From Bacillota bacterium (GTDB lineage Bacteria > Sysuimicrobiota > Sysuimicrobiia > Sysuimicrobiales > Segetimicrobiaceae): a stretch of 58,050 nucleotides of DNA. The notes under the pieces were generated by a model that worked only from the letters and a program-made list of their open reading frames with translations, ran no database searches and had not been told where the DNA came from. The translations under genes and the position numbers were made by a program. Where the stretch lies: positions 1-58,050 of the forward strand of contig JAJPIA010000102.1 in assembly GCA_021324975.1 (NCBI GenBank), read 5' to 3'. Each line of letters starts with the position of its first letter. Position 1 is the first letter of the stretch. Positions 1-58,050 of this stretch are shown here, one piece after another.

Positions 1-518
1 ACGTGGTTGGTCGTGACGCCGAAGGCGAGCGTGTGGACGCCGCCGCTGTTGTTGGCCACGTTGCCGCCGATGCTGCACGCCGACTGGCTGCTCGGGTCGG
101 GCGCATAAAAATACCCGTCGCGCTCGACCGCGCGCGTCACGTCCAGGTTGATCACGCCGGGCTCCACCACCGCACAGCGGTTGTCGAGGTCCACGGACAG
201 GATCCGGTTCATCTTGCTCATCGAGACGACGATGCCTCCGATCGGCGTGATCGCTCCCCCGGAGAGCCCCGTCCCGCTGCCCCGCGCGACGAGGGGCACG
301 TCGAACCGGGAGGCGATGCGGACGATCGCGGCCACCTCGTCAGCGGATGTCGGGAGCACGACGAGATCAGGGAGCGAAGCGAGCCCCGAACCGTCGTACT
401 CGTAGGCCAGGAGGTCCGTGGGGTGGCTGAAGACGCGAGACGGCTCGAGGGCATCGCACAGGATGCTCGCGAGCGCGTCCCGGTTCTCGATGCGGCGGCG
501 GACGTCGGCGAGCTCCAC
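1..518 (-). CDS. FAD-linked oxidase, GlcD/D-lactate dehydrogenase-like (3' part outside window)
   Basis: The minus strand encodes the first about 172 residues of a PCMH-type FAD-binding oxidase of the GlcD family. Such enzymes oxidise glycolate, D-lactate or another 2-hydroxy acid. The FAD-binding signature is clear: LVARGSGTGLSGG, then VVEPGVINLDV, then DPSSQSACSIGGNVANNSGG. The window ends inside the FAD domain, so the substrate domain is not seen. I chose the GTG at 518 because the conserved N-terminal helix (VELADVRRRIENRDALAS) begins there and an extended -10 element lies 9 bases upstream, leaving almost no 5' leader. A glycolate oxidase subunit is the usual role; the exact substrate is unknown. 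Confidence 0.9.
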   Translation of the reverse strand, partial: MELADVRRRIENRDALASILCDALEPSRVFSHPTDLLAYEYDGSGLASLPDLVVLPTSADEVAAIVRIASRFDVPLVARGSGTGLSGGAITPIGGIVVSMSKMNRILSVDLDNRCAVVEPGVINLDVTRAVERDGYFYAPDPSSQSACSIGGNVANNSGGVHTLAFGVTTNH

Positions 519-527
519 AGCGCTTCT

Positions 528-536
528 AGTATAGCA
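528..536 (-). promoter_or_regulatory. Extended -10 promoter of the glcD-like gene
   Basis: On the minus strand the sequence TGCTATACT fits the extended -10 pattern TGnTATAAT. No convincing -35 hexamer is seen, as expected for an extended -10. The GTG start codon lies only 9 bases after the hexamer, so the transcript would be leaderless or nearly so. Confidence 0.55.
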
Positions 537-639
537 TCCCGCCTCGGGCGCGCAGTCCGGGCCGCGGGGCGCCCGGCGGCAGGACCGGCCCGGCGCCGCC
601 AGAGAACGCTCCTGTGCACGTTCCGGGCCGGTACCCACG

Positions 640-1236
640 ATGCGCTTCTACACGATTGGGCACTCGACGCGGACCCTGGATGACCTGACCGACGCACTGC
701 GCGGATTCGGCGTGCGCACGCTGGTCGACGTGCGGACGGTGCCTCGATCGCGCCACGTGCCGCAGTTCAACCGCGAGCACCTCGGCCGGGTGTTGCCGCG
801 CCGTGGGATCCGCTACCGGCATTGCCCCGCGCTCGGCGGGCTCCGCCGGCCGCGGCCCGATTCGTCGAATACGGCGTGGCGCAACGCCGGGTTTCGCGGA
901 TTCGCCGACTACATGGGCACGCCGGAGTTTGCGCAGGCGGTGCGGGAGCTGCGGCGTCTTGCCCGGACCGGCGGTCCTGTCGCGCTCATGTGCGCCGAGG
1001 CCGTGCCGTGGCGGTGCCACCGCACGTTGATCGCGGACGCGCTCGCGGCCCGGCGGGATACGGTGGTGCACATCATGGGCGGCGGGTCCTCCCGGCCACA
1101 TGAGGTGACGCCGTGGGCGAAGGTGGAGGGCGCCGCGGTGTCGTACCCCGGGCCGGCGCCGGACCGGCCCGCGGATGCACGCAGGCAGACCCCGCGCCGC
1201 CGGCCATCCCGTGGTACGCAGGAGCGGCTGCTCTGA
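640..1236 (+). CDS. DUF488 domain-containing protein
   Basis: The 198-residue product starts MRFYTIGHSTRTLDDL and carries DUF488 family hallmarks: an N-terminal IGHS motif, LVDVRTVPRSRHVPQF, a Y-x-H-x(4)-LGGLR segment and the C-terminal block ALMCAEAVPWRCHR with conserved Cys and His residues. The biochemical function of the family is not established. After about residue 150 the tail is Arg/Pro-rich and low in complexity, longer than in compact members. The gene is divergent from the glcD-like gene and 89 bases ahead of the M32 peptidase gene, in the same direction. Confidence 0.85.
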   Translation: MRFYTIGHSTRTLDDLTDALRGFGVRTLVDVRTVPRSRHVPQFNREHLGRVLPRRGIRYRHCPALGGLRRPRPDSSNTAWRNAGFRGFADYMGTPEFAQAVRELRRLARTGGPVALMCAEAVPWRCHRTLIADALAARRDTVVHIMGGGSSRPHEVTPWAKVEGAAVSYPGPAPDRPADARRQTPRRRPSRGTQERLL

Positions 1237-1325
1237 ACGGCGCCGGCGCGCCATATCCATGCGCCATATCCATAGGCAAGCCATCCCCCCGCGTGACGGG
1301 AGGCCAAGAGAGGAGCGTCCCAACT

Positions 1326-2849
1326 GTGAGTTCGGGAACCGTTCGCGAAGCGCTCCAGGAGCTCAAGACGCACCTTGCGGCGATCGCCGACCTCGAATCG
1401 GCGGCCGCGGTGCTGGACTGGGATCAACACACGTACATGCCGCCCGGCGGGGCGGAGGGGCGGGCGCTCCAGCTGGCGACGCTGAGCCGCATCGCGCACG
1501 AGCTGTTCACGTCGGCGCGGACGGGCGCGCTGCTCGACGCGGCCGAGGCGCGGGGGGACGCGCTCGGTCCGCACTCGGACGACGCGGCGCTGGTCCGCGT
1601 CACGAGGCGCGACTACACCAAGGCGAGCAAGCTCCCCGCGGAGTTCGTCGCGGAGCTGCATCACGCCGCGTCGATCGGCACGCACGTTTGGGAGGACGCG
1701 CGGGCCCGCAACGACTTCGCCCTCTTTCTCCCGCACCTGGAGCAAATCTTCGAGCTCAAGCGCCGTGAAGCCGATTACTTGGGATACCGGGAGCACCCGT
1801 ATGACGCCCTCATGGACGCCTACGAGCCGGAGCTGACGTCCCGCGAGGTGCGGGTCCTGTTCGACCGGCTCGTGGAGGTCACGGTGCCGCTGGTGCGCGC
1901 CATTGCCGCCCGGCCGGCTCCCCGCACGGACATGCTGAAACGCGAATACGGCGAGGCGCCGCAGCGGGCGTTCGGCGTGACGATGGCCCAGGCGTTCGGG
2001 TACGACCTGAGCCGCGGCCGTCTCGACACGTCCGCACATCCGTTCTCCACGGGGTTCGGCCGGGATGACGTGCGGATCACGACCCGTTTTGGGCGCGCGG
2101 GGCTGGGCGCCGTCTTTGGCATCTTTCACGAGGCGGGCCACGCGATGTACAACCAGGGCATTGCGCAGGCGCTCGAGCGCACGCCGCTCGGTGACGGCGC
2201 AAGCTACGGGATTCACGAATCACAATCCAGGTTGTGGGAGAACCTGGTCGGGCGCAGCCGCCCATTTTGGGAGTACGCCTACCCGGCGCTGCGCGAGGCC
2301 TTTCCCGCGCAGCTCGAGGGCGTGGATGCCGAGGCGTGGTACCGCGCGATCAACCGCGTGCGGCCGAGCCTCATCCGCATCCATGCGGACGAGATCACCT
2401 ACAACCTGCACATCATTCTGCGGTTCGAGCTGGAGCAGGCCGTGTTGACCGGCGCGCTACGCCCCGCCGAGCTCCCGGAGGCATGGAACGCCAAGATGAC
2501 ATCGTATCTCGGCGTGACGCCGCCCACGAACACCGACGGCGTGCTCCAGGATACGCACTGGGCCGCGGGTCTCATCGGGTACTTTCCGTCCTACACGCTG
2601 GGCAACGTCGCGTCGGTACAGCTCTTCGAGGCCGCCCGGCGGCGCCATCCCGACCTCGAAGAGCAGATCCGGCGAGGGGAGTTCGGCATGCTTCTCGCAT
2701 GGCTGCGCGAGCACGTCCACGCGTACGGCCGCACGTACACGCCCTGGGACCTGCTCGTCCGTGGAACGGGCGCGCCGCTCAGTCCGGAGCCGTATCTTGC
2801 TTACCTCAAGGCGAAGTTTGGCGAGCTCTACGGCGTCGCGGCGGCCTAG
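1326..2849 (+). CDS. Carboxypeptidase Taq (M32) family metallopeptidase
   Basis: The 507-residue protein is a cytoplasmic zinc carboxypeptidase of family M32, which trims C-terminal residues from peptides. The zinc motif HEAGH is at residues 268-272 (GIFHEAGHAMYNQG), followed by the family segments YGIHESQSRLWEN and IRIHADEITYNLHIILRFE. An open frame extends back to 1113, but the GTG at 1326 is preferred: it follows a GAGAGGAG ribosome binding site and gives the usual family length of about 500 residues with the typical start (LKTHLAAIADLESAAAVLDWDQ). No signal peptide is present. It may recycle peptides imported by the neighbouring transporters, which is an inference. Confidence 0.95.
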   Translation: MSSGTVREALQELKTHLAAIADLESAAAVLDWDQHTYMPPGGAEGRALQLATLSRIAHELFTSARTGALLDAAEARGDALGPHSDDAALVRVTRRDYTKASKLPAEFVAELHHAASIGTHVWEDARARNDFALFLPHLEQIFELKRREADYLGYREHPYDALMDAYEPELTSREVRVLFDRLVEVTVPLVRAIAARPAPRTDMLKREYGEAPQRAFGVTMAQAFGYDLSRGRLDTSAHPFSTGFGRDDVRITTRFGRAGLGAVFGIFHEAGHAMYNQGIAQALERTPLGDGASYGIHESQSRLWENLVGRSRPFWEYAYPALREAFPAQLEGVDAEAWYRAINRVRPSLIRIHADEITYNLHIILRFELEQAVLTGALRPAELPEAWNAKMTSYLGVTPPTNTDGVLQDTHWAAGLIGYFPSYTLGNVASVQLFEAARRRHPDLEEQIRRGEFGMLLAWLREHVHAYGRTYTPWDLLVRGTGAPLSPEPYLAYLKAKFGELYGVAAA

Positions 2850-2865
2850 TACACCGCTGGGGTAT

Positions 2866-2967
2866 TTCGGCAAAGATTGGAGCGGGCGTCAAACGCCCGC
2901 TGCCTACGGCGTGGGCCAGGACGTCCGGCCAGGTCTGCCCGGCCCCTTCTACCCTCGGTGCACATTA
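2866..2967 (+). repeat. Intergenic repeat, copy 1 (shortened)
   Basis: This block starts TTCGGCAA, contains the hairpin AGCGGGCGT-CAA-ACGCCCGCT and continues with CCTACGGCGTGGGCCAGGAC, then GTCCGGCCAGG and a TCTACCCTC end. The same blocks occur in the same order at 39897-40133 and 41108-41317. This copy lacks about 120 bases between the TTCGGCAA start and the hairpin. It lies between convergent genes, where its 9-bp stem could also act as a terminator. Confidence 0.75.
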
Positions 2968-2983
2968 GCGGCGAAGTGCTAGC

Positions 2984-3415
2984 TCAATAGCAGGCCACGC
3001 TCGACGTGGTCGTCGTGCTGTTGATCAGATCGGCCGCGGTGAGCGAACGGTTTTGGCCGGCCACGGTCCGGTCGGGGATCAGCACCTCAGGCGCATGAAA
3101 CGTGACGCCCGGGAGCGACGGGACCGTCGTCGTGGTCGGCACGACGAGCGCCCCCGTGTGCGGTTGCGGCGTAACGAGCATGACGTTCGGCACCGTGGTG
3201 GTCGGTGTACCGCTTCCGATCGTGCTGCGGATGGTGCCGACCTCGGCCGCGTTACCGCTCACACGCGCCGTCGGCGGCAGCGAGGGGGCCTTGGTGTCGA
3301 GACACACGATGGGCCGCGGCTGCACCGGCCCCGCGGCGGCGGGCAGGACCGGGAGGACCAATCCGGCGATAACGCCGGCGGCCGCAAGGACGCGCAGCAT
3401 CTTGCACTCGAGCAT
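2984..3415 (-). CDS. Hypothetical Thr-rich secreted protein
   Basis: No family was recognised. The 143-residue product begins with a Sec-type signal peptide (MLECKMLRVLAAAGVIAGLV, then LPVLPAAAG). The mature part is rich in Thr, Val and Pro, with runs such as GTPTTTVPNVML and VVPTTTTVPSLPG, and ends near INSTTTTSSVACY. It probably acts outside the cytoplasmic membrane. The ATG at 3415 follows a GAGGGGTGAGG ribosome binding site. A longer frame from a TTG at 3490 lacks one and would bury the signal peptide. The two Cys residues, one just after the signal region and one next to the C-terminus, might pair. Confidence 0.6.
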   Translation of the reverse strand: MLECKMLRVLAAAGVIAGLVLPVLPAAAGPVQPRPIVCLDTKAPSLPPTARVSGNAAEVGTIRSTIGSGTPTTTVPNVMLVTPQPHTGALVVPTTTTVPSLPGVTFHAPEVLIPDRTVAGQNRSLTAADLINSTTTTSSVACY

Positions 3416-3527
3416 CAACCTCACCCCTCGGCCGGCGGGGCGCCCCGTGACGGGCGAAACGTCGGGTAGTTTGCGCTCGTGCTCTATCAAAATCCCATTA
3501 GCTTTGAATCGTTGTTCCTGCGCTCCT

Positions 3528-3533
3528 ATTATA
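3528..3533 (-). promoter_or_regulatory. -10 element upstream of the Thr-rich secreted protein gene
   Basis: A consensus TATAAT lies on the minus strand in a locally A+T-rich stretch (GCTTATAATAGG). The ATG at 3415 would then have a leader of roughly 105 bases. No strong -35 is visible. Confidence 0.5.
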
Positions 3534-3586
3534 AGCTAACGCCAGCCCAGGCATCTGCGGTGGGTGAACGGCTCCGCGCCCGCCGG

Positions 3587-4348
3587 TCACCCGGCGAGCT
3601 CGCCCGCCTCGATCATGCGCGCGATGCGCTCGATCCGGTCCGCGAAGATCTTCTCGCCGAGCGCCGCGCTGGCGTTCCGTGCATCCCCCAGGATGCCGGT
3701 CGGGCTCATCTCGTCCATCGGCGGCGGCACCTTCGACCGCCAGCGAATGGACGCGTCGCCGAGAAACCCCTCGCAGGCCTTGTCCATCTGCACGAGGTCG
3801 GGCCGGTGCGCCAGCATCATCGACGTCTCCCCCTGCGCGGCGTGCACGCCGAGGCGCGCCATGTCGAGCCCCTCGCGCGCCGCGAACTGTTTTGTGTTCT
3901 CGAGCCACTCGTCGAAATCCGTGATCGCGGAGACGCGCACGCCGGCCAGCTCGCGCCGCAGGCCCGGCAGCGCGTGCTGCAGCGCGTGATAGTTGCCGCC
4001 GTGGCTGCACAGCAGGATGATCTCCTTGAAGCCGTGTTGGCCCAGGGACCGGCACACGTCGGCGATGATGGCCTCGAGCACGGGTTCCTCGATGCTCACG
4101 GTACCGGCCATGGGGAGGTGGCCGCGCGAATAGCCGAGGCTCACCACCGGCGCGACGAGCGCATCGCCGAGCCTGCGGGCGAGACGAGCGCCGGTCGCGT
4201 ACCCGAGATAGGTGTCGACGCCGATCGGCATGTGCGGCCCGTGCTGCTCCATGGCCCCGAGCATCACGATCACGCGGCGTTTGCCGCCGGCGATCGCGTC
4301 CCGCACCTCCGGCCAGGTCATCTCCTCGATCAAAACGGTGTCACGCAT
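3587..4348 (-). CDS. Creatininase-family amidohydrolase
   Basis: The 253-residue protein belongs to the creatininase family of zinc-dependent cyclic-amide hydrolases, whose members act on creatinine or formamides. Metal-ligand motifs are intact: E34-Q-H36 and D45 in GAMEQHGPHMPIGVD, the SHGGNYHALQ segment and a later QGETSMMLA segment. The ATG at 4348 follows a GGGAGG site 7 bases upstream; the open frame reaches 4432 but lacks another good site. It lies 102 bases downstream of a complete peptide-type ABC transporter on the same strand, so it may process the imported substrate. A paralogue is at 40204-41028. The substrate cannot be told from sequence. Confidence 0.9.
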   Translation of the reverse strand: MRDTVLIEEMTWPEVRDAIAGGKRRVIVMLGAMEQHGPHMPIGVDTYLGYATGARLARRLGDALVAPVVSLGYSRGHLPMAGTVSIEEPVLEAIIADVCRSLGQHGFKEIILLCSHGGNYHALQHALPGLRRELAGVRVSAITDFDEWLENTKQFAAREGLDMARLGVHAAQGETSMMLAHRPDLVQMDKACEGFLGDASIRWRSKVPPPMDEMSPTGILGDARNASAALGEKIFADRIERIARMIEAGELAG

Positions 4349-4450
4349 TCTGCGCCTCCCGGTGTGGTATCGTGCAGCATCGTCGCGGTACGTCGACCGG
4401 ACGCGGACGCCCCGCGATCGACTATCGACCATCAGTCGTGCGCCGGCTCG

Positions 4451-5341
4451 TCAGATCCTGAGCCGGGGGTCCAGCACGTCGCGCAACCCGTCGCCCAGGA
4501 GGTTGACGCCGAACACCGTGATCATGATGGCGACGCCGGGGAACGTGGAGATCCACCAGGCGTCGCGGAGGTAGTCGCGCCCTTCGGTAATCATGCGCCC
4601 CCACTCCGGGGTCGGCGGTTGGCTGCCGAGCCCCACGAACGAGAGCCCCGCGGCCTGGAGGATGGTGATGCCCATACCCAACGTAGCGGCGATGATGATG
4701 GGGGCGACGATGTTCGGCAAGAGGTGGCGGACGAGGATCACGGGGATCGGGACGCCGATGACGCGGGCGGCCTCGATGTAGAGCTGTTCCTTGGCGACGA
4801 GCACGGTGCTGCGGACCAGCCGCGCGTAGAACGGGACGCCCGCGATCCCGACCGCGATCATGAGATTTTGCAGGCTGGGGCCGAGCACGCTCACGATGCC
4901 GAGCGCGAGCAGGATGCCCGGAAACGCCAGCATGAAGTCGATGATCCGCATGATCAACGCGTCCACGGCGCGGCCGTAGTAGCCGGCGACGAGCCCGACC
5001 ATCGTCCCTACAGTCGTGGCGATCGCGACGGCGATCACCCCTACTGTGAGCGAGATGCTCGCCCCATGGACGACCCGGCTGAAGACGTCGCGTCCGTATT
5101 GATCCGTGCCGAACCAGTGCGCGGGTTCCGGCGACTGGAGCGCCGCGGTCACGTCGATCTTGATCGGATTCTGCGGCGCGACCACATCCCTGAACACCGC
5201 AATCAGCGCGAGAAACACGACGATCACAAGCCCCACCATCAATCCTTTGTGCCGGCGCATACGCGGCGCGAGCATCTGCCATCGCGTGCGGGCGTGGGCG
5301 CCGGCGGCCGGGGCGGCGCGGGAGGCGAGGGTCTCAGCCAT
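4451..5341 (-). CDS. Peptide/nickel-type ABC transporter permease, DppC-like
   Basis: This is a 296-residue inner-membrane permease of the DppC/OppC group. It has an N-terminal transmembrane helix (GLMVGLVIVVFLALIAVF), the FGTDQYGRDVFSRVV segment typical of DppC, further helices and the EAA-type loop EAARVIGVPIPVILVRHLLP that contacts the ATPase. It ends with LLGDGLRDVLDPRLR, the usual C-terminus. It follows dppB by 16 bases and completes an SBP-DppB-DppC set. No ATPase subunits are encoded nearby, so they must be supplied from elsewhere. Confidence 0.93.
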   Translation of the reverse strand: MAETLASRAAPAAGAHARTRWQMLAPRMRRHKGLMVGLVIVVFLALIAVFRDVVAPQNPIKIDVTAALQSPEPAHWFGTDQYGRDVFSRVVHGASISLTVGVIAVAIATTVGTMVGLVAGYYGRAVDALIMRIIDFMLAFPGILLALGIVSVLGPSLQNLMIAVGIAGVPFYARLVRSTVLVAKEQLYIEAARVIGVPIPVILVRHLLPNIVAPIIIAATLGMGITILQAAGLSFVGLGSQPPTPEWGRMITEGRDYLRDAWWISTFPGVAIMITVFGVNLLGDGLRDVLDPRLRI

Positions 5342-5357
5342 GCAGGGGGCGCCGCAT

Positions 5358-6281
5358 CTACTGATACCTGATCCGCGGATCTACGACCGCGTAGACGATG
5401 TCTACGACCAGGTTGACGACCACGTATGCCAGGGCGAAGATCAGCACGCTCCCCTGCACCAGCGGGAAGTCCTTGTTCAGGATCGCCTCCACCACGAGAC
5501 GGCCGAGCCCGGGCCGGCCGAAGACCGTCTCGATGAACACAGTGCCGGTGAGCAGCGTTGCAAACTGCAGCCCGAAGATCGTGATCGTCGGGATGAGCGC
5601 GTTGTGCAGCGCGTGGCGCAGCACCACGGTGCGGCCCCTGAGCCCCTTGGCTCGCGCCGTGGTAACGAACTCGGTACGAAGAATGTCCAGCATGCTGGAG
5701 CGGGTCAGCCGGGCGATAATGGCCGCGGCGCCGAGACCGAGGGCCACGGCGGGCATGATCAGGTGGGGCAGGTCGCCGCCGCCCGCGGCCGGCAGCAGCT
5801 CGAAATGGAGCGAGAAGATGAGGATCAGGATGAGCGCGAGCCAGAACGACGGCATGGAGATGCCCAGCGTGGCGACCATCATCGACCCGATGTCCAACCA
5901 GGAGTTCTGGCGGAGCGCGGCCAGGATCCCGAGCGCCAGGCCGAGCGCCGACGCGAGCACGAGCGCCGCCACCGCGAGCTGCACCGTCTGCGGGAAGACC
6001 TCGAAGATCTCCTGCGTCACCGGGCGGTTGTCGCGGATGGAGGTGCCGAGATTGCCGTGCAGGCCGTTCCAGACGAACCGGCCGTACTGCACGAAGAACG
6101 GATCGTTGAGGTGGAGCTGCGCGCGCATGCGCGCGATCTGCTCGGGGCTCGTCTGAAACTCGCTCAGCATCATCTTCACGGGATCGCCCGGGATCAGGTA
6201 GAGCATGGAGAAGACCGCGATGGTGACCCCGAACACCACCGGAACGGTCGCGAGCAGCCGGGCGGAGATGTAGCGAATCAC
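5358..6281 (-). CDS. Peptide/nickel-type ABC transporter permease, DppB-like
   Basis: The 307-residue membrane protein begins MIRYISARLLATVPVVFG, the standard DppB start, and carries LIPGDPVKMM, the EAA-type loop (TARAKGLRGRTVVLRHALHN) and the C-terminal AVVDPRIRY. It starts with GTG. It forms the translocation pore together with the DppC-like protein encoded just downstream; the binding protein is encoded 58 bases upstream. Confidence 0.93.
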   Translation of the reverse strand: MIRYISARLLATVPVVFGVTIAVFSMLYLIPGDPVKMMLSEFQTSPEQIARMRAQLHLNDPFFVQYGRFVWNGLHGNLGTSIRDNRPVTQEIFEVFPQTVQLAVAALVLASALGLALGILAALRQNSWLDIGSMMVATLGISMPSFWLALILILIFSLHFELLPAAGGGDLPHLIMPAVALGLGAAAIIARLTRSSMLDILRTEFVTTARAKGLRGRTVVLRHALHNALIPTITIFGLQFATLLTGTVFIETVFGRPGLGRLVVEAILNKDFPLVQGSVLIFALAYVVVNLVVDIVYAVVDPRIRYQ

Positions 6282-6339
6282 GAGCGAGCCGCAGGCGCCG
6301 CGCCGGGGCCAGCACCGCTGGCCCCACCCGCGCCCCTCT

Positions 6340-7938
6340 CTACTTGCCGATCTTCACGTCGGTCAGGATAGGATACCCTGAGAAGTTGTACTTGGTCCCC
6401 GTAACGTTGCTGCGCACGACCCACACCGAGTACTCGTCCACGAGCGGCACGGTGATCGCCTGGTCGACGAGGAGCTTCTCGATCTGCCGGTAGATCGCGC
6501 TACGCTTCGCGGGGTCGTACGTCTCGCGCCCGGCCTGGAGCATCTTGTCCAGCTCCGGGTTCGAGTAGCAGGCCCAGTTGAAGTTGCCGCCGATGTTGGC
6601 GGAGTCGAACAGGGCAAACAGGCCGTCCGGATCCGTGCTCCGCAGGAACAGGACCGGCCCGTTGGTGGCGCAGTGGTAGTTGTCCTCGTACCACGGCGGC
6701 CGCGCCTGGCTCTTGATGCGCGCGTCGATCCCGAGCGCCAGCAGCTGGCCCTGCAGCAGCTCGATCTCCGGGAGGTTGCCGCTGCCGTAGTTGATGGAGT
6801 TGATCGTCAGCGTGAGCGGCTTGCCGTCCTTCTGGCGGACGTTGTTGGGGCCCATCTTCCAGCCGTCCTCGTCCAGGAGCTGCGCCGCCTTCTTGGGATC
6901 GTACGGGTACGCGTTGCAGAGCGCGGGCGTCTTGAGCGTCTGCTGGGTGAGCGGGGCGCACGCGGTGGTGCCGAGGCCCTTGAACACCGAGTCCGTGATC
7001 GCCGCGCGGTTGATGCCGTAGTTGATTGCCTGCCGCACCTTCAGATCGTTCGTCGGCGCCATGCGGACGTTCAGCACCCAGATCCGCGGTGCGCCGGGGT
7101 ACGGGTTGCGGTCGATGCGCAGCGTCCGCTCCGTCGCGATGTGCGAAAGCGTGGCCGACGGCAGCGACAGACCGCTGATCATCTGGGTCTCGCCGGATTC
7201 CACCGTGGTCACGCGCGTGCCCGCTTCGGGGATGAACTTCCAGATGATCGTGTTGAGGTTCGCCGGCCCCTGGTGATCGCTCCAGGGCGCCTTGCGGTTG
7301 TAGTCCGCGTTGCGTGTCAGGGTGATGTGGTCCTTCGGCACGTATTCCGACACGACGTACTGGCCGCTCCCTACCGGCTTCAGGTTGACTTCGTTTCCTT
7401 GGGCCTGGGTCGCCTTCGGCGAGACGAGCGCCAGGGTGCCGCCGGCCGCGTAGGACAGGAACGGCGCGAACGGGGCCTTGAAGTCGACGCGGACGGTGTG
7501 GTCATCCACCACGGTGCTGCCGGCGTAGCCGGACAGCGCGGACAGCGAGCCGCCCGCCTTGTAGTTCGGGTTCACCACGCGGTCGAAGTTCCACTTGACC
7601 GCTTCCGCGTTCACGGGCGTCCCGTCGGTAAACTTGGCGTCCGGGCGCAGCGTAAACGTGAACGACTTGCCGTCGGCGGAGATCTTGTACGCGCTCGCGA
7701 GCCACGGCAGGATCTTGCCGTCGAGTCCCTGGTACAGGAGGCTCTCGGTCACGTCCGGGATGATCTGAAACGTGACCGCGGACGGGGACGCCTCGGGATC
7801 GAGGGTGGGTGGCTCCTGATCGAGGCCGACGGTCAGCGTTGCCCCGGAAGGCGCCGCCGTCACCGCACCCACCGAGGCCAGCGCGACCGCCAAGAGCACA
7901 ATCCCCGCGCCCACCCCGGCGCGTCGTGCGACTCCCAT
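6340..7938 (-). CDS. ABC transporter substrate-binding protein, family 5
   Basis: This 532-residue extracytoplasmic binding protein has a signal peptide (GVGAGIVLLAVALASVGAVT) and the family 5 features LTVGLDQEPPTLDP, YKISADGKSFTFTLRPDAKF and DGTPVNAEAVKWNFDRVVNP. Family 5 proteins deliver oligopeptides, nickel, opines or glycosides to Dpp-type permeases, here those at 4451-6281. The ATG at 7938 follows an AGGAGGG site with 7-base spacing; the frame open to 8010 has no comparable site. The binding specificity is unknown. The 265 bases upstream contain no gene I can see. Confidence 0.93.
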   Translation of the reverse strand: MGVARRAGVGAGIVLLAVALASVGAVTAAPSGATLTVGLDQEPPTLDPEASPSAVTFQIIPDVTESLLYQGLDGKILPWLASAYKISADGKSFTFTLRPDAKFTDGTPVNAEAVKWNFDRVVNPNYKAGGSLSALSGYAGSTVVDDHTVRVDFKAPFAPFLSYAAGGTLALVSPKATQAQGNEVNLKPVGSGQYVVSEYVPKDHITLTRNADYNRKAPWSDHQGPANLNTIIWKFIPEAGTRVTTVESGETQMISGLSLPSATLSHIATERTLRIDRNPYPGAPRIWVLNVRMAPTNDLKVRQAINYGINRAAITDSVFKGLGTTACAPLTQQTLKTPALCNAYPYDPKKAAQLLDEDGWKMGPNNVRQKDGKPLTLTINSINYGSGNLPEIELLQGQLLALGIDARIKSQARPPWYEDNYHCATNGPVLFLRSTDPDGLFALFDSANIGGNFNWACYSNPELDKMLQAGRETYDPAKRSAIYRQIEKLLVDQAITVPLVDEYSVWVVRSNVTGTKYNFSGYPILTDVKIGK

Positions 7939-8203
7939 CGAGCATCCCTCCTCTGAGTGGGGACATGTCGCTCGTAGGGCGGCAACACGTTGGGAACCCC
8001 GCGTCCGCACCGCTCTCGAGCCTCACCGGTCCGGTTCGTCGTCGGGTAGGATCATCGCTTTCGCGCCGTCCGCGAGCGCTTCCTGCGCGGCCCCGCGCCG
8101 GCGCACAATTCTTCCTAAAGGATACGGGCGCGGCGGCGCAACCGGTTCGCGGGTGGCGGGGTGCGCACCGCCGAGCGGCGGCCGCGCAGCCGGCTCCGCG
8201 CCG

Positions 8204-9682
8204 TCAGCGGGCGGCGGCCCGCCGCGCTACGGCACGCCGGTACGCGTCGAGGTAGTGCGGCGCCGCGGTGCTCCAGGAAAAGTCCGCCCGCATCCCCGCC
8301 TGCTGGAGCCGGCGCCATGCGGCCGCATCCAGAAACGCGAACACGGCGCGCTTGACCGCCCCGAGGAACGCGTCCGGCGTGTACGCGTCGAAGACGAATC
8401 CGGTCGCGGCGTCCCGCGCCAGCGCGTCCGGCGTCGCGTCCACGATGCTGTCGGCCAGGCCGCCGGTGCGGCGCGCAACCGGGACGGTGCCGTAGCGGAG
8501 ACTGTAGAGCTGGTTGAGGCCGGACGGCTCGTACCGCGACGGCATGAGGTACGCGTCCGCCCCCGCGACGATGCGGTGCGCGAGCGCCTCGTCGAAGCCG
8601 AGCGCCACCGCCACCCGCGCGGGGTAGCGCGCATGCAGGGTGCGAAAGAGCGTCTCGTACCGCGGGTCCCCGCTCCCGAGCAGCACGAGCTGCGCGTCGA
8701 GTCCGATGATCGCGTCCGCCGTCGCGCCAAGCAGGTCTACGCCTTTTTGCTCCGCCAGCCGCGCCACGAGCCCGAAGAGCGGGACGGCGGGGTCGATCGC
8801 GATGCCGTGGGTCTCCTGGAGATGCCGTTTGCAGGCCGCTTTGCCTGATAGATCGCCGGGCGTGAAGCGCGCGGGGATGAGCGCGTCCGAGGCCGGATCC
8901 CACACCGTATAGTCGACGCCGTTTTGGATTGCGACGAGATCGTCCCGCCGGTCCCGCAGGACGCCGTCGAGGCCGCATCCAAATTCCGGCGTTTGGATCT
9001 CGGCCGCGTATTGCCGGCTCACGGTGGTCAACAGGTCGGCAAAGAGCAGCCCGCCCTTCAGCACGTTGACACGCCCCCAGAACTCGATCCCGCGCGGCGT
9101 GAACACATCGCGCCCCAGGCCCGTGAGCGGCAGGTCGTCCGCGTCGAACACACCCTGGTACGCGAGGTTGTGGATGGTGAAGACGGTCGCGGTCTCCGAT
9201 GGAAGCGCGGCCGGCTCGACGCGCAGCCACACGGGCAGCAGCGCCGTCTGCCAATCGTGGCAGTGGACGACGTCGGGGTGCCACGCCGTCCGGCGAAGCA
9301 GCGCGAGCACGCCCCGCCCGTACACCGAGAAGCGCCGCAGGTTGTCGGGATAGTCCGCGCCGTGCTCGCCGTAGAGGCCCGGCCGGTTGAATGACGGCTC
9401 GTGCGAGACGAGATAGACCGGGATCGAGGTGCCGGGGAGGCGGCCTTCATACAGTTCCACCTCGACCCACGACGGTCCGAGGCGTACACCTGCCGACCCG
9501 ATGGACACGGCGTGGAGCGCGTCGCGATCGATGCTCCGGTAGGCCGGGAGCGCCACGCGGACGTCGCACCCGGCCGCGGCGAGGGCTCGCGTGAGTCCGC
9601 CGGCCGCGTCGGCCAAACCACCGGTCTTAGCGAGGGGGGCCAGCTCCGGCGTGCAGATGCACACCCGGAGCGGCTGGTTCAC
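8204..9682 (-). CDS. glgA: Glycogen (starch) synthase GlgA
   Basis: The 492-residue GT5 glycosyltransferase adds glucosyl units from ADP-glucose or UDP-glucose to alpha-1,4-glucan. The nucleotide-sugar motif K19-T-G-G-L-A-D-A is near the N-terminus. The second domain has NGVDYTVWDPASD, FGLVARLAEQKGVDLL and the catalytic region PSRYEPSGLNQLYSLRYG, then TGGLADSIVD. The length is normal for GlgA and no residues are obviously missing. No other glycogen genes are adjacent. The start overlaps the stop of the upstream cupredoxin-like gene by 4 bases, suggesting co-translation. Confidence 0.95.
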   Translation of the reverse strand: MNQPLRVCICTPELAPLAKTGGLADAAGGLTRALAAAGCDVRVALPAYRSIDRDALHAVSIGSAGVRLGPSWVEVELYEGRLPGTSIPVYLVSHEPSFNRPGLYGEHGADYPDNLRRFSVYGRGVLALLRRTAWHPDVVHCHDWQTALLPVWLRVEPAALPSETATVFTIHNLAYQGVFDADDLPLTGLGRDVFTPRGIEFWGRVNVLKGGLLFADLLTTVSRQYAAEIQTPEFGCGLDGVLRDRRDDLVAIQNGVDYTVWDPASDALIPARFTPGDLSGKAACKRHLQETHGIAIDPAVPLFGLVARLAEQKGVDLLGATADAIIGLDAQLVLLGSGDPRYETLFRTLHARYPARVAVALGFDEALAHRIVAGADAYLMPSRYEPSGLNQLYSLRYGTVPVARRTGGLADSIVDATPDALARDAATGFVFDAYTPDAFLGAVKRAVFAFLDAAAWRRLQQAGMRADFSWSTAAPHYLDAYRRAVARRAAAR

Positions 9683-10137
9683 GGGCGCTGGATCTCGAGT
9701 GTCCCGGCGGAGAGCGCCTCGTCGGACGGCGAGGCCGCTTCGAGCGTGTAGTGGCCCGGCGTGGCAAGGGTGACGTCCAGCGTGGCGATTGCGCCGGGCG
9801 CGAGCTCGTCCGTCTCAGCCCGCATGCCGGACCCCGCGATGATGAAGCGGCGCGGGCTGCTCCCGTCGTTGCGGATCGAGAATCGGACCGCGCCGGGAGC
9901 CATGAGGACGAGCGACGGATCGAGCGCGCCGTCCACCAGGCGCATGTCGATCACGAGCGGCCGGCGCGGACGTCCAAGCGGCATCCGCAGGCCGTGCCCG
10001 GTGCCCGTGGCGTCGATCAGGGTGACCAGCAGGGCCAGCAGCGTGAGGGCGGCGATACCGCCGCCGGCCAGAAGCGCACGCGCACGCCGGCCCGCGCCGG
10101 CCGCGGCGGAAGCGCGCGCCGTGATCCTCGCATCCAC
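9679..10137 (-). CDS. Membrane-anchored cupredoxin-like domain protein
   Basis: The 152-residue product has one N-terminal transmembrane helix (GGIAALTLLALLVTLIDATG). A beta-rich domain follows, with pattern MAPGAVRFSIRNDGSSPRRF, then ELAPGAIATLDVTLATPGHY. That pattern resembles the cupredoxin-like fold. I see no His-Cys-His/Met copper ligand set, so metal binding is doubtful. It starts with GTG and ends over the glgA start codon. Its role next to glycogen synthase is unknown. Confidence 0.6.
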   Translation of the reverse strand: MDARITARASAAAGAGRRARALLAGGGIAALTLLALLVTLIDATGTGHGLRMPLGRPRRPLVIDMRLVDGALDPSLVLMAPGAVRFSIRNDGSSPRRFIIAGSGMRAETDELAPGAIATLDVTLATPGHYTLEAASPSDEALSAGTLEIQRP

Positions 10138-10182
10138 GGCGCACGATGTTCGCCGCGCCGCCGGAGCGGTCCTCCCGCGAGG

Positions 10183-11523
10183 TTACGTCGCCGGCCGCAT
10201 CCTGGGAGCCGCGGGGACCTCGTGCTCCTCGGCGATGTCCTCCTTGGAGCGGTCCGGCAGCAGTGCGGTGGCGATCAGGGTCAGCACCGCCGTGATGATC
10301 ATGTAGTTGCTGATCGACGCGGAGCTGCCGTACTTGTGGAGCAGATAGACCGCGATGAGCGGAGCGGGTCCGCCGGCGATAATCGACGCCAGCTGATACC
10401 CGAGCGACGCCCCGCTGTATCGGAGCCGGGTTGGAAAGCTCTCCGCGATCAACGCGGCCTGGGGCCCGTACTGCATGTCGTGCGGGATCAACGAGATGAC
10501 GATCGCGATGAACGCGAGCGCCGGCACTCGCGTGTCGAGGAGGCCGAAGTAGGGGTAGGCCCATACCAGCACCGCGAGCGCCCCGAGCATGTACATGCGT
10601 TTGCGGCCGATGACGTCGGAGAGATAGCCGAAGAACGGCACGCTCACGAGCGACACGAGCGCCGCCACGGTGACCGCGTTCACGAGGAGGCCGCGCTCGA
10701 GCTTGAGCGTCCCGGCGCCGTACGTGAAGACGAATGTCGTAAACAGGTAGAACGGCGCCTGCTCCGACAGGCGGAGCAGGGCGCTCAGGATGATCTCCCT
10801 TGGGTTGCGGCGGATCACTTCCATGACCGGCTGCCGCTCGATGCGGCGCTCGTTCAGGATGCGTTCGAACAGCGGCGTCTCCAAGATCCGGAGCCGGATG
10901 AAGAGGCCGATGGCCACGAGCACGATGCTCAGCAGAAACGGGATCCGCCATCCCCAGGCGAGGAATGAGGGGCTGCGGCTGAACACCGCCACGATGCCGT
11001 TGGAGAGGAGCAGGCCCGCCGGCACGCCGAATTGCGGCCAGCTCGCGATAAACCCGCGCTTCCACTTGTGGCCCCATTCCATGGAAAGCAGCACCGATCC
11101 GCCCCACTCGCCGCCGACCCCGAGGCCCTGGCAGATTCGGAGGATTGTCAGGAACACGGCGCCCCACGTCCCGATCGACGCGTAGCCGGGGATGATGCCG
11201 ACGAGGAACGTGGCGATGCCCATAAGCAGCAGCGTGATGATCAACGTCGCCTTCCGGCCGATGCGGTCCCCGTAGTGGCCGAAGATCGCGCCGCCAATCG
11301 GCCGGGCGATGAACCCCACGGTGTACGTGGCAAACGCCTCGAGCGCCCCCACGTAGGGATCGGATTTCGGGAAGAAGACCTTGGGAAATACGAGGGCCGC
11401 GGCGGTGCCGTACAGGAAGAAGTCGTACCACTCGATCGTGGTGCCGATTGTGCTGGCAACGAGCGCGCGCACCAACTGTGTGCGTTCCAGATCACTGCCG
11501 GCGGAGCTTGCGCTGTTTGCCAT
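10183..11523 (-). CDS. MFS transporter, metabolite:H+ symporter (MHS) type
   Basis: The 446-residue, 12-helix carrier shows MHS-subfamily features: ASTIGTTIEWYDFFLYGTAA in helix 1, the loop motif GHYGDRIGRKATLI, GLGVGGEWGGSVLL in helix 4 and a second GYLSDVIGRKRMYMLG loop. MHS proteins take up organic acids such as citrate, alpha-ketoglutarate or shikimate, or osmolytes, with protons. The ATG at 11523 follows a GGGAGGGG site; the frame upstream to 11712 is only an extension. It follows the glycerate 2-kinase gene on the same strand, so a hydroxy-acid substrate is plausible but inferred. Confidence 0.92.
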   Translation of the reverse strand: MANSASSAGSDLERTQLVRALVASTIGTTIEWYDFFLYGTAAALVFPKVFFPKSDPYVGALEAFATYTVGFIARPIGGAIFGHYGDRIGRKATLIITLLLMGIATFLVGIIPGYASIGTWGAVFLTILRICQGLGVGGEWGGSVLLSMEWGHKWKRGFIASWPQFGVPAGLLLSNGIVAVFSRSPSFLAWGWRIPFLLSIVLVAIGLFIRLRILETPLFERILNERRIERQPVMEVIRRNPREIILSALLRLSEQAPFYLFTTFVFTYGAGTLKLERGLLVNAVTVAALVSLVSVPFFGYLSDVIGRKRMYMLGALAVLVWAYPYFGLLDTRVPALAFIAIVISLIPHDMQYGPQAALIAESFPTRLRYSGASLGYQLASIIAGGPAPLIAVYLLHKYGSSASISNYMIITAVLTLIATALLPDRSKEDIAEEHEVPAAPRMRPAT

Positions 11524-11702
11524 CCGGACCCCTCCCTGCGAGCCAGATTCAGGCGGCACAGTGAGCGGCGACGAAGGTGAGTGCGCTACTCCACGGGGGT
11601 AATTCGTCGCCGCTCCGGGGGCTCCCTGCCGTGAGCTCTCGCGCGCCACGGGCGCCGTCCGCGCCTCCCGTTCCGCATGGCCGGCGCACGCCGTGGGAAG
11701 TG

Positions 11703-13076
11703 TCAACGGCAAAGCACCAACATAAGGTCGGTGACGTTGGTGTTCGTCGGGCCGGTCCGGATGAGGTCGCCCAGCGCATCGAAGAAGGGATAGGCGTTGT
11801 TGTCTCTCAGGTGCTGCGCTGCGAGGAGCCCGAGCGCCTCTGCCCGCGCGAGCGTCGTGCCGTCGGCGACCGCGCCGGCGGCGTCGGTGGGCCCGTCCGT
11901 CCCGTCGCTCGCAAAGCTGGCCACGAGGCTGCCGGGAATGCCGCGAAGGCCCAGGGCGGCGCCGAGCGCAAGCTCCTGGTTGCGTCCGCCCCTGCCCGTT
12001 CCGGTGACCGTCACGGTGGTCTCTCCGCCCGCCACGACGCAGGCCGGGCGGCGCACCGGCTCGCCGCTTTCGGCAAGCTGTCGCGCCACCCCCGCGAGCA
12101 CCCGGCCGACCTCGCGTGCCTCGCCTTCCATATATGTGGAGAGGAGCAGCGTGTGGTAGCCGAGCCGCCGGGCCTCGCCCGCGGCCGCCCGCACCGCGGT
12201 CCTGTTGTCCGCGACGACGGCGACGTGGCCGCGCCGGAACACCGGATCACCGGGCTTCGGCGTTTCCCGCAACGCGCCGGCGGTACCCCGTCGGAGCGCG
12301 TCGAGCGCGGCGGCCGGAACGTGCTCCGTGAGATCGCGTGCGTCCAGGATGCGCAGCGCGTCCGCATACGTGGTCGGGTCCGGCACGGTCGGCCCGGATG
12401 CGATCGCCTCCAGCGGGTTGCCGATGATGTCGGACACGATCAGGGTGGCGACGCGGGCCGGCGCGGCGGCCGCGGCCAGGCGCCCGCCCGCAAGACGGGA
12501 GAGGTGCTTGCGCACGGTGTTGATTTCCTCGATCGTCGCGCCGGAATGCAAGAGCAGGCTCGTCGTCCGCACGAGGTCGTCCAGCGTGATACCGGGCTGC
12601 GGAGCGGGCAGGAGCGCGGAGCCGCCGCCCGAGATCAGGCAGAGCACGAGGTCGCTCGCCCGGAGTCCGGCCACGGCGCTGAGCAGCTCGCGCGCCCCGG
12701 CCTCACCCGCGGCATCGGGGACCGGGTGGCCGGCCTCCCGCAGCGCAATCCGGCGAAGCGGCGCCGTGTAGCCCGTCTTGACCACAACCGTGCCGCCGGC
12801 CAACCGGTCGCCCAGCACGTCCTCGACGGCCCGCGCCATCGGCGCGCCGGCCTTACCGGCGCCGATCGCGATCACCCGCGCACCGGGCCGCAGCGGATAC
12901 GCACGTCCGGCGACCGCGAGCCGTCCCTTGTGAAGGCGAAGGGCCCGCCGGGTGGCGCCGTATGGCTCGACCGCGGCGAGCGCTGCCTGAAGGATCGTGG
13001 CGGCGTCGCGCCGCAGCCGTGCCGTGCGCCTGCCGTGCAGCAGGCGGGGATCGAACCGCACCGAGGCGCGAGCCAT
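11703..13076 (-). CDS. Glycerate 2-kinase (MOFRL family)
   Basis: The 457-residue protein matches the two-domain glycerate kinase/hydroxypyruvate-reductase-like family that phosphorylates D-glycerate to 2-phosphoglycerate. Diagnostic segments are VIAIGAGKAGAPMA, LISGGGSALLPAP, the NTVRKHLSRLAGGRLA block and the C-terminal MOFRL region with GGRNQELALGAAL and FASDGTDGPTDAAGA. It starts with ATG 6 bases after the stop of the cyclophilin-like gene. With the MFS carrier downstream it suggests use of glycerate or a related hydroxy acid feeding glycolysis. Confidence 0.93.
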   Translation of the reverse strand: MARASVRFDPRLLHGRRTARLRRDAATILQAALAAVEPYGATRRALRLHKGRLAVAGRAYPLRPGARVIAIGAGKAGAPMARAVEDVLGDRLAGGTVVVKTGYTAPLRRIALREAGHPVPDAAGEAGARELLSAVAGLRASDLVLCLISGGGSALLPAPQPGITLDDLVRTTSLLLHSGATIEEINTVRKHLSRLAGGRLAAAAAPARVATLIVSDIIGNPLEAIASGPTVPDPTTYADALRILDARDLTEHVPAAALDALRRGTAGALRETPKPGDPVFRRGHVAVVADNRTAVRAAAGEARRLGYHTLLLSTYMEGEAREVGRVLAGVARQLAESGEPVRRPACVVAGGETTVTVTGTGRGGRNQELALGAALGLRGIPGSLVASFASDGTDGPTDAAGAVADGTTLARAEALGLLAAQHLRDNNAYPFFDALGDLIRTGPTNTNVTDLMLVLCR

Positions 13077-13082
13077 GCCGCG

Positions 13083-13454
13083 CTACTCGGCGCGCTCGAC
13101 TCTGACCGTGGCCCCCGACCGGACCGTCTTGAAGGCGCGCGGGTCCCCCCGGATCCGCCCGAACACGTTGACCGGGCTCGCCGGGCGGATCTCGTCGCCC
13201 CGGCTTGCCGGCGTCGGCCCGAAGAAGATGCAAAACGCGCTCCCGGGCGGCCAGTATCCCAAGTCGCCGAGATCCACGACCTCGCGGGGCGCCTCGGGCT
13301 CGCAGTCGACCGGGATCGCAAAGTAGACCTCGTCGCCCCACGTGCTGGCCCGCGCCTCCAGCGGCAGCGCCCGCCAGATGGCATCCGCGGTGCGGCTCCC
13401 GTCGAGCACGGCCGTGGCGGAGACCTTGCCGGCCGTGATCTTGATCGTGTGCAT
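13083..13454 (-). CDS. Cyclophilin-like fold protein (DUF369/TM1367 type)
   Basis: This 123-residue single-domain protein has the conserved core of the cyclophilin-like family: TWGDEVYFAIPV, DLGDLGYWPPGSAFCIFFGP and PASPVNVFGRIRGDP. The family resembles peptidyl-prolyl isomerases in fold, but its function is unproven. The ATG at 13454 is chosen over 13478 because GGAGGAG precedes it and the conserved MHTIKI strand starts there. It sits between the MBL hydrolase and glycerate kinase genes with short gaps, so all three are probably one operon. Confidence 0.85.
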   Translation of the reverse strand: MHTIKITAGKVSATAVLDGSRTADAIWRALPLEARASTWGDEVYFAIPVDCEPEAPREVVDLGDLGYWPPGSAFCIFFGPTPASRGDEIRPASPVNVFGRIRGDPRAFKTVRSGATVRVERAE

Positions 13455-13490
13455 GTCTCCTCCGTCGTAGGCGGCCATTCCGCCCGTTCC

Positions 13491-14303
13491 CTACACGATC
13501 TCGATCGGCTCGGTGCAGCCGTTGGGGGGCACGGCGCGTACCGCGTGGTCGGCCCGCCCCGCGGCGGCGAGCGCGTCCCGCACGGTGTCACGCGCCAGCG
13601 CCGCCAGGTTGTTCGACTCGCTGAGATGCACCAACACGACCCGGCGCCGGCGGCCCGCGGTGCGGACGAGCGCCCGCGCCGCGTCGTCGTTGCTGAGATG
13701 CCCCACGCCGCTCAGGATGCGGTTTTTGAGAAACCACGGATAGCCGCTGACGTGGAGCAGGCCGAGGTCGTAGTTGCTCTCCAGGATGGCGAGGTTGGCG
13801 TCCGCGAGATGTCCATCCAGCACGTCGCCGGCCGCCCCCAAATCCGTCGCGATCACGACGCGGCGGCCCTCGACCTCGACGGCGAAGCCGGCGGGCTCGG
13901 CGGCATCGTGGGGCACGGGGAACGCCGTGACCGCGAAAGGCCCGGCGGCAAACGGCCGCCCCATCTCGAAGACCGTCACACCAGCGCCGGCCAGCGCCTC
14001 GCCGGCCGCCCGAGCGGTGCCGGCGTTCGCGTACACGGGAACATCCAGGGCGCGGGCGAGCGGGCCCGCTCCACGCGCGTGATCGTCGTGCTCATGGGTC
14101 AGCAATACGGCCCGCACGGTCCGCACCGGCGCCGCGACACGCGCCAGGGCGCGTTCCAGCGCATCGGCGGAGAGCCCGGCGTCCACGAGGAGGCCGTATC
14201 CTCCGGCCTCGAGGAGCACGGCGTTCCCCGCGCTGCCGCTCGCGAGCACGGTCGCGCGCGGGGCCGAGGCTCCGCCGTTGACAAAGGCGGCGCGCGACAG
14301 CAT
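13491..14303 (-). CDS. MBL-fold metallohydrolase, YycJ/WalJ-like
   Basis: The 270-residue metallo-beta-lactamase-fold protein contains VLASGSAGNAVLLEAGGYGL, the metal-binding LLTHEHDDHARGAGPLA motif, FPVPHDAAEPAGFAVE and ILESNYDLGLLHVSGYPWFL near the later ligands. This order matches the YycJ/WalJ subfamily, associated with nuclease-like or cell-wall-linked roles in Firmicutes. It is the first gene of the minus-strand operon leading to the MFS carrier. It is divergent from the ImmA-like gene at 14401, and 97 bases separate their starts. Confidence 0.88.
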   Translation of the reverse strand: MLSRAAFVNGGASAPRATVLASGSAGNAVLLEAGGYGLLVDAGLSADALERALARVAAPVRTVRAVLLTHEHDDHARGAGPLARALDVPVYANAGTARAAGEALAGAGVTVFEMGRPFAAGPFAVTAFPVPHDAAEPAGFAVEVEGRRVVIATDLGAAGDVLDGHLADANLAILESNYDLGLLHVSGYPWFLKNRILSGVGHLSNDDAARALVRTAGRRRRVVLVHLSESNNLAALARDTVRDALAAAGRADHAVRAVPPNGCTEPIEIV

Positions 14304-14400
14304 CGGAAGCGTAAGTTCGCGCCGCACACGCGGCGTCCCTGGAGCCGCGCGCCGGGCACCGCGGCAGGGCGGCGTCTCAGGCGGGCCGAAGCGACAGCGC

Positions 14401-15180
14401 GTGGGCACGTCCGCCGCGCAGGCTCTGCGCCGCGCCCGCGAGCTCGCCCGCGTGCCCGTGGGGGCGTCACCGCCGTTTGCTCCAGAGCGCTGCTGCGCAC
14501 CGTGCGGCGTCGTTCGCCTTCGCCGGGTGCCGGTCCAGGACGCCGCAGCGCAGGTCGATCGCATCCCCGGCGGCACGGCGCCCGGGCCGCGTTGGATCCT
14601 CAGCGTGGACCGCCGTGTCACGCCTCACACACCTCAGTGGAACGGCGCCGTCGCGCTCGCGCTGGCCCAGACCCTGCTCTCGCGCGAGGCGGCCGAGGCG
14701 GTGGATGGGGAGCTCGCGGAGGCCGTGGCGGCGGAGCTGCTCCTGCCCATGCGGCCGTTCCGGCTCGCGGCGCGCCGGACCGATCTGACGATGGACGGCC
14801 TGCGCGACCTGGCGTCCCGGTTCTCCGCGCCGATCCGCCTGACCATTCGCCAGTGGCTACGATCCGGCACGTGGCGAGGATACGCGTTGCTGTGGCGCGT
14901 GGAACACGGCGTGCCTGTGTTGCGGTGGCGGGCGAGGTCGCCGGGCGAACGGTTTCCCGACGGCGCGGCCCTCGGCGCGCGCGCCGGCGAGTTGCTGGCG
15001 ACGAGCTCCCGGCTCTATGAGACGCTGCGCGCCGGGCATGCCGCGCACGGCGTGGAGGAGGTTCGGGCTCAGGCCGGGACGGTGTGGTGGTTCACGCGGT
15101 TTGGCCTTGTGCACGAAGACGCGGGCGGCAGGCCGCGGCGCGCGGTGCTCGCGCTCGTCGTGCTCGACCGCAGGCCGTAG
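14401..15180 (+). CDS. Degenerate ImmA/IrrE-like protein lacking HExxH
   Basis: The 259-residue product follows the layout of ImmA/IrrE (M78) proteins. It has an N-terminal ARELARVPVGASPPFAPERC helix, a short RWILSVD strand, a central helix where the protease should carry HExxH, then AVAAELLLPMRPFRLAA and LRDLASRFSAPIRLTIRQWL, which match the usual LLMP and substrate-recognition helices. At the zinc site the sequence reads WNGAVALALAQTLLS, so both His and the Glu are absent and peptidase activity is unlikely. The GTG at 14401 is chosen because the family-like N-terminus begins there. It could be a non-catalytic regulator or a decaying gene. A second member is at 17267-18010. Confidence 0.6.
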   Translation: MGTSAAQALRRARELARVPVGASPPFAPERCCAPCGVVRLRRVPVQDAAAQVDRIPGGTAPGPRWILSVDRRVTPHTPQWNGAVALALAQTLLSREAAEAVDGELAEAVAAELLLPMRPFRLAARRTDLTMDGLRDLASRFSAPIRLTIRQWLRSGTWRGYALLWRVEHGVPVLRWRARSPGERFPDGAALGARAGELLATSSRLYETLRAGHAAHGVEEVRAQAGTVWWFTRFGLVHEDAGGRPRRAVLALVVLDRRP

Positions 15181-15184
15181 CCAC

Positions 15185-15532
15185 GTGGAAATCGTGAGCC
15201 AGTCCGGTGACCCGACGATCGACGCCCTCCTGGGACCGGGGCTGTGCGGCCGGACCGCGCCGGGCGCATATGCGGGGCGCTGCGGGTACGGACCCCGGCT
15301 GCCGCTGCTCGTGATCTCCCCCTTGGCCCGCGCCAACTTCGTGGACCACACCCTGACGGATCAGTCCTCGATCCTCCGCTTCATCGAGGACAACTGGGAC
15401 CTCGGACGTATCGGAAACCGCTCCTTCGACGCCATGGCGGGGTCGTTGCTCAACATGTTCGCCTTTACCGGGCGGCGGACTCCCGGCACGCTGTTCTTGG
15501 ATCCCGAGACGGGCCAACTCGCCGCTCCCTGA
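15185..15532 (+). pseudogene. C-terminal relic of a phosphoesterase (phospholipase C/acid phosphatase type)
   Basis: The reading frame contains the unmistakable C-terminal block of the phosphoesterase family: YGPRLPLLVISPLARANFVD, TLTDQSSILRFIEDNW and LLNMFAF, ending with TGRRTPGTLFLDPETGQL. A complete member is over 400 residues; here about 100 remain and the catalytic N-terminal part is missing. The sequence just upstream is the unrelated ImmA-like gene, so this is best read as a deletion remnant. It is unlikely to be expressed as a functional enzyme. Confidence 0.75.
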
Positions 15533-15741
15533 GCGGCTCGCCGCGGCTACCAGCCGCCCGGCGCGGCGGTCACGCGGCCGCGCCGGCGCACGACCTGCGT
15601 CCCTTGCCGAGCGCTCGGCTGGACAGATCTGGGAACATGCCGGGCCGTCCCACCGTTTCAGCAGGGTGGCGTCCCACCTTGTTGCATGCCGTGCGAACGC
15701 GGTGCACTCCGCGCATGAACGTTCCGCGGGGTTACGCGCTA

Positions 15742-15750
15742 TGTTATGAT
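15742..15750 (+). promoter_or_regulatory. Extended -10 promoter of the S41 peptidase gene
   Basis: TGTTATGAT fits the extended -10 pattern TGnTATAAT, 67 bases upstream of the ATG at 15817. The rest of the 284-base stretch before the gene holds nothing else I can identify. Confidence 0.45.
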
Positions 15751-15816
15751 GGGCAAAACTTGTCGAGGAGACTGGGGCTCGGCGTCTCCGCGGTGCGTGC
15801 CTGGGAGAGTGAGAGA

Positions 15817-17166
15817 ATGGACTCGTCTCGTGCCGTGATGAGATCATGGCTCGCGGTCGCGCTGGCCGTGGCGTTATTGCTCGTCCCGCTGGTGCAGTTG
15901 CCGCACGCCTCGGCCGCAAACGGATCGCTCGTGGTTGATGCGCTGCACGTCGTGGAGCAGGAATACGTGGACCCGATCCAACCGGTGCAGCTTCTAAATG
16001 CGGCCGTCGCGACGCTTCGCAAAGCGACCGGCAAGAGCACCGAGGCGCTCCCCGACATTCCCGGATCGACGCCGGAGGCGCAGGCAGACGCGCAGTTCGT
16101 GAGCGAGTTCTCCCGGGCCGCGCAGTTTGTCCCGTCCGGCATGACGCCGACGCAGCTCGCGTACGTGGCCACGCAGGGGATGCTGTTTTCCTTGAAGGAC
16201 AGCCACACGTATTATCTCGATCCCGATCAGCTCCGGGAGAGCCGGCGGCAGCTCTTCGGGAATCCGAGCTTCACCGGCATTGGGGTCACGATCACCGCGC
16301 GGAAGGACTCGTCGGGCACGCAGTGGGTATTCGTGGAAAACGTGTTCCCGAACTCGCCGGCGCAGCAGGCGGGCGTCAAGCGCTTCGACCGCATTATCTC
16401 GGTGGACGGCCAGTCGCTCAAGGACAAGACGGCCACCGCGGCGAGCCAGCTAATCCGCGGGCCGGCGGGGTCGGTCGCGACGCTCGTCGTCCAGCGGGCG
16501 AGCCAAACCGTGCAGATCCATGTGACGCGCGCGGCGATACGCGTACCGCCTGTGGAGGCGAGCTTCGTCTCACCGGGCGTGGCTTATCTGGAGCTCTTCG
16601 AGTTCTCGCAAGGCGCGGGGCAGCAGCTGCGGAGGGCGATCCAGACGCTGCAGTCCCAGGGTTCGATCCGCTCCGTTATTCTGGACCTGCGGGGAAACCC
16701 GGGCGGGTTGATCATCGAGGCCGCCAGCGTCGGCGGGATCTTTTTGCCGCCCAACACGATCCTGGCGCGAATTCGTGAGCGGGGGCAGCCGCCGAGCCTA
16801 TTGCAGACGTCGGGACGGCCGCTCTTGACCGACGTTCCCCTGGCGCTGCTCGTGGACGCCAACAGCGCGTCGGCCTCTGAGATCCTGACCGGCGCGTTCA
16901 AGGACTACGGACGTGCGACGGTCGTGGGCGAGAAGACCGCGGGCGCGCTCGGAGGATCGGTGACCGTCGCCCTGCCCGAGGGCGGCATGTCGGTGACCGT
17001 CGAGCGCATCCTGACGCCGAAGAACGCGCAGGTGGAGGCGGTCGGCATCAACCCGGACGTCAACGTCGTGCTGACGCCGAACGACATGGAGCGCGGGCAG
17101 GACACCCAGCTCCAGGCGGCGCTACACGCGCTCGGGGCGATGTGGAAGCGGCTCGTCGCCGCGTAG
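15817..17166 (+). CDS. S41 family (C-terminal processing peptidase-like) protease
   Basis: The 449-residue exported protease has a signal peptide (SWLAVALAVALLLVPLVQL), a PDZ domain (about residues 145-225; VENVFPNSPAQQAGVKRFDR) and the S41 core with VILDLRGNPGGLI and ANSASASEILTGAFKDYG. By comparison with E. coli Prc the nucleophile should be the middle Ser of SASAS (S352). The Lys usually found in FGKG is replaced: the segment reads GEKTAGALGGS, with Ala at the Lys position and K373 nearby. Related S41 proteins with GEKTAG exist, so activity is possible but atypical. The ATG at 15817 follows a GGGAGAG site. Confidence 0.9.
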   Translation: MDSSRAVMRSWLAVALAVALLLVPLVQLPHASAANGSLVVDALHVVEQEYVDPIQPVQLLNAAVATLRKATGKSTEALPDIPGSTPEAQADAQFVSEFSRAAQFVPSGMTPTQLAYVATQGMLFSLKDSHTYYLDPDQLRESRRQLFGNPSFTGIGVTITARKDSSGTQWVFVENVFPNSPAQQAGVKRFDRIISVDGQSLKDKTATAASQLIRGPAGSVATLVVQRASQTVQIHVTRAAIRVPPVEASFVSPGVAYLELFEFSQGAGQQLRRAIQTLQSQGSIRSVILDLRGNPGGLIIEAASVGGIFLPPNTILARIRERGQPPSLLQTSGRPLLTDVPLALLVDANSASASEILTGAFKDYGRATVVGEKTAGALGGSVTVALPEGGMSVTVERILTPKNAQVEAVGINPDVNVVLTPNDMERGQDTQLQAALHALGAMWKRLVAA

Positions 17167-17242
17167 CGAAGTAAGCCATCAGGCTGCGAAACTTCGGCCA
17201 GGATATGTGGGGACGAGTGCCGGAGCGTGGCGCGTGCGGGTT

Positions 17243-17262
17243 CGGCGCTGAACGCAGCGCCG
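17243..17262. terminator. Bidirectional hairpin between convergent genes
   Basis: CGGCGCTG-AACG-CAGCGCCG forms a perfect 8-bp stem with a tetraloop between the S41 gene (plus) and the ImmA/IrrE gene (minus). There is no T-tract, so it may be a weak or factor-assisted terminator. Confidence 0.5.
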
Positions 17263-17266
17263 GTCC

Positions 17267-18010
17267 CTAGCCGATCAGGTCCAGCTCGTCGAGGCGGAAC
17301 CGCATCGCCGTCGGGGTGACGCCAAACATCCTGGCGAGCGTGACGACGACTTCTCCGATCTCGTTTTCGCGGTGCCGGAGGCCGAGCGTGCGGTAGATCC
17401 GCGGGGCCAGCTCGGCGAACCGTCCGCGGACCTTTTCCTCGGGCATCAGGATCTCCGCGGCAAACGCTTTGGCCTCGCGCTCCTCGTCGCGCCGGCGGCG
17501 TTCGGGCAGCACCGGCGCCGCGCCGGGCGCGCTGCTCGCCACGAGCGTGCTGTGGGCCAGCACCGCATGGCCGAGCTCTTCGGCGACAACCCACCGCCGC
17601 TCCGCCGCCGCCTGCCCAGGGCGGTCGCGGTTGACGACGATCACCGTGTGGTCGCCGTCGCGCGCAATGGTGCCGCGCTCGCCGGGCGGCAGCGGGCGCT
17701 CGCGCACGGGATACCCGCAGGTCTCCGCCACGCGCTCGATATCGACCGGGATGTCACGAGTCCCTTCCAGGATGGCCCGCGCCCGCGCGCGTGCCCGGCC
17801 GATATTCACGACGGGCGCGGCCGAGCCGTTCCGGAGGAACGTCTCGAGGTTCGTGAGCTCGCGCTGCGCTTCCAGAGACAGGCTCCGGCGGTCGACATCC
17901 ATCTGCACCGCCCGGCACCCCTGGCACAGCCAGGCGACCGGAGGCTCGCAGGTGGAGTCGAAAAACGGCTCCAGCTCGGTGCCGCACTGGTCGCAGAATC
18001 TCGTCGTCAT
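17267..18010 (-). CDS. ImmA/IrrE-like metallopeptidase with zinc ribbon and altered HExxH
   Basis: The 247-residue protein starts with a zinc ribbon (CDQCGTELEPFF and WLCQGCRAVQM). A helical linker and an M78 domain follow: VDIERVAETCGYPVRERPLP, TVIVVNRDRPGQAAAERRWV, AEELGHAVLAHS, AKAFAAEILMPEEKVRGRFA and VVTLARMFGVTPTAMRFRLD. IrrE/ImmA proteins cleave DdrO or ImmR-type repressors. The zinc motif here is EELGH rather than HELGH, so the first His ligand is changed to Glu and proteolysis is uncertain. The ATG at 18010 lies 13 bases after a consensus extended -10, giving a very short leader. Its target is unknown. Confidence 0.8.
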   Translation of the reverse strand: MTTRFCDQCGTELEPFFDSTCEPPVAWLCQGCRAVQMDVDRRSLSLEAQRELTNLETFLRNGSAAPVVNIGRARARARAILEGTRDIPVDIERVAETCGYPVRERPLPPGERGTIARDGDHTVIVVNRDRPGQAAAERRWVVAEELGHAVLAHSTLVASSAPGAAPVLPERRRRDEEREAKAFAAEILMPEEKVRGRFAELAPRIYRTLGLRHRENEIGEVVVTLARMFGVTPTAMRFRLDELDLIG

Positions 18011-18022
18011 CGCGCAGACCGA

Positions 18023-18031
18023 ATTATAGCA
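18023..18031 (-). promoter_or_regulatory. Extended -10 promoter of the ImmA/IrrE-like gene
   Basis: TGCTATAAT on the minus strand is a perfect extended -10. The start codon follows 12 bases after the hexamer, so the leader is only about 6 bases and no ribosome binding site fits in it. Confidence 0.65.
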
Positions 18032-18133
18032 CAGCCGCAGCCGGACGAGCACCGGATGGCCGGGTCTTCCTTCAGCCAAGGAAACGCCGCCCGGCGGGGG
18101 AAAAGCTGACGGGGGGACCGCCGGAGGTGACGC

Positions 18134-18907
18134 GTGGATCGATTGCCCGCTCGATACGAGGTGGACGACGGGGTTGCGCTCATCACGCTGGATCACCCGG
18201 AGCGGCGCAACGCCCTGTCGCGTGACATGCTCCTCGCGCTGCGCGGCCATCTCGCCGAAGCCGAGCGGGACGAGGCGGTGCGCGTGGTCATCATCCGCGC
18301 CCGCGGCCCCGCGTTCAGCGCGGGTCACGATCTGCGGGAGCTGGTCGGAGCCACGGAGGAGGACGCGCGGTCCCTGTTCGCGCTGTGCACGGACGTGATG
18401 GAGGCGATCCGGCGGCTTCCGAAGCCGGTGATCGCCGAGGTGCACGCCATCGCGACCGCGGCCGGGTGCCAGCTCGTCGCGACGTGCGATCTCGCCGTGG
18501 CCTCCGAGGAGGCCACGTTCGCCACGCCGGGCGTCAAGATCGGCCTGTTCTGCACGACGCCGGGGGTGGCGGTGGTCCGCGCGGTGGGTCCGAAGAAGGC
18601 GATGGAGATGCTCCTGACCGGGACGCCGATCGCGGCCGCCGAGGCCGAGCGCGCCGGCCTGGTCAACATGGTCGTGCCGCCCGAGCGGCTCGCACAGGAG
18701 ACCATGGCGCTCGCGCGCCGGATCATCGCGGCGAGCGCCTACACGCTCGGCATTGGGAAACGCGGCTTCTACGCGCAGGTGGGGCTCGACCGGCCGAAGG
18801 CGTATGAGGTGGCGCAGGCCATCATGGTGGACAATGCGGTGGCGCCGGACGCGCAGGAAGGGATGCGGGCGTTTCTGGAAAAGCGGCCGCCGCGCTGGGA
18901 GCGGTGA
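18134..18907 (+). CDS. Enoyl-CoA hydratase/isomerase family protein
   Basis: The 257-residue crotonase-fold protein has ALITLDHPERRNALSRDML, the oxyanion-hole region FSAGHDLREL, then AIATAAGCQLVATCDLAVAS and FATPGVKIGLFCTTPGVA. Crotonases hydrate or isomerise acyl-CoA esters. The two Glu residues typical of true hydratases are not clearly seen, so the exact reaction is open. It starts with GTG after a GGAGGTG site. It ends 9 bases from the convergent acyl-CoA ligase gene, a functionally related neighbour. Confidence 0.9.
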   Translation: MDRLPARYEVDDGVALITLDHPERRNALSRDMLLALRGHLAEAERDEAVRVVIIRARGPAFSAGHDLRELVGATEEDARSLFALCTDVMEAIRRLPKPVIAEVHAIATAAGCQLVATCDLAVASEEATFATPGVKIGLFCTTPGVAVVRAVGPKKAMEMLLTGTPIAAAEAERAGLVNMVVPPERLAQETMALARRIIAASAYTLGIGKRGFYAQVGLDRPKAYEVAQAIMVDNAVAPDAQEGMRAFLEKRPPRWER

Positions 18908-18916
18908 CGCGGGCGC

Positions 18917-20479
18917 CTAGTTGATCCGCTTCGTCCGCCCTTTCCACTCGCGCTCGCGCAGGACGAACTTCTGGATCTTGCCGGTCGAGGTCTTCGGCAG
19001 GTCTCCGAACTCGACGGCCTTCGGGCACTGAAACCCCGCCAGGCGCGATCGGCAGTGGCCGATGATGTCATCGGGTGTCGCTTCGCGCCCCGGCTTGAGC
19101 GTCACGAACGCCTTCGGCACCTCGCCCCACCGATCGTCCGGGATCCCGATGACGGCGCACTCCAGCACGGCAGGGTGGCTCGCGACCGCTTGCTCGACCT
19201 CGATCGTGCTGATGTTCTCGCCGCCCGAGATGATGATGTCCTTTTTGCGGTCCCGGAGCTCGATCTGGCCGTCCGGATGCATCACGCCCAAATCGCCGGT
19301 GTGAAACCAACCGCCCCGAAACGCCTGCTCCGTGGCATCCGGTTGGCCGAAATACCCCTTTGCCACGACGTTGCCCCGGTACACGACCTCGCCCAGTGTC
19401 CGCCCGTCCGCCGGCACGTCGCGCATCTCGTCGTCGACGACGCGCTGCCAGCCGGCCGTGATGTGGGGGACGCCTTGACGCGCCTTGAGCCGCGCGCGCT
19501 CCGCGGCGTCGACCGTCGCCGTGTGCGGCGCTTCCACGTTGATCGTAAACGGCCCATAGGACTCGGTGAGCCCGTACACGTGCTCGAGCTCGAAGTTGAG
19601 CTCGCCCATGCGCGCGATGATCGTCGGCGACGGCGGGGCCCCGGCGGTCATGACGCGGATGGACCGTGCCAGGGGATGCGCGGCGGGGTGGTTGGCCAGC
19701 ATCGTGAGCACGGTCGGCGCCGCGCAAAAATGGGTGATCCCGTCCTCCTCGAAGAGCCGCCAGATCTCCACCGGCTCGATGCGCGGGATGCACACGCTCG
19801 CCGCGCCGACGGCCGGCAGGCCCCAGGGGAACGTCCAGCCGTTGCAGTGAAACATCGGCAGCGTCCACAGATACGTGGACGCCCGGTCGATCTTGTGCTC
19901 GATCATCATCGCGAGCGCGTTCAGGTACGCGCCGCGGTGCGTGTACATGACGCCCTTTGGCCGGCCCGTCGTGCCCGAGGTGTAGTCGATCGCCAGCACG
20001 TCCTCCTCGTCCTCGCTCCACGGCTCGACGGGATCGTCGCTGCCGCCCTCCAGAAAGCGCTCGAACGCGGGGCCGAGCTCGAGGCGGCGCACCGCGGCCG
20101 GGACGGCCGCGGTCTGGGCGGCGAGTTCGGGAGAGTAGCAGAGCAGCGTTGCGCCGGAGTGCTCGACGATGTACTGCACGTCGCCGGCGGTGAGCCTCGT
20201 ATTGATCGCCACCAGGACGCCGCCCGCCTGCGGCACGCCGAAGTGCGCGAGCAGGAGCGGCTCCGAATTCAGGGCGAGAAACGCGACGCGGTCGTCCTTG
20301 CCGAGACCGGCCCGGCGCAGGGCGGACGCCAGCCGGCGCGCCCGGCCCCGCCAGGCACGGTAGCTGAATCGCTGCGCGCCGTCGATGACCGCAACGCGGT
20401 CCCCGTACACGGCGCCGGCGCGCTCGAGAAAGGTGATCGGCGACAACTCCTCCCGGTATACGCGTGTGCCCGTGAGCAT
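18917..20479 (-). CDS. AMP-forming acyl-CoA synthetase (fatty-acid--CoA ligase type)
   Basis: The 520-residue adenylate-forming enzyme activates a carboxylic acid to its CoA thioester. The phosphate-binding loop YTSGTTGRPKGVMYTH, the YGLTESYG motif, the GWFHTGDLGVMHPDGQIELR segment, ISGGENIS and the catalytic lysine region LPKTSTGKIQKF are all intact. It resembles medium- or long-chain ligases of the AlkK type. The ATG at 20479 follows GGAGGGG; the frame stays open to 21031 only because of GC bias. It is downstream of the second Dpp-type operon on the same strand, and the gap of 43 bases suggests co-transcription. Confidence 0.93.
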   Translation of the reverse strand: MLTGTRVYREELSPITFLERAGAVYGDRVAVIDGAQRFSYRAWRGRARRLASALRRAGLGKDDRVAFLALNSEPLLLAHFGVPQAGGVLVAINTRLTAGDVQYIVEHSGATLLCYSPELAAQTAAVPAAVRRLELGPAFERFLEGGSDDPVEPWSEDEEDVLAIDYTSGTTGRPKGVMYTHRGAYLNALAMMIEHKIDRASTYLWTLPMFHCNGWTFPWGLPAVGAASVCIPRIEPVEIWRLFEEDGITHFCAAPTVLTMLANHPAAHPLARSIRVMTAGAPPSPTIIARMGELNFELEHVYGLTESYGPFTINVEAPHTATVDAAERARLKARQGVPHITAGWQRVVDDEMRDVPADGRTLGEVVYRGNVVAKGYFGQPDATEQAFRGGWFHTGDLGVMHPDGQIELRDRKKDIIISGGENISTIEVEQAVASHPAVLECAVIGIPDDRWGEVPKAFVTLKPGREATPDDIIGHCRSRLAGFQCPKAVEFGDLPKTSTGKIQKFVLREREWKGRTKRIN

Positions 20480-20522
20480 CTGTCCCCTCCTCGCACAGTG
20501 GCGTAGCGGGCGCGCTCGACGG

Positions 20523-21425
20523 TCAGCCGCGCCCGCCGGACAACGTCGTCGACGTCGGCAAGACCCGGGCCCGCGGTTCCGCCGCCCCGCCGGCGCGAGG
20601 CCGGCGAAGACCGCCCGCGGTGCGCGGATCGAGGGCGTCGCGCAGGCCGTCCCCGAGCATGTTGAACGCGCCGATGGCCGCCGCGATCGCGAGGGATGGC
20701 CAGAGCAGCAGCATCGGCTCCTGCTGCATGTAGTTCCGGCTCTCGCTGACCATGCGCCCCCACGTCGGCGCCGGCGGGAGAATCCCGAGGCCGAGAAAGC
20801 TGAGCCCCGACTCGACGAGGAGCGCAAACCCGGCGGACAGCGAGCACTGGACGATGAGCGGGCCCGCGATGTTCGGGAGGACGTGCCGCGCCATCTGCTG
20901 CCACGTGGATGCGCCGAGGGCGCGGGCGGCCTCCACGTATTCACGGCCGGCCACCCCGAGCGCGCCGCCGTAGGCGAGCCGCGCGAACGTCGGCAGGTAC
21001 AGAATGCCGATGATCGCGGCGAGCTTCGCAAGTCCCTGGCCCAGGAACGTGACCGCGGCGATGGCCAGCAGGATCGGCGGAAATGCCAGGATGAGATCCA
21101 TGGCGCGCATCGCCGTCCACTCCACTGCGCCGCGACAGGTTGCGCCGGCGACGCCCAGGATCGTGCCGCCCGTCGACGCGATCGCCACGGAGCCCACCGC
21201 GACGATCAGCGACACGCGCGCGCCGAACAGCAGGCGCGCGAGCGTGTCCCGTCCCAGGGAGTCCGTGCCGAGCGGGTGCGCCGGCGAGGGCCCGGCGAGG
21301 AGCGCGGGGCCCATCTCGAGCGGGCCGGCGGGCGCGAGCAGCGGCGCCAGCACGGCCGCGGCGGCGAGGAGCGCGAGCGCGCTGCCCGCGAGCCCGATCC
21401 GGGCGTTGAGGCGGATTGCGCTCAT
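20523..21425 (-). CDS. Peptide-type ABC transporter permease, DppC-like (second set)
   Basis: The 300-residue permease shows LGTDSLGRDTLARLLFGARV, multiple transmembrane helices, the loop EAARALGASTWQQMARHVLP and MLGDGLRDALDPRT near the end. The C-terminal 25 or so residues are Arg/Gly-rich and extend beyond the normal end. Its ATG overlaps the stop of the DppB-like gene (ATGA). ATPase genes are again missing from the cluster. Confidence 0.92.
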   Translation of the reverse strand: MSAIRLNARIGLAGSALALLAAAAVLAPLLAPAGPLEMGPALLAGPSPAHPLGTDSLGRDTLARLLFGARVSLIVAVGSVAIASTGGTILGVAGATCRGAVEWTAMRAMDLILAFPPILLAIAAVTFLGQGLAKLAAIIGILYLPTFARLAYGGALGVAGREYVEAARALGASTWQQMARHVLPNIAGPLIVQCSLSAGFALLVESGLSFLGLGILPPAPTWGRMVSESRNYMQQEPMLLLWPSLAIAAAIGAFNMLGDGLRDALDPRTAGGLRRPRAGGAAEPRARVLPTSTTLSGGRG

Positions 21426-22384
21426 GCCAGCCGGATCCGTGGGTCGACCAGCATGTACGTGAGGTCGACGAGCAGGTTGATCAACACAAACGCCGCGGCG
21501 ACGACCACCACGACGGCCTGGACCAGCGGGTAGTCGCGCTCGAAGGCGCCGGTGAGGAGCAGGCTGGAGACGCCGGGCCAGTTGAAGATGTACTCGATCA
21601 GCACGATCCGGCCGATCAGCTCTCCGGCCTGCAATCCGAGCACAGTAATCACGGGGATCAGCGAGTTACGCAGCACGTGCCGCACCATCACCGCCCGTTC
21701 CGCCAGTCCCTTGGCCCGCGCCGTGCGCACAAAGTCCTGCGACAGCGTTTCCAGCATGCCGGCGCGGGTCATGCGCAGGACGACCGGCGCAAACGTCAGC
21801 GCGAGCGTGAGCGCGGGGAGCACGAGGTGGCGCACGTGCCCGAGCGGATCGTCCGAGAACGCGACGTACCCCGTGGCGGGGAACCAATGCAGCACGAGCC
21901 CGAACACCAGGACGAACACGCTGCCGACCACGAACGACGGAAACGTCAGGCCCAGTACGGACACCCCCGTAATCGCGAGGTCCAGCGGCCGGCCGGCGCG
22001 CCGGGCCGCGAGAGTGCCGAGGGGGATGCCGAGCAGCACGGCGGCCGCCAGCGCGAACACGCCCAACTCCAGCGAGCGGGGCACGCGCACGGCGAGCTCG
22101 GCGCCGATCGAGCGCCCGGACAGGATCGACGTGCCGAAGTCGCCGCGCGCCAAATGCGCCAACCAGACGGTGTATTGCTCCAGGAGCGGGCGGTCCAGGC
22201 CGAGCGCGTGCCGCATCGCGGCGATCTTGTCCGGGGACGCGGCGTTCTCGCCCAGCATGACCACGACCACGTCGCCGGGCACGGCCCGCAGCAGCAAGAA
22301 CACCGCCGTGGCGATCGCCGCCGTCATCGCGGCGGCGGCGATCAGGCGGCGCAGGACGTACGCGCCCATCGCCACGCGGGGCAT
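21422..22384 (-). CDS. Peptide-type ABC transporter permease, DppB-like (second set)
   Basis: This membrane protein of about 320 residues starts MPRVAMGAYVLRRLIAAAAM. It has the DppB features FLLLRAVPGDVVVVMLGENA, the loop TARAKGLAERAVMVRHVLRN and the C-terminal YMLVDPRIRLA. Starts at 22384 or 22369 are both possible; neither has a strong ribosome binding site. The gene begins about 10 bases after the binding-protein stop codon, so coupling is likely. Confidence 0.9.
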   Translation of the reverse strand: MPRVAMGAYVLRRLIAAAAMTAAIATAVFLLLRAVPGDVVVVMLGENAASPDKIAAMRHALGLDRPLLEQYTVWLAHLARGDFGTSILSGRSIGAELAVRVPRSLELGVFALAAAVLLGIPLGTLAARRAGRPLDLAITGVSVLGLTFPSFVVGSVFVLVFGLVLHWFPATGYVAFSDDPLGHVRHLVLPALTLALTFAPVVLRMTRAGMLETLSQDFVRTARAKGLAERAVMVRHVLRNSLIPVITVLGLQAGELIGRIVLIEYIFNWPGVSSLLLTGAFERDYPLVQAVVVVVAAAFVLINLLVDLTYMLVDPRIRLA

Positions 22385-22394
22385 CCGGCGAGAT

Positions 22395-23945
22395 CTATTT
22401 CGCGAGCCACGTCGACGAGAGCGAGTAGCCCGAATATGTCCCGAGGGGCCCCGGGTAGTGATCGTAGCCTCGGACGTACGCGCGCGCGGCCTCCCCCTGA
22501 TCGCCCCACGCGATGTACACCCACGGCGCGAGCGTGAGCGCCCGTTCCTCGATCTTCGCGTACAGCTGCTTGCGGATGGCCTGGTTTCCGACCACACGCG
22601 CCTCGTCGAGCCACTGGTCCAGCTGCGCGTCCTTGAACCCCACCTGCTTCGGGTAGTACGGGCTGTCCGATTCGTAGAAGAGGGACAGGAAGTCGGGATC
22701 GTTCACCGACGCCGACAGACCGCGCACCTCGATGGCGAAGTCGCCTTGGTTATGGCGGTTCAGCACGACCGCCCACTCGGGGAGATCGAGCTGCGCCTGG
22801 ATGCCGACCTTGGCCAGCTGGGCCTGGAGGACCTGCGCGGTGCGCGTGTGGAGGCTGTAGGTGATGGGCGCCATGATGGTGATTCGGAGACCGTCTCCAT
22901 AGCCGGCCTCGCGGAGCAGTTGACGCGCTTTGTCGGGCCGGTATGTGTACATGCCGTCGGCGTTGCGGTCGTGCGCCCACCAGCTCGCCGGGATGACGTC
23001 CCCGGTGATCGGCGTGCCCCGGCCGTCGAATATCGTCTTGACGACGGCGTCCCGGTCGATCGCGTACGCGATCGCCTGGCGCACGCGCACGTCGTCGTAC
23101 GGCTTCCGCTGCGGGTTGAAGATGATGCACATAAAGATGCCCACGTCCGCGTAGAGCCGCAACTGCGAATCCCGTGCGATCGCGTTCATCTGTTCCTGGG
23201 GCACGAAGTCCATCAGCATGATGTCCCCGGCGCGCAGCGCGGTGAGCCGTGTTTGCGCATCGGCGAGCGGCACGAAGTTGATCGCGTCGAGGTACGGCTT
23301 GCCGGGCTCCCAATACGCCTCGTTGCGCACCAGCCGGACGCGCTGGCCGGGCTCCCACGAGACGAACTTGAAAGGCCCCGTGCCCATCATGGTGGAGCGC
23401 AGGTTCGCGCCGCCCTGGACGAACTTGGCGTCCACGATGGCCCCGTAGGGTTGCGCGAGGTAGGCAAGCAGCGGCGCGAACGGCTGGCTCAGCACGATCT
23501 TGACCGTCATCGGGTCCATGACCTCGACGCGCTTCACGGCGCGCAGGCTGCTGCGCAGCGCCGAGCCGGTCCGCGGATCGAGGATGCGGTCCAGCGAAAA
23601 CTTGACATCGGATGCGGTCAGCGGGTCGCCGTTGTGGAACTTGACGCCGGGACGGAGGTGGAACACGTACTGCGTCTGCCCCACGAGCCCCCAGTGCTCG
23701 GCCAGCGCCGGCTCGATGCTCCCGCCGTGCCCGTAGCGGACGAGCCCCTGGTAGACCGCCATCTTGACGGTCCCGGCGCTCGCGCCGGAATTGACGTGCG
23801 GGTCGAGGTCCGGCGGCTCCGTGGATAGGCCGTAGATCAGCGTGCCACCGCGCTTGGGCTGGTCGGCCGCGCCGGCGGCCCAGGATGCCGCGCCGAGCCC
23901 GGTGAGAACGACGGCGGCGACCAACGCCGCCAGGATGCGCATCAT
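22395..23945 (-). CDS. ABC transporter substrate-binding protein, family 5 (second set)
   Basis: The 516-residue binding protein has a signal peptide (MMRILAALVAAVVLTGLGAA) and the family 5 motifs GGTLIYGLSTEPPDLDPHVN, YVFHLRPGVKFHNGDPLTAS and RQAIAYAIDRDAVVKTIFDG. It captures a peptide-like or other small organic ligand for the permeases just downstream. Its ATG overlaps the stop of the RraA-like gene by 4 bases, so a putative metabolic enzyme and its transporter are translated together. Confidence 0.93.
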   Translation of the reverse strand: MMRILAALVAAVVLTGLGAASWAAGAADQPKRGGTLIYGLSTEPPDLDPHVNSGASAGTVKMAVYQGLVRYGHGGSIEPALAEHWGLVGQTQYVFHLRPGVKFHNGDPLTASDVKFSLDRILDPRTGSALRSSLRAVKRVEVMDPMTVKIVLSQPFAPLLAYLAQPYGAIVDAKFVQGGANLRSTMMGTGPFKFVSWEPGQRVRLVRNEAYWEPGKPYLDAINFVPLADAQTRLTALRAGDIMLMDFVPQEQMNAIARDSQLRLYADVGIFMCIIFNPQRKPYDDVRVRQAIAYAIDRDAVVKTIFDGRGTPITGDVIPASWWAHDRNADGMYTYRPDKARQLLREAGYGDGLRITIMAPITYSLHTRTAQVLQAQLAKVGIQAQLDLPEWAVVLNRHNQGDFAIEVRGLSASVNDPDFLSLFYESDSPYYPKQVGFKDAQLDQWLDEARVVGNQAIRKQLYAKIEERALTLAPWVYIAWGDQGEAARAYVRGYDHYPGPLGTYSGYSLSSTWLAK

Positions 23946-24556
23946 GTCCCCCTCCGCATGGCGTCGATCTCCTCGAACGTCCTGCCCGCCTTGAGCAGGG
24001 CGAGCGTCTCCTGTTCGCGCCGCGCGGCGGCTTCCCCGCGCTCGACGATCGCCTCGACGTCGGACGCCGGGATCACGAGCACCCCGTCGTCGTCCGCGAG
24101 CACGTAATCACCGGCGGCCACCCGCACCCCGCCGCACACGATGGGCTCGCCGACCGAGCCGCCGAGATCGAGGCGCCGGGTCGTGAGCGCCGACAGGCCG
24201 CGGCAGAACACGGGAAGACCGAACTCGATCAGCTCGGCGCGGTCGGTCGCCGGGCCGTCCACCACGACGCCGGCGACGCCGCGATTCTTGGCGGCGAGCG
24301 CCATCCCGCCCCCGAACGACGCGTGCCGGAAGTCGCCCCCGCGCGCGATGACGAGGACGTCACCCGGCCGCGCGGCGCTGAGCGCCCTCCGGTAAATGGC
24401 GTTGTCGCGGGGCGGCGCTTCCACGGGAAGGGCCCGGCCGGCGAACTTGACGGGCCGGAACACCGGCCGGATCGCGATGTCCAGAAATCCCTCGTCGACG
24501 AAGTGGCCGAGGGTGGACGGCGCAAGTCGGGCCAGCCGGTCGATGATCGGATCCAT
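23942..24556 (-). CDS. RraA/HMG-aldolase family protein
   Basis: The 204-residue protein has the RraA fold signature: GRALPVEAPPRDNAIYRRAL, RPGDVLVIARGGDFRHASFG, KNRGVAGVVVDGPATDRAEL and GDYVLADDDGVLVIPA. Members act as 4-hydroxy-4-methyl-2-oxoglutarate/oxaloacetate aldolases, or as regulators of RNase E in enterobacteria. The canonical segment GxxxxxxxxxxGxxGxVxDGxxRD is present in modified form, with GPATDRAE in place of the usual R-D pair, so aldolase activity is uncertain. The ATG at 24556 follows GGGGAG. It opens the ABC operon. Confidence 0.85.
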   Translation of the reverse strand: MDPIIDRLARLAPSTLGHFVDEGFLDIAIRPVFRPVKFAGRALPVEAPPRDNAIYRRALSAARPGDVLVIARGGDFRHASFGGGMALAAKNRGVAGVVVDGPATDRAELIEFGLPVFCRGLSALTTRRLDLGGSVGEPIVCGGVRVAAGDYVLADDDGVLVIPASDVEAIVERGEAAARREQETLALLKAGRTFEEIDAMRRGT

Positions 24557-24683
24557 GTCGCTCCCCGGAGGTATGTTCGTGTGCGTGGCCTAGAGTTCGG
24601 CGCCGGGGAGGACATTCCCGTTGCGGGCCCCGGCCGCGGGGCCCCGCGATACTCGCCGACTCACCATTCACCCGAACACACCA

Positions 24684-24712
24684 AGGCCGCCCCGGGGGAG
24701 TTGGGGCGGCCT
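24684..24712. terminator. Strong hairpin downstream of pstS
   Basis: AGGCCGCCCC and GGGGCGGCCT form a perfect 10-bp stem around a 9-base loop. It sits in the 216-base gap between the pstS stop and the RraA-like start, both on the minus strand, and most probably ends pstS transcription. No T-tract follows. Confidence 0.6.
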
Positions 24713-24772
24713 CGGCGTGCGCGAACGTCCCTTGATGCGGGCCGCGGGACGTCCGCGAACGGACGGGTGCTG

Positions 24773-25828
24773 CTACTTCGGTGACAGCGCCTTGATCTTT
24801 TGCTCGTCGAGCTGGACGACCTGCGGCGGCAGCGGGCCGTAGTACAGCGGCGTCGCGACCTTTTGGCCGTCGTGGATCATCCAGGTCATGAGGTCGATGA
24901 GCGGCTGCGAAACGCGCGTGTTGTCCACCAGGATCCAGCTGAAGCCCGCGATCGGGTAGCTCTGCGGTCCAGGGGCGTTCACCCAAACCGACCGGAGATC
25001 CGGGGGCATGTGCGCCGCCGCTTGCGCCGCGCCGGCGGAGGCACCCGGCACGCTCGGCCCGACCCACCGGCCCGCGGCGTTTCGCAGCGTGGCCATCGGG
25101 ATCTTGTTCTCGATGGAGTAGGCCATCTCGAAGTACCCGATCCCGCCGGGCGTCTGCTTGACTTGACCGGAGACGCCCTCACTGCCCTTTGCGCCCACGC
25201 CGGTCGGCCAGTCCACGGCCGCGGCGGCCCCGACCTTGCTCTTCCACGCCGCGTCTATCGCCGAGAGGTACGACGTGAAGATAAACGAGGTGCCGCTGCC
25301 ATCCGAGCGGTGTACGACGGCGATCGGCACGTTGGGGACCTTCATGTTGGGGTTCAGGCTCGTGATGGCCGGATCCGACCACGACGTGATCTGCCCCATG
25401 TAGATGCGCGCGATCACATCGCCCGTCAGGCGCAATCCGGTCGGTACGCCCGGCAGGTTGTAGCCGACCGAGACGGCCCCGAGCGTGATCGGGATGTGCA
25501 CGATGGTGGAGTGTTGCTTGAGCTGATCGTCGCTGAGGGGCGCGTCCGAAGCACCGAAGTTGACGGTGCCCGCGAAGAGCTGTTGCTGCCCACCTCCACT
25601 GCCGATCGATTGGTAGTTCACCTGTACGTTCGGGTGCAGGCGGTGGTACTCGGAGAACATCTTGGAGAAGAGCGGATAGTCGAACGTCGAGCCGGCGCCG
25701 GTGATGGTGACCGCCTGCTGCGCCGAGGTCGGCGGCGCAGCGCTCAGACCTCCCGCCACGCACGCCACCACGGCCGCCGCGATCAGCCGATGCGAGTTCC
25801 GGAGTCCGGATCCTAAATATGCCCTCAC
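24773..25828 (-). CDS. pstS: Phosphate ABC transporter substrate-binding protein PstS
   Basis: The 351-residue secreted protein captures inorganic phosphate for the PstCAB complex. After the signal peptide the mature part starts ITGAGSTFDYPLFSKMFSEY, then VNYQSIGSGGGQQQLF, NFGASDAPLSDDQL and VHRSDGSGTSFIFTSYLSA, which supply the phosphate-binding Ser, Asp and Arg residues. It starts with GTG; an AGGAGG lies 12 bases upstream. It is divergent from the rest of the pst genes, and a PHO-box-like array lies between. The C-terminus matches the family. Confidence 0.95.
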   Translation of the reverse strand: MRAYLGSGLRNSHRLIAAAVVACVAGGLSAAPPTSAQQAVTITGAGSTFDYPLFSKMFSEYHRLHPNVQVNYQSIGSGGGQQQLFAGTVNFGASDAPLSDDQLKQHSTIVHIPITLGAVSVGYNLPGVPTGLRLTGDVIARIYMGQITSWSDPAITSLNPNMKVPNVPIAVVHRSDGSGTSFIFTSYLSAIDAAWKSKVGAAAAVDWPTGVGAKGSEGVSGQVKQTPGGIGYFEMAYSIENKIPMATLRNAAGRWVGPSVPGASAGAAQAAAHMPPDLRSVWVNAPGPQSYPIAGFSWILVDNTRVSQPLIDLMTWMIHDGQKVATPLYYGPLPPQVVQLDEQKIKALSPK

Positions 25829-25939
25829 TTCGTTGCATCGCCTCCTTCCGGTAATGTCTCTGCGCCATCCGGGCCGTACAAACGCCGTCCAAACACAGCC
25901 TCTTTTCGGATGACGCCCGTTACATCGTACCCGGGCATT

Positions 25940-25983
25940 GTTAAGACACCGTGCGGCTCATGTTAGCGCAGCGTTAAGTCTCG
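25940..25983 (-). promoter_or_regulatory. PHO-box-like 11-bp repeats upstream of pstS
   Basis: Units GTTAAG (25940), GTTAGC (25962) and GTTAAG (25973) are spaced 22 and 11 bases apart, so they lie on one face of the helix. Read on the minus strand they are CTTAAC, GCTAAC and CTTAAC, like the TTAACA half-sites of Gram-positive PhoP boxes. A candidate -10 (TACGAT, 25929-25924) lies just downstream towards pstS. Confidence 0.6.
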
Positions 25984-26032
25984 CCGGGTGCGACGGACCG
26001 GCCTCGCGCCGGGTCCGACGTGATCCGGCGTC

Positions 26033-26091
26033 CTTAAGGTTCCCTTAACGCATCGATCACCGATGGTTAACGATGCCGAGGTAGCGTTAAC
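26033..26091 (+). promoter_or_regulatory. PHO-box-like 11-bp repeats upstream of the response regulator relic
   Basis: CTTAAG (26033), CTTAAC (26044) and GTTAAC (26066) fall on an 11-base period, with one degenerate unit at 26055. A further GTTAAC at 26086 is 20 bases on, out of phase. The array lies just before the regulator start codon at 26108 and faces the array for pstS. Confidence 0.55.
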
Positions 26092-26107
26092 GCCAGGAGG
26101 TGTCTCG

Positions 26108-26574
<467 letters not shown>

Positions 26575-26608
26575 TTCGCGCCGGAGCTGGACCGTGGGAG
26601 GACATGCG

Positions 26609-26779
26609 ATGCGCGTCAACGCCGATCTGCCCGACATCGTCGTGCATGACAGCGAGGATGCCCCTATCATGTGGATGGCGTCCATGACGCCGGATGTCAA
26701 GGCCGCGCTCATCGTGCTCATATGCCTCGCCGCGGTCGTGGGCGCCGCGATCATCTTTGTCCGCGTCGTCGGCTTCTAG
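26609..26779 (+). CDS. Small single-helix membrane protein in the pst cluster
   Basis: The 56-residue product starts MRVNADLPDIVVHDSEDAPI and has one C-terminal transmembrane helix (ALIVLICLAAVVGAAIIFVR). The ATG at 26609 follows a GGGAGGAC site. It is not similar to anything I recognise. It sits between the broken regulator and the PHO-box-like array of pstC, so a role at the Pst complex or in phosphate signalling is possible but inferred. Confidence 0.5.
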   Translation: MRVNADLPDIVVHDSEDAPIMWMASMTPDVKAALIVLICLAAVVGAAIIFVRVVGF

Positions 26780-26782
26780 AGC

Positions 26783-26832
26783 GTTAACGTTCCCTTAATT
26801 GAGTTTTAACATTGGCCTCACGGCCGATTAAT
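26783..26832 (+). promoter_or_regulatory. PHO-box-like 11-bp repeats upstream of pstC
   Basis: GTTAAC (26783), CTTAAT (26794), TTTAAC (26805) and ATTAAT (26827) fall exactly on an 11-base period, with one degenerate unit at 26816. A candidate -10 (TATCGT, 26843-26848) follows. This is the clearest of the four arrays. Confidence 0.65.
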
Positions 26833-26921
26833 GGCCGGATCGTATCGTGGTGAATGGGAGTTACCGCGTTGTGACCGCCAATCTCTGCCGCGCGCCCGAG
26901 AAAGCGCCGTGAGGGGATCGT

Positions 26922-27914
26922 ATGCTGCATGACCACACCGCGAGGTCGATGGTAGGCGGCCCGCCGGGAGGGCCGTCGCTTGCGGCTGCCGAGCGCCGGA
27001 GATCGCGGGGCGCCGACGATGCGTTTCGCGTGGTGCTCGGCGCGTTTGCGCTCCTGGTCATCGTCATCGTGTTCGGCATCGGCTTTTCACTCGTCATGGC
27101 GTCGGGCCCGTCGCTGCAAAAGTTCGGGCCCTCGTTTCTCTGGACGTCGAAATGGGACCCGGTCCACGATACGTTTGGCGCGCTGCCGTTCATCTACGGG
27201 ACGCTCGTGACGTCGGCGCTGGCGTTGCTCATCGGTGTGCCGATCAGCCTCGGGGTCGCGATTTACCTCGCCGAGATGTCGACCTGGGGATCGGCCGTCG
27301 TGTTGTCGTTCATCATCGAGCTGCTCGCGGCGATCCCGAGCGTGATCCTCGGCCTGTGGGGCATCTTCGTGCTCATCCCGTGGGTGCGGGGCAGCATCGA
27401 GCCGGCCCTCGGGCAAGCGCTCGGCTGGACGCCGTTGTTCAGCGGGCCGGCCTACGGTATCGGGATGCTCGCGGCGGGGATCATCCTGGCGATCATGGTC
27501 ATCCCGATCATCTCGTCGGTGGCCCGCGACGTGATGCACGCGGTTCCGCAGGATCAGCGCGAGGCGATGTACGCGCTCGGCGCGACCCGGTGGGAGATGA
27601 TTCGCGGCGCGGTGCTCCCGTACGGGCGCGCCGGCATCATCGGCGCAGTCATCCTCGGGCTGGGCCGCGCGCTTGGCGAGACGATGGCGGTGACGATGGT
27701 GATCGGCAACCGCCCGCAGATCGTCGCGTCGCTGTTCCAGCCGGGATACACGATCGCCGCGGCCCTGGCGAATGAATTCTCCGAAGCGTCATCGAGCCTG
27801 TACCTGTCGGCGCTGATCGAGATGGCGCTGGTCCTGTTCGCCATTTCCCTGCTCGTCAACGCCGCGGCGCGCTGGCTCGTGTCGCGGGTCACATCATCGG
27901 TGATGGCGCCGTGA
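26922..27914 (+). CDS. pstC: Phosphate ABC transporter permease PstC
   Basis: The 330-residue inner-membrane permease forms the phosphate channel with PstA. It has the first helix VVLGAFALLVIVIVFGIGFS, the periplasmic segment FGPSFLWTSKWDPVHDTFGA and FIYGTLVTSALALLIGVPIS. The EAA-type loop is QDQREAMYALGATRWEMIRG. The N-terminal 40 residues form a Gly/Arg-rich cytoplasmic extension. The stop overlaps the pstA start by 4 bases. PHO-box-like repeats lie about 90-140 bases upstream. Confidence 0.95.
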   Translation: MLHDHTARSMVGGPPGGPSLAAAERRRSRGADDAFRVVLGAFALLVIVIVFGIGFSLVMASGPSLQKFGPSFLWTSKWDPVHDTFGALPFIYGTLVTSALALLIGVPISLGVAIYLAEMSTWGSAVVLSFIIELLAAIPSVILGLWGIFVLIPWVRGSIEPALGQALGWTPLFSGPAYGIGMLAAGIILAIMVIPIISSVARDVMHAVPQDQREAMYALGATRWEMIRGAVLPYGRAGIIGAVILGLGRALGETMAVTMVIGNRPQIVASLFQPGYTIAAALANEFSEASSSLYLSALIEMALVLFAISLLVNAAARWLVSRVTSSVMAP

Positions 27915-28774
27915 GCGTGGCGCTGGTTCCCGTCGATGTCCGCCGCCGGCGTCTGACCGATCGTGTCATGACCTGGACATGTCTGGGCGCCCTGCTCGTG
28001 GCCATCGCCCCGCTCGCGAGCGTCCTCGGGTACGTGACGCTGCAGGGCGCCTCATCGGTCACGTGGCAGTTTTTCACGCACCTGCCGGCGCCGGTCGGCG
28101 AGCCGGGCGGCGGCATGGCGAACGCGATCACGGGGACGCTCCTCGTGGTGGCGCTGGCCTCGTGCATCGGCATCCCGATCGGCATTCTGGGCGGGCTGTA
28201 CTTGTCGGAAGTGGGCGGCGGGCGGTTCGGGTGGTGGGTGCGGTTCACCGCGGATGTCCTCAACGGCATCCCGAGCATCGTGATCGGCGTCTTCATCTAT
28301 GCGCTGATCGTCGTGCCGACGCGGCACTTCTCCGGGTTTGCCGGCGGGGTCGCGCTCGGGGTCATGATGATTCCGCTCGTAATACGCACGACCGAGGAGA
28401 TGGTGCGGCTCGTGCCCGCGTCGCTCCGCGAGGCGTCGTACGCGCTCGGGATCCCGTGGTGGGTGACCATGCTGCGGATCACGCTTCGGACCGCGACGGC
28501 GGGCGTGCTCACCGGCATCATGCTGGCGGTGGCCCGTGTGCTCGGGGAGACGGCACCGCTCCTGTTCACCGCGTTCAACAACCCGTATTGGTCGCTGCGG
28601 TTCGATCAGCCCATCTCCACAATGACCGTGCAGTTGTACAACTACGCGATCGCGCCGTACGATGACTGGCACCGCCAGGCGTGGGCCGCGGCGCTTGTGC
28701 TCATGACGCTGACGCTGGTGCTCAACGTGGCGGCCAGGACCGCCGGCCGCCGGCGGTTCGGAAGAGGGAGGTAG
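27911..28774 (+). CDS. pstA: Phosphate ABC transporter permease PstA
   Basis: The 287-residue permease starts with GTG and carries [40 protein letters not shown] and the loop [20 protein letters not shown], then [20 protein letters not shown], all characteristic of PstA. It overlaps pstC and is followed by pstB after 5 bases, so pstC-pstA-pstB are one unit. Confidence 0.95.
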
Positions 28775-28779
28775 ATCGA

Positions 28780-29610
28780 ATGGACGTGCCCAGCGCAATC
28801 GTGGAAGGCGCGCTCGCGGGGCTGGCCGGCGCGCGGGCTGTCGAGGGCGTCTCCGCGGAGCGGGTGACGGTCCGCGACCTGCACGCGTACTTTGGCCCGA
28901 CGCACGCCGTCAAGGGCCTCTCGATGAGCATCCCGACGAATCGCATCACCGCGATCATCGGACCCTCCGGGTGTGGTAAGTCCACGTTTCTCCGTTGCCT
29001 GAACCGCATGCACGAGGTTGTGCCGGGAGCGAGCATGACCGGCAGCGTGCTCCTCGACGGCGAGGACATCTACGGAGACGCGGTGGATCCGGTGGCGGTG
29101 CGGCGCAAGATAGGGATGGTGTTTCAGCGGCCGAACCCGTTTCCCACGATGTCGATCTACGAGAACGTCGTGGCGGGGTTGCGGCTCGCCGGCGTGCGCG
29201 ACCGGCGGCGGCTCACGGAGGTGGCCGAACGAAGCCTCCGGCACGCCGCGCTCTGGGACGAGGTCAAGGATTCGCTCGGCAAACCGGGGACCAGCCTGTC
29301 CGGGGGCCAGCAGCAGCGGCTGTGCATCGCCCGGGCCCTGGCCGTCGAACCCGAAGTGCTGCTGATGGACGAGCCGGCGTCCGCGCTCGACCCTGTTTCG
29401 ACCTTGAAGATCGAGGAGCTCGCGCGAACGCTGCGGGAGACGCTCACGGTCGTGATCGTGACGCACAACATGCAGCAGGCGGCCCGGGCCTCGGACGTCA
29501 CCGCGTTCATGCTCGCGGGGGAACTCGTCGAGGCGGGGCCCACCTCGGAGATCTTTACGCGGCCGCGCGACCGCCGCACGGAGGACTACATTACCGGCCG
29601 GTTCGGCTAG
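28780..29610 (+). CDS. pstB: Phosphate ABC transporter ATP-binding protein PstB
   Basis: The 276-residue ATPase energises phosphate import. Walker A is GPSGCGKST with K67; then come [19 protein letters not shown], the Q-loop region [20 protein letters not shown], the signature [17 protein letters not shown], Walker [14 protein letters not shown] and the switch His in [15 protein letters not shown]. The first 25 residues or so extend beyond the usual PstB start. The ATG at 28780 follows GGGAGG. Confidence 0.96.
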
Positions 29611-29658
29611 CGCAGGCCGTCGCCGCCCGGCCGCGGCCACAGCGGGCCTCAGCCCTAA

Positions 29659-29680
29659 GCCCCGGGCGAGCCTCCGGGGC
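29659..29680 (+). terminator. Hairpin between pstB and phoU
   Basis: GCCCCGG and CCGGGGC form a 7-bp stem with an 8-base loop, followed by GCGTTTATAT. It could attenuate transcription between pstB and phoU. The lack of a true T-tract keeps confidence moderate. Confidence 0.4.
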
Positions 29681-29807
29681 GGCGTTTATATCTGATCCTC
29701 GCCGGGAATGAGGTGGGGGCAGGGGCCCCGTCGTGCATCCCAGCCCCAGGCCGTTGACCCCATCGTTCATCCGAAGGAAACGCCGCCTGTTCGGCGAACG
29801 CAATTGG

Positions 29808-30467
29808 ATGCCGACGCGGGACGCCTTCGATCGCGATCTCCGGCAACTCAGCGACGATCTCATCCGCCTCGGAACGCTGGTCGAGGATCAGGTGCGCCGG
29901 TCCATCGATGCGTTGCGCTCGCGCAGCGTCGAGCTGGCCCAGGAGATCATCACGTCAGACAACGCCGTCGATCAGCTGCACCTCGAGCTCGAGAACCGCT
30001 GCATGCAGCTCATGGCGACGCAGCAGCCCATGGCGAAGGACCTGCGCACCATTGCCGCGATCTGGGCAATGACCATCGACCTCGAGCGCATCGGCGACCA
30101 TGCCGAGGACATCGCGCGCACCGTCCGCCGGATGGCGCCGGAGCCGCCGATCAAACCGCTCATCGACATCCCGCGCATGGCGGATTTGATGCGCGAGATG
30201 CTTCGGGATGGGCTCGACGCGTTCGTGCGCCGCGACACGACGCTCGCCGAACGCATGGCCGCGGCCGACGACGCCGTGGATCACCTCTACAGTCAGGTGT
30301 TCCGGGAACTGCTCACCTATATGATCGAGGACCCCAAGAGCATCCAGCGGGCGACGCATCTGCTCATGGTGGCGCAGGCGTTGGAGCGCATGGCGGACCA
30401 CACCACGAATATCGCCGAGCGCGTGATCTACATGGTCACAGGCACGCTGCGGGAACTCAACGTGTGA
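29808..30467 (+). CDS. phoU: Phosphate signalling protein PhoU
   Basis: The 219-residue all-helical protein has the two PhoU repeats. The first contains IAAIWAMTIDLERIGDHAED, with the metal-binding E-x(3)-R-x-x-D pattern; the second contains MVAQALERMADHTTNIAERV. PhoU links the Pst transporter to the PhoR/PhoB system and limits phosphate uptake. The ATG at 29808 gives the normal length; the frame extends to 29733 with an Arg-rich stretch that is probably not translated. A second PhoU domain occurs in the fusion protein at 34592-36178. Confidence 0.93.
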   Translation: MPTRDAFDRDLRQLSDDLIRLGTLVEDQVRRSIDALRSRSVELAQEIITSDNAVDQLHLELENRCMQLMATQQPMAKDLRTIAAIWAMTIDLERIGDHAEDIARTVRRMAPEPPIKPLIDIPRMADLMREMLRDGLDAFVRRDTTLAERMAAADDAVDHLYSQVFRELLTYMIEDPKSIQRATHLLMVAQALERMADHTTNIAERVIYMVTGTLRELNV

Positions 30468-30506
30468 GGCCGGCGCCGGCCGCTCACGGCAGCGCCGCGG
30501 TCCGCG

Positions 30507-31403
30507 CTACCGAAACCAGCCCGCGCTCGCGCCGACGAGCAGGGCGGCGCCGAGGATGACCCGGTACCAGGCAAACACCCAGCTCGTGTGCCGCTCGAGA
30601 TACCGCAGGAGTCCCCAGATCGCGGCGTAGGACGCCGCGCTGCCGGAGAGCACGCCGATGGCGAGCAGCACCCACCCGTGCCCGCTCAGCCCAGCCTTGC
30701 GCAGCGTCCACAGCTCGAACAGCCCCGCCAGCACGATCGCCGGGACGCCGAGCAGAAACGAAAACCGGGCGGCCGTGGGACGCTCCATGCCGAGTCCCAG
30801 GCCCGCCGTCAACGTCGAGCCCGACCGTGACACGCCCGGGATGAGCGCAAACGCCTGCGCAATCCCGACGTACACACAATCCCGCAGCGTGAGCCGGTTC
30901 CACCCCCGCTTCCCTTCCGATCGCGGCTGGCCGTAGAGCTCGGCCATGGCGAGCAACGCACCCATCAGCACGCACGCCCAGGCCACGACGGCCAGGCCGC
31001 GAAGCGGCGAATTGCAGGCATTCAGCGTCTTGCGCAGCGCCAGCCCGGCGATGCCGATCGGGATCGTCCCGATGATGATGCCGGCCGCGATGCGCAGCGA
31101 GTGGTCCCGCGGCTCGCCGCGCCGGAGCGCGGCGAGCGCTTCCCCGGAGATCGCCACGATGTCCCGTCCAAAAAACGCCACGACCGCGAGCAGGCTCGCA
31201 AGCTGCATCGCGGCGGAAAACGCGGCCCCCGGATCCGGCCACCCGAACAGCGCCGGCACGATCCGCAGGTGCGCCGTGCTGCTGATGGGGAGAAGTTCCG
31301 TGATGCCCTGCACGATGCCCAACACGACCATCTTCCATGCGCCGAGCTGCACGAAGCTCAGGTTGATCGAGGTGCCGTCGCAGGGCGAGGTGCCCGGGGT
31401 CAT
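30507..31403 (-). CDS. uppP: Undecaprenyl-diphosphatase UppP (BacA)
   Basis: The 298-residue integral membrane enzyme recycles undecaprenyl diphosphate to the monophosphate carrier for cell-wall synthesis. The two active-site motifs are intact: GIVQGITELLPISSTAHL near the N-terminus and ALIPGVSRSGSTLTAGLGLG in the second half. It has 7-8 hydrophobic segments. The ATG at 31403 has no good ribosome binding site of its own but overlaps the stop of a 12-codon leader ORF (ATGA), which has one. An in-frame ATG at 31442 is a less likely alternative because its GGAGG is too close. Confidence 0.93.
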   Translation of the reverse strand: MTPGTSPCDGTSINLSFVQLGAWKMVVLGIVQGITELLPISSTAHLRIVPALFGWPDPGAAFSAAMQLASLLAVVAFFGRDIVAISGEALAALRRGEPRDHSLRIAAGIIIGTIPIGIAGLALRKTLNACNSPLRGLAVVAWACVLMGALLAMAELYGQPRSEGKRGWNRLTLRDCVYVGIAQAFALIPGVSRSGSTLTAGLGLGMERPTAARFSFLLGVPAIVLAGLFELWTLRKAGLSGHGWVLLAIGVLSGSAASYAAIWGLLRYLERHTSWVFAWYRVILGAALLVGASAGWFR

Positions 31404-31438
31404 CGTGGCGCAGCCCCGCGCGTGATGAACAGCCGCAT
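31400..31438 (-). CDS. Putative 12-codon leader peptide coupled to uppP
   Basis: The reading frame MRLFITRGAAPR has a GGAGGA site 4 bases ahead of its ATG, and its TGA overlaps the uppP start codon. It lies 56-63 bases after an extended -10 element, within the uppP leader. Such an arrangement is typical of translational coupling or a ribosome-sensing leader peptide. No conservation data are available here. Confidence 0.45.
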   Translation of the reverse strand: MRLFITRGAAPR

Positions 31439-31500
31439 CCATTCCTCCGTGGGCCGAAGTGCCGTCATCCGGTGAGGTGACGAGCGTGGCACCCGTGCAA

Positions 31501-31509
31501 AGTTTAGCA
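31501..31509 (-). promoter_or_regulatory. Extended -10 promoter of uppP
   Basis: TGCTAAACT on the minus strand fits TGnTATAAT with two mismatches. It lies 63 bases upstream of the leader-peptide ATG, with no gene between. Confidence 0.5.
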
Positions 31510-31521
31510 CATACCCAAACG

Positions 31522-31770
31522 CTATCCGCGGCCGATCTCGGCTTTGAGGTGGCGCCAGGCATCGCGCGCTTCCTCGATCGATCCCTCGTCCTCGATCGTC
31601 GAGACGTCGCCGGGATCGCGTCCCAGGACGATGGCGCGGAGCACCCGGCGCATGATCTTGCCGCTGCGCGTCTTCGGCACGAGACGAACGAAGTTCAGCT
31701 CGGCGATGACGGCGACGGGTCCGAGCTCGGCGCGCGCCGTCGCCAGGATCTCACCACGCAGTCGCCTCCC
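31522..31770 (-). pseudogene. C-terminal relic of an acetyl-CoA synthetase
   Basis: The minus strand reads [40 protein letters not shown] and [20 protein letters not shown], then a stop. This is the C-terminal domain of AMP-forming acetyl-CoA synthetase, including the catalytic lysine motif TRSGKIMRR. About 80 of roughly 650 residues remain. Just upstream the matching residues RELRARLRG fall in another frame. The main adenylation domain is absent from the window, so this is a deletion remnant. Confidence 0.8.
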
Positions 31771-31996
31771 CGTAGCCGCGCGCGCAGCTCACGGCACGCC
31801 CCGGCCCGCGCTTAGGGTACTTTGACCGGCCGCGGTTTCCCTCCCGGCCGGCGCGAGTCCGGTGACGCGCCGGCGCCGGCGGGCGGATCCGCAGCCGTCT
31901 GTCTTCGCGGCCGCCGAGGCCGGGCACGATTCACGGCCGGCTGAACTGTCTGCAAGGTATAGTGACCAGCGTGATACCGATGAGGGAGGCGCGCCG

Positions 31997-32311
31997 ATGG
32001 CGATCACCGTGTTCATCCGTTACCGGCTGGACCCGTTCAAGCGGAGCGCGTTTGAGGAATACGCGAGGCGCTGGCTCACCATCATCCCGGCGTGCGGCGG
32101 CACGCTCGTGGGTTACTGGATGCCGCACGAAGGCACCAACAACATCGCCTACGGGCTGATCTCGTTCGAGAGCCTGGCGGCCTACGAGGCGTACCGCGAG
32201 CGGCTCAAGCGCGACCCGGACGGCGTCGCGAACTTCCGGTCCGCGGAGGAGCAGCGGCTGATCCTGGCCGAGGAGCGGACCTTCTTGCGGCCCGTGACGC
32301 GCGGCGGCTGA
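31997..32311 (+). CDS. NIPSNAP-family protein
   Basis: The 104-residue protein starts [20 protein letters not shown] and has the dimeric ferredoxin-like pattern of NIPSNAP domains: [39 protein letters not shown] and [19 protein letters not shown]. Family function is poorly defined. The ATG at 31997 follows GGGAGGC. The acetyl-CoA synthetase relic is upstream on the other strand. Confidence 0.8.
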
Positions 32312-32421
32312 TCTCGCCAAGAACACAGACGGTCCTCCGGCCGGGCCCTCGACGCGCACGACTAGCCGCCCGCTCCCCTGGGCACAACGGGCAGTGAGGC
32401 CGTGCCGCCGGGGGAGTAGGG

Positions 32422-32700
32422 ATGGCCACGACGATTCCTTCTCGGACAGCGTTCATGTTCTACTATGCCGCGAACTCGACCATCAGCGCGCCGGACGCCG
32501 TTCGGGAGTGGTTTTCGACCAGTCAAAAGCTGAAGCCCCACGGCCACATCCGGGTCAAGGGCCGCTGGGGCGATGTCTATCAGGTGGGAAAGCTGATGAG
32601 CGAGCTCGACCGGACCTGGCCGTCGGTGGTCCATGACTGGCTGCGAACTCGGAGCGGCATGCCGGAGGCGCTGGTCGTCGTCTGGACGCCCGAAGGATAG
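32422..32700 (+). CDS. Hypothetical protein, 92 residues
   Basis: No family was recognised. The product starts MATTIPSRTAFMFYYAANST, has no signal peptide or membrane segment, and contains a compact hydrophilic region (HIRVKGRWGDVYQVGKLMSE) and a Trp-rich C-terminal part (RTWPSVVHDWLRTRSGMPEA). The ATG follows GGGGGAG. It ends 48 bases before the PHO-box-like array of the PHP/amphi-Trp locus, in the same direction. It may be an independent gene. Confidence 0.5.
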   Translation: MATTIPSRTAFMFYYAANSTISAPDAVREWFSTSQKLKPHGHIRVKGRWGDVYQVGKLMSELDRTWPSVVHDWLRTRSGMPEALVVVWTPEG

Positions 32701-32748
32701 ATAACGGATAGATCGCGCGCCCCATCACATCACGATTCATAACCTTGC

Positions 32749-32803
32749 GTTAACAGTTTCTTTGCCTTCGGTTTTGATTCGCATCTTGCGAGGTTAAACA
32801 ACG
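32749..32803 (+). promoter_or_regulatory. PHO-box-like 11-bp repeats upstream of the PHP/amphi-Trp locus
   Basis: Five consecutive 11-base units begin GTTAAC (32749), CTTTGC (32760), GTTTTG (32771), CATCTT (32782) and GTTAAA (32793). The first and last match the arrays at the pst genes best; the middle ones keep TT or a near match. A candidate -10 (TAGAGT, 32809-32814) follows. The surrounding DNA is A+T-rich for this window. Confidence 0.5.
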
Positions 32804-32931
32804 GTGGATAGAGTTGACCCGGAGGCATGAGAACGCTCGTGTGGACGGCAACGAATTCGGCCCAAAACGTACCTGTGCTCCAGTCGGGACGGACGCCGCA
32901 CACTCGTAGCATCGCCGGGGGAGACGCCACG

Positions 32932-33759
32932 ATGAAGCGGATCGACCTGCATACGCATGCGAAGCTCTCGAAGACCTTTCCGTTCGCTCCTCGCGCGGTG
33001 TGGCAATTCATCGCGCGGTCCAAGCGCCTGGGGCTCGACGGCGTCGCCCTGGTGGAGCACTTGCATGCCGTGGACTACTGGGGCATCCACGAAGCGCTCC
33101 GCCGCGAGTTTCGCTACAGGGATGCGGACGGCGTCTATGAGGGGCCCGATGGGTTCCGGCTCCTCAGCGGTGCCGAGCTCAGCATCCTGGAGGGTTGCGA
33201 CCTCATCGTGCTGGGCACCGTGAGGCAGCTTCAGGCGCTCGACGCCGCGCTCGCCGAGCCGCCCACGGGCGGCTACCGGCCCCCGTTCGACGAAGCGATC
33301 GCCGCGGTGCGGCGGGTTGGCGGGTTCGTGGCCGGGGCCCACATGTTCCGGCCGGGCAAGGAGCTGGCGAAAGTCGGCCTGCCCCGGCTGGCGGCGCTCG
33401 ACGCGCTCGAGTTCAACGGCAAGGACTTCACGATGGACGATCGAGTGAGCGCCGAAGCGACGCGACTCGGCCTTCCTATCATGGGCGGCAGCGATGCGCA
33501 CTTCTGGGCCCAGGTGGGGATCAAGGCGACGGTGTTGCCGATCGGCGAGATCACGCAGGCGTCCGTGGCGTCCGCGATTCGCGACGGCCTCGCATCCGTC
33601 GCGAGCCAGCCGTACGGGCCGCTGGCCGTTCAGATCAGCGGCGCGTACAAGCGGATCGCAAAAACGCAGCGAGCGCGCGCCGCTCTTCCGGGGGCGCATG
33701 CCCGTTCATCCAGCCGCGCCGTTGCGGGCCTCTCGGAGGTGGCCGGTCAGGCGCGATAG
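32932..33759 (+). CDS. PHP-domain metal-dependent phosphoesterase-like protein
   Basis: The 275-residue protein begins MKRIDLHTHAKLSKTFPF with the PHP motif H7-x-H9. It continues with GLDGVALVEHLHAVDYWG, LLSGAELSILEGCDLIVLG, VAGAHMFRPGKEL, ALEFNGKDF and the final motif LPIMGGSDAHFWAQVG. These supply a complete-looking set of His, Glu and Asp metal ligands. PHP proteins hydrolyse phosphate esters or nucleotides. The ATG at 32932 is preferred over 32827 because the conserved strand starts there and GGGGGAG precedes it. The last 45 residues are Arg/Ala-rich. It is the first gene after a PHO-box-like array. Confidence 0.85.
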   Translation: MKRIDLHTHAKLSKTFPFAPRAVWQFIARSKRLGLDGVALVEHLHAVDYWGIHEALRREFRYRDADGVYEGPDGFRLLSGAELSILEGCDLIVLGTVRQLQALDAALAEPPTGGYRPPFDEAIAAVRRVGGFVAGAHMFRPGKELAKVGLPRLAALDALEFNGKDFTMDDRVSAEATRLGLPIMGGSDAHFWAQVGIKATVLPIGEITQASVASAIRDGLASVASQPYGPLAVQISGAYKRIAKTQRARAALPGAHARSSSRAVAGLSEVAGQAR

Positions 33760-33878
33760 CACAATGCGAGGGAGCGGCCCCCTGCGGCGGCCCGCCGGCT
33801 CGGAGGAAGGGGCGCACCGGCGCGTTAAGCGAGGACGGGGGCGCCCGAGCCCCACGACGCATCCGGGAGAGTGACCGC

Positions 33879-34121
33879 ATGGCGAGACCGCTCAAGGTGA
33901 CGGCCGCGATGCCCTGCGCGGAAGCCGCGGAATTGATGACTCAACTCTCATTGGGATTGATGCACGGTACGCTCATCATCCGCTCGAGCGAGGAACGGCA
34001 CGCCTATCACCTCGGACAGGTGATTCGCCTGGAGATTCGCGCCGAGGAAGACGGCACCGAGGGGTCCATGCACATCGGGCTCCACTGGCGCGTCCCGCTG
34101 AGCGTCACAACCTCGTCCTGA
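33879..34121 (+). CDS. Small amphi-Trp-like domain protein (divergent copy)
   Basis: The 80-residue product has AAELMTQLSLGLMHGTLIIR, then an alternating strand pattern ending IGLHWRVPL. This mirrors the amphi-Trp domain of the next gene: a helix with G-L-x(2)-G, strands, and an invariant-type Trp after alternating hydrophobic residues. It is shorter and more divergent than a standard member. The ATG follows GGGAGAG. The neighbour at 34155 begins 33 bases after its stop. Confidence 0.6.
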   Translation: MARPLKVTAAMPCAEAAELMTQLSLGLMHGTLIIRSSEERHAYHLGQVIRLEIRAEEDGTEGSMHIGLHWRVPLSVTTSS

Positions 34122-34154
34122 TCGCCGGCGTCGAAGCCCGAAAGGGGGGAGGAC

Positions 34155-34487
34155 ATGGCCAAGCACGAGGACAAGGGTGGCAAGTTCGAGTTTTCGGCCA
34201 CGCTCGAGGCGTCCCAGGTCGCGGATTACCTCGTGAGGATCGCGGACGGGCTGCGGCGTGGCGTGATCGGCCTGACCGCCGGGGAGCGCGCCGTCCGGCT
34301 CGAGCCTACCGCGATGCTCGCATTCGAGATCGAAGCCGAGGGCAAGCCGGAGAAGTCCGCGGGCAGCATCGCCATGGAGCTCTCGTGGAAGCCGGAGTAC
34401 GCGTCGGCGGCGGAGGCCCTCGAGATTACCGTCGATCCCCGGGAAGAAGGGGGCCGGCAGCCCGCGGGCACAACGACACACCAGTAA
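34155..34487 (+). CDS. Amphi-Trp domain-containing protein
   Basis: The 110-residue protein matches the amphi-Trp domain: KFEFSATLEASQVADYLVRI, ADGLRRGVIGLTAGERAVRL, FEIEAEGKPEKSAGSIAMEL and the Trp in ELSWKPEY. From memory of NCBI family descriptions, such proteins occur in gene cassettes with ATP-grasp enzymes and HprK-related kinases; their function is unknown. Being small and acidic, it could be the substrate or carrier modified by the enzymes encoded downstream. That is an inference. The ATG follows a GGGGGGAGG site. The C-terminal 20 residues are disordered. Confidence 0.8.
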   Translation: MAKHEDKGGKFEFSATLEASQVADYLVRIADGLRRGVIGLTAGERAVRLEPTAMLAFEIEAEGKPEKSAGSIAMELSWKPEYASAAEALEITVDPREEGGRQPAGTTTHQ

Positions 34488-34543
34488 GCGTTCACGGTCC
34501 TGCGCATTCTCCCGAGACGCACCACCCGTGGACCGGCCGGACG

Positions 34544-34581
34544 CCGCGCGTACCCGGCCGGAGACGGCCGGGTACGCGCGG
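34544..34581 (+). promoter_or_regulatory. 17-bp perfect hairpin with GAGA loop just before the PhoU-kinase start codon
   Basis: CCGCGCGTACCCGGCCG is followed by GAGA and then its exact complement, ending at 34581. GAGA is a stable GNRA tetraloop. The base of the stem touches the GGAAGG ribosome binding site (34581-34586) of the gene starting at 34592. It could block ribosome access, stabilise a processed mRNA or terminate partly between the amphi-Trp and kinase genes. The long GC stem without T-tract argues against simple termination. Confidence 0.65.
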
Positions 34582-34591
34582 GAAGGCCATC

Positions 34592-36178
34592 ATGGCCGCC
34601 GACGCCCTGCTGACCGGCCTGCCGGGCGAGGTCACCAAACTTGGGCAGCTCGCGCTCGACCAGCTCGAACGGGCGTTGCGGTGCTACGCTTGTCGCGACC
34701 TCGCGCTGGCCGAGGAGATCATCGAGCGCGACGACGCGGTCGACAATCTCAACCTGGAACTCGAGGAACGCTGCTTCGCCCTCGCCGCCACGGGCGGCTT
34801 GTCCGCGGACGGGCTCCGCACGGTCCGCGCCACCGTCAAGATCGCACTCAATCTCGAGCGGATCGGCGACGCGGGGACGCACATCGCGAAGCGCGTCCGG
34901 CTACTGGTCCGCGAAGGGATTCCCCGCATCGAGTTTACCATTGATGAGCTCGAGCGGTGCGCGGTGACCGCCGTGACCGAGGTGGTCGAGGCGTTCAACG
35001 CGCGCGACCTCGAAATGGCCCGCCGCGCGTGCCTGCGCGAGTCGGAACTGGACGCGCACTACGTCCGCTACCTCGGCGAGGCGCGCCAGCGCATCCAAAC
35101 CGACCCCGTCGCCGTCCCGTACGTGCTGCACTGCCTCGCCGTCATGAAATATCTGGAGAAAGTGGCCGACTACGTGCTCAATATCGGCGAGCAGGTCATC
35201 TTCCTCCTGACCCGGCGTCGCTTGAAGTTTTCACAGTATCAGCAACTCGACCTGCTGCTCCCCGAGGGCACACCGGGCGACGTGGAGTTTCGCCCGTACT
35301 GGGATGGGGTGAGCGGCGCGGTGGTGGCGCGGATCTCCGGGCGCGAGGGCGACGTCGTCTATAAGGAAGGGACCCGGCGCAAGATCCAGGAGGAGACCGA
35401 AAAGCTCCGGGCGTGGGAGCAGATCGCCGGCGGGCTCACGCCCCGCATTCTAGGATCGGTCACGGTGGGGGACCGGCAGGCGCTGCTGCGCGAGTTCGTC
35501 GACAGCGCGCTCCTCTCGGAGCTGTATCTGTCCGACGCTCCGCGCCACGCCAAACTGCTCGCGACCGAGCGAGTGCTCGCGGCTGTGCGCCGGGTGTGGG
35601 ACAGCACGCTCGTCCAGACACCCCCGACCGTCGATTACGTCGCGCAGATTCTGCGACGTCTGCCGGAGGCGTTTGCGTTGCACCCCGAGCTGCGGCCCCA
35701 TCTGGAGCAGCAGATCGCGCTGCCCGACGGCTCCGTATTGTTCGCCGACCTGCTGAGGCGCGCGGAGGCCGTGGAGCCGACCTTGGTGCCGCCGTTCTCC
35801 GTCTGGCTCCACGGCGACTTCAACGCCAGCAACGTACTCTACAACGAGCGGACGGGGCAGATCAAGTTCATCGACGTGCATCGCTCGCGGCTCGGCGACT
35901 ACCTCCAGGACGTGAGCGTGTTGTCGCTCTCTATGGAGCGCCGGCCCGACCTCACGCCGGCGGTCCGGGAGGACGTTGCCGCGATCAACGCGGTCGTCGA
36001 ACGATTCGCCCGGGAGTTCGGCGCCGCGCACGGGGACCACGCATTCGAGCGCCGGCTGCTCCTCAGCATCGCGCGGTCATGCGTGACATCGGTGCGGGTG
36101 GTCATCGACCCCGATCATGCCTGGGTCTTGCTGCGGCGGGGCGTAGCGTTGATGCAGCAGACGGTGGCCGCGTCGTGA
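34592..36178 (+). CDS. PhoU domain fused to aminoglycoside-phosphotransferase-like kinase
   Basis: The 528-residue protein joins two known folds. Residues 1 to about 213 form a full PhoU domain with two repeats (IALNLERIGDAGTHIAKRVR and VMKYLEKVADYVLNIGEQVI). Residues about 225-528 form an APH-type kinase: a candidate ATP lysine K258 in DVVYKEGT, the catalytic loop H407-G-D409-FNASN414 and the metal-binding D428 in KFIDVHRSRLGDYLQDVS. All expected catalytic residues are present, so small-molecule or protein kinase activity is plausible, with PhoU perhaps as a phosphate-status sensor or membrane adaptor. Its stop overlaps the GTG of the ATP-grasp gene. Confidence 0.88.
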   Translation: MAADALLTGLPGEVTKLGQLALDQLERALRCYACRDLALAEEIIERDDAVDNLNLELEERCFALAATGGLSADGLRTVRATVKIALNLERIGDAGTHIAKRVRLLVREGIPRIEFTIDELERCAVTAVTEVVEAFNARDLEMARRACLRESELDAHYVRYLGEARQRIQTDPVAVPYVLHCLAVMKYLEKVADYVLNIGEQVIFLLTRRRLKFSQYQQLDLLLPEGTPGDVEFRPYWDGVSGAVVARISGREGDVVYKEGTRRKIQEETEKLRAWEQIAGGLTPRILGSVTVGDRQALLREFVDSALLSELYLSDAPRHAKLLATERVLAAVRRVWDSTLVQTPPTVDYVAQILRRLPEAFALHPELRPHLEQQIALPDGSVLFADLLRRAEAVEPTLVPPFSVWLHGDFNASNVLYNERTGQIKFIDVHRSRLGDYLQDVSVLSLSMERRPDLTPAVREDVAAINAVVERFAREFGAAHGDHAFERRLLLSIARSCVTSVRVVIDPDHAWVLLRRGVALMQQTVAAS

Positions 36179-37104
36179 CGCTGCGCGTCGGCGTCGCCGG
36201 CATTCCGGGGGCGTGGTCCACCGAGCATCTCAGGCGGGCCTTGGAGCAGTGCGGCTGCGACACGCTCGTGTTTTCGGCGGCGGACTGCGTCGTCGAGATG
36301 CGGAGCGGGGCGGTGCGGCACGCGGGCGTCGATCTCGGCGAGCTCGACGCCGTGGTCGTCAAAAAGTTGGGCTCCACGACGGACCCGATGGCCCCGAGCC
36401 GGGTGCACCTGCTGATCCAGCTCGAAGCGCGAGGCGTTCGCGTCTTCAGCCCGGCTGCGGCGATCGCGGAAGTTCAGGACCGCTACCGCATGACGGGGCG
36501 CCTCAGCCACGCGGGCATTCCCCTGCCCGCGACGATCGTGACGGAGAGCGTCGCGGAGGCGGCGGCGGCGATCCGGCGGTGGGGGCGTGCGGTCGTCAAG
36601 CCGCTGTTCACGTCCAAGGGCAGCGGCATGTTGATGCTCGCCGGCGGCGCGCCTCTCCGTCTGGCGCTCCGGCGCTGGCAGCGGCAGTGGCGCATGCCGT
36701 TCTACGTGCAGGAGTATGTGCCGCACGCCGGGCGGGATATCGGCGTGGTCGTCTTGGCGCGGGAGGTGCTCGGGGCCTACTATCGGGTGGCGCGCCGCGA
36801 CGCCTGGCTGACGACCACCGCGGCCGGCGGCCACTACGAAGCGTGTCCGGTCACCCCGGTGATGCGGGAGCTCGCCGTCCGCGCGGCCGACGTGTTCGGG
36901 TTGACGTTCACGTGCGTGGATCTGGTGGAAGGACCGCACGGCTATCTCGCATACGAGGTGAGCGCGTTCGGCAGCTTCGGTGGCTTGTGGCGCACGCAGG
37001 GCATCGACGCCGCACAGCGTTACGCCGAGCACGTCGTTCACACGCTCCGCGAACGGACGCCCGATGAGCGAACTGGCATCGATCATCCGCGCGTACCGGC
37101 CTAG
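36175..37104 (+). CDS. RimK-like ATP-grasp enzyme of the amphi-Trp/HprK cassette
   Basis: The 309-residue protein shows an ATP-grasp layout: LRVGVAGIPGAWSTEHLRRA, LDAVVVKKLGSTTDP, FSPAAAIAEVQDRYRMTGRL, VVKPLFTSKGSGMLMLAGG, FYVQEYVPHAGRDIGVVVLA and YLAYEVSAFGSFGGLWRT, with the usual Lys, Glu and Asn/Ser-type ligands around ATP and Mg. RimK-like enzymes ligate amino acids or small amines to carboxylates. It starts with GTG over the stop of the PhoU-kinase gene and overlaps the HprK-like gene by 41 bases. The target is unknown; the amphi-Trp proteins are candidates. Confidence 0.85.
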   Translation: MTLRVGVAGIPGAWSTEHLRRALEQCGCDTLVFSAADCVVEMRSGAVRHAGVDLGELDAVVVKKLGSTTDPMAPSRVHLLIQLEARGVRVFSPAAAIAEVQDRYRMTGRLSHAGIPLPATIVTESVAEAAAAIRRWGRAVVKPLFTSKGSGMLMLAGGAPLRLALRRWQRQWRMPFYVQEYVPHAGRDIGVVVLAREVLGAYYRVARRDAWLTTTAAGGHYEACPVTPVMRELAVRAADVFGLTFTCVDLVEGPHGYLAYEVSAFGSFGGLWRTQGIDAAQRYAEHVVHTLRERTPDERTGIDHPRVPA

Positions 37105-38131
37105 CGCGACCGTCGCGCTGGAGATTGCCGGGGTCCCCCTGCGCGTGCACACCAACGCGCCGGCCGTGCATGAGCGTCTGCGCCGGTATTTCGGCGCCTA
37201 TGTTGGCGCAGACGCCGGCGACCCCGCCGCCGACGTGTTCCTGTTCTGCGGGACGCCCATCTACGACGAGGCCCGGATGCAGGACGTGCCGCGACGCTCC
37301 CGCGCCGACCGGGTGAAGGAGGCGTTCTACGACGCCGCCGACGCTCGGGTCGTCCTCAAGCGCCGGACCGGCGTGGTCATCTACGTGGCGGAGCCCGACC
37401 ACTACGTCGTAGGAGACTTGGAGACCAACTTCAACCAAGCCGTCAACATGGTGATGATGGTTCTTGCCAAGGCGCTGGTGCGCCGCGGCTACATCGTGCT
37501 GCACGCCTCCGCCATCCTCGGCGACGCCGGGGGCATCGCGTTTGCCTCGTCGTCCGGGGCCGGCAAGTCGACGCTCGCGCTCATGCTGCTCGAGCAGCAT
37601 CATCACCTGGTGAGCAACGATCGGCTCTTCCTGCGGCCGTCGCCGGACGGCGCGGAGATGGTGGGCATCCCCAAGCAGCCGCGGGTCAATCCCGGGACGC
37701 TCCTCCGCGTGTCCCGGCTCACCCGCCTGCTGCCCGCGGACGAGGTGAGCCGCTACCGGCCGATGCCGCCCGAGCAACTGTGGCGCCTGGAACGCAAGCA
37801 CGATGTCGACGTGGAAGCCATCTACGGGCCGGGCACTGTCCGGCTTCAAGGCATGCTGCGCGCCGTCTTTCTGCTGCGCTGGAGCTTCGACAGCCGAGGG
37901 TGGAGCGTTCACACGATCCCGGCGGCGGAGCGCCCCGCCGCGCTCGGGCAGGTTGTCAAGAGCCTCGGCGTGTACGACCTTGCCCCGCCCGATCCGGCGC
38001 TGGTGGAGTCCACGCTGGCCGCGGTGTGCGAGCGGATCTCAGTCTACGAGGTCTCCGGCCGCGCGGACCTGGAGCGGCTGGCGTCGCTCGTGCTCGCCGG
38101 CCCGGCGCTGTCCCCGGCGACCGGCCCCTAG
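37064..38131 (+). CDS. HprK-related kinase
   Basis: The 355-residue protein resembles HPr kinase in its nucleotide-binding core: YIVLHASAILGDAGGIAFAS, the Walker A loop SSSGAGKSTLAL with K168, and LVSNDRLFLRPSPDG, where the Asp is the likely catalytic or metal residue. The N-terminal 130 residues are not HprK-like. It matches the HprK-related kinases that accompany ATP-grasp and amphi-Trp genes. No HPr or PTS gene is nearby, so the substrate is probably not HPr. The ATG at 37064 lies inside the end of the ATP-grasp gene, implying coupling. Confidence 0.85.
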   Translation: MSELASIIRAYRPSATVALEIAGVPLRVHTNAPAVHERLRRYFGAYVGADAGDPAADVFLFCGTPIYDEARMQDVPRRSRADRVKEAFYDAADARVVLKRRTGVVIYVAEPDHYVVGDLETNFNQAVNMVMMVLAKALVRRGYIVLHASAILGDAGGIAFASSSGAGKSTLALMLLEQHHHLVSNDRLFLRPSPDGAEMVGIPKQPRVNPGTLLRVSRLTRLLPADEVSRYRPMPPEQLWRLERKHDVDVEAIYGPGTVRLQGMLRAVFLLRWSFDSRGWSVHTIPAAERPAALGQVVKSLGVYDLAPPDPALVESTLAAVCERISVYEVSGRADLERLASLVLAGPALSPATGP

Positions 38132-38142
38132 ACCGCGGCGCC

Positions 38143-38156
38143 GCCCGGCGCCGGGC
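38143..38156. terminator. Perfect GC palindrome between convergent genes
   Basis: GCCCGGCGCCGGGC is a perfect 14-base palindrome 12 bases after the HprK-related kinase stop, facing the LOG-family gene. It may help to terminate both transcripts; no T-tract follows. Confidence 0.35.
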
Positions 38157-38202
38157 GTGGCGGCCCGGGGGCAGCGTCCCGCGGCGGGGGCGGGGAGTCC
38201 CG

Positions 38203-38790
38203 TCAGGCGCCCGATTCCGGCGGCGCGCCGGGCCACTTGGGCGGGGGCGGCACGTATGCGTCGAGGCGGCGCACGAGGGACGCCGCGTCGTCCTCGATGA
38301 TCAGTGCCTGGCGGTAGGCTTCGTCGAGGAACCCGTCTGCGACCATGCGATCGATCAGGGCGAGGAGCGGCCGGAAGAAGCCACCAACATCGAGCAACCC
38401 CACGGGCTTGTGATGCAGCCCCAGCTGTCCCCAGGTCCACATCTCGAAGAATTCGTCCAGGGTGCCGGATCCGCCGGGGAGCGCCACGAAGCCGTCGGCC
38501 AGCCCGGCCATCTCCGCCTTACGCGCGTGCATCGATCCCACGACGCGCAGCTCGCGAAGGCCCGCGTGCGCGATCTCGCGGTCCATGAGCGCTCGCGGGA
38601 TGACGCCGATGACGTCGCCCCCGACCTGGAGTGCGGCATCCGCCAGCGCTCCCATGAGGCCGACACGGGCGCCGCCGTAGACGAGGCCGATCCCGCGGGC
38701 GGCGAGGAGCCGTCCGAGTTCCTGGGCAGCTTCACGATAGCGGGCATCCCGTCCCGGGCTCGACGCGCAGAAGACGCACAGACGACGCAT
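38203..38790 (-). CDS. TIGR00730/LOG family protein (nucleotide 5'-monophosphate nucleosidase-like)
   Basis: The 195-residue Rossmann-fold protein has the LOG motifs GLVYGGARVGLMGALADAAL, MHARKAEMAGLADGFVALPG and PGGSGTLDEFFEMWTWGQLG. Members release adenine from cytokinin nucleotides or cleave other nucleotide 5'-monophosphates. All signature residues (R in HARK and the PGGxGTxxE box) are intact. The ATG at 38790 matches the usual start RRLCVFCASSPG. It is divergent from agmatinase. Confidence 0.92.
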   Translation of the reverse strand: MRRLCVFCASSPGRDARYREAAQELGRLLAARGIGLVYGGARVGLMGALADAALQVGGDVIGVIPRALMDREIAHAGLRELRVVGSMHARKAEMAGLADGFVALPGGSGTLDEFFEMWTWGQLGLHHKPVGLLDVGGFFRPLLALIDRMVADGFLDEAYRQALIIEDDAASLVRRLDAYVPPPPKWPGAPPESGA

Positions 38791-38935
38791 ACGCGGGTGT
38801 GATTCGGGGCCGGCGCGCGGCGATCCCGTGCCCGGCGCCGGAGGGAATCCTCGGACCGGAGCCGAACGACGGGTCCGGCGCCTGCACGCCGCCCGCCGTT
38901 CCGGCTGAGACAACCCAAAGACGAGGACGATTGCC

Positions 38936-39883
38936 GTGACGACCCGCTTTGAGCCCCCCGACGCGTTTCAGTCGCCGCGCTTCGCGCAACTCCCGACGTT
39001 CATGCGGCTGCCGCACGTCCGCGACCCAGAGGGCCTGGACGTGGCGATCGTCGGGGTCCCGTTCGACGGCGGCACCAGCTACCGCTCGGGCGCCCGCTTT
39101 GGGCCGCGGGAGATCCGCGTGCATTCCGCCCTGATCCGGCCGTATCACCCGGTGCTGCGGGCGTCGCCGTTCGCCCGCCGCAAGGTCGCGGATTGCGGCG
39201 ACGTCGATACCAATCCCATGGACATCCTGGACACGTACGGGCGGATCGAGCGGGCCGTGGGAGCGATCCTGGCGGCCGGCGCCGTGCCCGCGTGCATCGG
39301 CGGCGATCACTCCATCTCGCTCGCCATCTTGCGCGCGGTCGCGCGCGCGCATGGCCCGGTCGCGTTCGTGCACTTCGACAGCCACCAGGACATGTGGGAC
39401 GAGTATTTTGGCAACCGGTACTTCCACGGGACGCCGTTCCGGCGGGCGCTGGAGGAAGGTCTCTACGATCCCAAGGCCACGGTGCAGCTCGGCATCCGCG
39501 GCCCGGTGTACGGCCCCGAGGACTTCGCGTTCGGGGAGACGCACGGGGTGACGGTGGTGCGCGCCGAGGAGCTCCACCGGCGCGGCACCGACGCGGCGCT
39601 GGAGCCCGTCCGGCGGCTTGCCGGGCGCAAGGTATACGTGTCGTTCGATATCGACGCCGTGGACCCCGCGTTCGCGCCCGGCACAGGGACGCCGGAGGTG
39701 GGCGGCCTCACAAGCGCGCAGGCGCTCGAGCTGCTGCGCGGGCTCGCGGGACTCGATATCGTCGCGTTCGACCTCGTGGAGGTCGCGCCCCCGTACGACC
39801 ACGCCGGCCTCACCGCGATGCTGGCCGCCAACGTGCTGTTCGAGCTGCTCTCGGTCGTCTCGCTGCGCGCACCGGTTCGCTAG
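38936..39883 (+). CDS. speB: Agmatinase (ureohydrolase family)
   Basis: The 315-residue enzyme belongs to the arginase/agmatinase family and would hydrolyse agmatine or another guanidino compound to urea and an amine. Manganese-binding segments are complete: ACIGGDHSISLAILRAVA, VHFDSHQDMWDEYFG (DSHQD in place of the usual DAHxD) and VSFDIDAVDPAFAPGTGTPE. It starts with GTG. The assignment to agmatine rather than guanidinobutyrate or similar is by overall likeness only. It ends just before repeat copy 2. Confidence 0.88.
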   Translation: MTTRFEPPDAFQSPRFAQLPTFMRLPHVRDPEGLDVAIVGVPFDGGTSYRSGARFGPREIRVHSALIRPYHPVLRASPFARRKVADCGDVDTNPMDILDTYGRIERAVGAILAAGAVPACIGGDHSISLAILRAVARAHGPVAFVHFDSHQDMWDEYFGNRYFHGTPFRRALEEGLYDPKATVQLGIRGPVYGPEDFAFGETHGVTVVRAEELHRRGTDAALEPVRRLAGRKVYVSFDIDAVDPAFAPGTGTPEVGGLTSAQALELLRGLAGLDIVAFDLVEVAPPYDHAGLTAMLAANVLFELLSVVSLRAPVR

Positions 39884-39896
39884 TGAGTCACCGCAC

Positions 39897-40133
39897 TACT
39901 TCCGCAAGGGCCGGTGCCGGACGTACCTGCCCTCCGCGCTACTAGGCCTACGGCGTGAGCCAAAGCGCCCGACGCCTAACCAATGCCGTGCCTTCGTTTC
40001 GTCCTCAGCGCAAGCAAAGTGATGCCACGCAGCTGAAAGCATCGCGGGCGTCGAACGCCCCGCGGCCTACGGCGTGGGCCAGGACGTCCGGCCAGGCCCG
40101 CCCGGCGCGTCTACCCCCGTCGCACATACGAGA
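39897..40133 (+). repeat. Intergenic repeat, copy 2
   Basis: This about 235-base unit fills the gap from 39884 to 40203 between agmatinase and the convergent creatininase-family gene; nothing else is seen there. It shares TTCCGCAAGGG, GGTGCCGG, ACCTG-CCTCCGC, GACGCCT and GATGCCACGCA-type blocks with copy 3, then the hairpin GCGGGCGTCGAACGCC and CCTACGGCGTGGGCCAGGAC, then TCTACCCCCGTCGCACATAC. The block GCCTACGGCGTGAGCCA occurs once more inside it at about 39947. Confidence 0.8.
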
Positions 40134-40203
40134 TGGGCACTGGGGTCTCGTACTCGTCTCTGCCGCACGAGACTCCCGGCCTGGCGACGTCGCGCCACGG
40201 GGA

Positions 40204-41028
40204 CTACCGGCTTCCGCCCAGATACGTCGAGATGTACTGCCGCATCTGCGCGGCGAGCCGCTCGACGTTGCGCTCGAGGAGGGCCGCGCCCTCGCCCGCC
40301 GATGCCGCCCGCGGATCCGCCTCCGCCGGGACGGTGAAATCGGCCGTGGGCCGGCCGTCGAACGCGGCGCCGTTGACGATGCCGTAGTCCCGGTAGCGCA
40401 GCGGCGTTCCCGCCGGCGGCAGGGCGCTCAGGTCCACGCTCGCCGGCGCCTCCACCATCATGACGGACGTCTCGCCGCGCCCGGCATGCCCCGGATCGTG
40501 CTCGGGAGCGAGCGGGCCCGCGCCGCTGCGCTCAAAGACGACCCACGCGCGCGGCGGCTCGTTTTCCTCGGCGGCGACCCGCCGGAGCGCGCGCATGTGA
40601 TTCGGCGCGCCGTGCCCGTTGACGATCACCACGAGCCGGTACTCGTTCTGCTTCAGCAGCCGCACGAGCTCCCGGATGATGACCGCAAACGCCCCCTCCT
40701 CGATGTAGAGGCTCCGCACGGGGTTCCCCGGGAAGTCCATCCCCACGACGCGTTCGTGCCCCTCCAGACCCAGGGGGCGCAGCCCCTGCGGCCCGTCGGC
40801 GGCGCGCACAGTCTCGGACCCGAGATGGTACGCGGGGAGCACGACGCCCCCGACGCGCCGCGCCGCCTCGACGGCGACCCGGTGGGCGGCCATCGCGTCG
40901 GTCCCCAACGGCAGATGCGGGCCGTGCCATTCGAGCGGCCCCACCGGAAGATAGGCCACCGGGCAGGCCCGTCGCGCGGCGACGATCTGGGATGGCCGCA
41001 TCAGCTCGAAGCGCACCTCATCCGTCAC
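40204..41028 (-). CDS. Creatininase-family amidohydrolase (second copy)
   Basis: The 274-residue protein keeps the creatininase metal motifs: E33-W-H35 and D44 in PLEWHGPHLPLGTD, then LVVIVNGHGAPNHMRAL and AGRGETSVMMVEAPA. It is clearly diverged from the paralogue at 3587-4348, so a different amide substrate is likely. It lies alone between two same-orientation copies of the intergenic repeat. No adjacent transporter gene is on the same strand directly upstream. The ATG at 41028 begins MTDEVRFELM. Confidence 0.9.
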   Translation of the reverse strand: MTDEVRFELMRPSQIVAARRACPVAYLPVGPLEWHGPHLPLGTDAMAAHRVAVEAARRVGGVVLPAYHLGSETVRAADGPQGLRPLGLEGHERVVGMDFPGNPVRSLYIEEGAFAVIIRELVRLLKQNEYRLVVIVNGHGAPNHMRALRRVAAEENEPPRAWVVFERSGAGPLAPEHDPGHAGRGETSVMMVEAPASVDLSALPPAGTPLRYRDYGIVNGAAFDGRPTADFTVPAEADPRAASAGEGAALLERNVERLAAQMRQYISTYLGGSR

Positions 41029-41107
41029 AGGCGGTCCTCCATCCGGCTCCGGCAGCGTACGCGCCCCACCCGTTCCGCGCGCCCCGGGTGCTGGTGCGTC
41101 ATCGCCT

Positions 41108-41317
41108 TAGTTCGGCAAGGGTTGGTGCCGGGCGGACCTGACCTCCGCTCCACGCACGACGCCTGACAAATCCGTCTGTTCGGTTGTCAGCAACGCATGT
41201 AGAGTGAGGCCACGCACATGCGCGTATCGCGGGCGTCGAACGCCCGCTGCCTACGGCGTGAGCCAGGACGTCCGGCCAGGCCCGCCCGACACGTCTACCC
41301 TCATCGCGCATACGAGA
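41108..41317 (+). repeat. Intergenic repeat, copy 3
   Basis: This 210-base unit lies in the 336-base gap between the creatininase-family and M81 genes; nothing else is seen there. It starts TTCGGCAAGGGTTGGTGCCG, has a hairpin CTGACAA/TTGTCAG in its middle, then GCGGGCGTCGAACGCCCGC, CCTACGGCGTGAGCCAGGAC, and ends TCTACCCTCATCGCGCATAC. It has the same orientation as copy 2, so the two are direct repeats flanking one gene. Confidence 0.8.
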
Positions 41318-41364
41318 CGCTACACTAGGCCCCCTCCCGCGCCGGGGATCCGCGGTGGCCCGCG

Positions 41365-42828
41365 TCATGCTTCGCCGTAGCCGGCCGCGTTCGTGATGAT
41401 CGGATGCCACCGCATCCCGGCGTCGAGCGGGTACACGGGCCGCGTGACATAGCGGTACGGCAGGCGGGTCAGCTCCATGTCCGCGAAGCCCGGCGTGAGC
41501 GTCAGGATCTCCCGGGGCGCGATCTCGCGCAGCGGGGCCATGAGATACCCGAGCTTGATGACGATGAGCTTGTGCGCCGGGAGGTCAATGCCGGCCTTCG
41601 TGAAGTCGCCCGGGTCATGGTACGTGTAGCGGCGGTCGGAGAGGAGTACCCGGACGCCGTTGGCACGCAGCGTCGCGAGGTTGACGTCCCCGGGCGCCGT
41701 GGCGCGGTGCAGATGCTCGACCGTACCGGTCATCCGCACCGGCGCGCCGTGCACGGTGTCGAGCTTGCCGCCGACCTCCACCGTGACCGTGCTTCCCAGG
41801 CCGCTCTGGAAGCAGGCGCGCGCGGCCGCCGGATCGGGGAAGCCCGCCACCACGGCGTCCGGCACCTGCCGCGCGACGAGCCGCGCGAGCATGTGGGTGG
41901 AGTCTCCCGGGGCGCCCGCCGTCGGATTGTCCCCGGAATCGGCGATGAACACCGGCTGCCCCTCGGCGCGGAGCGCCGCATCGATGGCCTCGTCCGCCGA
42001 CCGCGCGACCTCCTGATCGAACGTGAAGCGCTCGCGCTCGTCCCACATCCGCTGCGCGAGGCGCCGCGCCTGGCGGCGCGCCTCCGGCACATGGTCCTCG
42101 TCCCGGGCCGTCACGAGCACGCTGGCGCCCGCGTGCCACGTGTCGGCCCAGCCGAAGCCGATCAGCACCTCCGCGTTCAGGATCCCCGGCAGCGCCTCGA
42201 TCTCACGCGCCATCGCGAGGAGGGACCGCATCGGCTCCACGCCCGTGGTGGCGCGTTCTCCCGGCAGCAACAGGGGCACCCGGATGAACACGGGCTGCGG
42301 CCGCCGGCCCGCGCGCACGCATTCGGCCAGGAGCCCGAGCGTGCGTTGCAGCGTCTCCGCCTGATCCCGGTGCGGCGCCGTGCGGAAACACGCCCACGTG
42401 TCGGCCTTGTTCGCGAACTCTTCCGTGAGGTTTGCGTGGGGATCCAGCCGCACTGCGATGGGGACGTCGCGGCCCACGGCGGCCCGCACCATCCGGACCT
42501 GGTCGGTCTCGCCGCTTCCGATATGCTCCACGAGCATCGCACCGTGCAGGATGAGGCACACGCCGTCGAGCGGCCCCGCGTCGTGGAGCCGCCGGAGCAT
42601 CTCATCGCGGAGGTCCAGATACGCGCGTTCCTCGACCACGCCGGACGGACAATGCGCCTGGGCCACAAGCAGCGGCACCGGCTCGATGTCCAGCGCGCGC
42701 GCCGCGTCGCCGAGGCCCCGGTACTCCAAGATCTCGGGGCCCCGCAGCACACGGAAATCCCCGAGCGTCTGGCTCACCGGCGAAAAGGTCAAGGCTTCGT
42801 GGCTGATCCCCGCGATCCCGATGCGCAT
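41365..42828 (-). CDS. M81 family metallopeptidase (MlrC-like)
   Basis: The 487-residue protein matches the MlrC/M81 family: RIGIAGISHEALTFSPVSQT at the start (family form HETNTF), GVCLILHGAMLVEHIGSGET, PIAVRLDPHANLTEEFANKA and IADSGDNPTAGAPGDSTHML in the C-terminal domain. MlrC takes part in microcystin breakdown; most relatives are thought to hydrolyse small modified peptides or amides. It is downstream of a sugar-type ABC operon with a gap of 39 bases, so it may be co-transcribed with it. It starts with ATG. Confidence 0.92.
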   Translation of the reverse strand: MRIGIAGISHEALTFSPVSQTLGDFRVLRGPEILEYRGLGDAARALDIEPVPLLVAQAHCPSGVVEERAYLDLRDEMLRRLHDAGPLDGVCLILHGAMLVEHIGSGETDQVRMVRAAVGRDVPIAVRLDPHANLTEEFANKADTWACFRTAPHRDQAETLQRTLGLLAECVRAGRRPQPVFIRVPLLLPGERATTGVEPMRSLLAMAREIEALPGILNAEVLIGFGWADTWHAGASVLVTARDEDHVPEARRQARRLAQRMWDERERFTFDQEVARSADEAIDAALRAEGQPVFIADSGDNPTAGAPGDSTHMLARLVARQVPDAVVAGFPDPAAARACFQSGLGSTVTVEVGGKLDTVHGAPVRMTGTVEHLHRATAPGDVNLATLRANGVRVLLSDRRYTYHDPGDFTKAGIDLPAHKLIVIKLGYLMAPLREIAPREILTLTPGFADMELTRLPYRYVTRPVYPLDAGMRWHPIITNAAGYGEA

Positions 42829-42867
42829 CTGGATCCCTCCCGGTTCGGCGGCGTGGGCCGCCCGGCC

Positions 42868-43716
42868 CTATTTGACGGCGCCGGCGCTCATGCCCTGGAC
42901 GACCCAGCGCTGCAGGAACACGAAGATCGCGACGAGCGGCACGCTCGCCAGCGTGGACAGGGCCATGATCCCGTTCCAGTCCCGAACGTACTGCCCGAAG
43001 AAGGACGCGAGGCCCACGGTCAGCGTCTGCGACCGCGGGGTCTCGGTGAGCACGACAGCGAGGAGGTACTCGTTCCACGCGCCGATGAAGATGAACGCGG
43101 CCACGCCGACGAGGCCCGGCACGGCGAGCGGGGCGACCACCTTGTGGAGACTCTGCACGCGCGTGCACCCGTCCACCATCGCGGCCTCGTCCAGCTCCTG
43201 CGGGATCGAATCGAGGTACCCTTTGATCAGCCAGGTGGCGATGGGCAGCAGGAACGCCGTGTTGGCGACGATCAGACCGGGCAGGGTGTCGTAGAGCCCG
43301 ACGACGTGCGCGAGCCGGAAGTAGGGGACGATCAGCGTCACGCGCGGCAGCATCAGCACGCTCAGGATGCCGAGCAGCATCGCCTGCCCTCCGGGCAGGC
43401 GAAACCGCGAGAATCCGTAGCCGGCCAGGGCGCCGAGCGTGAGAGACAGCGCCAGCGCCCCGACGGAGAGGACGATACTGTTGGCAAAGAAGCGCTGATA
43501 CGCTGGATCGTGCAGGATACGCGCCATGTATTCGCCGGACACCGTCTTGGGGATCAAGACCGGCGGATACGTCAGGACTTCCCGGATTGGACGTACGCTC
43601 GCGCTCACCATCCACGCCACGGGGACGAGGATCACGCCCGCGGCCAGCGAGGTGAGCCCTACCAGCCACGCGTGATGGCCGATGACGCGGAGCCGGCGGC
43701 GCGGGGGCGCGGTCAC
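42868..43716 (-). CDS. Carbohydrate ABC transporter permease, MalG/UgpE-like
   Basis: The 282-residue permease has GVILVPVAWMVSASVRPIRE, FFANSIVLSVGALALSLTLG, GYGFSRFRLPGGQAMLLGIL and the EAA loop PQELDEAAMVDGCTRVQSLH, then FIFIGAWNEYLLAVVLTET, all typical of MalG-type subunits. It starts with a GTG overlapping the stop of the MalF-type gene (GTGA). No MsmK/MalK-type ATPase is encoded in the cluster. Confidence 0.92.
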   Translation of the reverse strand: MTAPPRRRLRVIGHHAWLVGLTSLAAGVILVPVAWMVSASVRPIREVLTYPPVLIPKTVSGEYMARILHDPAYQRFFANSIVLSVGALALSLTLGALAGYGFSRFRLPGGQAMLLGILSVLMLPRVTLIVPYFRLAHVVGLYDTLPGLIVANTAFLLPIATWLIKGYLDSIPQELDEAAMVDGCTRVQSLHKVVAPLAVPGLVGVAAFIFIGAWNEYLLAVVLTETPRSQTLTVGLASFFGQYVRDWNGIMALSTLASVPLVAIFVFLQRWVVQGMSAGAVK

Positions 43717-44756
43717 CACGACGGCTCCCCCCGGCGCGCCAGTGCGCGAAGGTAGGCCTGGGTGCCGAGCACGAGGAGCGCCAGCATGATCGTGCTGGTC
43801 GCCGCGCCCTTGGTGAGATTCCCGTCGAGGAGGGCGGTCCGGTACACGTAGAACGCGACGGTCTCGGTCGCCCGCCCGGGGCCGCCCTGCGTCAGCATGT
43901 TCACGAGGTCCACGTGCCCGAACGTCGTGATGAGGTCGACGGTGGAGATCGCCACGAGCACCGTCCGCAGCTGCGGGAGCGTGACGGAGACAAACCGCTG
44001 CCACGGGCCGGCGCCGTCCACCTTGGCGGCGTCGTACAGCTCGGGGAGGATGTTTTGCAGGGCGCCGAGCAGCGCCACCATGTAGAACGGATAGCTCTTC
44101 CATGTGTTGACGGCGATGATCGCGCCGAGCGCCAGCCTGGCGTCGCCGAGCCAGGCGATGGGCTGGGACCAGTGCAGCACCCCGACCGCGAGGTAGTTGA
44201 ACAGCCCGTACGGGTCGTACAGGAGCGACCACATCAGCGCGGCCGCGGCGGTGGAAAACACCCAGGGGAGGATGAGCGCGCCGCGCATCGTGTTGCGAAC
44301 GCCGCGATGGAACCATGTCTCATGGAGGAGCAGTGCGAACCCCAGGCCCACGGTGAGCTGCAGCACGACCGATGCCACGGTGAAGATCGAGGTGTTCCAC
44401 ACGGCGTTCCAAAAAATCGGATCGCGCAGCACCGCGGCGTAGTGCGCGGCGCCCACAAAGTGCCACCGCCCGGCCGTGACGTCCTGCAGGCCCATCGCCA
44501 CGACGGTCGCGACGGGGTAGACCGCGGTGAGGACCAGATACAAGACCGCGGGCGCCACGAAGAGGTACCCCGCGACGTAGCCAGGCAGCCGCCGTGTACT
44601 GCCCGCGGTACGGCGGCGCCTCGCGTCCGCGGCAGCGCCCGCGTGCCGCAGCCCCGGTGTCTCCGCGAGCGGCAGGCTGTAGTGATGCCCCAGGGCGCCC
44701 CCGGGGGACGCGGCCGGCCGCTCCGACCCGGCGTAACGGCGCGGGCGGCCGTTCAC
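43713..44756 (-). CDS. Carbohydrate ABC transporter permease, MalF/UgpA-like
   Basis: This membrane protein of about 347 residues contains YLFVAPAVLYLVLTAVYPVA, NAVWNTSIFTVASVVLQLTV, LILPWVFSTAAAALMWSLLY and the EAA loop PELYDAAKVDGAGPWQRFVS. The start is uncertain: the GTG at 44756 leaves an unusually long (about 60-residue) Arg/Ala/Gly-rich N-terminus, but no later start precedes the first helix well. The binding-protein gene ends 34 bases upstream. Confidence 0.88.
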   Translation of the reverse strand: MNGRPRRYAGSERPAASPGGALGHHYSLPLAETPGLRHAGAAADARRRRTAGSTRRLPGYVAGYLFVAPAVLYLVLTAVYPVATVVAMGLQDVTAGRWHFVGAAHYAAVLRDPIFWNAVWNTSIFTVASVVLQLTVGLGFALLLHETWFHRGVRNTMRGALILPWVFSTAAAALMWSLLYDPYGLFNYLAVGVLHWSQPIAWLGDARLALGAIIAVNTWKSYPFYMVALLGALQNILPELYDAAKVDGAGPWQRFVSVTLPQLRTVLVAISTVDLITTFGHVDLVNMLTQGGPGRATETVAFYVYRTALLDGNLTKGAATSTIMLALLVLGTQAYLRALARRGEPSW

Positions 44757-44790
44757 GGCACGACCCCGGGAGGCTCGGTGGTCCCCAGGT

Positions 44791-46062
44791 CTACTTGGAC
44801 TTCGCGATGGCCGATTGCCAGGCCGTCGCCGCCTCGTCGAGCGCCTGCTTGACGGGCACCTTGCCACTCACGGTGTTTTGGAACGTCGTCTTGAACAGAT
44901 CAAACAGCGTTCCTGTGTCGGGGAGCGCCGGGAGCACGATGTTGGCGGCCGTGTCCTGGTTTGCAAACTGCGGGATGTACCGGAGCATCGGGTCGGTGCT
45001 GCCATTGAGCGACGTCATCGCGGCGTGGGTCGCCCAGGGGAGGCTGATCGCCTTCGTCATAGTGACCGCGACCGTGGGGGAGTACAGATACTCCAAAAAC
45101 TTCCACGCCGCGTCCTTGTTCTGCGACTTGGCGCTCATCCCCACGCCGCTGCAGCTCCACAGATATCCGCCCGTCTTTGCGCGCCACGCCGGCGCGTACG
45201 CGAGCTTGATCTTCGGGTCGATCTGCTTGGACTTGGACCAGATGAACGGGCCGTCGATGATGCTCGCCACCTGCCCGCTCGCGATGTACTCGAGCATCCG
45301 CGCCTGATCCTCACCGAACGATCCGGGCACGACAAGCCCCATCTGGTAGAAGTTCTTCCACCACGTCATCGCCGCGACGCCCTGCGGGGAGTTGAAGACC
45401 GCCCGGCCGCTGGCGTCCAGAAACTGGCCGCCCTCCTGCGCCAGCCGGAAGCCGAAGTACCGCGTCAGCGCGAAGCCTCCGTCGGCGAGCGGCATGCTCA
45501 TTCCGTATTTGTTGGCGCCGGAATTGCGCAGCTTCTTCTCGACCTGGATGAACTCGTCCCAGTTCGTCGGGGGCCGGAGACCGGCGGCGGCAAACTGATC
45601 GACGTTGTACGCGAACTGGTACGGGATCATGTACAGGCAGAACGACAGCGTCCGGCCGTTGATCTTGCGCCGCGCCGTCGGGAGGAGGTTGTCCGCGAAG
45701 TCTTTGTTCTTTGCGAGCCACGGGTCCAGGTCTTCAACGTAGCCGAGCTTGTCGAGGCCGGGCAGCCAGCTTCCTTCCACGCCGAACAGATCGTAGGTTT
45801 CGCCGCCCGCCGCCGCCGCGTCCAGTTTGCCTGACATCTGCGGATACGGCGTATCGACGACGGTGATTTTGATGTCGGGGTTGGCTTTCTCGAACCCGGC
45901 GATGAGGTTGTTGAAGTTGTCGGGTCCCCACTCGTGGACCCACCATTCCATCCATTTGATCTCAACCGGGGAGCCTGCGGCATTGGCGAGTGGCGCGACC
46001 GTGAACGCAAGCAAGACAACAACCGACAGTACCGCTACCCTGCACGACGGCCTAGCCCGCAT
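44791..46062 (-). CDS. Sugar ABC transporter substrate-binding protein, family 1
   Basis: The 423-residue extracytoplasmic protein has a signal peptide (VAVLSVVVLLAFTVAPLANA) and family 1 features: IKWMEWWVHEWGPDNFNNLI, ANPDIKITVVDTPYPQMSGK, LDAAAAGGETYDLFGVEGSW and AAWKFLEYLYSPTVAVTMTK. The ATG at 46062 follows GGGAGG with 8-base spacing and is better than the GTG at 46071. Transcription probably starts from the promoter at 46152-46180, which overlaps the LacI operator. A sugar or sugar-like ligand is inferred from family and from the LacI, DegT and Gfo/Idh genes opposite. Confidence 0.93.
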   Translation of the reverse strand: MRARPSCRVAVLSVVVLLAFTVAPLANAAGSPVEIKWMEWWVHEWGPDNFNNLIAGFEKANPDIKITVVDTPYPQMSGKLDAAAAGGETYDLFGVEGSWLPGLDKLGYVEDLDPWLAKNKDFADNLLPTARRKINGRTLSFCLYMIPYQFAYNVDQFAAAGLRPPTNWDEFIQVEKKLRNSGANKYGMSMPLADGGFALTRYFGFRLAQEGGQFLDASGRAVFNSPQGVAAMTWWKNFYQMGLVVPGSFGEDQARMLEYIASGQVASIIDGPFIWSKSKQIDPKIKLAYAPAWRAKTGGYLWSCSGVGMSAKSQNKDAAWKFLEYLYSPTVAVTMTKAISLPWATHAAMTSLNGSTDPMLRYIPQFANQDTAANIVLPALPDTGTLFDLFKTTFQNTVSGKVPVKQALDEAATAWQSAIAKSK

Positions 46063-46151
46063 GACGGACACCTCCCTACGGTAGAAGGAGTCTCGTGTTC
46101 GTGCCTGCCGGAAAGCTCGGTGCCGCTATAGCGATTTGAGGTTGTAACGGC

Positions 46152-46180
46152 AGTCTACACGGGTGCTGCAAGCTTGTCAA
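46152..46180 (-). promoter_or_regulatory. Promoter of the sugar ABC operon
   Basis: On the minus strand a perfect -35 TTGACA (46180-46175) is followed after exactly 17 bases by TAGACT (46157-46152). The -35 lies inside the palindromic operator, so repressor binding would exclude RNA polymerase. Confidence 0.7.
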
Positions 46181-46193
46181 ATCGATTTGACAA
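46174..46193. promoter_or_regulatory. LacI-family operator, perfect 20-bp palindrome
   Basis: TTGTCAAATCGATTTGACAA is an exact inverted repeat with the central CG usual for LacI-family sites. It carries TTGACA on both strands and lies between the divergent lacI-type and sugar ABC genes. A half-site (TCAAATCG on the minus strand) recurs about 40 bases away, near 46132-46139. Confidence 0.8.
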
Positions 46194-46215
46194 ACTCAAA
46201 CCGCTTCGATTACAT
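46187..46215 (+). promoter_or_regulatory. Putative promoter of the LacI-family regulator gene
   Basis: The other TTGACA of the operator (46187-46192) is followed after 17 bases by TTACAT (46210-46215), a weak -10. If used, the regulator represses itself and the transporter from one site. Confidence 0.45.
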
Positions 46216-46246
46216 AAAGCGTGTGTGATCTGGAGGCGTCTTTATA

Positions 46247-47320
46247 ATGAAGGAATCAATCTCCACGGCCAACATGCCGCCGCGCGCGATGCCGAGCCGG
46301 TTGCGTGATGTCGCGCGCCTGGCCGGCGTATCGGTGCCAACCGCGTCGCAGGCGCTCAACGGTCACGCGCGCATCAGTGCTGAGACCAAGGAGCGCGTCG
46401 CGGCCGCCGCACGCGAGCTTCACTATGCGCCCCACGCCGCGGCGCGGCGCCTCAGCCGCGGCCGGTCAGACTGCGTCGCGATCGTTCCCGGGACGAACAT
46501 GAGCGGCTTTTTCTCCGATCTGTTCTACCGCGCGCTCCTTTCGGGCGCCGGCAGCGCGCTCGAGCACGCGGGATTCCGGATGCTCATTACTCCCGCGGCG
46601 CGGTTCGACGCGCAGGCGCCGCAGTTCGTGCAGATGGCGCGGGCCCGGGAGATCGATGGCATACTGCTGGCCGGCGCCGTCGAGGCCCATTGGGCGAGGA
46701 GGGTGTTGGAGGTCGGTACACCGGTCGTGCTTCTGGACAACTACGAGCCGGAGGTGATCGCACCGGCCGTCGTCAACGACAACGCCGGGGGCGTCTACAC
46801 CGCGACGAGCCACCTCGCGGCCCTTGGGCACCGGCGCATCGGCTTTATCGGCGCAGAGGTAGAGTACCCGTTCGGGGTGGATACGCGCGCCGGGTACCGC
46901 CGCGCGCTGCACGATGCCGGGCTCGCCGCCGATCCGGCCCTCGAGGTGCGCTGTGCGATCGACGCAGAGTGCGCGCGCGCCACGGCCGGACGGCTCCTCG
47001 ACCAGGCGAACCCGCCGAGCGCGATTTTTGCGGTCACGGACATGATGGCGCTCGGCGTCATCAACGCCGCACGCGATCGCGGCCTCCTGATCCCGGCCGA
47101 TCTTTCGGTCGTCGGTATGGACGACATCGAGTTGGCGTCCATCACCAGCCCGCCTTTGACGACAGTGCGCGTGCACAAAGAGGATATGGGCCGCGAAGCG
47201 GCGCGCCGGCTCCTCGACCTGATCCACGGCCGCGATGTCGATCCCACGCCGCTGATCCTGCCGAATGAGCTCGTGATCAGGGGTACCACGGGAGGTCCTC
47301 ATGGCGCGTCACTCTGCTGA
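46247..47320 (+). CDS. LacI-family transcriptional regulator
   Basis: The 357-residue regulator has an N-terminal helix-turn-helix (RLRDVARLAGVSVPTASQAL, then NGHARIS and the hinge ELHYAPHAAARRLSRGRS) and a periplasmic-binding-protein-like sensor domain (DGILLAGAVEAHW, HLAALGHRRIGFIGAEVEYP, FAVTDMMALGVINAARDRGL). The ATG at 46247 follows GGAGG; in-frame ATGs at about residues 10 and 15 are alternatives. The 20-bp palindrome 54 bases upstream is its likely operator. It overlaps the DegT gene by 20 bases, so regulator and enzymes share a transcript. Confidence 0.93.
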   Translation: MKESISTANMPPRAMPSRLRDVARLAGVSVPTASQALNGHARISAETKERVAAAARELHYAPHAAARRLSRGRSDCVAIVPGTNMSGFFSDLFYRALLSGAGSALEHAGFRMLITPAARFDAQAPQFVQMARAREIDGILLAGAVEAHWARRVLEVGTPVVLLDNYEPEVIAPAVVNDNAGGVYTATSHLAALGHRRIGFIGAEVEYPFGVDTRAGYRRALHDAGLAADPALEVRCAIDAECARATAGRLLDQANPPSAIFAVTDMMALGVINAARDRGLLIPADLSVVGMDDIELASITSPPLTTVRVHKEDMGREAARRLLDLIHGRDVDPTPLILPNELVIRGTTGGPHGASLC

Positions 47321-48578
47321 GCGTCTGGCTGCCCACGGCGGAACACCGGTCCGCACGGAGCCCCTGCCGCCGGGCTACCCGGGCGGGCTGCTCATCGGCG
47401 AGGAAGAGAAGGCGGCCGTGATGGAGGTGCTGGACAGCCAGAGCCTGTTCCGCCACTACGGCCCGCGGCCGCTGCGCAAGGTGGCGCAGTTCGAGCGCGC
47501 CTTTGCCGAGACGATGGGCGCGCGCCACGCCGTCGGCGTGACCTCCGGCACCGCCGCGCTCATGACGGCGCTCGCCGCCCTCGGCGTTGGGCCCGGCGAC
47601 GAGGTCATCGTGCCGACCTACACCTGGGTGGCCACCGTCAACGCGGTGGTGCACCTCGGCGCGGTGCCCGTGTTCGTGGACATCGACGACACCCTCACCA
47701 TGGACCCGGCGATGCTCGAGGCCGCGATCACGCCGTGCACAAAGACGATCCTGCCGGTGCACATGCGCGGGGCGGGCGCCGACATGGCGCCGATCCGCGA
47801 GGTCGTGGCCCGGCACCACCTGCGCCTCGTGGAGGACGCGGCGCAGGCCGTCGGTGGGCGGTATCGCGGCCAGCGCCTCGGCACGCTCGGGGATATCGGC
47901 GCGTACAGCCTCCAGTACCACAAGGTCATCACGACGGGCGAAGGCGGCATGGTCGTGACCGACGATCCGGCGCTGTGGGAGCGGGCGGTGCGCTACCACG
48001 ACCAGGGTTCGGTGCGCATGGAGGAGCTCGACGAGACCGTCCCGCTCGGCAATCGGCTCATGATCGGGATCAACTTCCGCATGAGCGAGATTACCGGCGC
48101 CATCGGGTTGGTGCAACTCGGGCGCATGGACTGGATCATCGAGCGGATGCGCGCGCACAAGGCGGCGATCCTGGACGGCATGCGGGGCCTGCCCGGGGTG
48201 TCGGTCCGCCGCCTGAGCGACCCGGAGGGAGACACGGGCGCGACGCTGATGTTCTTCCTGCCGACCGAGGACCTGGCCCGCGCGTTCGGTACCGCGCTGA
48301 CCGCGGAGGGGGTCACGGCCACGGTCGCGTGGGACAGCGGGCAGCACGTCTACTATCACTTCGATCAGATCATCGAGCGCCGCATGTTCGCCGAGCGGCA
48401 CTGCGCGTGGGAGTGCCCGCACTACAAGGGGCGGGCGCGGCTGGAGAAGGGCATGTTCCCGCGGACCGACGACCTGCTGCGCCGGGCACTGCACATCGAT
48501 CTCCACCCGCTTCTGACCGAGCGCGACGAGTTCGACATCGTGCGCGCGGCCCGCAAGGTCGCGGCCGCGCTCCTGTAA
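47301..48578 (+). CDS. DegT/DnrJ/EryC1/StrS-type PLP aminotransferase
   Basis: The 425-residue enzyme has fold-type I features: GVTSGTAALMTALAALGVGP, DEVIVPTYTWVATVNAVVHL, LVEDAAQAVGGRYRGQRLGT and the PLP-lysine region YSLQYHKVITTGEGGMVVTD. Members aminate keto sugars or, as in amino-inositol pathways, keto-cyclitols. With the Gfo/Idh dehydrogenase 8 bases downstream it could form an oxidise-then-aminate pair acting on a sugar or inositol, or the reverse in catabolism. The exact substrate is unknown. Confidence 0.92.
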   Translation: MARHSAERLAAHGGTPVRTEPLPPGYPGGLLIGEEEKAAVMEVLDSQSLFRHYGPRPLRKVAQFERAFAETMGARHAVGVTSGTAALMTALAALGVGPGDEVIVPTYTWVATVNAVVHLGAVPVFVDIDDTLTMDPAMLEAAITPCTKTILPVHMRGAGADMAPIREVVARHHLRLVEDAAQAVGGRYRGQRLGTLGDIGAYSLQYHKVITTGEGGMVVTDDPALWERAVRYHDQGSVRMEELDETVPLGNRLMIGINFRMSEITGAIGLVQLGRMDWIIERMRAHKAAILDGMRGLPGVSVRRLSDPEGDTGATLMFFLPTEDLARAFGTALTAEGVTATVAWDSGQHVYYHFDQIIERRMFAERHCAWECPHYKGRARLEKGMFPRTDDLLRRALHIDLHPLLTERDEFDIVRAARKVAAALL

Positions 48579-48586
48579 GACGCGCG

Positions 48587-49753
48587 GTGCACCGCAGGCT
48601 CGGCGTCGCGGTGGTGGGCTCGGGGGCCATTGCGCGCGCCCATATCTTTGCGCTCGCGCGCCACATCGAAGCGTTTCCCGACGCGCCGGGGGCCGGCCGC
48701 CTCGTGGTCGTCGCCGGCCGCGACGCGGCCCGCACGGAGGCCGCGGCCCGGCGGCTCGGCGCGCCCCGCTGGACTGTCGACTGGCGCAGTATCGTGGATG
48801 ACCCAGAGGTCGAGGTGCTGATCAACGCGGGGCCGAACGATCTGCACGCCGATCCCAGCATCGCCGCACTGGCCGCCGGCCGGGCGGTGCTCTGCGAGAA
48901 GCCGCTGGCACGGACGGCGGCGGAGGCAGAACGCATGGCGGGCGCCGCGGAGCAGAGCGCCGCGGTGTCGATGGTAGGGTTCAACTACCGCTTCGTGCCG
49001 GCCGTGCTCTTGGCGCGACGCCTCGTTCGCGACGGGGCCCTGGGCCGCGTCTACCACTTCCGTGGCCGCTACAGCGACGACTCCCTGCTCGACCCCGCCG
49101 CCCCGCACAACTGGCGCCACGATCAGAGGCGGGCCGGGAGCGGCGTGATCGGTGACCTGGCGTCGCACGTCGTCGACTTGGCGCACTTCCTCGTGGGCCC
49201 GATCACCGCGGTGACGGCGGCCGTCCGCACCTACACCCCGGCGCGGCCCGCACCCGGCGGTGTGGAACCGGTCACCGTGGAGGACGCGGTCGCGGCCACG
49301 CTCGAGTTTCAGTGCGGCGCGCTGGGCACGCTCGAAGCGGGCGGCATGTGCCCGGGACGCAAGAACTTCCTCGCCTTCGAGGTCAACGGGCGGGACGGCA
49401 CGCTCGCGTTCAACCTCGAGCGCATGAACGAGCTGCAGGTGTACCACGGCGACGGACGTGCGCGGGGTTTGGCCGACGTGCTGGTGACCGAGCCGGACCA
49501 CCCGTTTGGGGGGCGATGGTGGCCGCCGGGCCACATCCTGGGGTGGGAGCATACCTTCGTCCACCAGTGGGACGAGTTTGTCCGGCGCGTGACCGGGACC
49601 GCAGATGAGCCGGCCGGCGCGACGTTCACCGACGGGCTGGCCGCATCACGCGTTTGCGACGCGCTGGTCGTCGCCGCCGAGACGGGGCGTCGCGTGGCGG
49701 TGGCCAGAGCGGGCAACGACGCTGCGCGGCGGGATCCCGGCGCGGCGGGCTAG
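48587..49753 (+). CDS. Gfo/Idh/MocA-family oxidoreductase
   Basis: The 388-residue NAD(P)-dependent dehydrogenase has the nucleotide-binding start LGVAVVGSGAIARAHIFALA, the catalytic-loop motif VLCEKPLARTAAEAERMAGA, VSMVGFNYRFVPAVLLARRL and the active-site region GSGVIGDLASHVVDLAHFLV with the conserved Asp and His. It starts with GTG right after the DegT gene. Substrates in this family are sugars, inositols or their derivatives. Confidence 0.92.
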   Translation: MHRRLGVAVVGSGAIARAHIFALARHIEAFPDAPGAGRLVVVAGRDAARTEAAARRLGAPRWTVDWRSIVDDPEVEVLINAGPNDLHADPSIAALAAGRAVLCEKPLARTAAEAERMAGAAEQSAAVSMVGFNYRFVPAVLLARRLVRDGALGRVYHFRGRYSDDSLLDPAAPHNWRHDQRRAGSGVIGDLASHVVDLAHFLVGPITAVTAAVRTYTPARPAPGGVEPVTVEDAVAATLEFQCGALGTLEAGGMCPGRKNFLAFEVNGRDGTLAFNLERMNELQVYHGDGRARGLADVLVTEPDHPFGGRWWPPGHILGWEHTFVHQWDEFVRRVTGTADEPAGATFTDGLAASRVCDALVVAAETGRRVAVARAGNDAARRDPGAAG

Positions 49754-49798
49754 AGTTGGTCCTTCATTGCAAGCTCTCCTCGCCGGCCGACGTCGACT

Positions 49799-49984
49799 TC
49801 AGGCGAGCCGAACCACGAGAATAGCGGCTTCGCGGCCTTCCGGCCCGAGCGGCACCTCGGTTGCCGCCACGTCGTCGCAGTTCGGCCACCTCTCGCCCAT
49901 GCCGCATTTAATCCGACAGTCCCGAACGAGCACCCTCCGTTGTGCGTGCGCACTAAATTTGAAGAGCTTTGGTGCCGCAATCAT
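49799..49984 (-). CDS. Possible small Cys-containing protein in a 325-base gap
   Basis: The 61-residue frame starts MIAAPKLFKFSAHAQRRVLV and contains DCRIKCGMGERWPNCDDVAA, a CX3CX8C pattern, then GPEGREAAILVVRLA. No ribosome binding site is evident and no family was recognised. The gap 49754-50078 is more A+T-rich than its surroundings and holds no other candidate. It may be a small gene or a fragment of one. Confidence 0.3.
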   Translation of the reverse strand: MIAAPKLFKFSAHAQRRVLVRDCRIKCGMGERWPNCDDVAATEVPLGPEGREAAILVVRLA

Positions 49985-50078
49985 TATGAACCCGCGGCAA
50001 CTGCCCAACCGGATCGACCGTTCGCGGTAGTCGACCCGCGCCAACGCCGGGCTTCGCGCATCGACGCGGTGAAGCGGG

Positions 50079-51428
50079 TTAGGCCGTCGCGCCCGGGCCC
50101 GGCAGCCACTTCCCCCAACCAGGGTCGCCTTCGGGTCGCCCGTCCCTCGCGACGAGGCGGCCTCTCACAAACGTCATGACGGCCGCGCCGACCACGCGGC
50201 GGCCGGCGTACGGCGTCCAACCCGCCTTGCTCAACACGTCCGCATCGGCGAGCACGCGTGACCGGGCCGGATCGACGAGGGTGATGTCGGCGTCGGCCCC
50301 GGGCGCGAGCGTGCCCTTGCGAGGAAAGAGCCCGTAGATCCTGGCCGGTTGCTCACACAGCACCTCCACCACGCGCTCCATCGCGATCCTGCCCTCGTGC
50401 GCGGCGTGCAGCAGCAGCGCGAGCGTGGTCTCCACGCCGGGCAGCCCGAAGTGGCACGTCCAGATGTCGCCCTCGAGCTTCTGGCCGCGCGTGGAGGGCG
50501 CGTGGTCGGTGCTGATGTGGGTGATCGCTCCGGCGGCGAGCCGCCGCCACATCGCGTCGGCATCGGCCGCATCGCGCAGCCGAGCGGGCGGCGTAAACTT
50601 GCGAAACGGTCCGTGCGTCAACACCTCGTTCTCCGTCAGGTAGAAGTACTGCGGGCAACTCTCCACCCACACGGGCGCCCCGAGGGCCCGCTCGCGCGCC
50701 ACCAGGTCGACCACCGGCGGATGGCTGGTGTGCGCGACGACGGTCCGCGCCCCGGTGAGGCGTGCGATCAGGGCCACCTCGGCGGCGGCCACGGCCTCGG
50801 CCTCCCGGCTCCGCCACTCGGGGATCACGCCGTAGTCGGTGCGGGCCGCGGCGCGCAGCGCGTGTTCGCGCTCCCGCGTGATCGCGTCGTCCTCGCAGTG
50901 CGCCAAAAACGTCGCGCCGACCCCTGCGCCGGCGCGAAAGCATTGGAGCAGGTCCCCGGCGAGCACCGCCGGCACCCCGTGCGTTTCGCAGGTGAACACC
51001 TTGAGGTATGCGGCGCCCGCGGCCCACAGCGCCGACAGCTCACCCATGCGATCGGGCCATACGTGCGCGCCCAGGGCGAAGTCGACGAACGACCGGCGCC
51101 TCAGGTGCGCGACCTTGCGGCGCAGCTCTCCGGCATCGCGGACGGGCGCGCCGTGCGTGTGCTCGATGATGGTCGTCACGCCGCCGGCGGCGGCCGCCGC
51201 GCTGCCGGTCGGGAAATCCTCGCGTGCCACGTCACCGGGATCCATGAAGTGGACGTGGCTGTCAACCACGCCCGGGAAGGCCAGCAGGCCGCCCGCGTCG
51301 ATGACGCGGGCGGCCTGCGCGTCGAGCCGCCCCACCGCGGCGACCTCGCCGTCCTGAACGTGAAGATCTGCGGCGAACCGTCCGCGCGGCGTCACCAGCA
51401 CCGCGCCGCGGATCGTCAGGTCAAGCAC
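50079..51428 (-). CDS. Dihydroorotase/allantoinase-type amidohydrolase
   Basis: The 449-residue cyclic amidohydrolase has the metal motif VVDSHVHFMDPGDVAREDFP, the Lys expected to be carbamylated in AAYLKVFTCETHG, FLAHCEDDAITRER, TVVAHTSHPPVVDLVA and THISTDHAPSTRGQKLEGDI. It resembles allantoinases and dihydropyrimidinase-like enzymes more than pyrimidine-biosynthetic dihydroorotases, since no pyr genes are near. It starts with GTG and overlaps the alcohol dehydrogenase stop by 8 bases. It may act on a ureide or hydantoin imported by the Liv-type system upstream. Confidence 0.88.
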   Translation of the reverse strand: MLDLTIRGAVLVTPRGRFAADLHVQDGEVAAVGRLDAQAARVIDAGGLLAFPGVVDSHVHFMDPGDVAREDFPTGSAAAAAGGVTTIIEHTHGAPVRDAGELRRKVAHLRRRSFVDFALGAHVWPDRMGELSALWAAGAAYLKVFTCETHGVPAVLAGDLLQCFRAGAGVGATFLAHCEDDAITREREHALRAAARTDYGVIPEWRSREAEAVAAAEVALIARLTGARTVVAHTSHPPVVDLVARERALGAPVWVESCPQYFYLTENEVLTHGPFRKFTPPARLRDAADADAMWRRLAAGAITHISTDHAPSTRGQKLEGDIWTCHFGLPGVETTLALLLHAAHEGRIAMERVVEVLCEQPARIYGLFPRKGTLAPGADADITLVDPARSRVLADADVLSKAGWTPYAGRRVVGAAVMTFVRGRLVARDGRPEGDPGWGKWLPGPGATA

Positions 51429-52464
51429 CGTCTGCGATCCGGACGACCACCCGCCCCGTCGCCCGATCTTCGCGGACCATCGCGAGCGCGCCGTTCGCGC
51501 GTTCCAGCGGGACCTCGCCCGAGATTATCGGGCGGACGAGGCCGCGCCCCACGAGGTCCAGCGCGCGGCGCAGCTCGAGACGCGTGACGTACCGGGAGCC
51601 GATCACCGTGAGCTGACGCAGCACGACCTGCTCGGCGGGCAGGCGGGGATAGTCGCCGGCCTGCGCGGTGTACCCGACCAGCACAATGCGGCCGCCCGGG
51701 CGCGTGAAGCGCGCGGCTGCGAGCAGGGAATCGCCGCGGCCGACCGTGTCGATGACGAGATCGGCGCCGTGCCCGCCGGTTGCGCGCTGTACCTCCGCCG
51801 CCACGCCGCCTTCCGCAAGGAAGGCGCCGTCGGCCCCCGCCGCTCGGGCGGCGTCGAGCCGGTGCGGCTGGAGGTCGATCGCAAACACCGCCGCGCCCGC
51901 TGCCCGCGCCGCCTGCACTGCATGCAGCCCCACGCCGCCGGCGCCGAGCACCGCGACCACGTCACCCGCCCGCACGCCGCCTCGTGACACGGTCGCGTGA
52001 TAGGCGGTCCCGAGCGCGCACGACAGCGGGCCGCCGTGCGCCGGCTCCACACGTTCCGGAAGCGGGAGGACGCAATCGTCCGGTACCGCGAGGTATTCCT
52101 GAAAGCCTCCGGGGCTGGTAAACCCGACCCACCCGCGCAGCCGCGTGCACAGCGTTTCGTCTCCGGCCAGGCACGCCTCGCAACGCCCGCACGCCCAGTA
52201 GTTGAAGACGAGGACGCGATCTCCGGCGCGGCCACGCGCGCCGGGGCCCACATCCGCGATCTCCCCGGAGATCTCGTGGCCCGGGACGTGTGGAAGTGCC
52301 AGGGTCGGCGAGAACGGCATCTCGCCCGCGGCGATCTTGAGATCCGTCCGGCAAACGCCGCACCCGAGCACGCGGACGAGAACCTCGCCGGGCCCGGGCG
52401 CCGGCACGGGAACGTCCCGGAGCGCCAGCGGCGCCCCGTAGCGCTCGATCACCATCGCGCGCAT
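51421..52464 (-). CDS. Zinc-dependent alcohol dehydrogenase (MDR family)
   Basis: The 347-residue enzyme has the catalytic zinc site (GCGVCRTDLKIA and LPHVPGHEISGEIADVGPGA), the structural zinc cluster CGRCEACLAGDETLC, and the NAD-binding motif VVAVLGAGGVGLHAVQAARA. All ligands are present. Substrates in this family are alcohols or polyols. It starts MRAMVIERYGAPLALRDVPV with ATG and is coupled to the amidohydrolase gene. Confidence 0.93.
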   Translation of the reverse strand: MRAMVIERYGAPLALRDVPVPAPGPGEVLVRVLGCGVCRTDLKIAAGEMPFSPTLALPHVPGHEISGEIADVGPGARGRAGDRVLVFNYWACGRCEACLAGDETLCTRLRGWVGFTSPGGFQEYLAVPDDCVLPLPERVEPAHGGPLSCALGTAYHATVSRGGVRAGDVVAVLGAGGVGLHAVQAARAAGAAVFAIDLQPHRLDAARAAGADGAFLAEGGVAAEVQRATGGHGADLVIDTVGRGDSLLAAARFTRPGGRIVLVGYTAQAGDYPRLPAEQVVLRQLTVIGSRYVTRLELRRALDLVGRGLVRPIISGEVPLERANGALAMVREDRATGRVVVRIADGA

Positions 52465-52518
52465 GAGGCGCTACCGGAACATGCGCCGGGCCAGTGCCCG
52501 CCTATCGGTCACGGCGCG

Positions 52519-53763
52519 CTAATGCGTCCCGCACCCATTGCACGGCGGGTACGTGCGCGAATAGACCGGGTGGGCCAGGAACTGCTGAGGCCGGTAGGTC
52601 CAGAACTGCGACACCCCGGGGTACGTGTGAATGACGACATTGGCGAGCGCGCCGCCCGTCTGTTCGACCCTGCGAATGTACACGTTCTCCGCGGGGTTGC
52701 CGTACGAGTCCAGGGCAACGGCGCCGCGCGGCGCATCCGGGATGCTCACCCGCCGGAGCGCGCGGGTGAACGCGAGCGGGTCCGAGAGGTCGCCGTGCAT
52801 CGCCGCGAGGCCGCGGTCCAGGAACATCGCGCCCACGTAGGTGCCCTCGGCGTAGTACGAAGGGACGTGACCGTACGCTTTTTGATAAGCGGCCACGAAC
52901 GCCTTGTTCGCGGGGGTGTCGAGCGCCGCGCTGTAGTGCAGCGCGGTGACGACGCCGATCGCCGCGGGACCGGTGGCGGCGAGCGTGCTCTCGTCCGTGG
53001 CGTTGCCCTGACACACCAGCGGCATCGTCAACCCGAAGGCCTTGTACTGGCGGAAGAAGTTGATCGCCGTGGAGCCGGAAAAGCTGCACATCACCGCGTC
53101 GACGTTGCGTGGAATTTGCGAGAGGTACGGCGAGAAATCGTTCGTCGTCTGCGGCGTCCACGTTTCCTTGACGACGGTGCCGCCATCCTGCTGGAACGTC
53201 TGCACGAAGCCGCCGATGCTCTGCCACCCGAACTCGAAGTCGTAGGCGATCGTGGCGACCCGGCGGTAATGGAGCGTCTTGTAAGCGTAGTCGCCGAGCG
53301 GCTGCGTGGTCTGGCTGCTCGTCCACCCCGTGCGCACGATGTACGGGCTGGTCCGTCGCTGCGTGAGATCGTCCGCCGACACAATCGGATAGATGGCGGG
53401 GACCTTGTGCTCGCCGATGTAGGGCACGAGCGCGGAGCCCACCGCCGCGCTCAGCGGGCCGAACAGGATGGCCACGCCGTCCTGCTCGACGAGCCGGCGC
53501 GCCTGCGTGAGCCCGGTCGACGGGTTGCCCGCCGAGTCGCCGATGAACGTCTGCACGTCGCGGCCGCCGAGCGTGTTGCCGTGCTGCGCGAGGTAGAGCA
53601 TGTACCCCTCGCGCATGAACCGGGCGGGTGCCGCGAGGTATCCGGTTTCCGGGATGAGGACGCCGACCCGGAGCGTGCCGCCCGCGCCGGACGCAGACCA
53701 GGCCGGGCCGGATGCGCCGATCAGCAGGGACAGAAGGAGCGCGACCACCCATCGCACGGACAT
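52519..53763 (-). CDS. Liv-type ABC transporter substrate-binding protein
   Basis: The 414-residue extracytoplasmic protein belongs to periplasmic binding protein family 6 (branched-chain amino acid, urea or amide type). It has a signal peptide (VVALLLSLLIGASGPAWSAS), LRVGVLIPETGYLAAPARFM, GGRDVQTFIGDSAGNPSTGL and VATIAYDFEFGWQSIGGFVQ. The ATG at 53763 follows GGTGAGG; the frame upstream to 53928 overlaps a repeat remnant. It is downstream of livF and paralogous to the protein at 57310, which shares FSPYLSQ and VSQFWTY blocks. Urea/short-chain amide or amino acid ligands are all possible. Confidence 0.92.
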   Translation of the reverse strand: MSVRWVVALLLSLLIGASGPAWSASGAGGTLRVGVLIPETGYLAAPARFMREGYMLYLAQHGNTLGGRDVQTFIGDSAGNPSTGLTQARRLVEQDGVAILFGPLSAAVGSALVPYIGEHKVPAIYPIVSADDLTQRRTSPYIVRTGWTSSQTTQPLGDYAYKTLHYRRVATIAYDFEFGWQSIGGFVQTFQQDGGTVVKETWTPQTTNDFSPYLSQIPRNVDAVMCSFSGSTAINFFRQYKAFGLTMPLVCQGNATDESTLAATGPAAIGVVTALHYSAALDTPANKAFVAAYQKAYGHVPSYYAEGTYVGAMFLDRGLAAMHGDLSDPLAFTRALRRVSIPDAPRGAVALDSYGNPAENVYIRRVEQTGGALANVVIHTYPGVSQFWTYRPQQFLAHPVYSRTYPPCNGCGTH

Positions 53764-53897
53764 CACCTCACCCAGGCATTGTCCTGGCACCCGAGGCCGC
53801 GCCCACCGCCGCTCGCCGCGGGGTAGACGCGCGCCGCGGGCGCGCCTTTCGGCATGCCGCGGAGGCGCTCCTGCGTCTTGCGCAGACCCGTGCCTCA

Positions 53898-53923
53898 TCT
53901 CGTATGGGCGGACGAGGGTAGAC
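53898..53923 (-). repeat. Remnant of the intergenic repeat, inverted (copy 4)
   Basis: On the minus strand TCTACCCTCGTCCGCCCATA followed by CGAGA matches the 3' end of copies 2 and 3. Only this end is conserved here, in the 164-base gap between livF and the binding-protein gene. Confidence 0.5.
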
Positions 53924-53927
53924 CGCA

Positions 53928-54629
53928 CTAGACGCCGAGGTGCAGCGCCCGGGTCTGCTCGTCGCGGGCCAGGTCAGCGGCGGGCCCGTGATGGACGACG
54001 CGTCCCCGGCTCAAGATGTAGCACGTGTCCGCGACGCTGAGCGCGAGCGGGAGATTTTGCTCCACGAGCAGGACCGCGAGCCCCGTGTCCCTCAGGCGTG
54101 CGATCGCGTCGCGCAGGCCGCGCACGACGAGGGGCGCAAGTCCCTCCGAGGGCTCGTCCATGAGCAGCACCGCGGGGTTCGTCATGAGCGCGCGCCCGAT
54201 CGCCAGCATCTGCTGCTCGCCGCCGGAGAGCTGCCCGCCGAAGTGGCGCCGGCGCTCGCGGAGCCGGGGGAACAGGTCGTAGACGCCCTCGAGCGTCCAC
54301 GCGCCGCCCGGGCGCGAGGCGATGCGGAGTTGTTCCTCCACGGTGAGGGATGGAAAGATGCGCCGTCCTTGGGGCACGAGGCCGACGCCGCGGCGCGCGA
54401 TCTCGTGGCTCGGCAGGTGCTGGACCGCCTCCCCCCGGACGCGGACCGTGCCGCGCCGGGGTGGCGTGAAGCCGATCACGGAGCGGATCAGCGTCGTCTT
54501 GCCCATCCCGTTGCGTCCGAGCAGGGCCGTCACGGCCCCGGCCGCGGCCGCGAGCGACACCCCGTGGAGCACATGGCTGTCGCCGTAATACGTGTGGACC
54601 TCGGTCACTTCGAGCAGTGCCGCGGTCAC
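53928..54629 (-). CDS. livF: Branched-chain amino acid-type ABC ATPase LivF
   Basis: The 233-residue ATPase has Walker A GRNGMGKTTLIRSVIG, the LivF-specific VGLVPQGRRIFPSLTVEEQL, signature QLSGGEQQMLAIGRALMTNP and Walker B VLLMDEPSEGLAP, then VLLVEQNLPLALSVAD. It pairs with LivG. Start and livG stop overlap by 4 bases. Confidence 0.94.
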   Translation of the reverse strand: MTAALLEVTEVHTYYGDSHVLHGVSLAAAAGAVTALLGRNGMGKTTLIRSVIGFTPPRRGTVRVRGEAVQHLPSHEIARRGVGLVPQGRRIFPSLTVEEQLRIASRPGGAWTLEGVYDLFPRLRERRRHFGGQLSGGEQQMLAIGRALMTNPAVLLMDEPSEGLAPLVVRGLRDAIARLRDTGLAVLLVEQNLPLALSVADTCYILSRGRVVHHGPAADLARDEQTRALHLGV

Positions 54630-55378
54630 AGCGCTCCCCCCAGGTAAATCTCCCGGACGGTCTCGTGCGCCCGAATCTCCTCGGGTGTGCCTTCGGCCAC
54701 GATGCGGCCGTAGTGCAGCACCGTGATGCGCTCGACGACGTCAAAGACAAACTCCATGTCGTGCTCGATCAGCACGATCGTCGCGTCGCGGGAGTGTTCG
54801 CGGAGCATCGCCGTGACGAGCGCCGCGTCCTGGGCCGCCAGTCCGGCCGTGGGCTCGTCGAGCAACAGCACGGCCGGCCGCTGCGCCAGCGCGAGCAGGA
54901 TCTCGACCTGGCGCTGCTCGCCGTGGCCGAGCATCCGCACCGGCCACGCCGCCCTGCCGTCGAGCCCGACCTGACCGAGCAGGGCGAGCGCCTCGTCGCG
55001 CAGGCCGCGGTACCGGCCGAGCGGCACCAGGAACTGGCGCCGGACGGGGCGCAGCGCGGCGAGCGACAAGATCACGTTCTCCAGCACCGTCAAGCGCGGG
55101 CAGAGCATCGTGGTCTGAAACGTGCGCGCCATCCCGAGCGACGCGCGGCGGTGCGGCGGGAGACGCGTGATGTCCCGGCCAGCCAGCACGACGCCGCCCG
55201 CGCTCGAGGCGACCTCGCCGGCGATCGTGTTGAACAGCGTCGTCTTGCCCGCGCCGTTCGGCCCGATGATGCCGCGGCGCTCTCCGCGGGCGACCGCGAG
55301 CGACACGTGATCGAGCGCGACCAAGCTGCCGAAGCGAACCGTGAGGTCGCGGACTTCGAGCCACGGGCCGGTGGTCAC
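54626..55378 (-). CDS. livG: Branched-chain amino acid-type ABC ATPase LivG
   Basis: The 250-residue ATPase has Walker A IGPNGAGKTTLFNTIAG, GMARTFQTTMLCPRLTVLEN, a signature region that reads MLGHGEQRQVEILLALAQRP (LGHGE instead of the usual LSYGE/LSGGQ), Walker B VLLLDEPTAGLAAQD and IVLIEHDMEFVFDVVERITV. The GTG at 55378 overlaps the livM stop. The frame stays open far upstream, but that is a shadow of livM. Confidence 0.94.
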   Translation of the reverse strand: MTTGPWLEVRDLTVRFGSLVALDHVSLAVARGERRGIIGPNGAGKTTLFNTIAGEVASSAGGVVLAGRDITRLPPHRRASLGMARTFQTTMLCPRLTVLENVILSLAALRPVRRQFLVPLGRYRGLRDEALALLGQVGLDGRAAWPVRMLGHGEQRQVEILLALAQRPAVLLLDEPTAGLAAQDAALVTAMLREHSRDATIVLIEHDMEFVFDVVERITVLHYGRIVAEGTPEEIRAHETVREIYLGGAL

Positions 55379-56394
55379 GGCTCTCCCCGGCCGCCCGGCG
55401 GGGGCGACATCACCGGCCGTGCCGCCGGCCCCGCGCCGCGGGTCGCGGCCCCGAGCACCCGCGCCACGCGGTGGCCGATCCCCACCAGCCCGCCCCGCGC
55501 AAACAGGAGGATCGCGACGTAGATGGCGCCCAGGATCAATTCCCAGCGCTGCGTCAGGTTGCTGAGCGCGTTGCTCACGAACACGACGACGGCGGCGCCG
55601 GCGAGCGGCCCCAGCAGCGTCCCAACGCCGCCGAGGATCACCATGATGAGGATCTGCACGGCGGTGTCGAGGCTCAGGTTGACGGGTCCTACGAACTCGT
55701 TGTAGTAGGCAAACAGCACCCCGGCGACGCCGGTAAACACCGCCGCGATCACAAACGCGGCGTAGCGAAACGCCTGCACCGCGTATCCCAGCGCGGCCAT
55801 CCGGCGCGGGCGGTCCCGCACCCCCCGCAGCACGAGCCCGAACGGCGAGCGCACGATGGCGGCGAGCAACGCCAGGCACACGAGCAAGGCGGCCAGGGTG
55901 AAGCGGTAGAACGCCGCGGTTCCGGACAGGTCCAGGCCGAACACGGGCGGCCGGACAAATCCCGCGATCCCGTTGTCGCCGCCGCTGACAGAGACCCACT
56001 GATAGGCGAGGCCCCACACGATCTCGTTGAGCGCGAGGGTGATGATGATGAACGTCACGCCCTCGCCCCTCAGCGCCAGAAGGCCGAAGAGTGCGGCCAG
56101 CGCCGCCGTCGTCCCCAGCGCGATCCCGAGCGCTGGCCAGAACGCGACGAGGTGGTACTGCGTGGCGAGCACGGCGATCATGTACGCGCTCGTCCCAAAG
56201 AACGCCGCCTGCGCAAAGCTGACCAGCCCTGTGAACCCGACCAGCAGGTCGAGGCTCATCGCCGCGATGCCAAAGATCCACGTCTGGGTCAGCAGTGAGA
56301 TGTAGTACTGGGGCAGGCCCAACGATGGGACCGCCGCCGCGACGACGGCCGCCCCCACCGCCGCGGCCGCGAGCACGGCGCGCCGCCCGGTCAC
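55375..56394 (-). CDS. livM: Branched-chain amino acid-type ABC permease LivM
   Basis: The 339-residue permease has about 9 hydrophobic segments and the LivM core GFTGLVSFAQAAFFGTSAYM, LRGEGVTFIIITLALNEIVW and LGGVGTLLGPLAGAAVVVFV. The GTG at 56394 overlaps the livH stop (GTGA). The C-terminal 25 residues are Arg/Gly/Pro-rich. Confidence 0.94.
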   Translation of the reverse strand: MTGRRAVLAAAAVGAAVVAAAVPSLGLPQYYISLLTQTWIFGIAAMSLDLLVGFTGLVSFAQAAFFGTSAYMIAVLATQYHLVAFWPALGIALGTTAALAALFGLLALRGEGVTFIIITLALNEIVWGLAYQWVSVSGGDNGIAGFVRPPVFGLDLSGTAAFYRFTLAALLVCLALLAAIVRSPFGLVLRGVRDRPRRMAALGYAVQAFRYAAFVIAAVFTGVAGVLFAYYNEFVGPVNLSLDTAVQILIMVILGGVGTLLGPLAGAAVVVFVSNALSNLTQRWELILGAIYVAILLFARGGLVGIGHRVARVLGAATRGAGPAARPVMSPPPGGRGEP

Positions 56395-57248
56395 CGCTTT
56401 CTCCCCAGGAGGCCCTGCGGGCGTAGTGCCATGATCGCCGCCACCGGCACGAAGATCGTGAAGTACGACAGTTCCGGAAACAGCGCCTTGCCGAACGTGC
56501 TCACGAGCCCGATGATCAGGCTCCCAACGTAGGCGCCCTCCAGGCTGCCGATGCCGCCGATGATGATGACGGCGAACGCGAGCGGCAGCAGGTCGCCGTC
56601 CAGTCCGGGGTAGGCGCCGGTGATCGGGCTGCCGAGCACGCCGCCGGCGCCGGCCAAAAACGCGCCCAGCGCGAACACCACGTAAAACGCCCGGTCGATG
56701 TTGATGCCGAGGCCCCGCGTCATCTCCTCGTCGTCGACGCCGGCCCGGATCACGGCGCCGAGCATCGTCCGGCGCTCGAGCAGGCGCAGGCCGACGGCGG
56801 CGAGGGCGCTCAGCACGATCAACGCCAGCCAGTAGGCGGGGAAGACGAGCGGGCCGAGCTGGACGGAGGACGCGAACGCGGCCGGCGGTGGGACCGACTG
56901 GGGATCGCCGCCCCACGCCGCGAGCGCGAGGTCGTCGAGCATCAGCGCGAACCCCAAGGTGAGCAGCAGCGCCGTGAGCTCGTCCGCATGGTAGCGGTGC
57001 AGAAACACGCGGTAGATGAGCAGGCCCGCCGCCATGACGGCTGCGCCCGCGAGCGCGGCCGCGATCCAGAATGGGACGCCGGCGTGTAGCAGCGTCAACC
57101 CGACGTACGCGCCGATGAGGAAGAACGCCGTTTGCGCGATGTTCACGATGCGCATCAGGCCAAAGATCAACGTGAAGCCCGCCGCGATCATGAACAGCAG
57201 GCTTCCGTACGCGAGCCCGTTCAAAGCATTCTGCGCGTAGAACGTCAT
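56391..57248 (-). CDS. livH: Branched-chain amino acid-type ABC permease LivH
   Basis: The 285-residue permease starts MTFYAQNALNGLAYGSLLFM and has LIFGLMRIVNIAQTAFFLIG, LLTLGFALMLDDLALAAWGG, RAGVDDEEMTRGLGINIDRA and IGGIGSLEGAYVGSLIIGLV. It is complete and heads the livH-M-G-F set after the first binding-protein gene. Confidence 0.94.
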   Translation of the reverse strand: MTFYAQNALNGLAYGSLLFMIAAGFTLIFGLMRIVNIAQTAFFLIGAYVGLTLLHAGVPFWIAAALAGAAVMAAGLLIYRVFLHRYHADELTALLLTLGFALMLDDLALAAWGGDPQSVPPPAAFASSVQLGPLVFPAYWLALIVLSALAAVGLRLLERRTMLGAVIRAGVDDEEMTRGLGINIDRAFYVVFALGAFLAGAGGVLGSPITGAYPGLDGDLLPLAFAVIIIGGIGSLEGAYVGSLIIGLVSTFGKALFPELSYFTIFVPVAAIMALRPQGLLGRKR

Positions 57249-57309
57249 GGCACGAATCCGCCCGCCGTGCGCGCCGCCGGCGGTGCCCGGCCCGGGGCGC
57301 CCGCCCCGG

Positions 57310-58050
57310 CTACCGCTTGATGCCTTGGAAGGTGTTGGAGTAGACTGGCTGCTTCAGGTATTCCCCCGGTGCGTACGTCCAGAACTGTGAGACGTGCGGG
57401 TAGGTTTGGAGGACGACGTTCCACGTCTTGGCGTACCCGGCATACTTGGACGGCACGCGCTGCACCTCGCGCACATACACGTTCTCCACGGGGGCGCCGT
57501 AGCCGTCCAGGCGTTGGGGGCCGAACGGCGAGTCCGGGAGCTGGACCGCGCGCACCGCCGCCAGGAACCCGGCCTGGTCCGCGACGTTCCCGTGCATCCG
57601 TTGGAGCGCGGTTTGGATCCAGTCGGCCGCGGTGTAAAAGCTCGCCGCCATGTACGATGGAAGCGCATGGTACGCGGCGGCGTAGTCGCCGACGAAGCGC
57701 TGCGTCGACGCATCGGTCCGGCCCTCGGCGTAGTGGGAGAACGCAATGATGCCGAGCACCTGCTCCGGCGGCAGTGTGCGGATGCTGGACTGGTCGGTGA
57801 CCGTCTCCTGTACCACGAGCGGCACCTTGCCCTTGAGGCCGAACGAGCTCCATTGCTGCAGGAAGTGCACCGCGTCCGCGCCGACGACGCACACGACGGC
57901 CACGTCGGGGTGCGCCGCCTGCACCTGGGAGAGATACGGGCTGAAGTCGGTCGTGCCGAGCGGCGTCCAGAGCTGCTTCGCCACGTGGCCGCCCTTCTCT
58001 GTGAACGTCTGCACGAACCCGCCGATGCTCTCGTACGCAAACGCGTAGGC
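57310..58050 (-). CDS. Liv-type ABC substrate-binding protein, second paralogue (N-terminus outside window)
   Basis: The last 246 residues of a family 6 binding protein are encoded up to the window edge. They start AYAFAYESIGGFVQTFTEKG and contain TTDFSPYLSQVQAAHPDVAV, VVQETVTDQSSIRTLPPEQV and VSQFWTYAPGEYLKQPVYSN. It is clearly related to the protein at 52519-53763, so this operon has two binding proteins, one upstream of livH and one downstream of livF. They probably broaden the ligand range of one permease. Confidence 0.92.
   Translation of the reverse strand, partial: AYAFAYESIGGFVQTFTEKGGHVAKQLWTPLGTTDFSPYLSQVQAAHPDVAVVCVVGADAVHFLQQWSSFGLKGKVPLVVQETVTDQSSIRTLPPEQVLGIIAFSHYAEGRTDASTQRFVGDYAAAYHALPSYMAASFYTAADWIQTALQRMHGNVADQAGFLAAVRAVQLPDSPFGPQRLDGYGAPVENVYVREVQRVPSKYAGYAKTWNVVLQTYPHVSQFWTYAPGEYLKQPVYSNTFQGIKR

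Follow-up and report, generated by a model that had tools for sequence, protein, structure and literature searches.

A GAK-type kinase, ligase and kinase cassette beside the pst genes of a Segetimicrobiaceae bacterium, very probably under phosphate control

The window (the whole stretch of 58,050 nucleotides that was analysed) carries six genes downstream of pstC-pstA-pstB-phoU that very probably belong to the Pho regulon, as judged from their promoter and their location. We tentatively regard these genes as a phosphate-regulon variant of the GAK cassette in which a PhoU-fused kinase, an ATP-grasp ligase and an HprK-related kinase would work on a substrate presented by small amphi-Trp proteins. 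That the three core enzymes act together is very likely.

Gene content and family assignments

The features on which the analysis rests are as follows.

24773–25828: pstS, divergent from pstC-pstA-pstB-phoU; NCBIfam equivalog above cut-off
26033–26071, + strand: PHO-box array between the divergent pstS and the phoP remnant; matrix rank 2 of 116,036, one mismatch genome-wide
26783–26815, + strand: PHO-box array upstream of pstC; matrix rank 1 of 116,036
26922–30467, + strand: pstC-pstA-pstB-phoU; NCBIfam equivalogs, all above cut-off
32738–32803, + strand: PHO-box array upstream of the cassette, six 11-bp direct-repeat units CATAACCTTGC GTTAACAGTTT CTTTGCCTTCG GTTTTGATTCG CATCTTGCGAG GTTAAACAACG
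32809–32814, + strand: likely -10 element TAGAGT (inferred), directly 3' of the array
32932–33759, + strand: PHP-family metallohydrolase, 275 aa; Pfam PHP_C above curated cut-off
33879–34121, + strand: amphi-Trp protein 1, 80 aa, tail PLSVTTSS; TIGR04354 27.9 bits, below the cut-off of 31
34155–34487, + strand: amphi-Trp protein 2, 110 aa; TIGR04354 56.2 bits, above the cut-off of 31
34592–36178, + strand: PhoU–APH fusion kinase, 528 aa; TIGR02135 140 bits (cut-off 130), Pfam PhoU and APH above cut-off
about 34601–35218, + strand: PhoU domain of the fusion, with the APH kinase domain 3' of it
36175–37104, + strand: GAK-type RimK-like ATP-grasp ligase, 309 aa; top model TIGR04356 (E = 3e-82), Pfam RimK above cut-off
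37064–38131, + strand: HprK-related kinase B (HprK_B), 355 aa; TIGR04355 232 bits (cut-off 200)

The preliminary description of this DNA had listed six genes, the last three overlapping. All six are present on one strand between 32932 and 38131, and the overlaps amount to 4 nt between the PhoU–APH and ATP-grasp genes and 41 nt between the ATP-grasp and HprK genes; the core-gene junctions of the relatives also overlap, wherever the junction is visible. Relative to G026 and G027, most substitutions in each gene tested are at the third position of the codon (for the PHP gene, relative to G026 only), a pattern that shows, at the level of sequence comparison, all six to be real genes under purifying selection.

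As family-model calls, the assignments of PhoU, APH, HprK_B and amphi-Trp protein 2 are firm. The ATP-grasp protein scores 275.9 bits against TIGR04356, which is under the curated cut-off of 300, with MptN as the next best model, and it shares 37–40% identity across its length with proteins annotated as GAK ATP-grasp. The NCBIfam GAK families comprise TIGR04354 (amphi-Trp), TIGR04355 (HprK_rel_B), TIGR04356 (grasp_GAK) and TIGR04357 (CofD_rel_GAK), and in that system ATP-grasp, HprK_B and amphi-Trp proteins likewise occur together. The kinship with GAK cassettes suggested in the preliminary description is borne out by HprK_B and amphi-Trp protein 2, both above cut-off; the ATP-grasp protein is closest to TIGR04356 but under its cut-off. 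The window variant differs from the NCBIfam system in its PHP protein and two amphi-Trp proteins, its PHO-box promoter, its pst neighbourhood and a PhoU domain with intact ligand residues. No TIGR04357 protein scores above cut-off in the genomes of the phylum, where only weaker CofD-type matches, probably YvcK, were found, and the cassette is therefore filed as a GAK variant and not as a standard member. Within the library of papers searched, no paper on GAK, amphi-Trp, HprK-related kinase or PhoU–kinase fusions was found.

The catalytic motifs appear intact. The PHP protein retains the HxH, EH, GAE, GAH and SDAH metal motifs, as read from its sequence, and scores below cut-off against the CehA/McbA model. 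Its sole sequence match in the PDB is PsfC (7rty; E = 9e-9), a PHP hydrolase that sits in another operon; because the match is of only 39 bits, a shared reaction cannot be claimed. The APH domain has the motifs HGDFNxxN and IDxxxxxxGD. HprK_B has the P-loop SSSGAGKST with LHAS upstream and SNDR, and its residues H147, G165–T170 and N185–R187 are invariant across two phyla. The nearest solved structures to the ATP-grasp protein are RimK and LysX. The cassette ligase shares fold and kinship with RimK, LysX and MptN, but forms a subfamily of its own with ExS (in YEVSAFGxF) in place of the ExN expected of RimK.

Amphi-Trp protein 1 is 62–87% identical in three relatives and is missing from G033. 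Its C-terminal Ser was considered as an invariant phosphorylation site and rejected: the residue is Pro in G027 and Ala in G025, while the internal PLSVTT is conserved. AlphaFold models of the two amphi-Trp proteins have pLDDT values of 46 and 60, with the order β-α-β-β-β-β in both, and neither model has a Foldseek match in the PDB with E below 0.1. Given the low confidence of the models and the absence of a match, we make no claim about the fold. Haloarchaea carry stand-alone amphi-Trp genes without these enzymes, so the domain does not always need them.

An anti-phage defence system was also considered and set aside, as no PADLOC model matches any of the six proteins. No relatives of the cassette were found in the viral contigs searched.

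Distribution and phosphate-regulon setting

The cassette was surveyed in 43 genomes of the phylum, all from one order. The ATP-grasp protein, amphi-Trp proteins above cut-off, strong HprK_B matches and the PHP protein occur in the same five of these genomes (G000, G026, G027, G025 and G033; three genera), and within this set the PHP protein is restricted to them. Gene order is identical in all five, except that G033 lacks amphi-Trp protein 1; the G033 cassette is divided between two short contigs by one contig break inside it. PhoU copies were counted in nine genomes: all five with the cassette have two, a canonical PhoU and the fusion, and the four family members without it have one or none. 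A scan of genome contigs for HprK_B returned one locus, the near-identical one of G026. The proposal that the genes form one unit was to fail if relatives had them scattered; instead, the distinctive families travel together, with their order kept.

The location of the cassette is similarly consistent at the scale of the pho cluster and variable within it. In the genus of the window it lies 2.5–6.3 kb downstream of phoU. In G025 it is found between phoR and pstS, which adjoin one another in the congener G024. In G033 the cassette has phoU on one side and, on the other, a PHO-box promoter and the gene for a small membrane protein; in G032, which belongs to the same genus, that promoter and small gene stand before phoU and there is no cassette. 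All five genomes thus have the cassette within the pho cluster or adjoining it, in three different positions, which is hard to explain by chance.

The preliminary description had also noted a PHO-box-like array resembling those of the pst genes. This array is real, and each of the five genomes has an array of 11-bp units ahead of the cassette: that of the window is conserved in G026 and G027, and equivalent arrays take its place in G025 and G033. For an independent assessment, a matrix was trained on the pst and phoU promoters of cassette-free relatives (G023, G024 and G032) only. By this matrix the cassette promoter ranks first or second of approximately 40,000 positions in G026, G027 and G025 and first of 7,742 in G033. 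The window array ranks seventh of 116,036, and the six higher positions are hits at the two pst-side arrays. In all five loci the score of the cassette promoter exceeds the maximum of 20 random resamples. A simple three-unit pattern, applied genome-wide, outperforms its reversed control in each of the five genomes; its two best matches in the 4.1-Mb genome G025 fall on the cassette promoter and the pst promoter, and the sole two perfect matches in G033 are in the cassette promoter. The window array is too degenerate for the strict pattern, so for the window the evidence is the matrix score together with conservation of the array. The cassette promoter thus carries an array that matches the pst array, and the link to phosphate control suggested earlier stands, at sequence level, on arrays and pho-cluster location in five of five genomes.

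The likely -10 element is retained in the window, G026 and G027, as judged by eye. A consensus scan found no σ70 site, and there is no canonical -35 element; a promoter of this form likely resembles those that depend on an activator. The cognate phoPR of the window is damaged: phoP carries a frameshift and, relative to G026, lacks its 3' half, and the adjacent phoR is absent. Either a deletion or an assembly error would account for this loss. Control in this exact strain may consequently fall to paralogous regulators, for example the C131 pair.

The PhoU domain and the Rhodobacterales cassettes

The PhoU domain of the fusion has the two three-helix repeats and the metal-ligand residues of the PhoU family, in addition to its TIGR02135 score. 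In the alignment, the GAK PhoU domains of these genomes all keep D58, E100, D104, D165, E200 and D204 (Escherichia coli numbering). Repeats and ligand residues are held in common with canonical PhoU; the GAK domains differ in being fused to APH, in forming a separate, old branch and in usually not keeping R148. The origin of the fusion in a recent local duplication of phoU was rejected on the basis of this separate branch (support 90/94). R148 is the PhoR-contact site, and the five GAK domains have Ala, Ala, Arg, Glu and Glu there, whereas canonical PhoU proteins of the same family have Arg or Gln (Gln in two). In E. coli PhoU, the substitutions R148A and R148E abolish binding to PhoR and retain binding to PstB (PMC4423584). 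Together with the altered site, these mutants suggest that the fusion may take its signal from Pst or from phosphate, and not from PhoR.

Annotated GAK cassettes on plasmids of Rhodobacterales (Tritonibacter, Pseudooceanicola and Qingshengfaniella) comprise an APH kinase, ATP-grasp, HprK_B, a histidine phosphatase, a metallophosphoesterase and amphi-Trp. Two of the three loci also have a divergent CofD-like gene, and NUDIX occurs in some Rhodobacterales versions. The protein labelled 'APH' aligns with the window PhoU–APH over its length; its PhoU region passes the Pfam threshold in Tritonibacter but not in Pseudooceanicola, and the PhoU-full match has E = 4e-5. The preliminary description had taken the PhoU module for an addition made here, and this does not hold: the fusion, with a diverged PhoU, is also part of the Rhodobacterales core, so PhoU is not a local addition. 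The PhoU–APH, ATP-grasp and HprK genes overlap in Rhodobacterales as in the window, in the same kinase–ligase–kinase order, and a core conserved between two phyla is shown by these gene and protein comparisons. Particular to the present lineage, as far as the alignments indicate, is a PhoU with its metal-ligand residues kept; in Rhodobacterales these are largely lost and the domain is degenerate. The histidine phosphatase and metallophosphoesterase of Rhodobacterales are both absent from the window cassette. In the three Rhodobacterales loci, matches to proteobacterial Pho boxes did not exceed chance expectation, and pst genes were not seen in the 20-kb stretches.

Proposed mechanism and alternative readings

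In the reading that we tentatively prefer, low phosphate would lead a PhoP-type regulator to switch the operon on. The PhoU domain would make the APH kinase responsive either to cellular phosphate or to the phosphate transporter's state, probably by contacts other than the usual one with PhoR. The three core enzymes would then act sequentially on a substrate presented by amphi-Trp, the APH and HprK-like kinases adding phosphoryl groups and the ATP-grasp enzyme coupling a carboxylate with an amino acid or amine. An amphi-Trp protein could itself be the substrate, perhaps at its Ser/Thr-rich tail, or it could hold a small molecule that is. The PHP enzyme would be the opposing hydrolase, in place of the histidine phosphatase and metallophosphoesterase of Rhodobacterales. 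Covalent modification of the amphi-Trp proteins is conceivable rather than probable, and a role for them as binders or carriers of a small molecule is likewise conceivable. The most specific form of the scheme, in which the PhoU-fused kinase gates a kinase–ligase–kinase complex that places a phosphoryl and aminoacyl mark on amphi-Trp carriers and the PHP enzyme erases it, is unlikely as it stands. Several observations count against the preferred reading: the variable C-terminal Ser of amphi-Trp protein 1 and the loss of that protein from G033, the haloarchaeal amphi-Trp genes that lack these enzymes, the damaged phoPR of the window, the Gln at R148 in two canonical PhoU proteins, and the Rhodobacterales loci with Pho-box matches no better than chance.

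RimK and LysX join amino acids to proteins, and HprK-type kinases are best known for protein or peptide substrates. HPr-kinase homologues of lasso-peptide clusters phosphorylate the C-terminal Ser of the peptide and otherwise show little specificity (PMC8498205). The paeninodin-type systems resemble the cassette in having an HprK-related P-loop kinase beside small gene products, but the cassette includes no lasso-peptide genes and its amphi-Trp products are domain-sized proteins, not precursor peptides. By analogy, the kinship with RimK/LysX and with the lasso HPr kinases would fit modification of amphi-Trp. A small-molecule pathway fits about as well. Here the cassette would make or degrade a phosphorylated metabolite, perhaps one that spares or stores phosphate. 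Its phosphorylation would fall to the APH and HprK-like kinases, ATP-grasp would add an amino acid, PHP and other phosphoesterases would hydrolyse it, and amphi-Trp would only bind or carry it. We consider such a pathway a real but not a probable alternative. APH-fold kinases mostly use small molecules, and the second-best ligase model, MptN, has a cofactor as its substrate. The nearest solved PHP structure, PsfC, is presumably from phosphonate biosynthesis, and the histidine phosphatase, metallophosphoesterase, NUDIX and CofD-like proteins of Rhodobacterales resemble metabolite chemistry more than a protein mark. However, the known preference of HprK-type kinases sits poorly with a metabolite, and this reading does not explain why one or two amphi-Trp genes are always present, unless their products are carriers.

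The position in the pho cluster, the retained PhoU ligand residues and the presence of exactly one extra PhoU per cassette genome would also agree with a regulatory relay, in which PhoU–APH is a second PhoU that phosphorylates a Pho or Pst component and the other genes are ancillary. This is improbable: the ligase and second kinase would be superfluous, and the Rhodobacterales core, seen without pst and with a degenerate PhoU, indicates that the enzymes' chemistry does not depend on the Pho system. Least probable is that a horizontally acquired cassette simply landed beside the pst genes. The patchy distribution (five of 43 genomes) would suit such an event, but the three different positions, all in the pho cluster and each with a PHO-box array 5' of the cassette, speak strongly against it.

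If the most specific form of the scheme is true, the cassette would represent a branch of the response to phosphate starvation that had not been described before. A kinase-fused PhoU would also give phosphate sensing an output distinct from PhoR. GAK cassettes consist of NCBIfam families without an assigned function, and the link to Pho, which three independent arguments support, is the first testable clue to it. Taken with the PhoU–APH fusion in the core, this link provides a growth condition, a sensor and an order of enzymes to test.

Apparent deletion of half of phoP and all of phoR beside retained pst genes

Comparison of the window with the relative G026 reveals a clean 1.76-kb deletion that takes out the 3' half of phoP and the whole of phoR, leaving only a remnant:
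Window 26100-26510, phoP remnant, frameshift near 26240
The pst genes and PHO boxes are still present in the window despite this deletion, which could be either a real loss or an assembly error. A pair related to phoP/phoR is carried on contig C131.

Neighbours of the cassette

A gene in reverse orientation for undecaprenyl-diphosphate phosphatase (UppP; 30507-31562, -) separates phoU from the cassette. Ahead of the cassette promoter, a conserved 92-aa hypothetical protein (32422-32700), also present in G026, gave no family match above the cut-off. A phosphoglucomutase/phosphomannomutase may be a loosely linked partner:
L026 7456-8859 (-), in G027, immediately after HprK_B
L027 17445-18848 (+), in G025, immediately after phoU

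Amphi-Trp genes outside the cassette

Stand-alone amphi-Trp genes occur on haloarchaeal plasmids (loci L069, L070 and L071), with universal stress protein genes at most 5 kb away in two of the three and no GAK enzymes nearby in any. G027 has two extra, weak amphi-Trp matches apart from its cassette (C37:13827-14012 and C33:31980-32165).

A small membrane protein at the PHO boxes

In five genomes of the family, a gene for a small single-membrane-span protein adjoins the PHO-box arrays, ahead of pstC, phoU or the cassette:
Window 26609-26779
L059 near 4210 (-)
L055 near 6202 (-)
L056 near 10321 (-)
L028 within 1-400
The protein is conserved, about 40-57 aa long, with a hydrophobic C-terminal half ending in VR... 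It appears to be a small Pho-associated protein that annotation has missed.

Follow-up and report, generated by a model that had tools for sequence, protein, structure and literature searches.

Introduction

Of 34 upstream-stabilised gene pairs in Escherichia coli, 26 have their end at a stable hairpin that lacks a uridine tract (PMC5927463; see also PMC13289151), and the structured transcript ends of the G+C-rich Streptomyces clavuligerus comprise 353 U-less and 182 U-rich cases (PMC8269248). Perfect hairpins can be produced by template switching during replication (PMC8794818).

The hairpin described in this study lies in the window, by which we mean the whole stretch of 58,050 nucleotides that was analysed. 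It resembles the malE-malF and puf stem-loops and the hairpins linked to differential decay in E. coli in being stable, U-less and placed between upstream and downstream genes of an operon; it differs in that those hairpins were established by transcript ends and decay whereas ours is predicted from sequence, and in that conservation in relatives holds for 75-91% of the shared cases whereas our stem is decayed in the nearest one (PMC5927463). With the U-less ends of S. clavuligerus, including its I-shaped terminators, it shares a G+C-rich stem, a short loop, the lack of a U-tract, a high-G+C genome and a position after a gene, but it is predicted from sequence and sits closer to the following start codon than do most other long hairpins in its own genome (PMC8269248). 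Finally, it has in common with the template-switch stems a long perfect stem whose intact form is absent from the nearest relative, but the differences from that relative alternate across the arms and leave no footprint of a single switch (PMC8794818).

Results

A perfect 17-bp hairpin between the amphi-Trp and PhoU-kinase genes

The hairpin occupies the 104-nt gap between two genes of the same direction, for which domain matches bear out the proposed identities, amphi-Trp followed by PhoU-kinase. The features of the locus are as follows.

33879 to 34121, plus strand: amphi-Trp-like protein (TIGR04354, below the curated cut-off)
34155 to 34487, plus strand: upstream gene, amphi-Trp domain protein (TIGR04354, PF20068)
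34544 to 34560, plus strand: 5' arm of the 17-bp stem (sequence and fold)
34561 to 34564, plus strand: GAGA (GNRA) loop, GTGA in the aligned relative G002
34565 to 34581, plus strand: 3' arm, perfect complement of the 5' arm (sequence and fold)
34581 to 34586, plus strand: GGAAGG, with the likely Shine-Dalgarno core AAGG at 34583-34586 (alignment with G002 and G001)
34592 to 36178, plus strand: downstream gene, PhoU domain fused to an APH-type phosphotransferase domain (kinase-like; domain matches)
36175 to 37104, plus strand: GAK-type ATP-grasp enzyme (best NCBIfam match TIGR04356)
37064 to 38131, plus strand: HprK-related kinase B (TIGR04355, above cut-off)

The tentative naming of this operon as GAK-type follows NCBIfam, in which TIGR04354 and TIGR04355 score above their cut-offs and TIGR04356, at 275.9 bits, falls short of its cut-off of 300. 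In the collection of papers that we searched, none has the term 'amphi-Trp domain' and none both 'GAK system' and 'ATP-grasp'. Judged from translations, a PHP-like gene, an amphi-Trp-like gene and the PhoU-APH fusion occur in the same order in contigs labelled Dehalococcoidales and Dehalococcoidia.

Sequence and fold agree with the original prediction on the anatomy of the element at 34544-34581: its 17 pairs are all Watson-Crick, and its loop is a GNRA tetraloop. The stem starts 56 nt after the amphi-Trp stop codon and ends, as claimed, at the GGAAGG motif, with which it shares G34581, and 10 bases (34582-34591) separate it from the ATG at 34592. The AAGG within this motif, whose spacing to the start codon is equal in the aligned G002 and G001, is the likely Shine-Dalgarno core, which would pair with the 16S tail. 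The 141-nt neighbourhood of the hairpin has a predicted folding energy of -76.8 kcal/mol (z -3.5), and the best 60-nt window at the hairpin reaches -51.3 (z -7.3, shuffles keeping dinucleotides).

The hairpin is an outlier in its genome

Our background sample of the window's own genome (G000) covered 944,785 of its 4,431,472 bases and held 21 perfect stems of at least 12 bp (loop 3-8), where base composition predicts 1.6; chance is thus no explanation for the hairpin, which is the longest of the 21. Its gap ranks third of 425 sampled G000 gaps by best 50-nt energy (3/425 at -43.0 or lower; the shuffles run with this ranking keep single-base composition only). With shuffles that keep dinucleotides, as used for the z-scores of individual gaps, its z is about -7, which ranks second among the 184 gaps of 70-160 nt that lie between same-direction genes of the three genomes compared. 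The hairpin is therefore a true outlier, with few equals. The claim that no other hairpin of such strength exists in the window was nevertheless too strong: a perfect 16-bp hairpin with a 3-nt loop lies at 51284-51318, inside the minus-strand coding sequence 50079-51428. It has an apparent counterpart of nearly the same sequence in G002 (14 bp, perfect; L102, 5074-5104).

Long hairpins cluster behind stop codons

Intergenic sequence makes up 14.0% of the G000 sample but holds 13 of the 21 stems of at least 12 bp. Across three genomes (the G000 sample, 213,098 bases of G001 and 204,165 bases of G002, with genes called, here as in our other gap surveys and stem comparisons, by a simple codon-usage caller of our own), such stems were found in 15/474 same-direction and 3/72 convergent gaps, and in 0/82 divergent gaps. 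Thirteen of the 15 same-direction stems start no more than 30 nt after the preceding stop codon, where uniform placement gives a mean of 7.9 (P 0.0016); without the hairpin at 34544-34581 the count is 13 of 14 (P 0.00025). U-tails are rare, following 3 of 108 sense-strand stems of at least 7 bp in same-direction gaps. The pattern agrees better with markers at the 3' ends of transcripts than with promoters, and we infer the function of this U-less gene-end class from position.

These observations underlie the reading that we tentatively favour, at somewhat less than an even chance: the hairpin would be a young, fast-turnover member of the genome's U-less, G+C-rich gene-end class, whose action on the amphi-Trp mRNA would at most be that of a 3' exonuclease barrier or a weak terminator. 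Processing or protection from exonucleases is kept as an option because long hairpins cluster behind stop codons. The gene for PNPase is present in the genome, and Rho is found as a fragment at a contig end. The hairpin has the stable, U-less and intergenic character of a gene-end hairpin or exonuclease barrier but not the closeness to the upstream stop codon that most long hairpins of this genome show; at 56 nt it is one of two exceptions among the 15 (the other lies at 57 nt), and its distance of 10 nt to the next start is unusually short, which makes it atypical for the class and speaks against this reading.

The stem has decayed in the closest relative

Our family search covered 12 genomes, five of which, the window's own included, encode a full-length kinase; the genus sample consists of three genomes only. 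In the closest relative, G002, the kinase is 92% identical and the gap has equal length, without indels, and 79% identity (82 of 104 positions, 22 differences). Here 10 of the 17 pairs are unchanged, two have become G-U and five are broken. Compensatory changes, which the original prediction had proposed to look for in relatives, were seen in 0 of the 17 pairs. The six uppermost base pairs are kept, as is a GNRA loop (GAGA to GTGA), which at such divergence is weak evidence of constraint.

These data bear on a close rival to the gene-end reading, which we regard as a substantial possibility if a less probable one: the hairpin may be a palindrome without function that arose by mutation, kept so far in G000 and decaying in its sister. 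One candidate process is template switching during replication, which can build a perfect stem in one event; as a source of perfect hairpins it has been published (PMC8794818). The stem has diverged to the same degree as its surroundings (8/34 stem positions differ from G002, against 14/70 in the rest of the gap), and the 12 pairs that remain match the mean of 12.1 left by eight random substitutions in a neutral simulation. This behaviour of a neutral sequence, together with the absence of any compensatory pair, favours a palindrome without function and counts against the gene-end reading. Conversely, the non-random placement of long hairpins, near stop codons and never in the 82 divergent gaps, argues against a mere mutational product.

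Functional repeats are recognisable at this evolutionary distance, as shown by controls that stay intact in G002 and from which the hairpin at 34544-34581 differs in its behaviour. An inverted repeat with the sequence that we take to be HrcA/CIRCE (L097, gap starting at 10438) retains 9 of its 10 pairs, with the arms kept and the loop changed, where the gap as a whole is 79% identical; a 12-bp stem and a 20-bp perfect palindrome are unchanged. The latter, TTGTCAAATCGATTTGACAA, lies at 46174-46193 of the window in the divergent gap 45952-46246 (86% identical in G002) and is a candidate operator. A separate G+C-rich stem of 10 bp with a 9-nt loop at 24684-24712, in the gap 24557-24772 between minus-strand genes, keeps 10 of 10 pairs in G002 with a changed loop. 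A survey of orthologous gaps covered 717,716 bases of G002; 116 of the 425 G000 gaps had a counterpart there, and 113 were scored. Stems of at least 12 bp with an orthologous gap in the other species allowed six comparisons, three from each side; in four the stem had decayed and in two it was essentially intact (12/12 and 12/13 pairs), both of the latter being one and the same hairpin. We count this turnover in favour of the gene-end reading.

The eight differences between the G000 and G002 stems, six transitions and two transversions, alternate by arm: they fall on the 5' side at pairs 4, 5, 8 and 10 and on the 3' side at pairs 4, 7, 9 and 11. This alternation led us to reject a single template switch by which a G002-like ancestral sequence became the perfect stem of the G000 lineage, a point against the mutational origin in that form. 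The perfect stem is probably ancestral to both genomes and decayed in G002, because point mutations seldom build a perfect stem. If so, G000 kept all 34 positions and G002 changed eight. This asymmetry is a suggestive hint of retention in G000 and no proof of selection, since the hairpin was chosen for being perfect in G000 and since G002 changes faster upstream, with 36 private changes against 17 in G000 over 605 sites of the two upstream genes; in the kinase gene the counts are 58 and 59 over 1578 sites.

Other relatives carry different stems or none

A quite different idea is that the gaps of amphi-Trp/PhoU-kinase operons need a strong hairpin to set the ratio of amphi-Trp protein to enzyme, and that each lineage re-makes it with a new sequence and at a new place, so that the function would persist even though the individual element is replaced. 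We consider this unlikely. The cases that would illustrate it are the 17-bp stem before the kinase gene in G000, an unrelated stem in the same gap of the second congener, G001, and a stem between the amphi-Trp genes of G004. In G001 (kinase 80% identical), the stem has 14 pairs, one of them G-U, and a 10-nt loop; its centre lies about 17 nt further upstream, it cannot be aligned with ours, and its z is about -3.6. We rejected the shared position of the two hairpins as a sign of function, as z-scores of -3.6 or lower are reached by the best window of 21/184 same-direction gaps of 70-160 nt, and of 5/28 in G001, a base rate of 11-18%. Among more distant family members, the amphi-Trp/kinase gaps of G004 and G003 contain nothing outstanding (z -1.8 and -1.3). 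The gap of L058 measures only 19 nt; that of L059 is partly masked and unreadable. The strong G004 stem lies between the two amphi-Trp genes, shortly after the stop codon of the first (L006, about 1038-1074; z -4.3).

Close relatives with the same gene order but without the stem had been named as the observation that would refute a regulatory role, and this is largely what we see: the stem is decayed in G002, different in G001 and without a comparable counterpart in G003 and G004, and the gap of L058 has only 19 nt. Of the signs expected of a conserved cis-regulatory RNA, neither compensation nor pairing retained beyond the neutral level was found in G002, and no RNA family match in the window.

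The stem is not predicted to mask the ribosome binding site

The original prediction envisaged that the hairpin could set the ratio of substrates to enzymes by attenuation, mRNA processing or translational control. Under translational or attenuation control, the stem would block or free the ribosome binding site of the PhoU-kinase gene or end transcription conditionally; we judge such control to be quite improbable. It draws on the position of the stem end 10 nt before the ATG, which the footprint of an initiating ribosome is expected to cover, and on the identity in G000 and G002 of both the segment 34526-34538 and the ribosome-site region, whose mutual pairing, possible in the predicted fold, would enclose the hairpin. 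A small helix touching the kinase start (GGCCA/UGGCC) is likewise predicted in both genomes. However, in a partition-function model the openness of positions -10 to +3 is 0.50 with the stem and 0.51 with the stem forbidden, and both values lie above the predicted median of 0.36 for 250 genes from the same gene caller, on which grounds masking by the stem was rejected. No alternative conserved fold was found, and the stem itself is unconserved in G002. As for attenuation, the hairpin has the G+C-rich stem of an intrinsic (Rho-independent) terminator but no U-tract, being followed directly by GAAGGCCATCAT, and the terminator prediction called no site at this position.

A 38-bp inverted repeat upstream of a gene could also be a DNA operator, bound by the regulator of a promoter before the kinase gene, but we hold this to be very improbable and found no support for it, since the region 30000-40000 has no sigma-70-like site, the genome has no second copy (a search matched the locus on its two strands and nothing else), stems of at least 12 bp are absent from the divergent gaps, where promoters lie, and operator-like inverted repeats remain intact in G002 whereas this hairpin decays. 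A repetitive, REP-like palindrome was rejected on the same single-copy result, and membership of an Rfam family on the lack of any match in the window at gathering scores.

Discussion

Our analysis upheld the anatomy set out in the original prediction and mostly contradicted the regulation built upon it, given the uncompensated decay of the stem in a sister genome, the missing U-tract and the lack of predicted masking. The hairpin is most likely lineage-specific and not a conserved operon switch. If it acts as a gene-end hairpin, the reading that we tentatively prefer, the amphi-Trp-kinase transcript would be cut or ended downstream, and 3' exonucleases such as PNPase would stall at the stem, so that the amphi-Trp part of the mRNA might be longer-lived. 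A small contribution of the stem to termination is also possible.

If the hairpins of these operons were instead re-made in each lineage, the operon would become a test of whether stoichiometry can be kept by hairpins without a kept sequence. Taken alone, the hairpin matters little, as an unconserved member of a scattered class. What it does illustrate is that, in a G+C-rich genome, being the strongest intergenic hairpin of its window does not keep a hairpin from being young and in decay, and that a sister species should be compared before such a hairpin is named a regulator.
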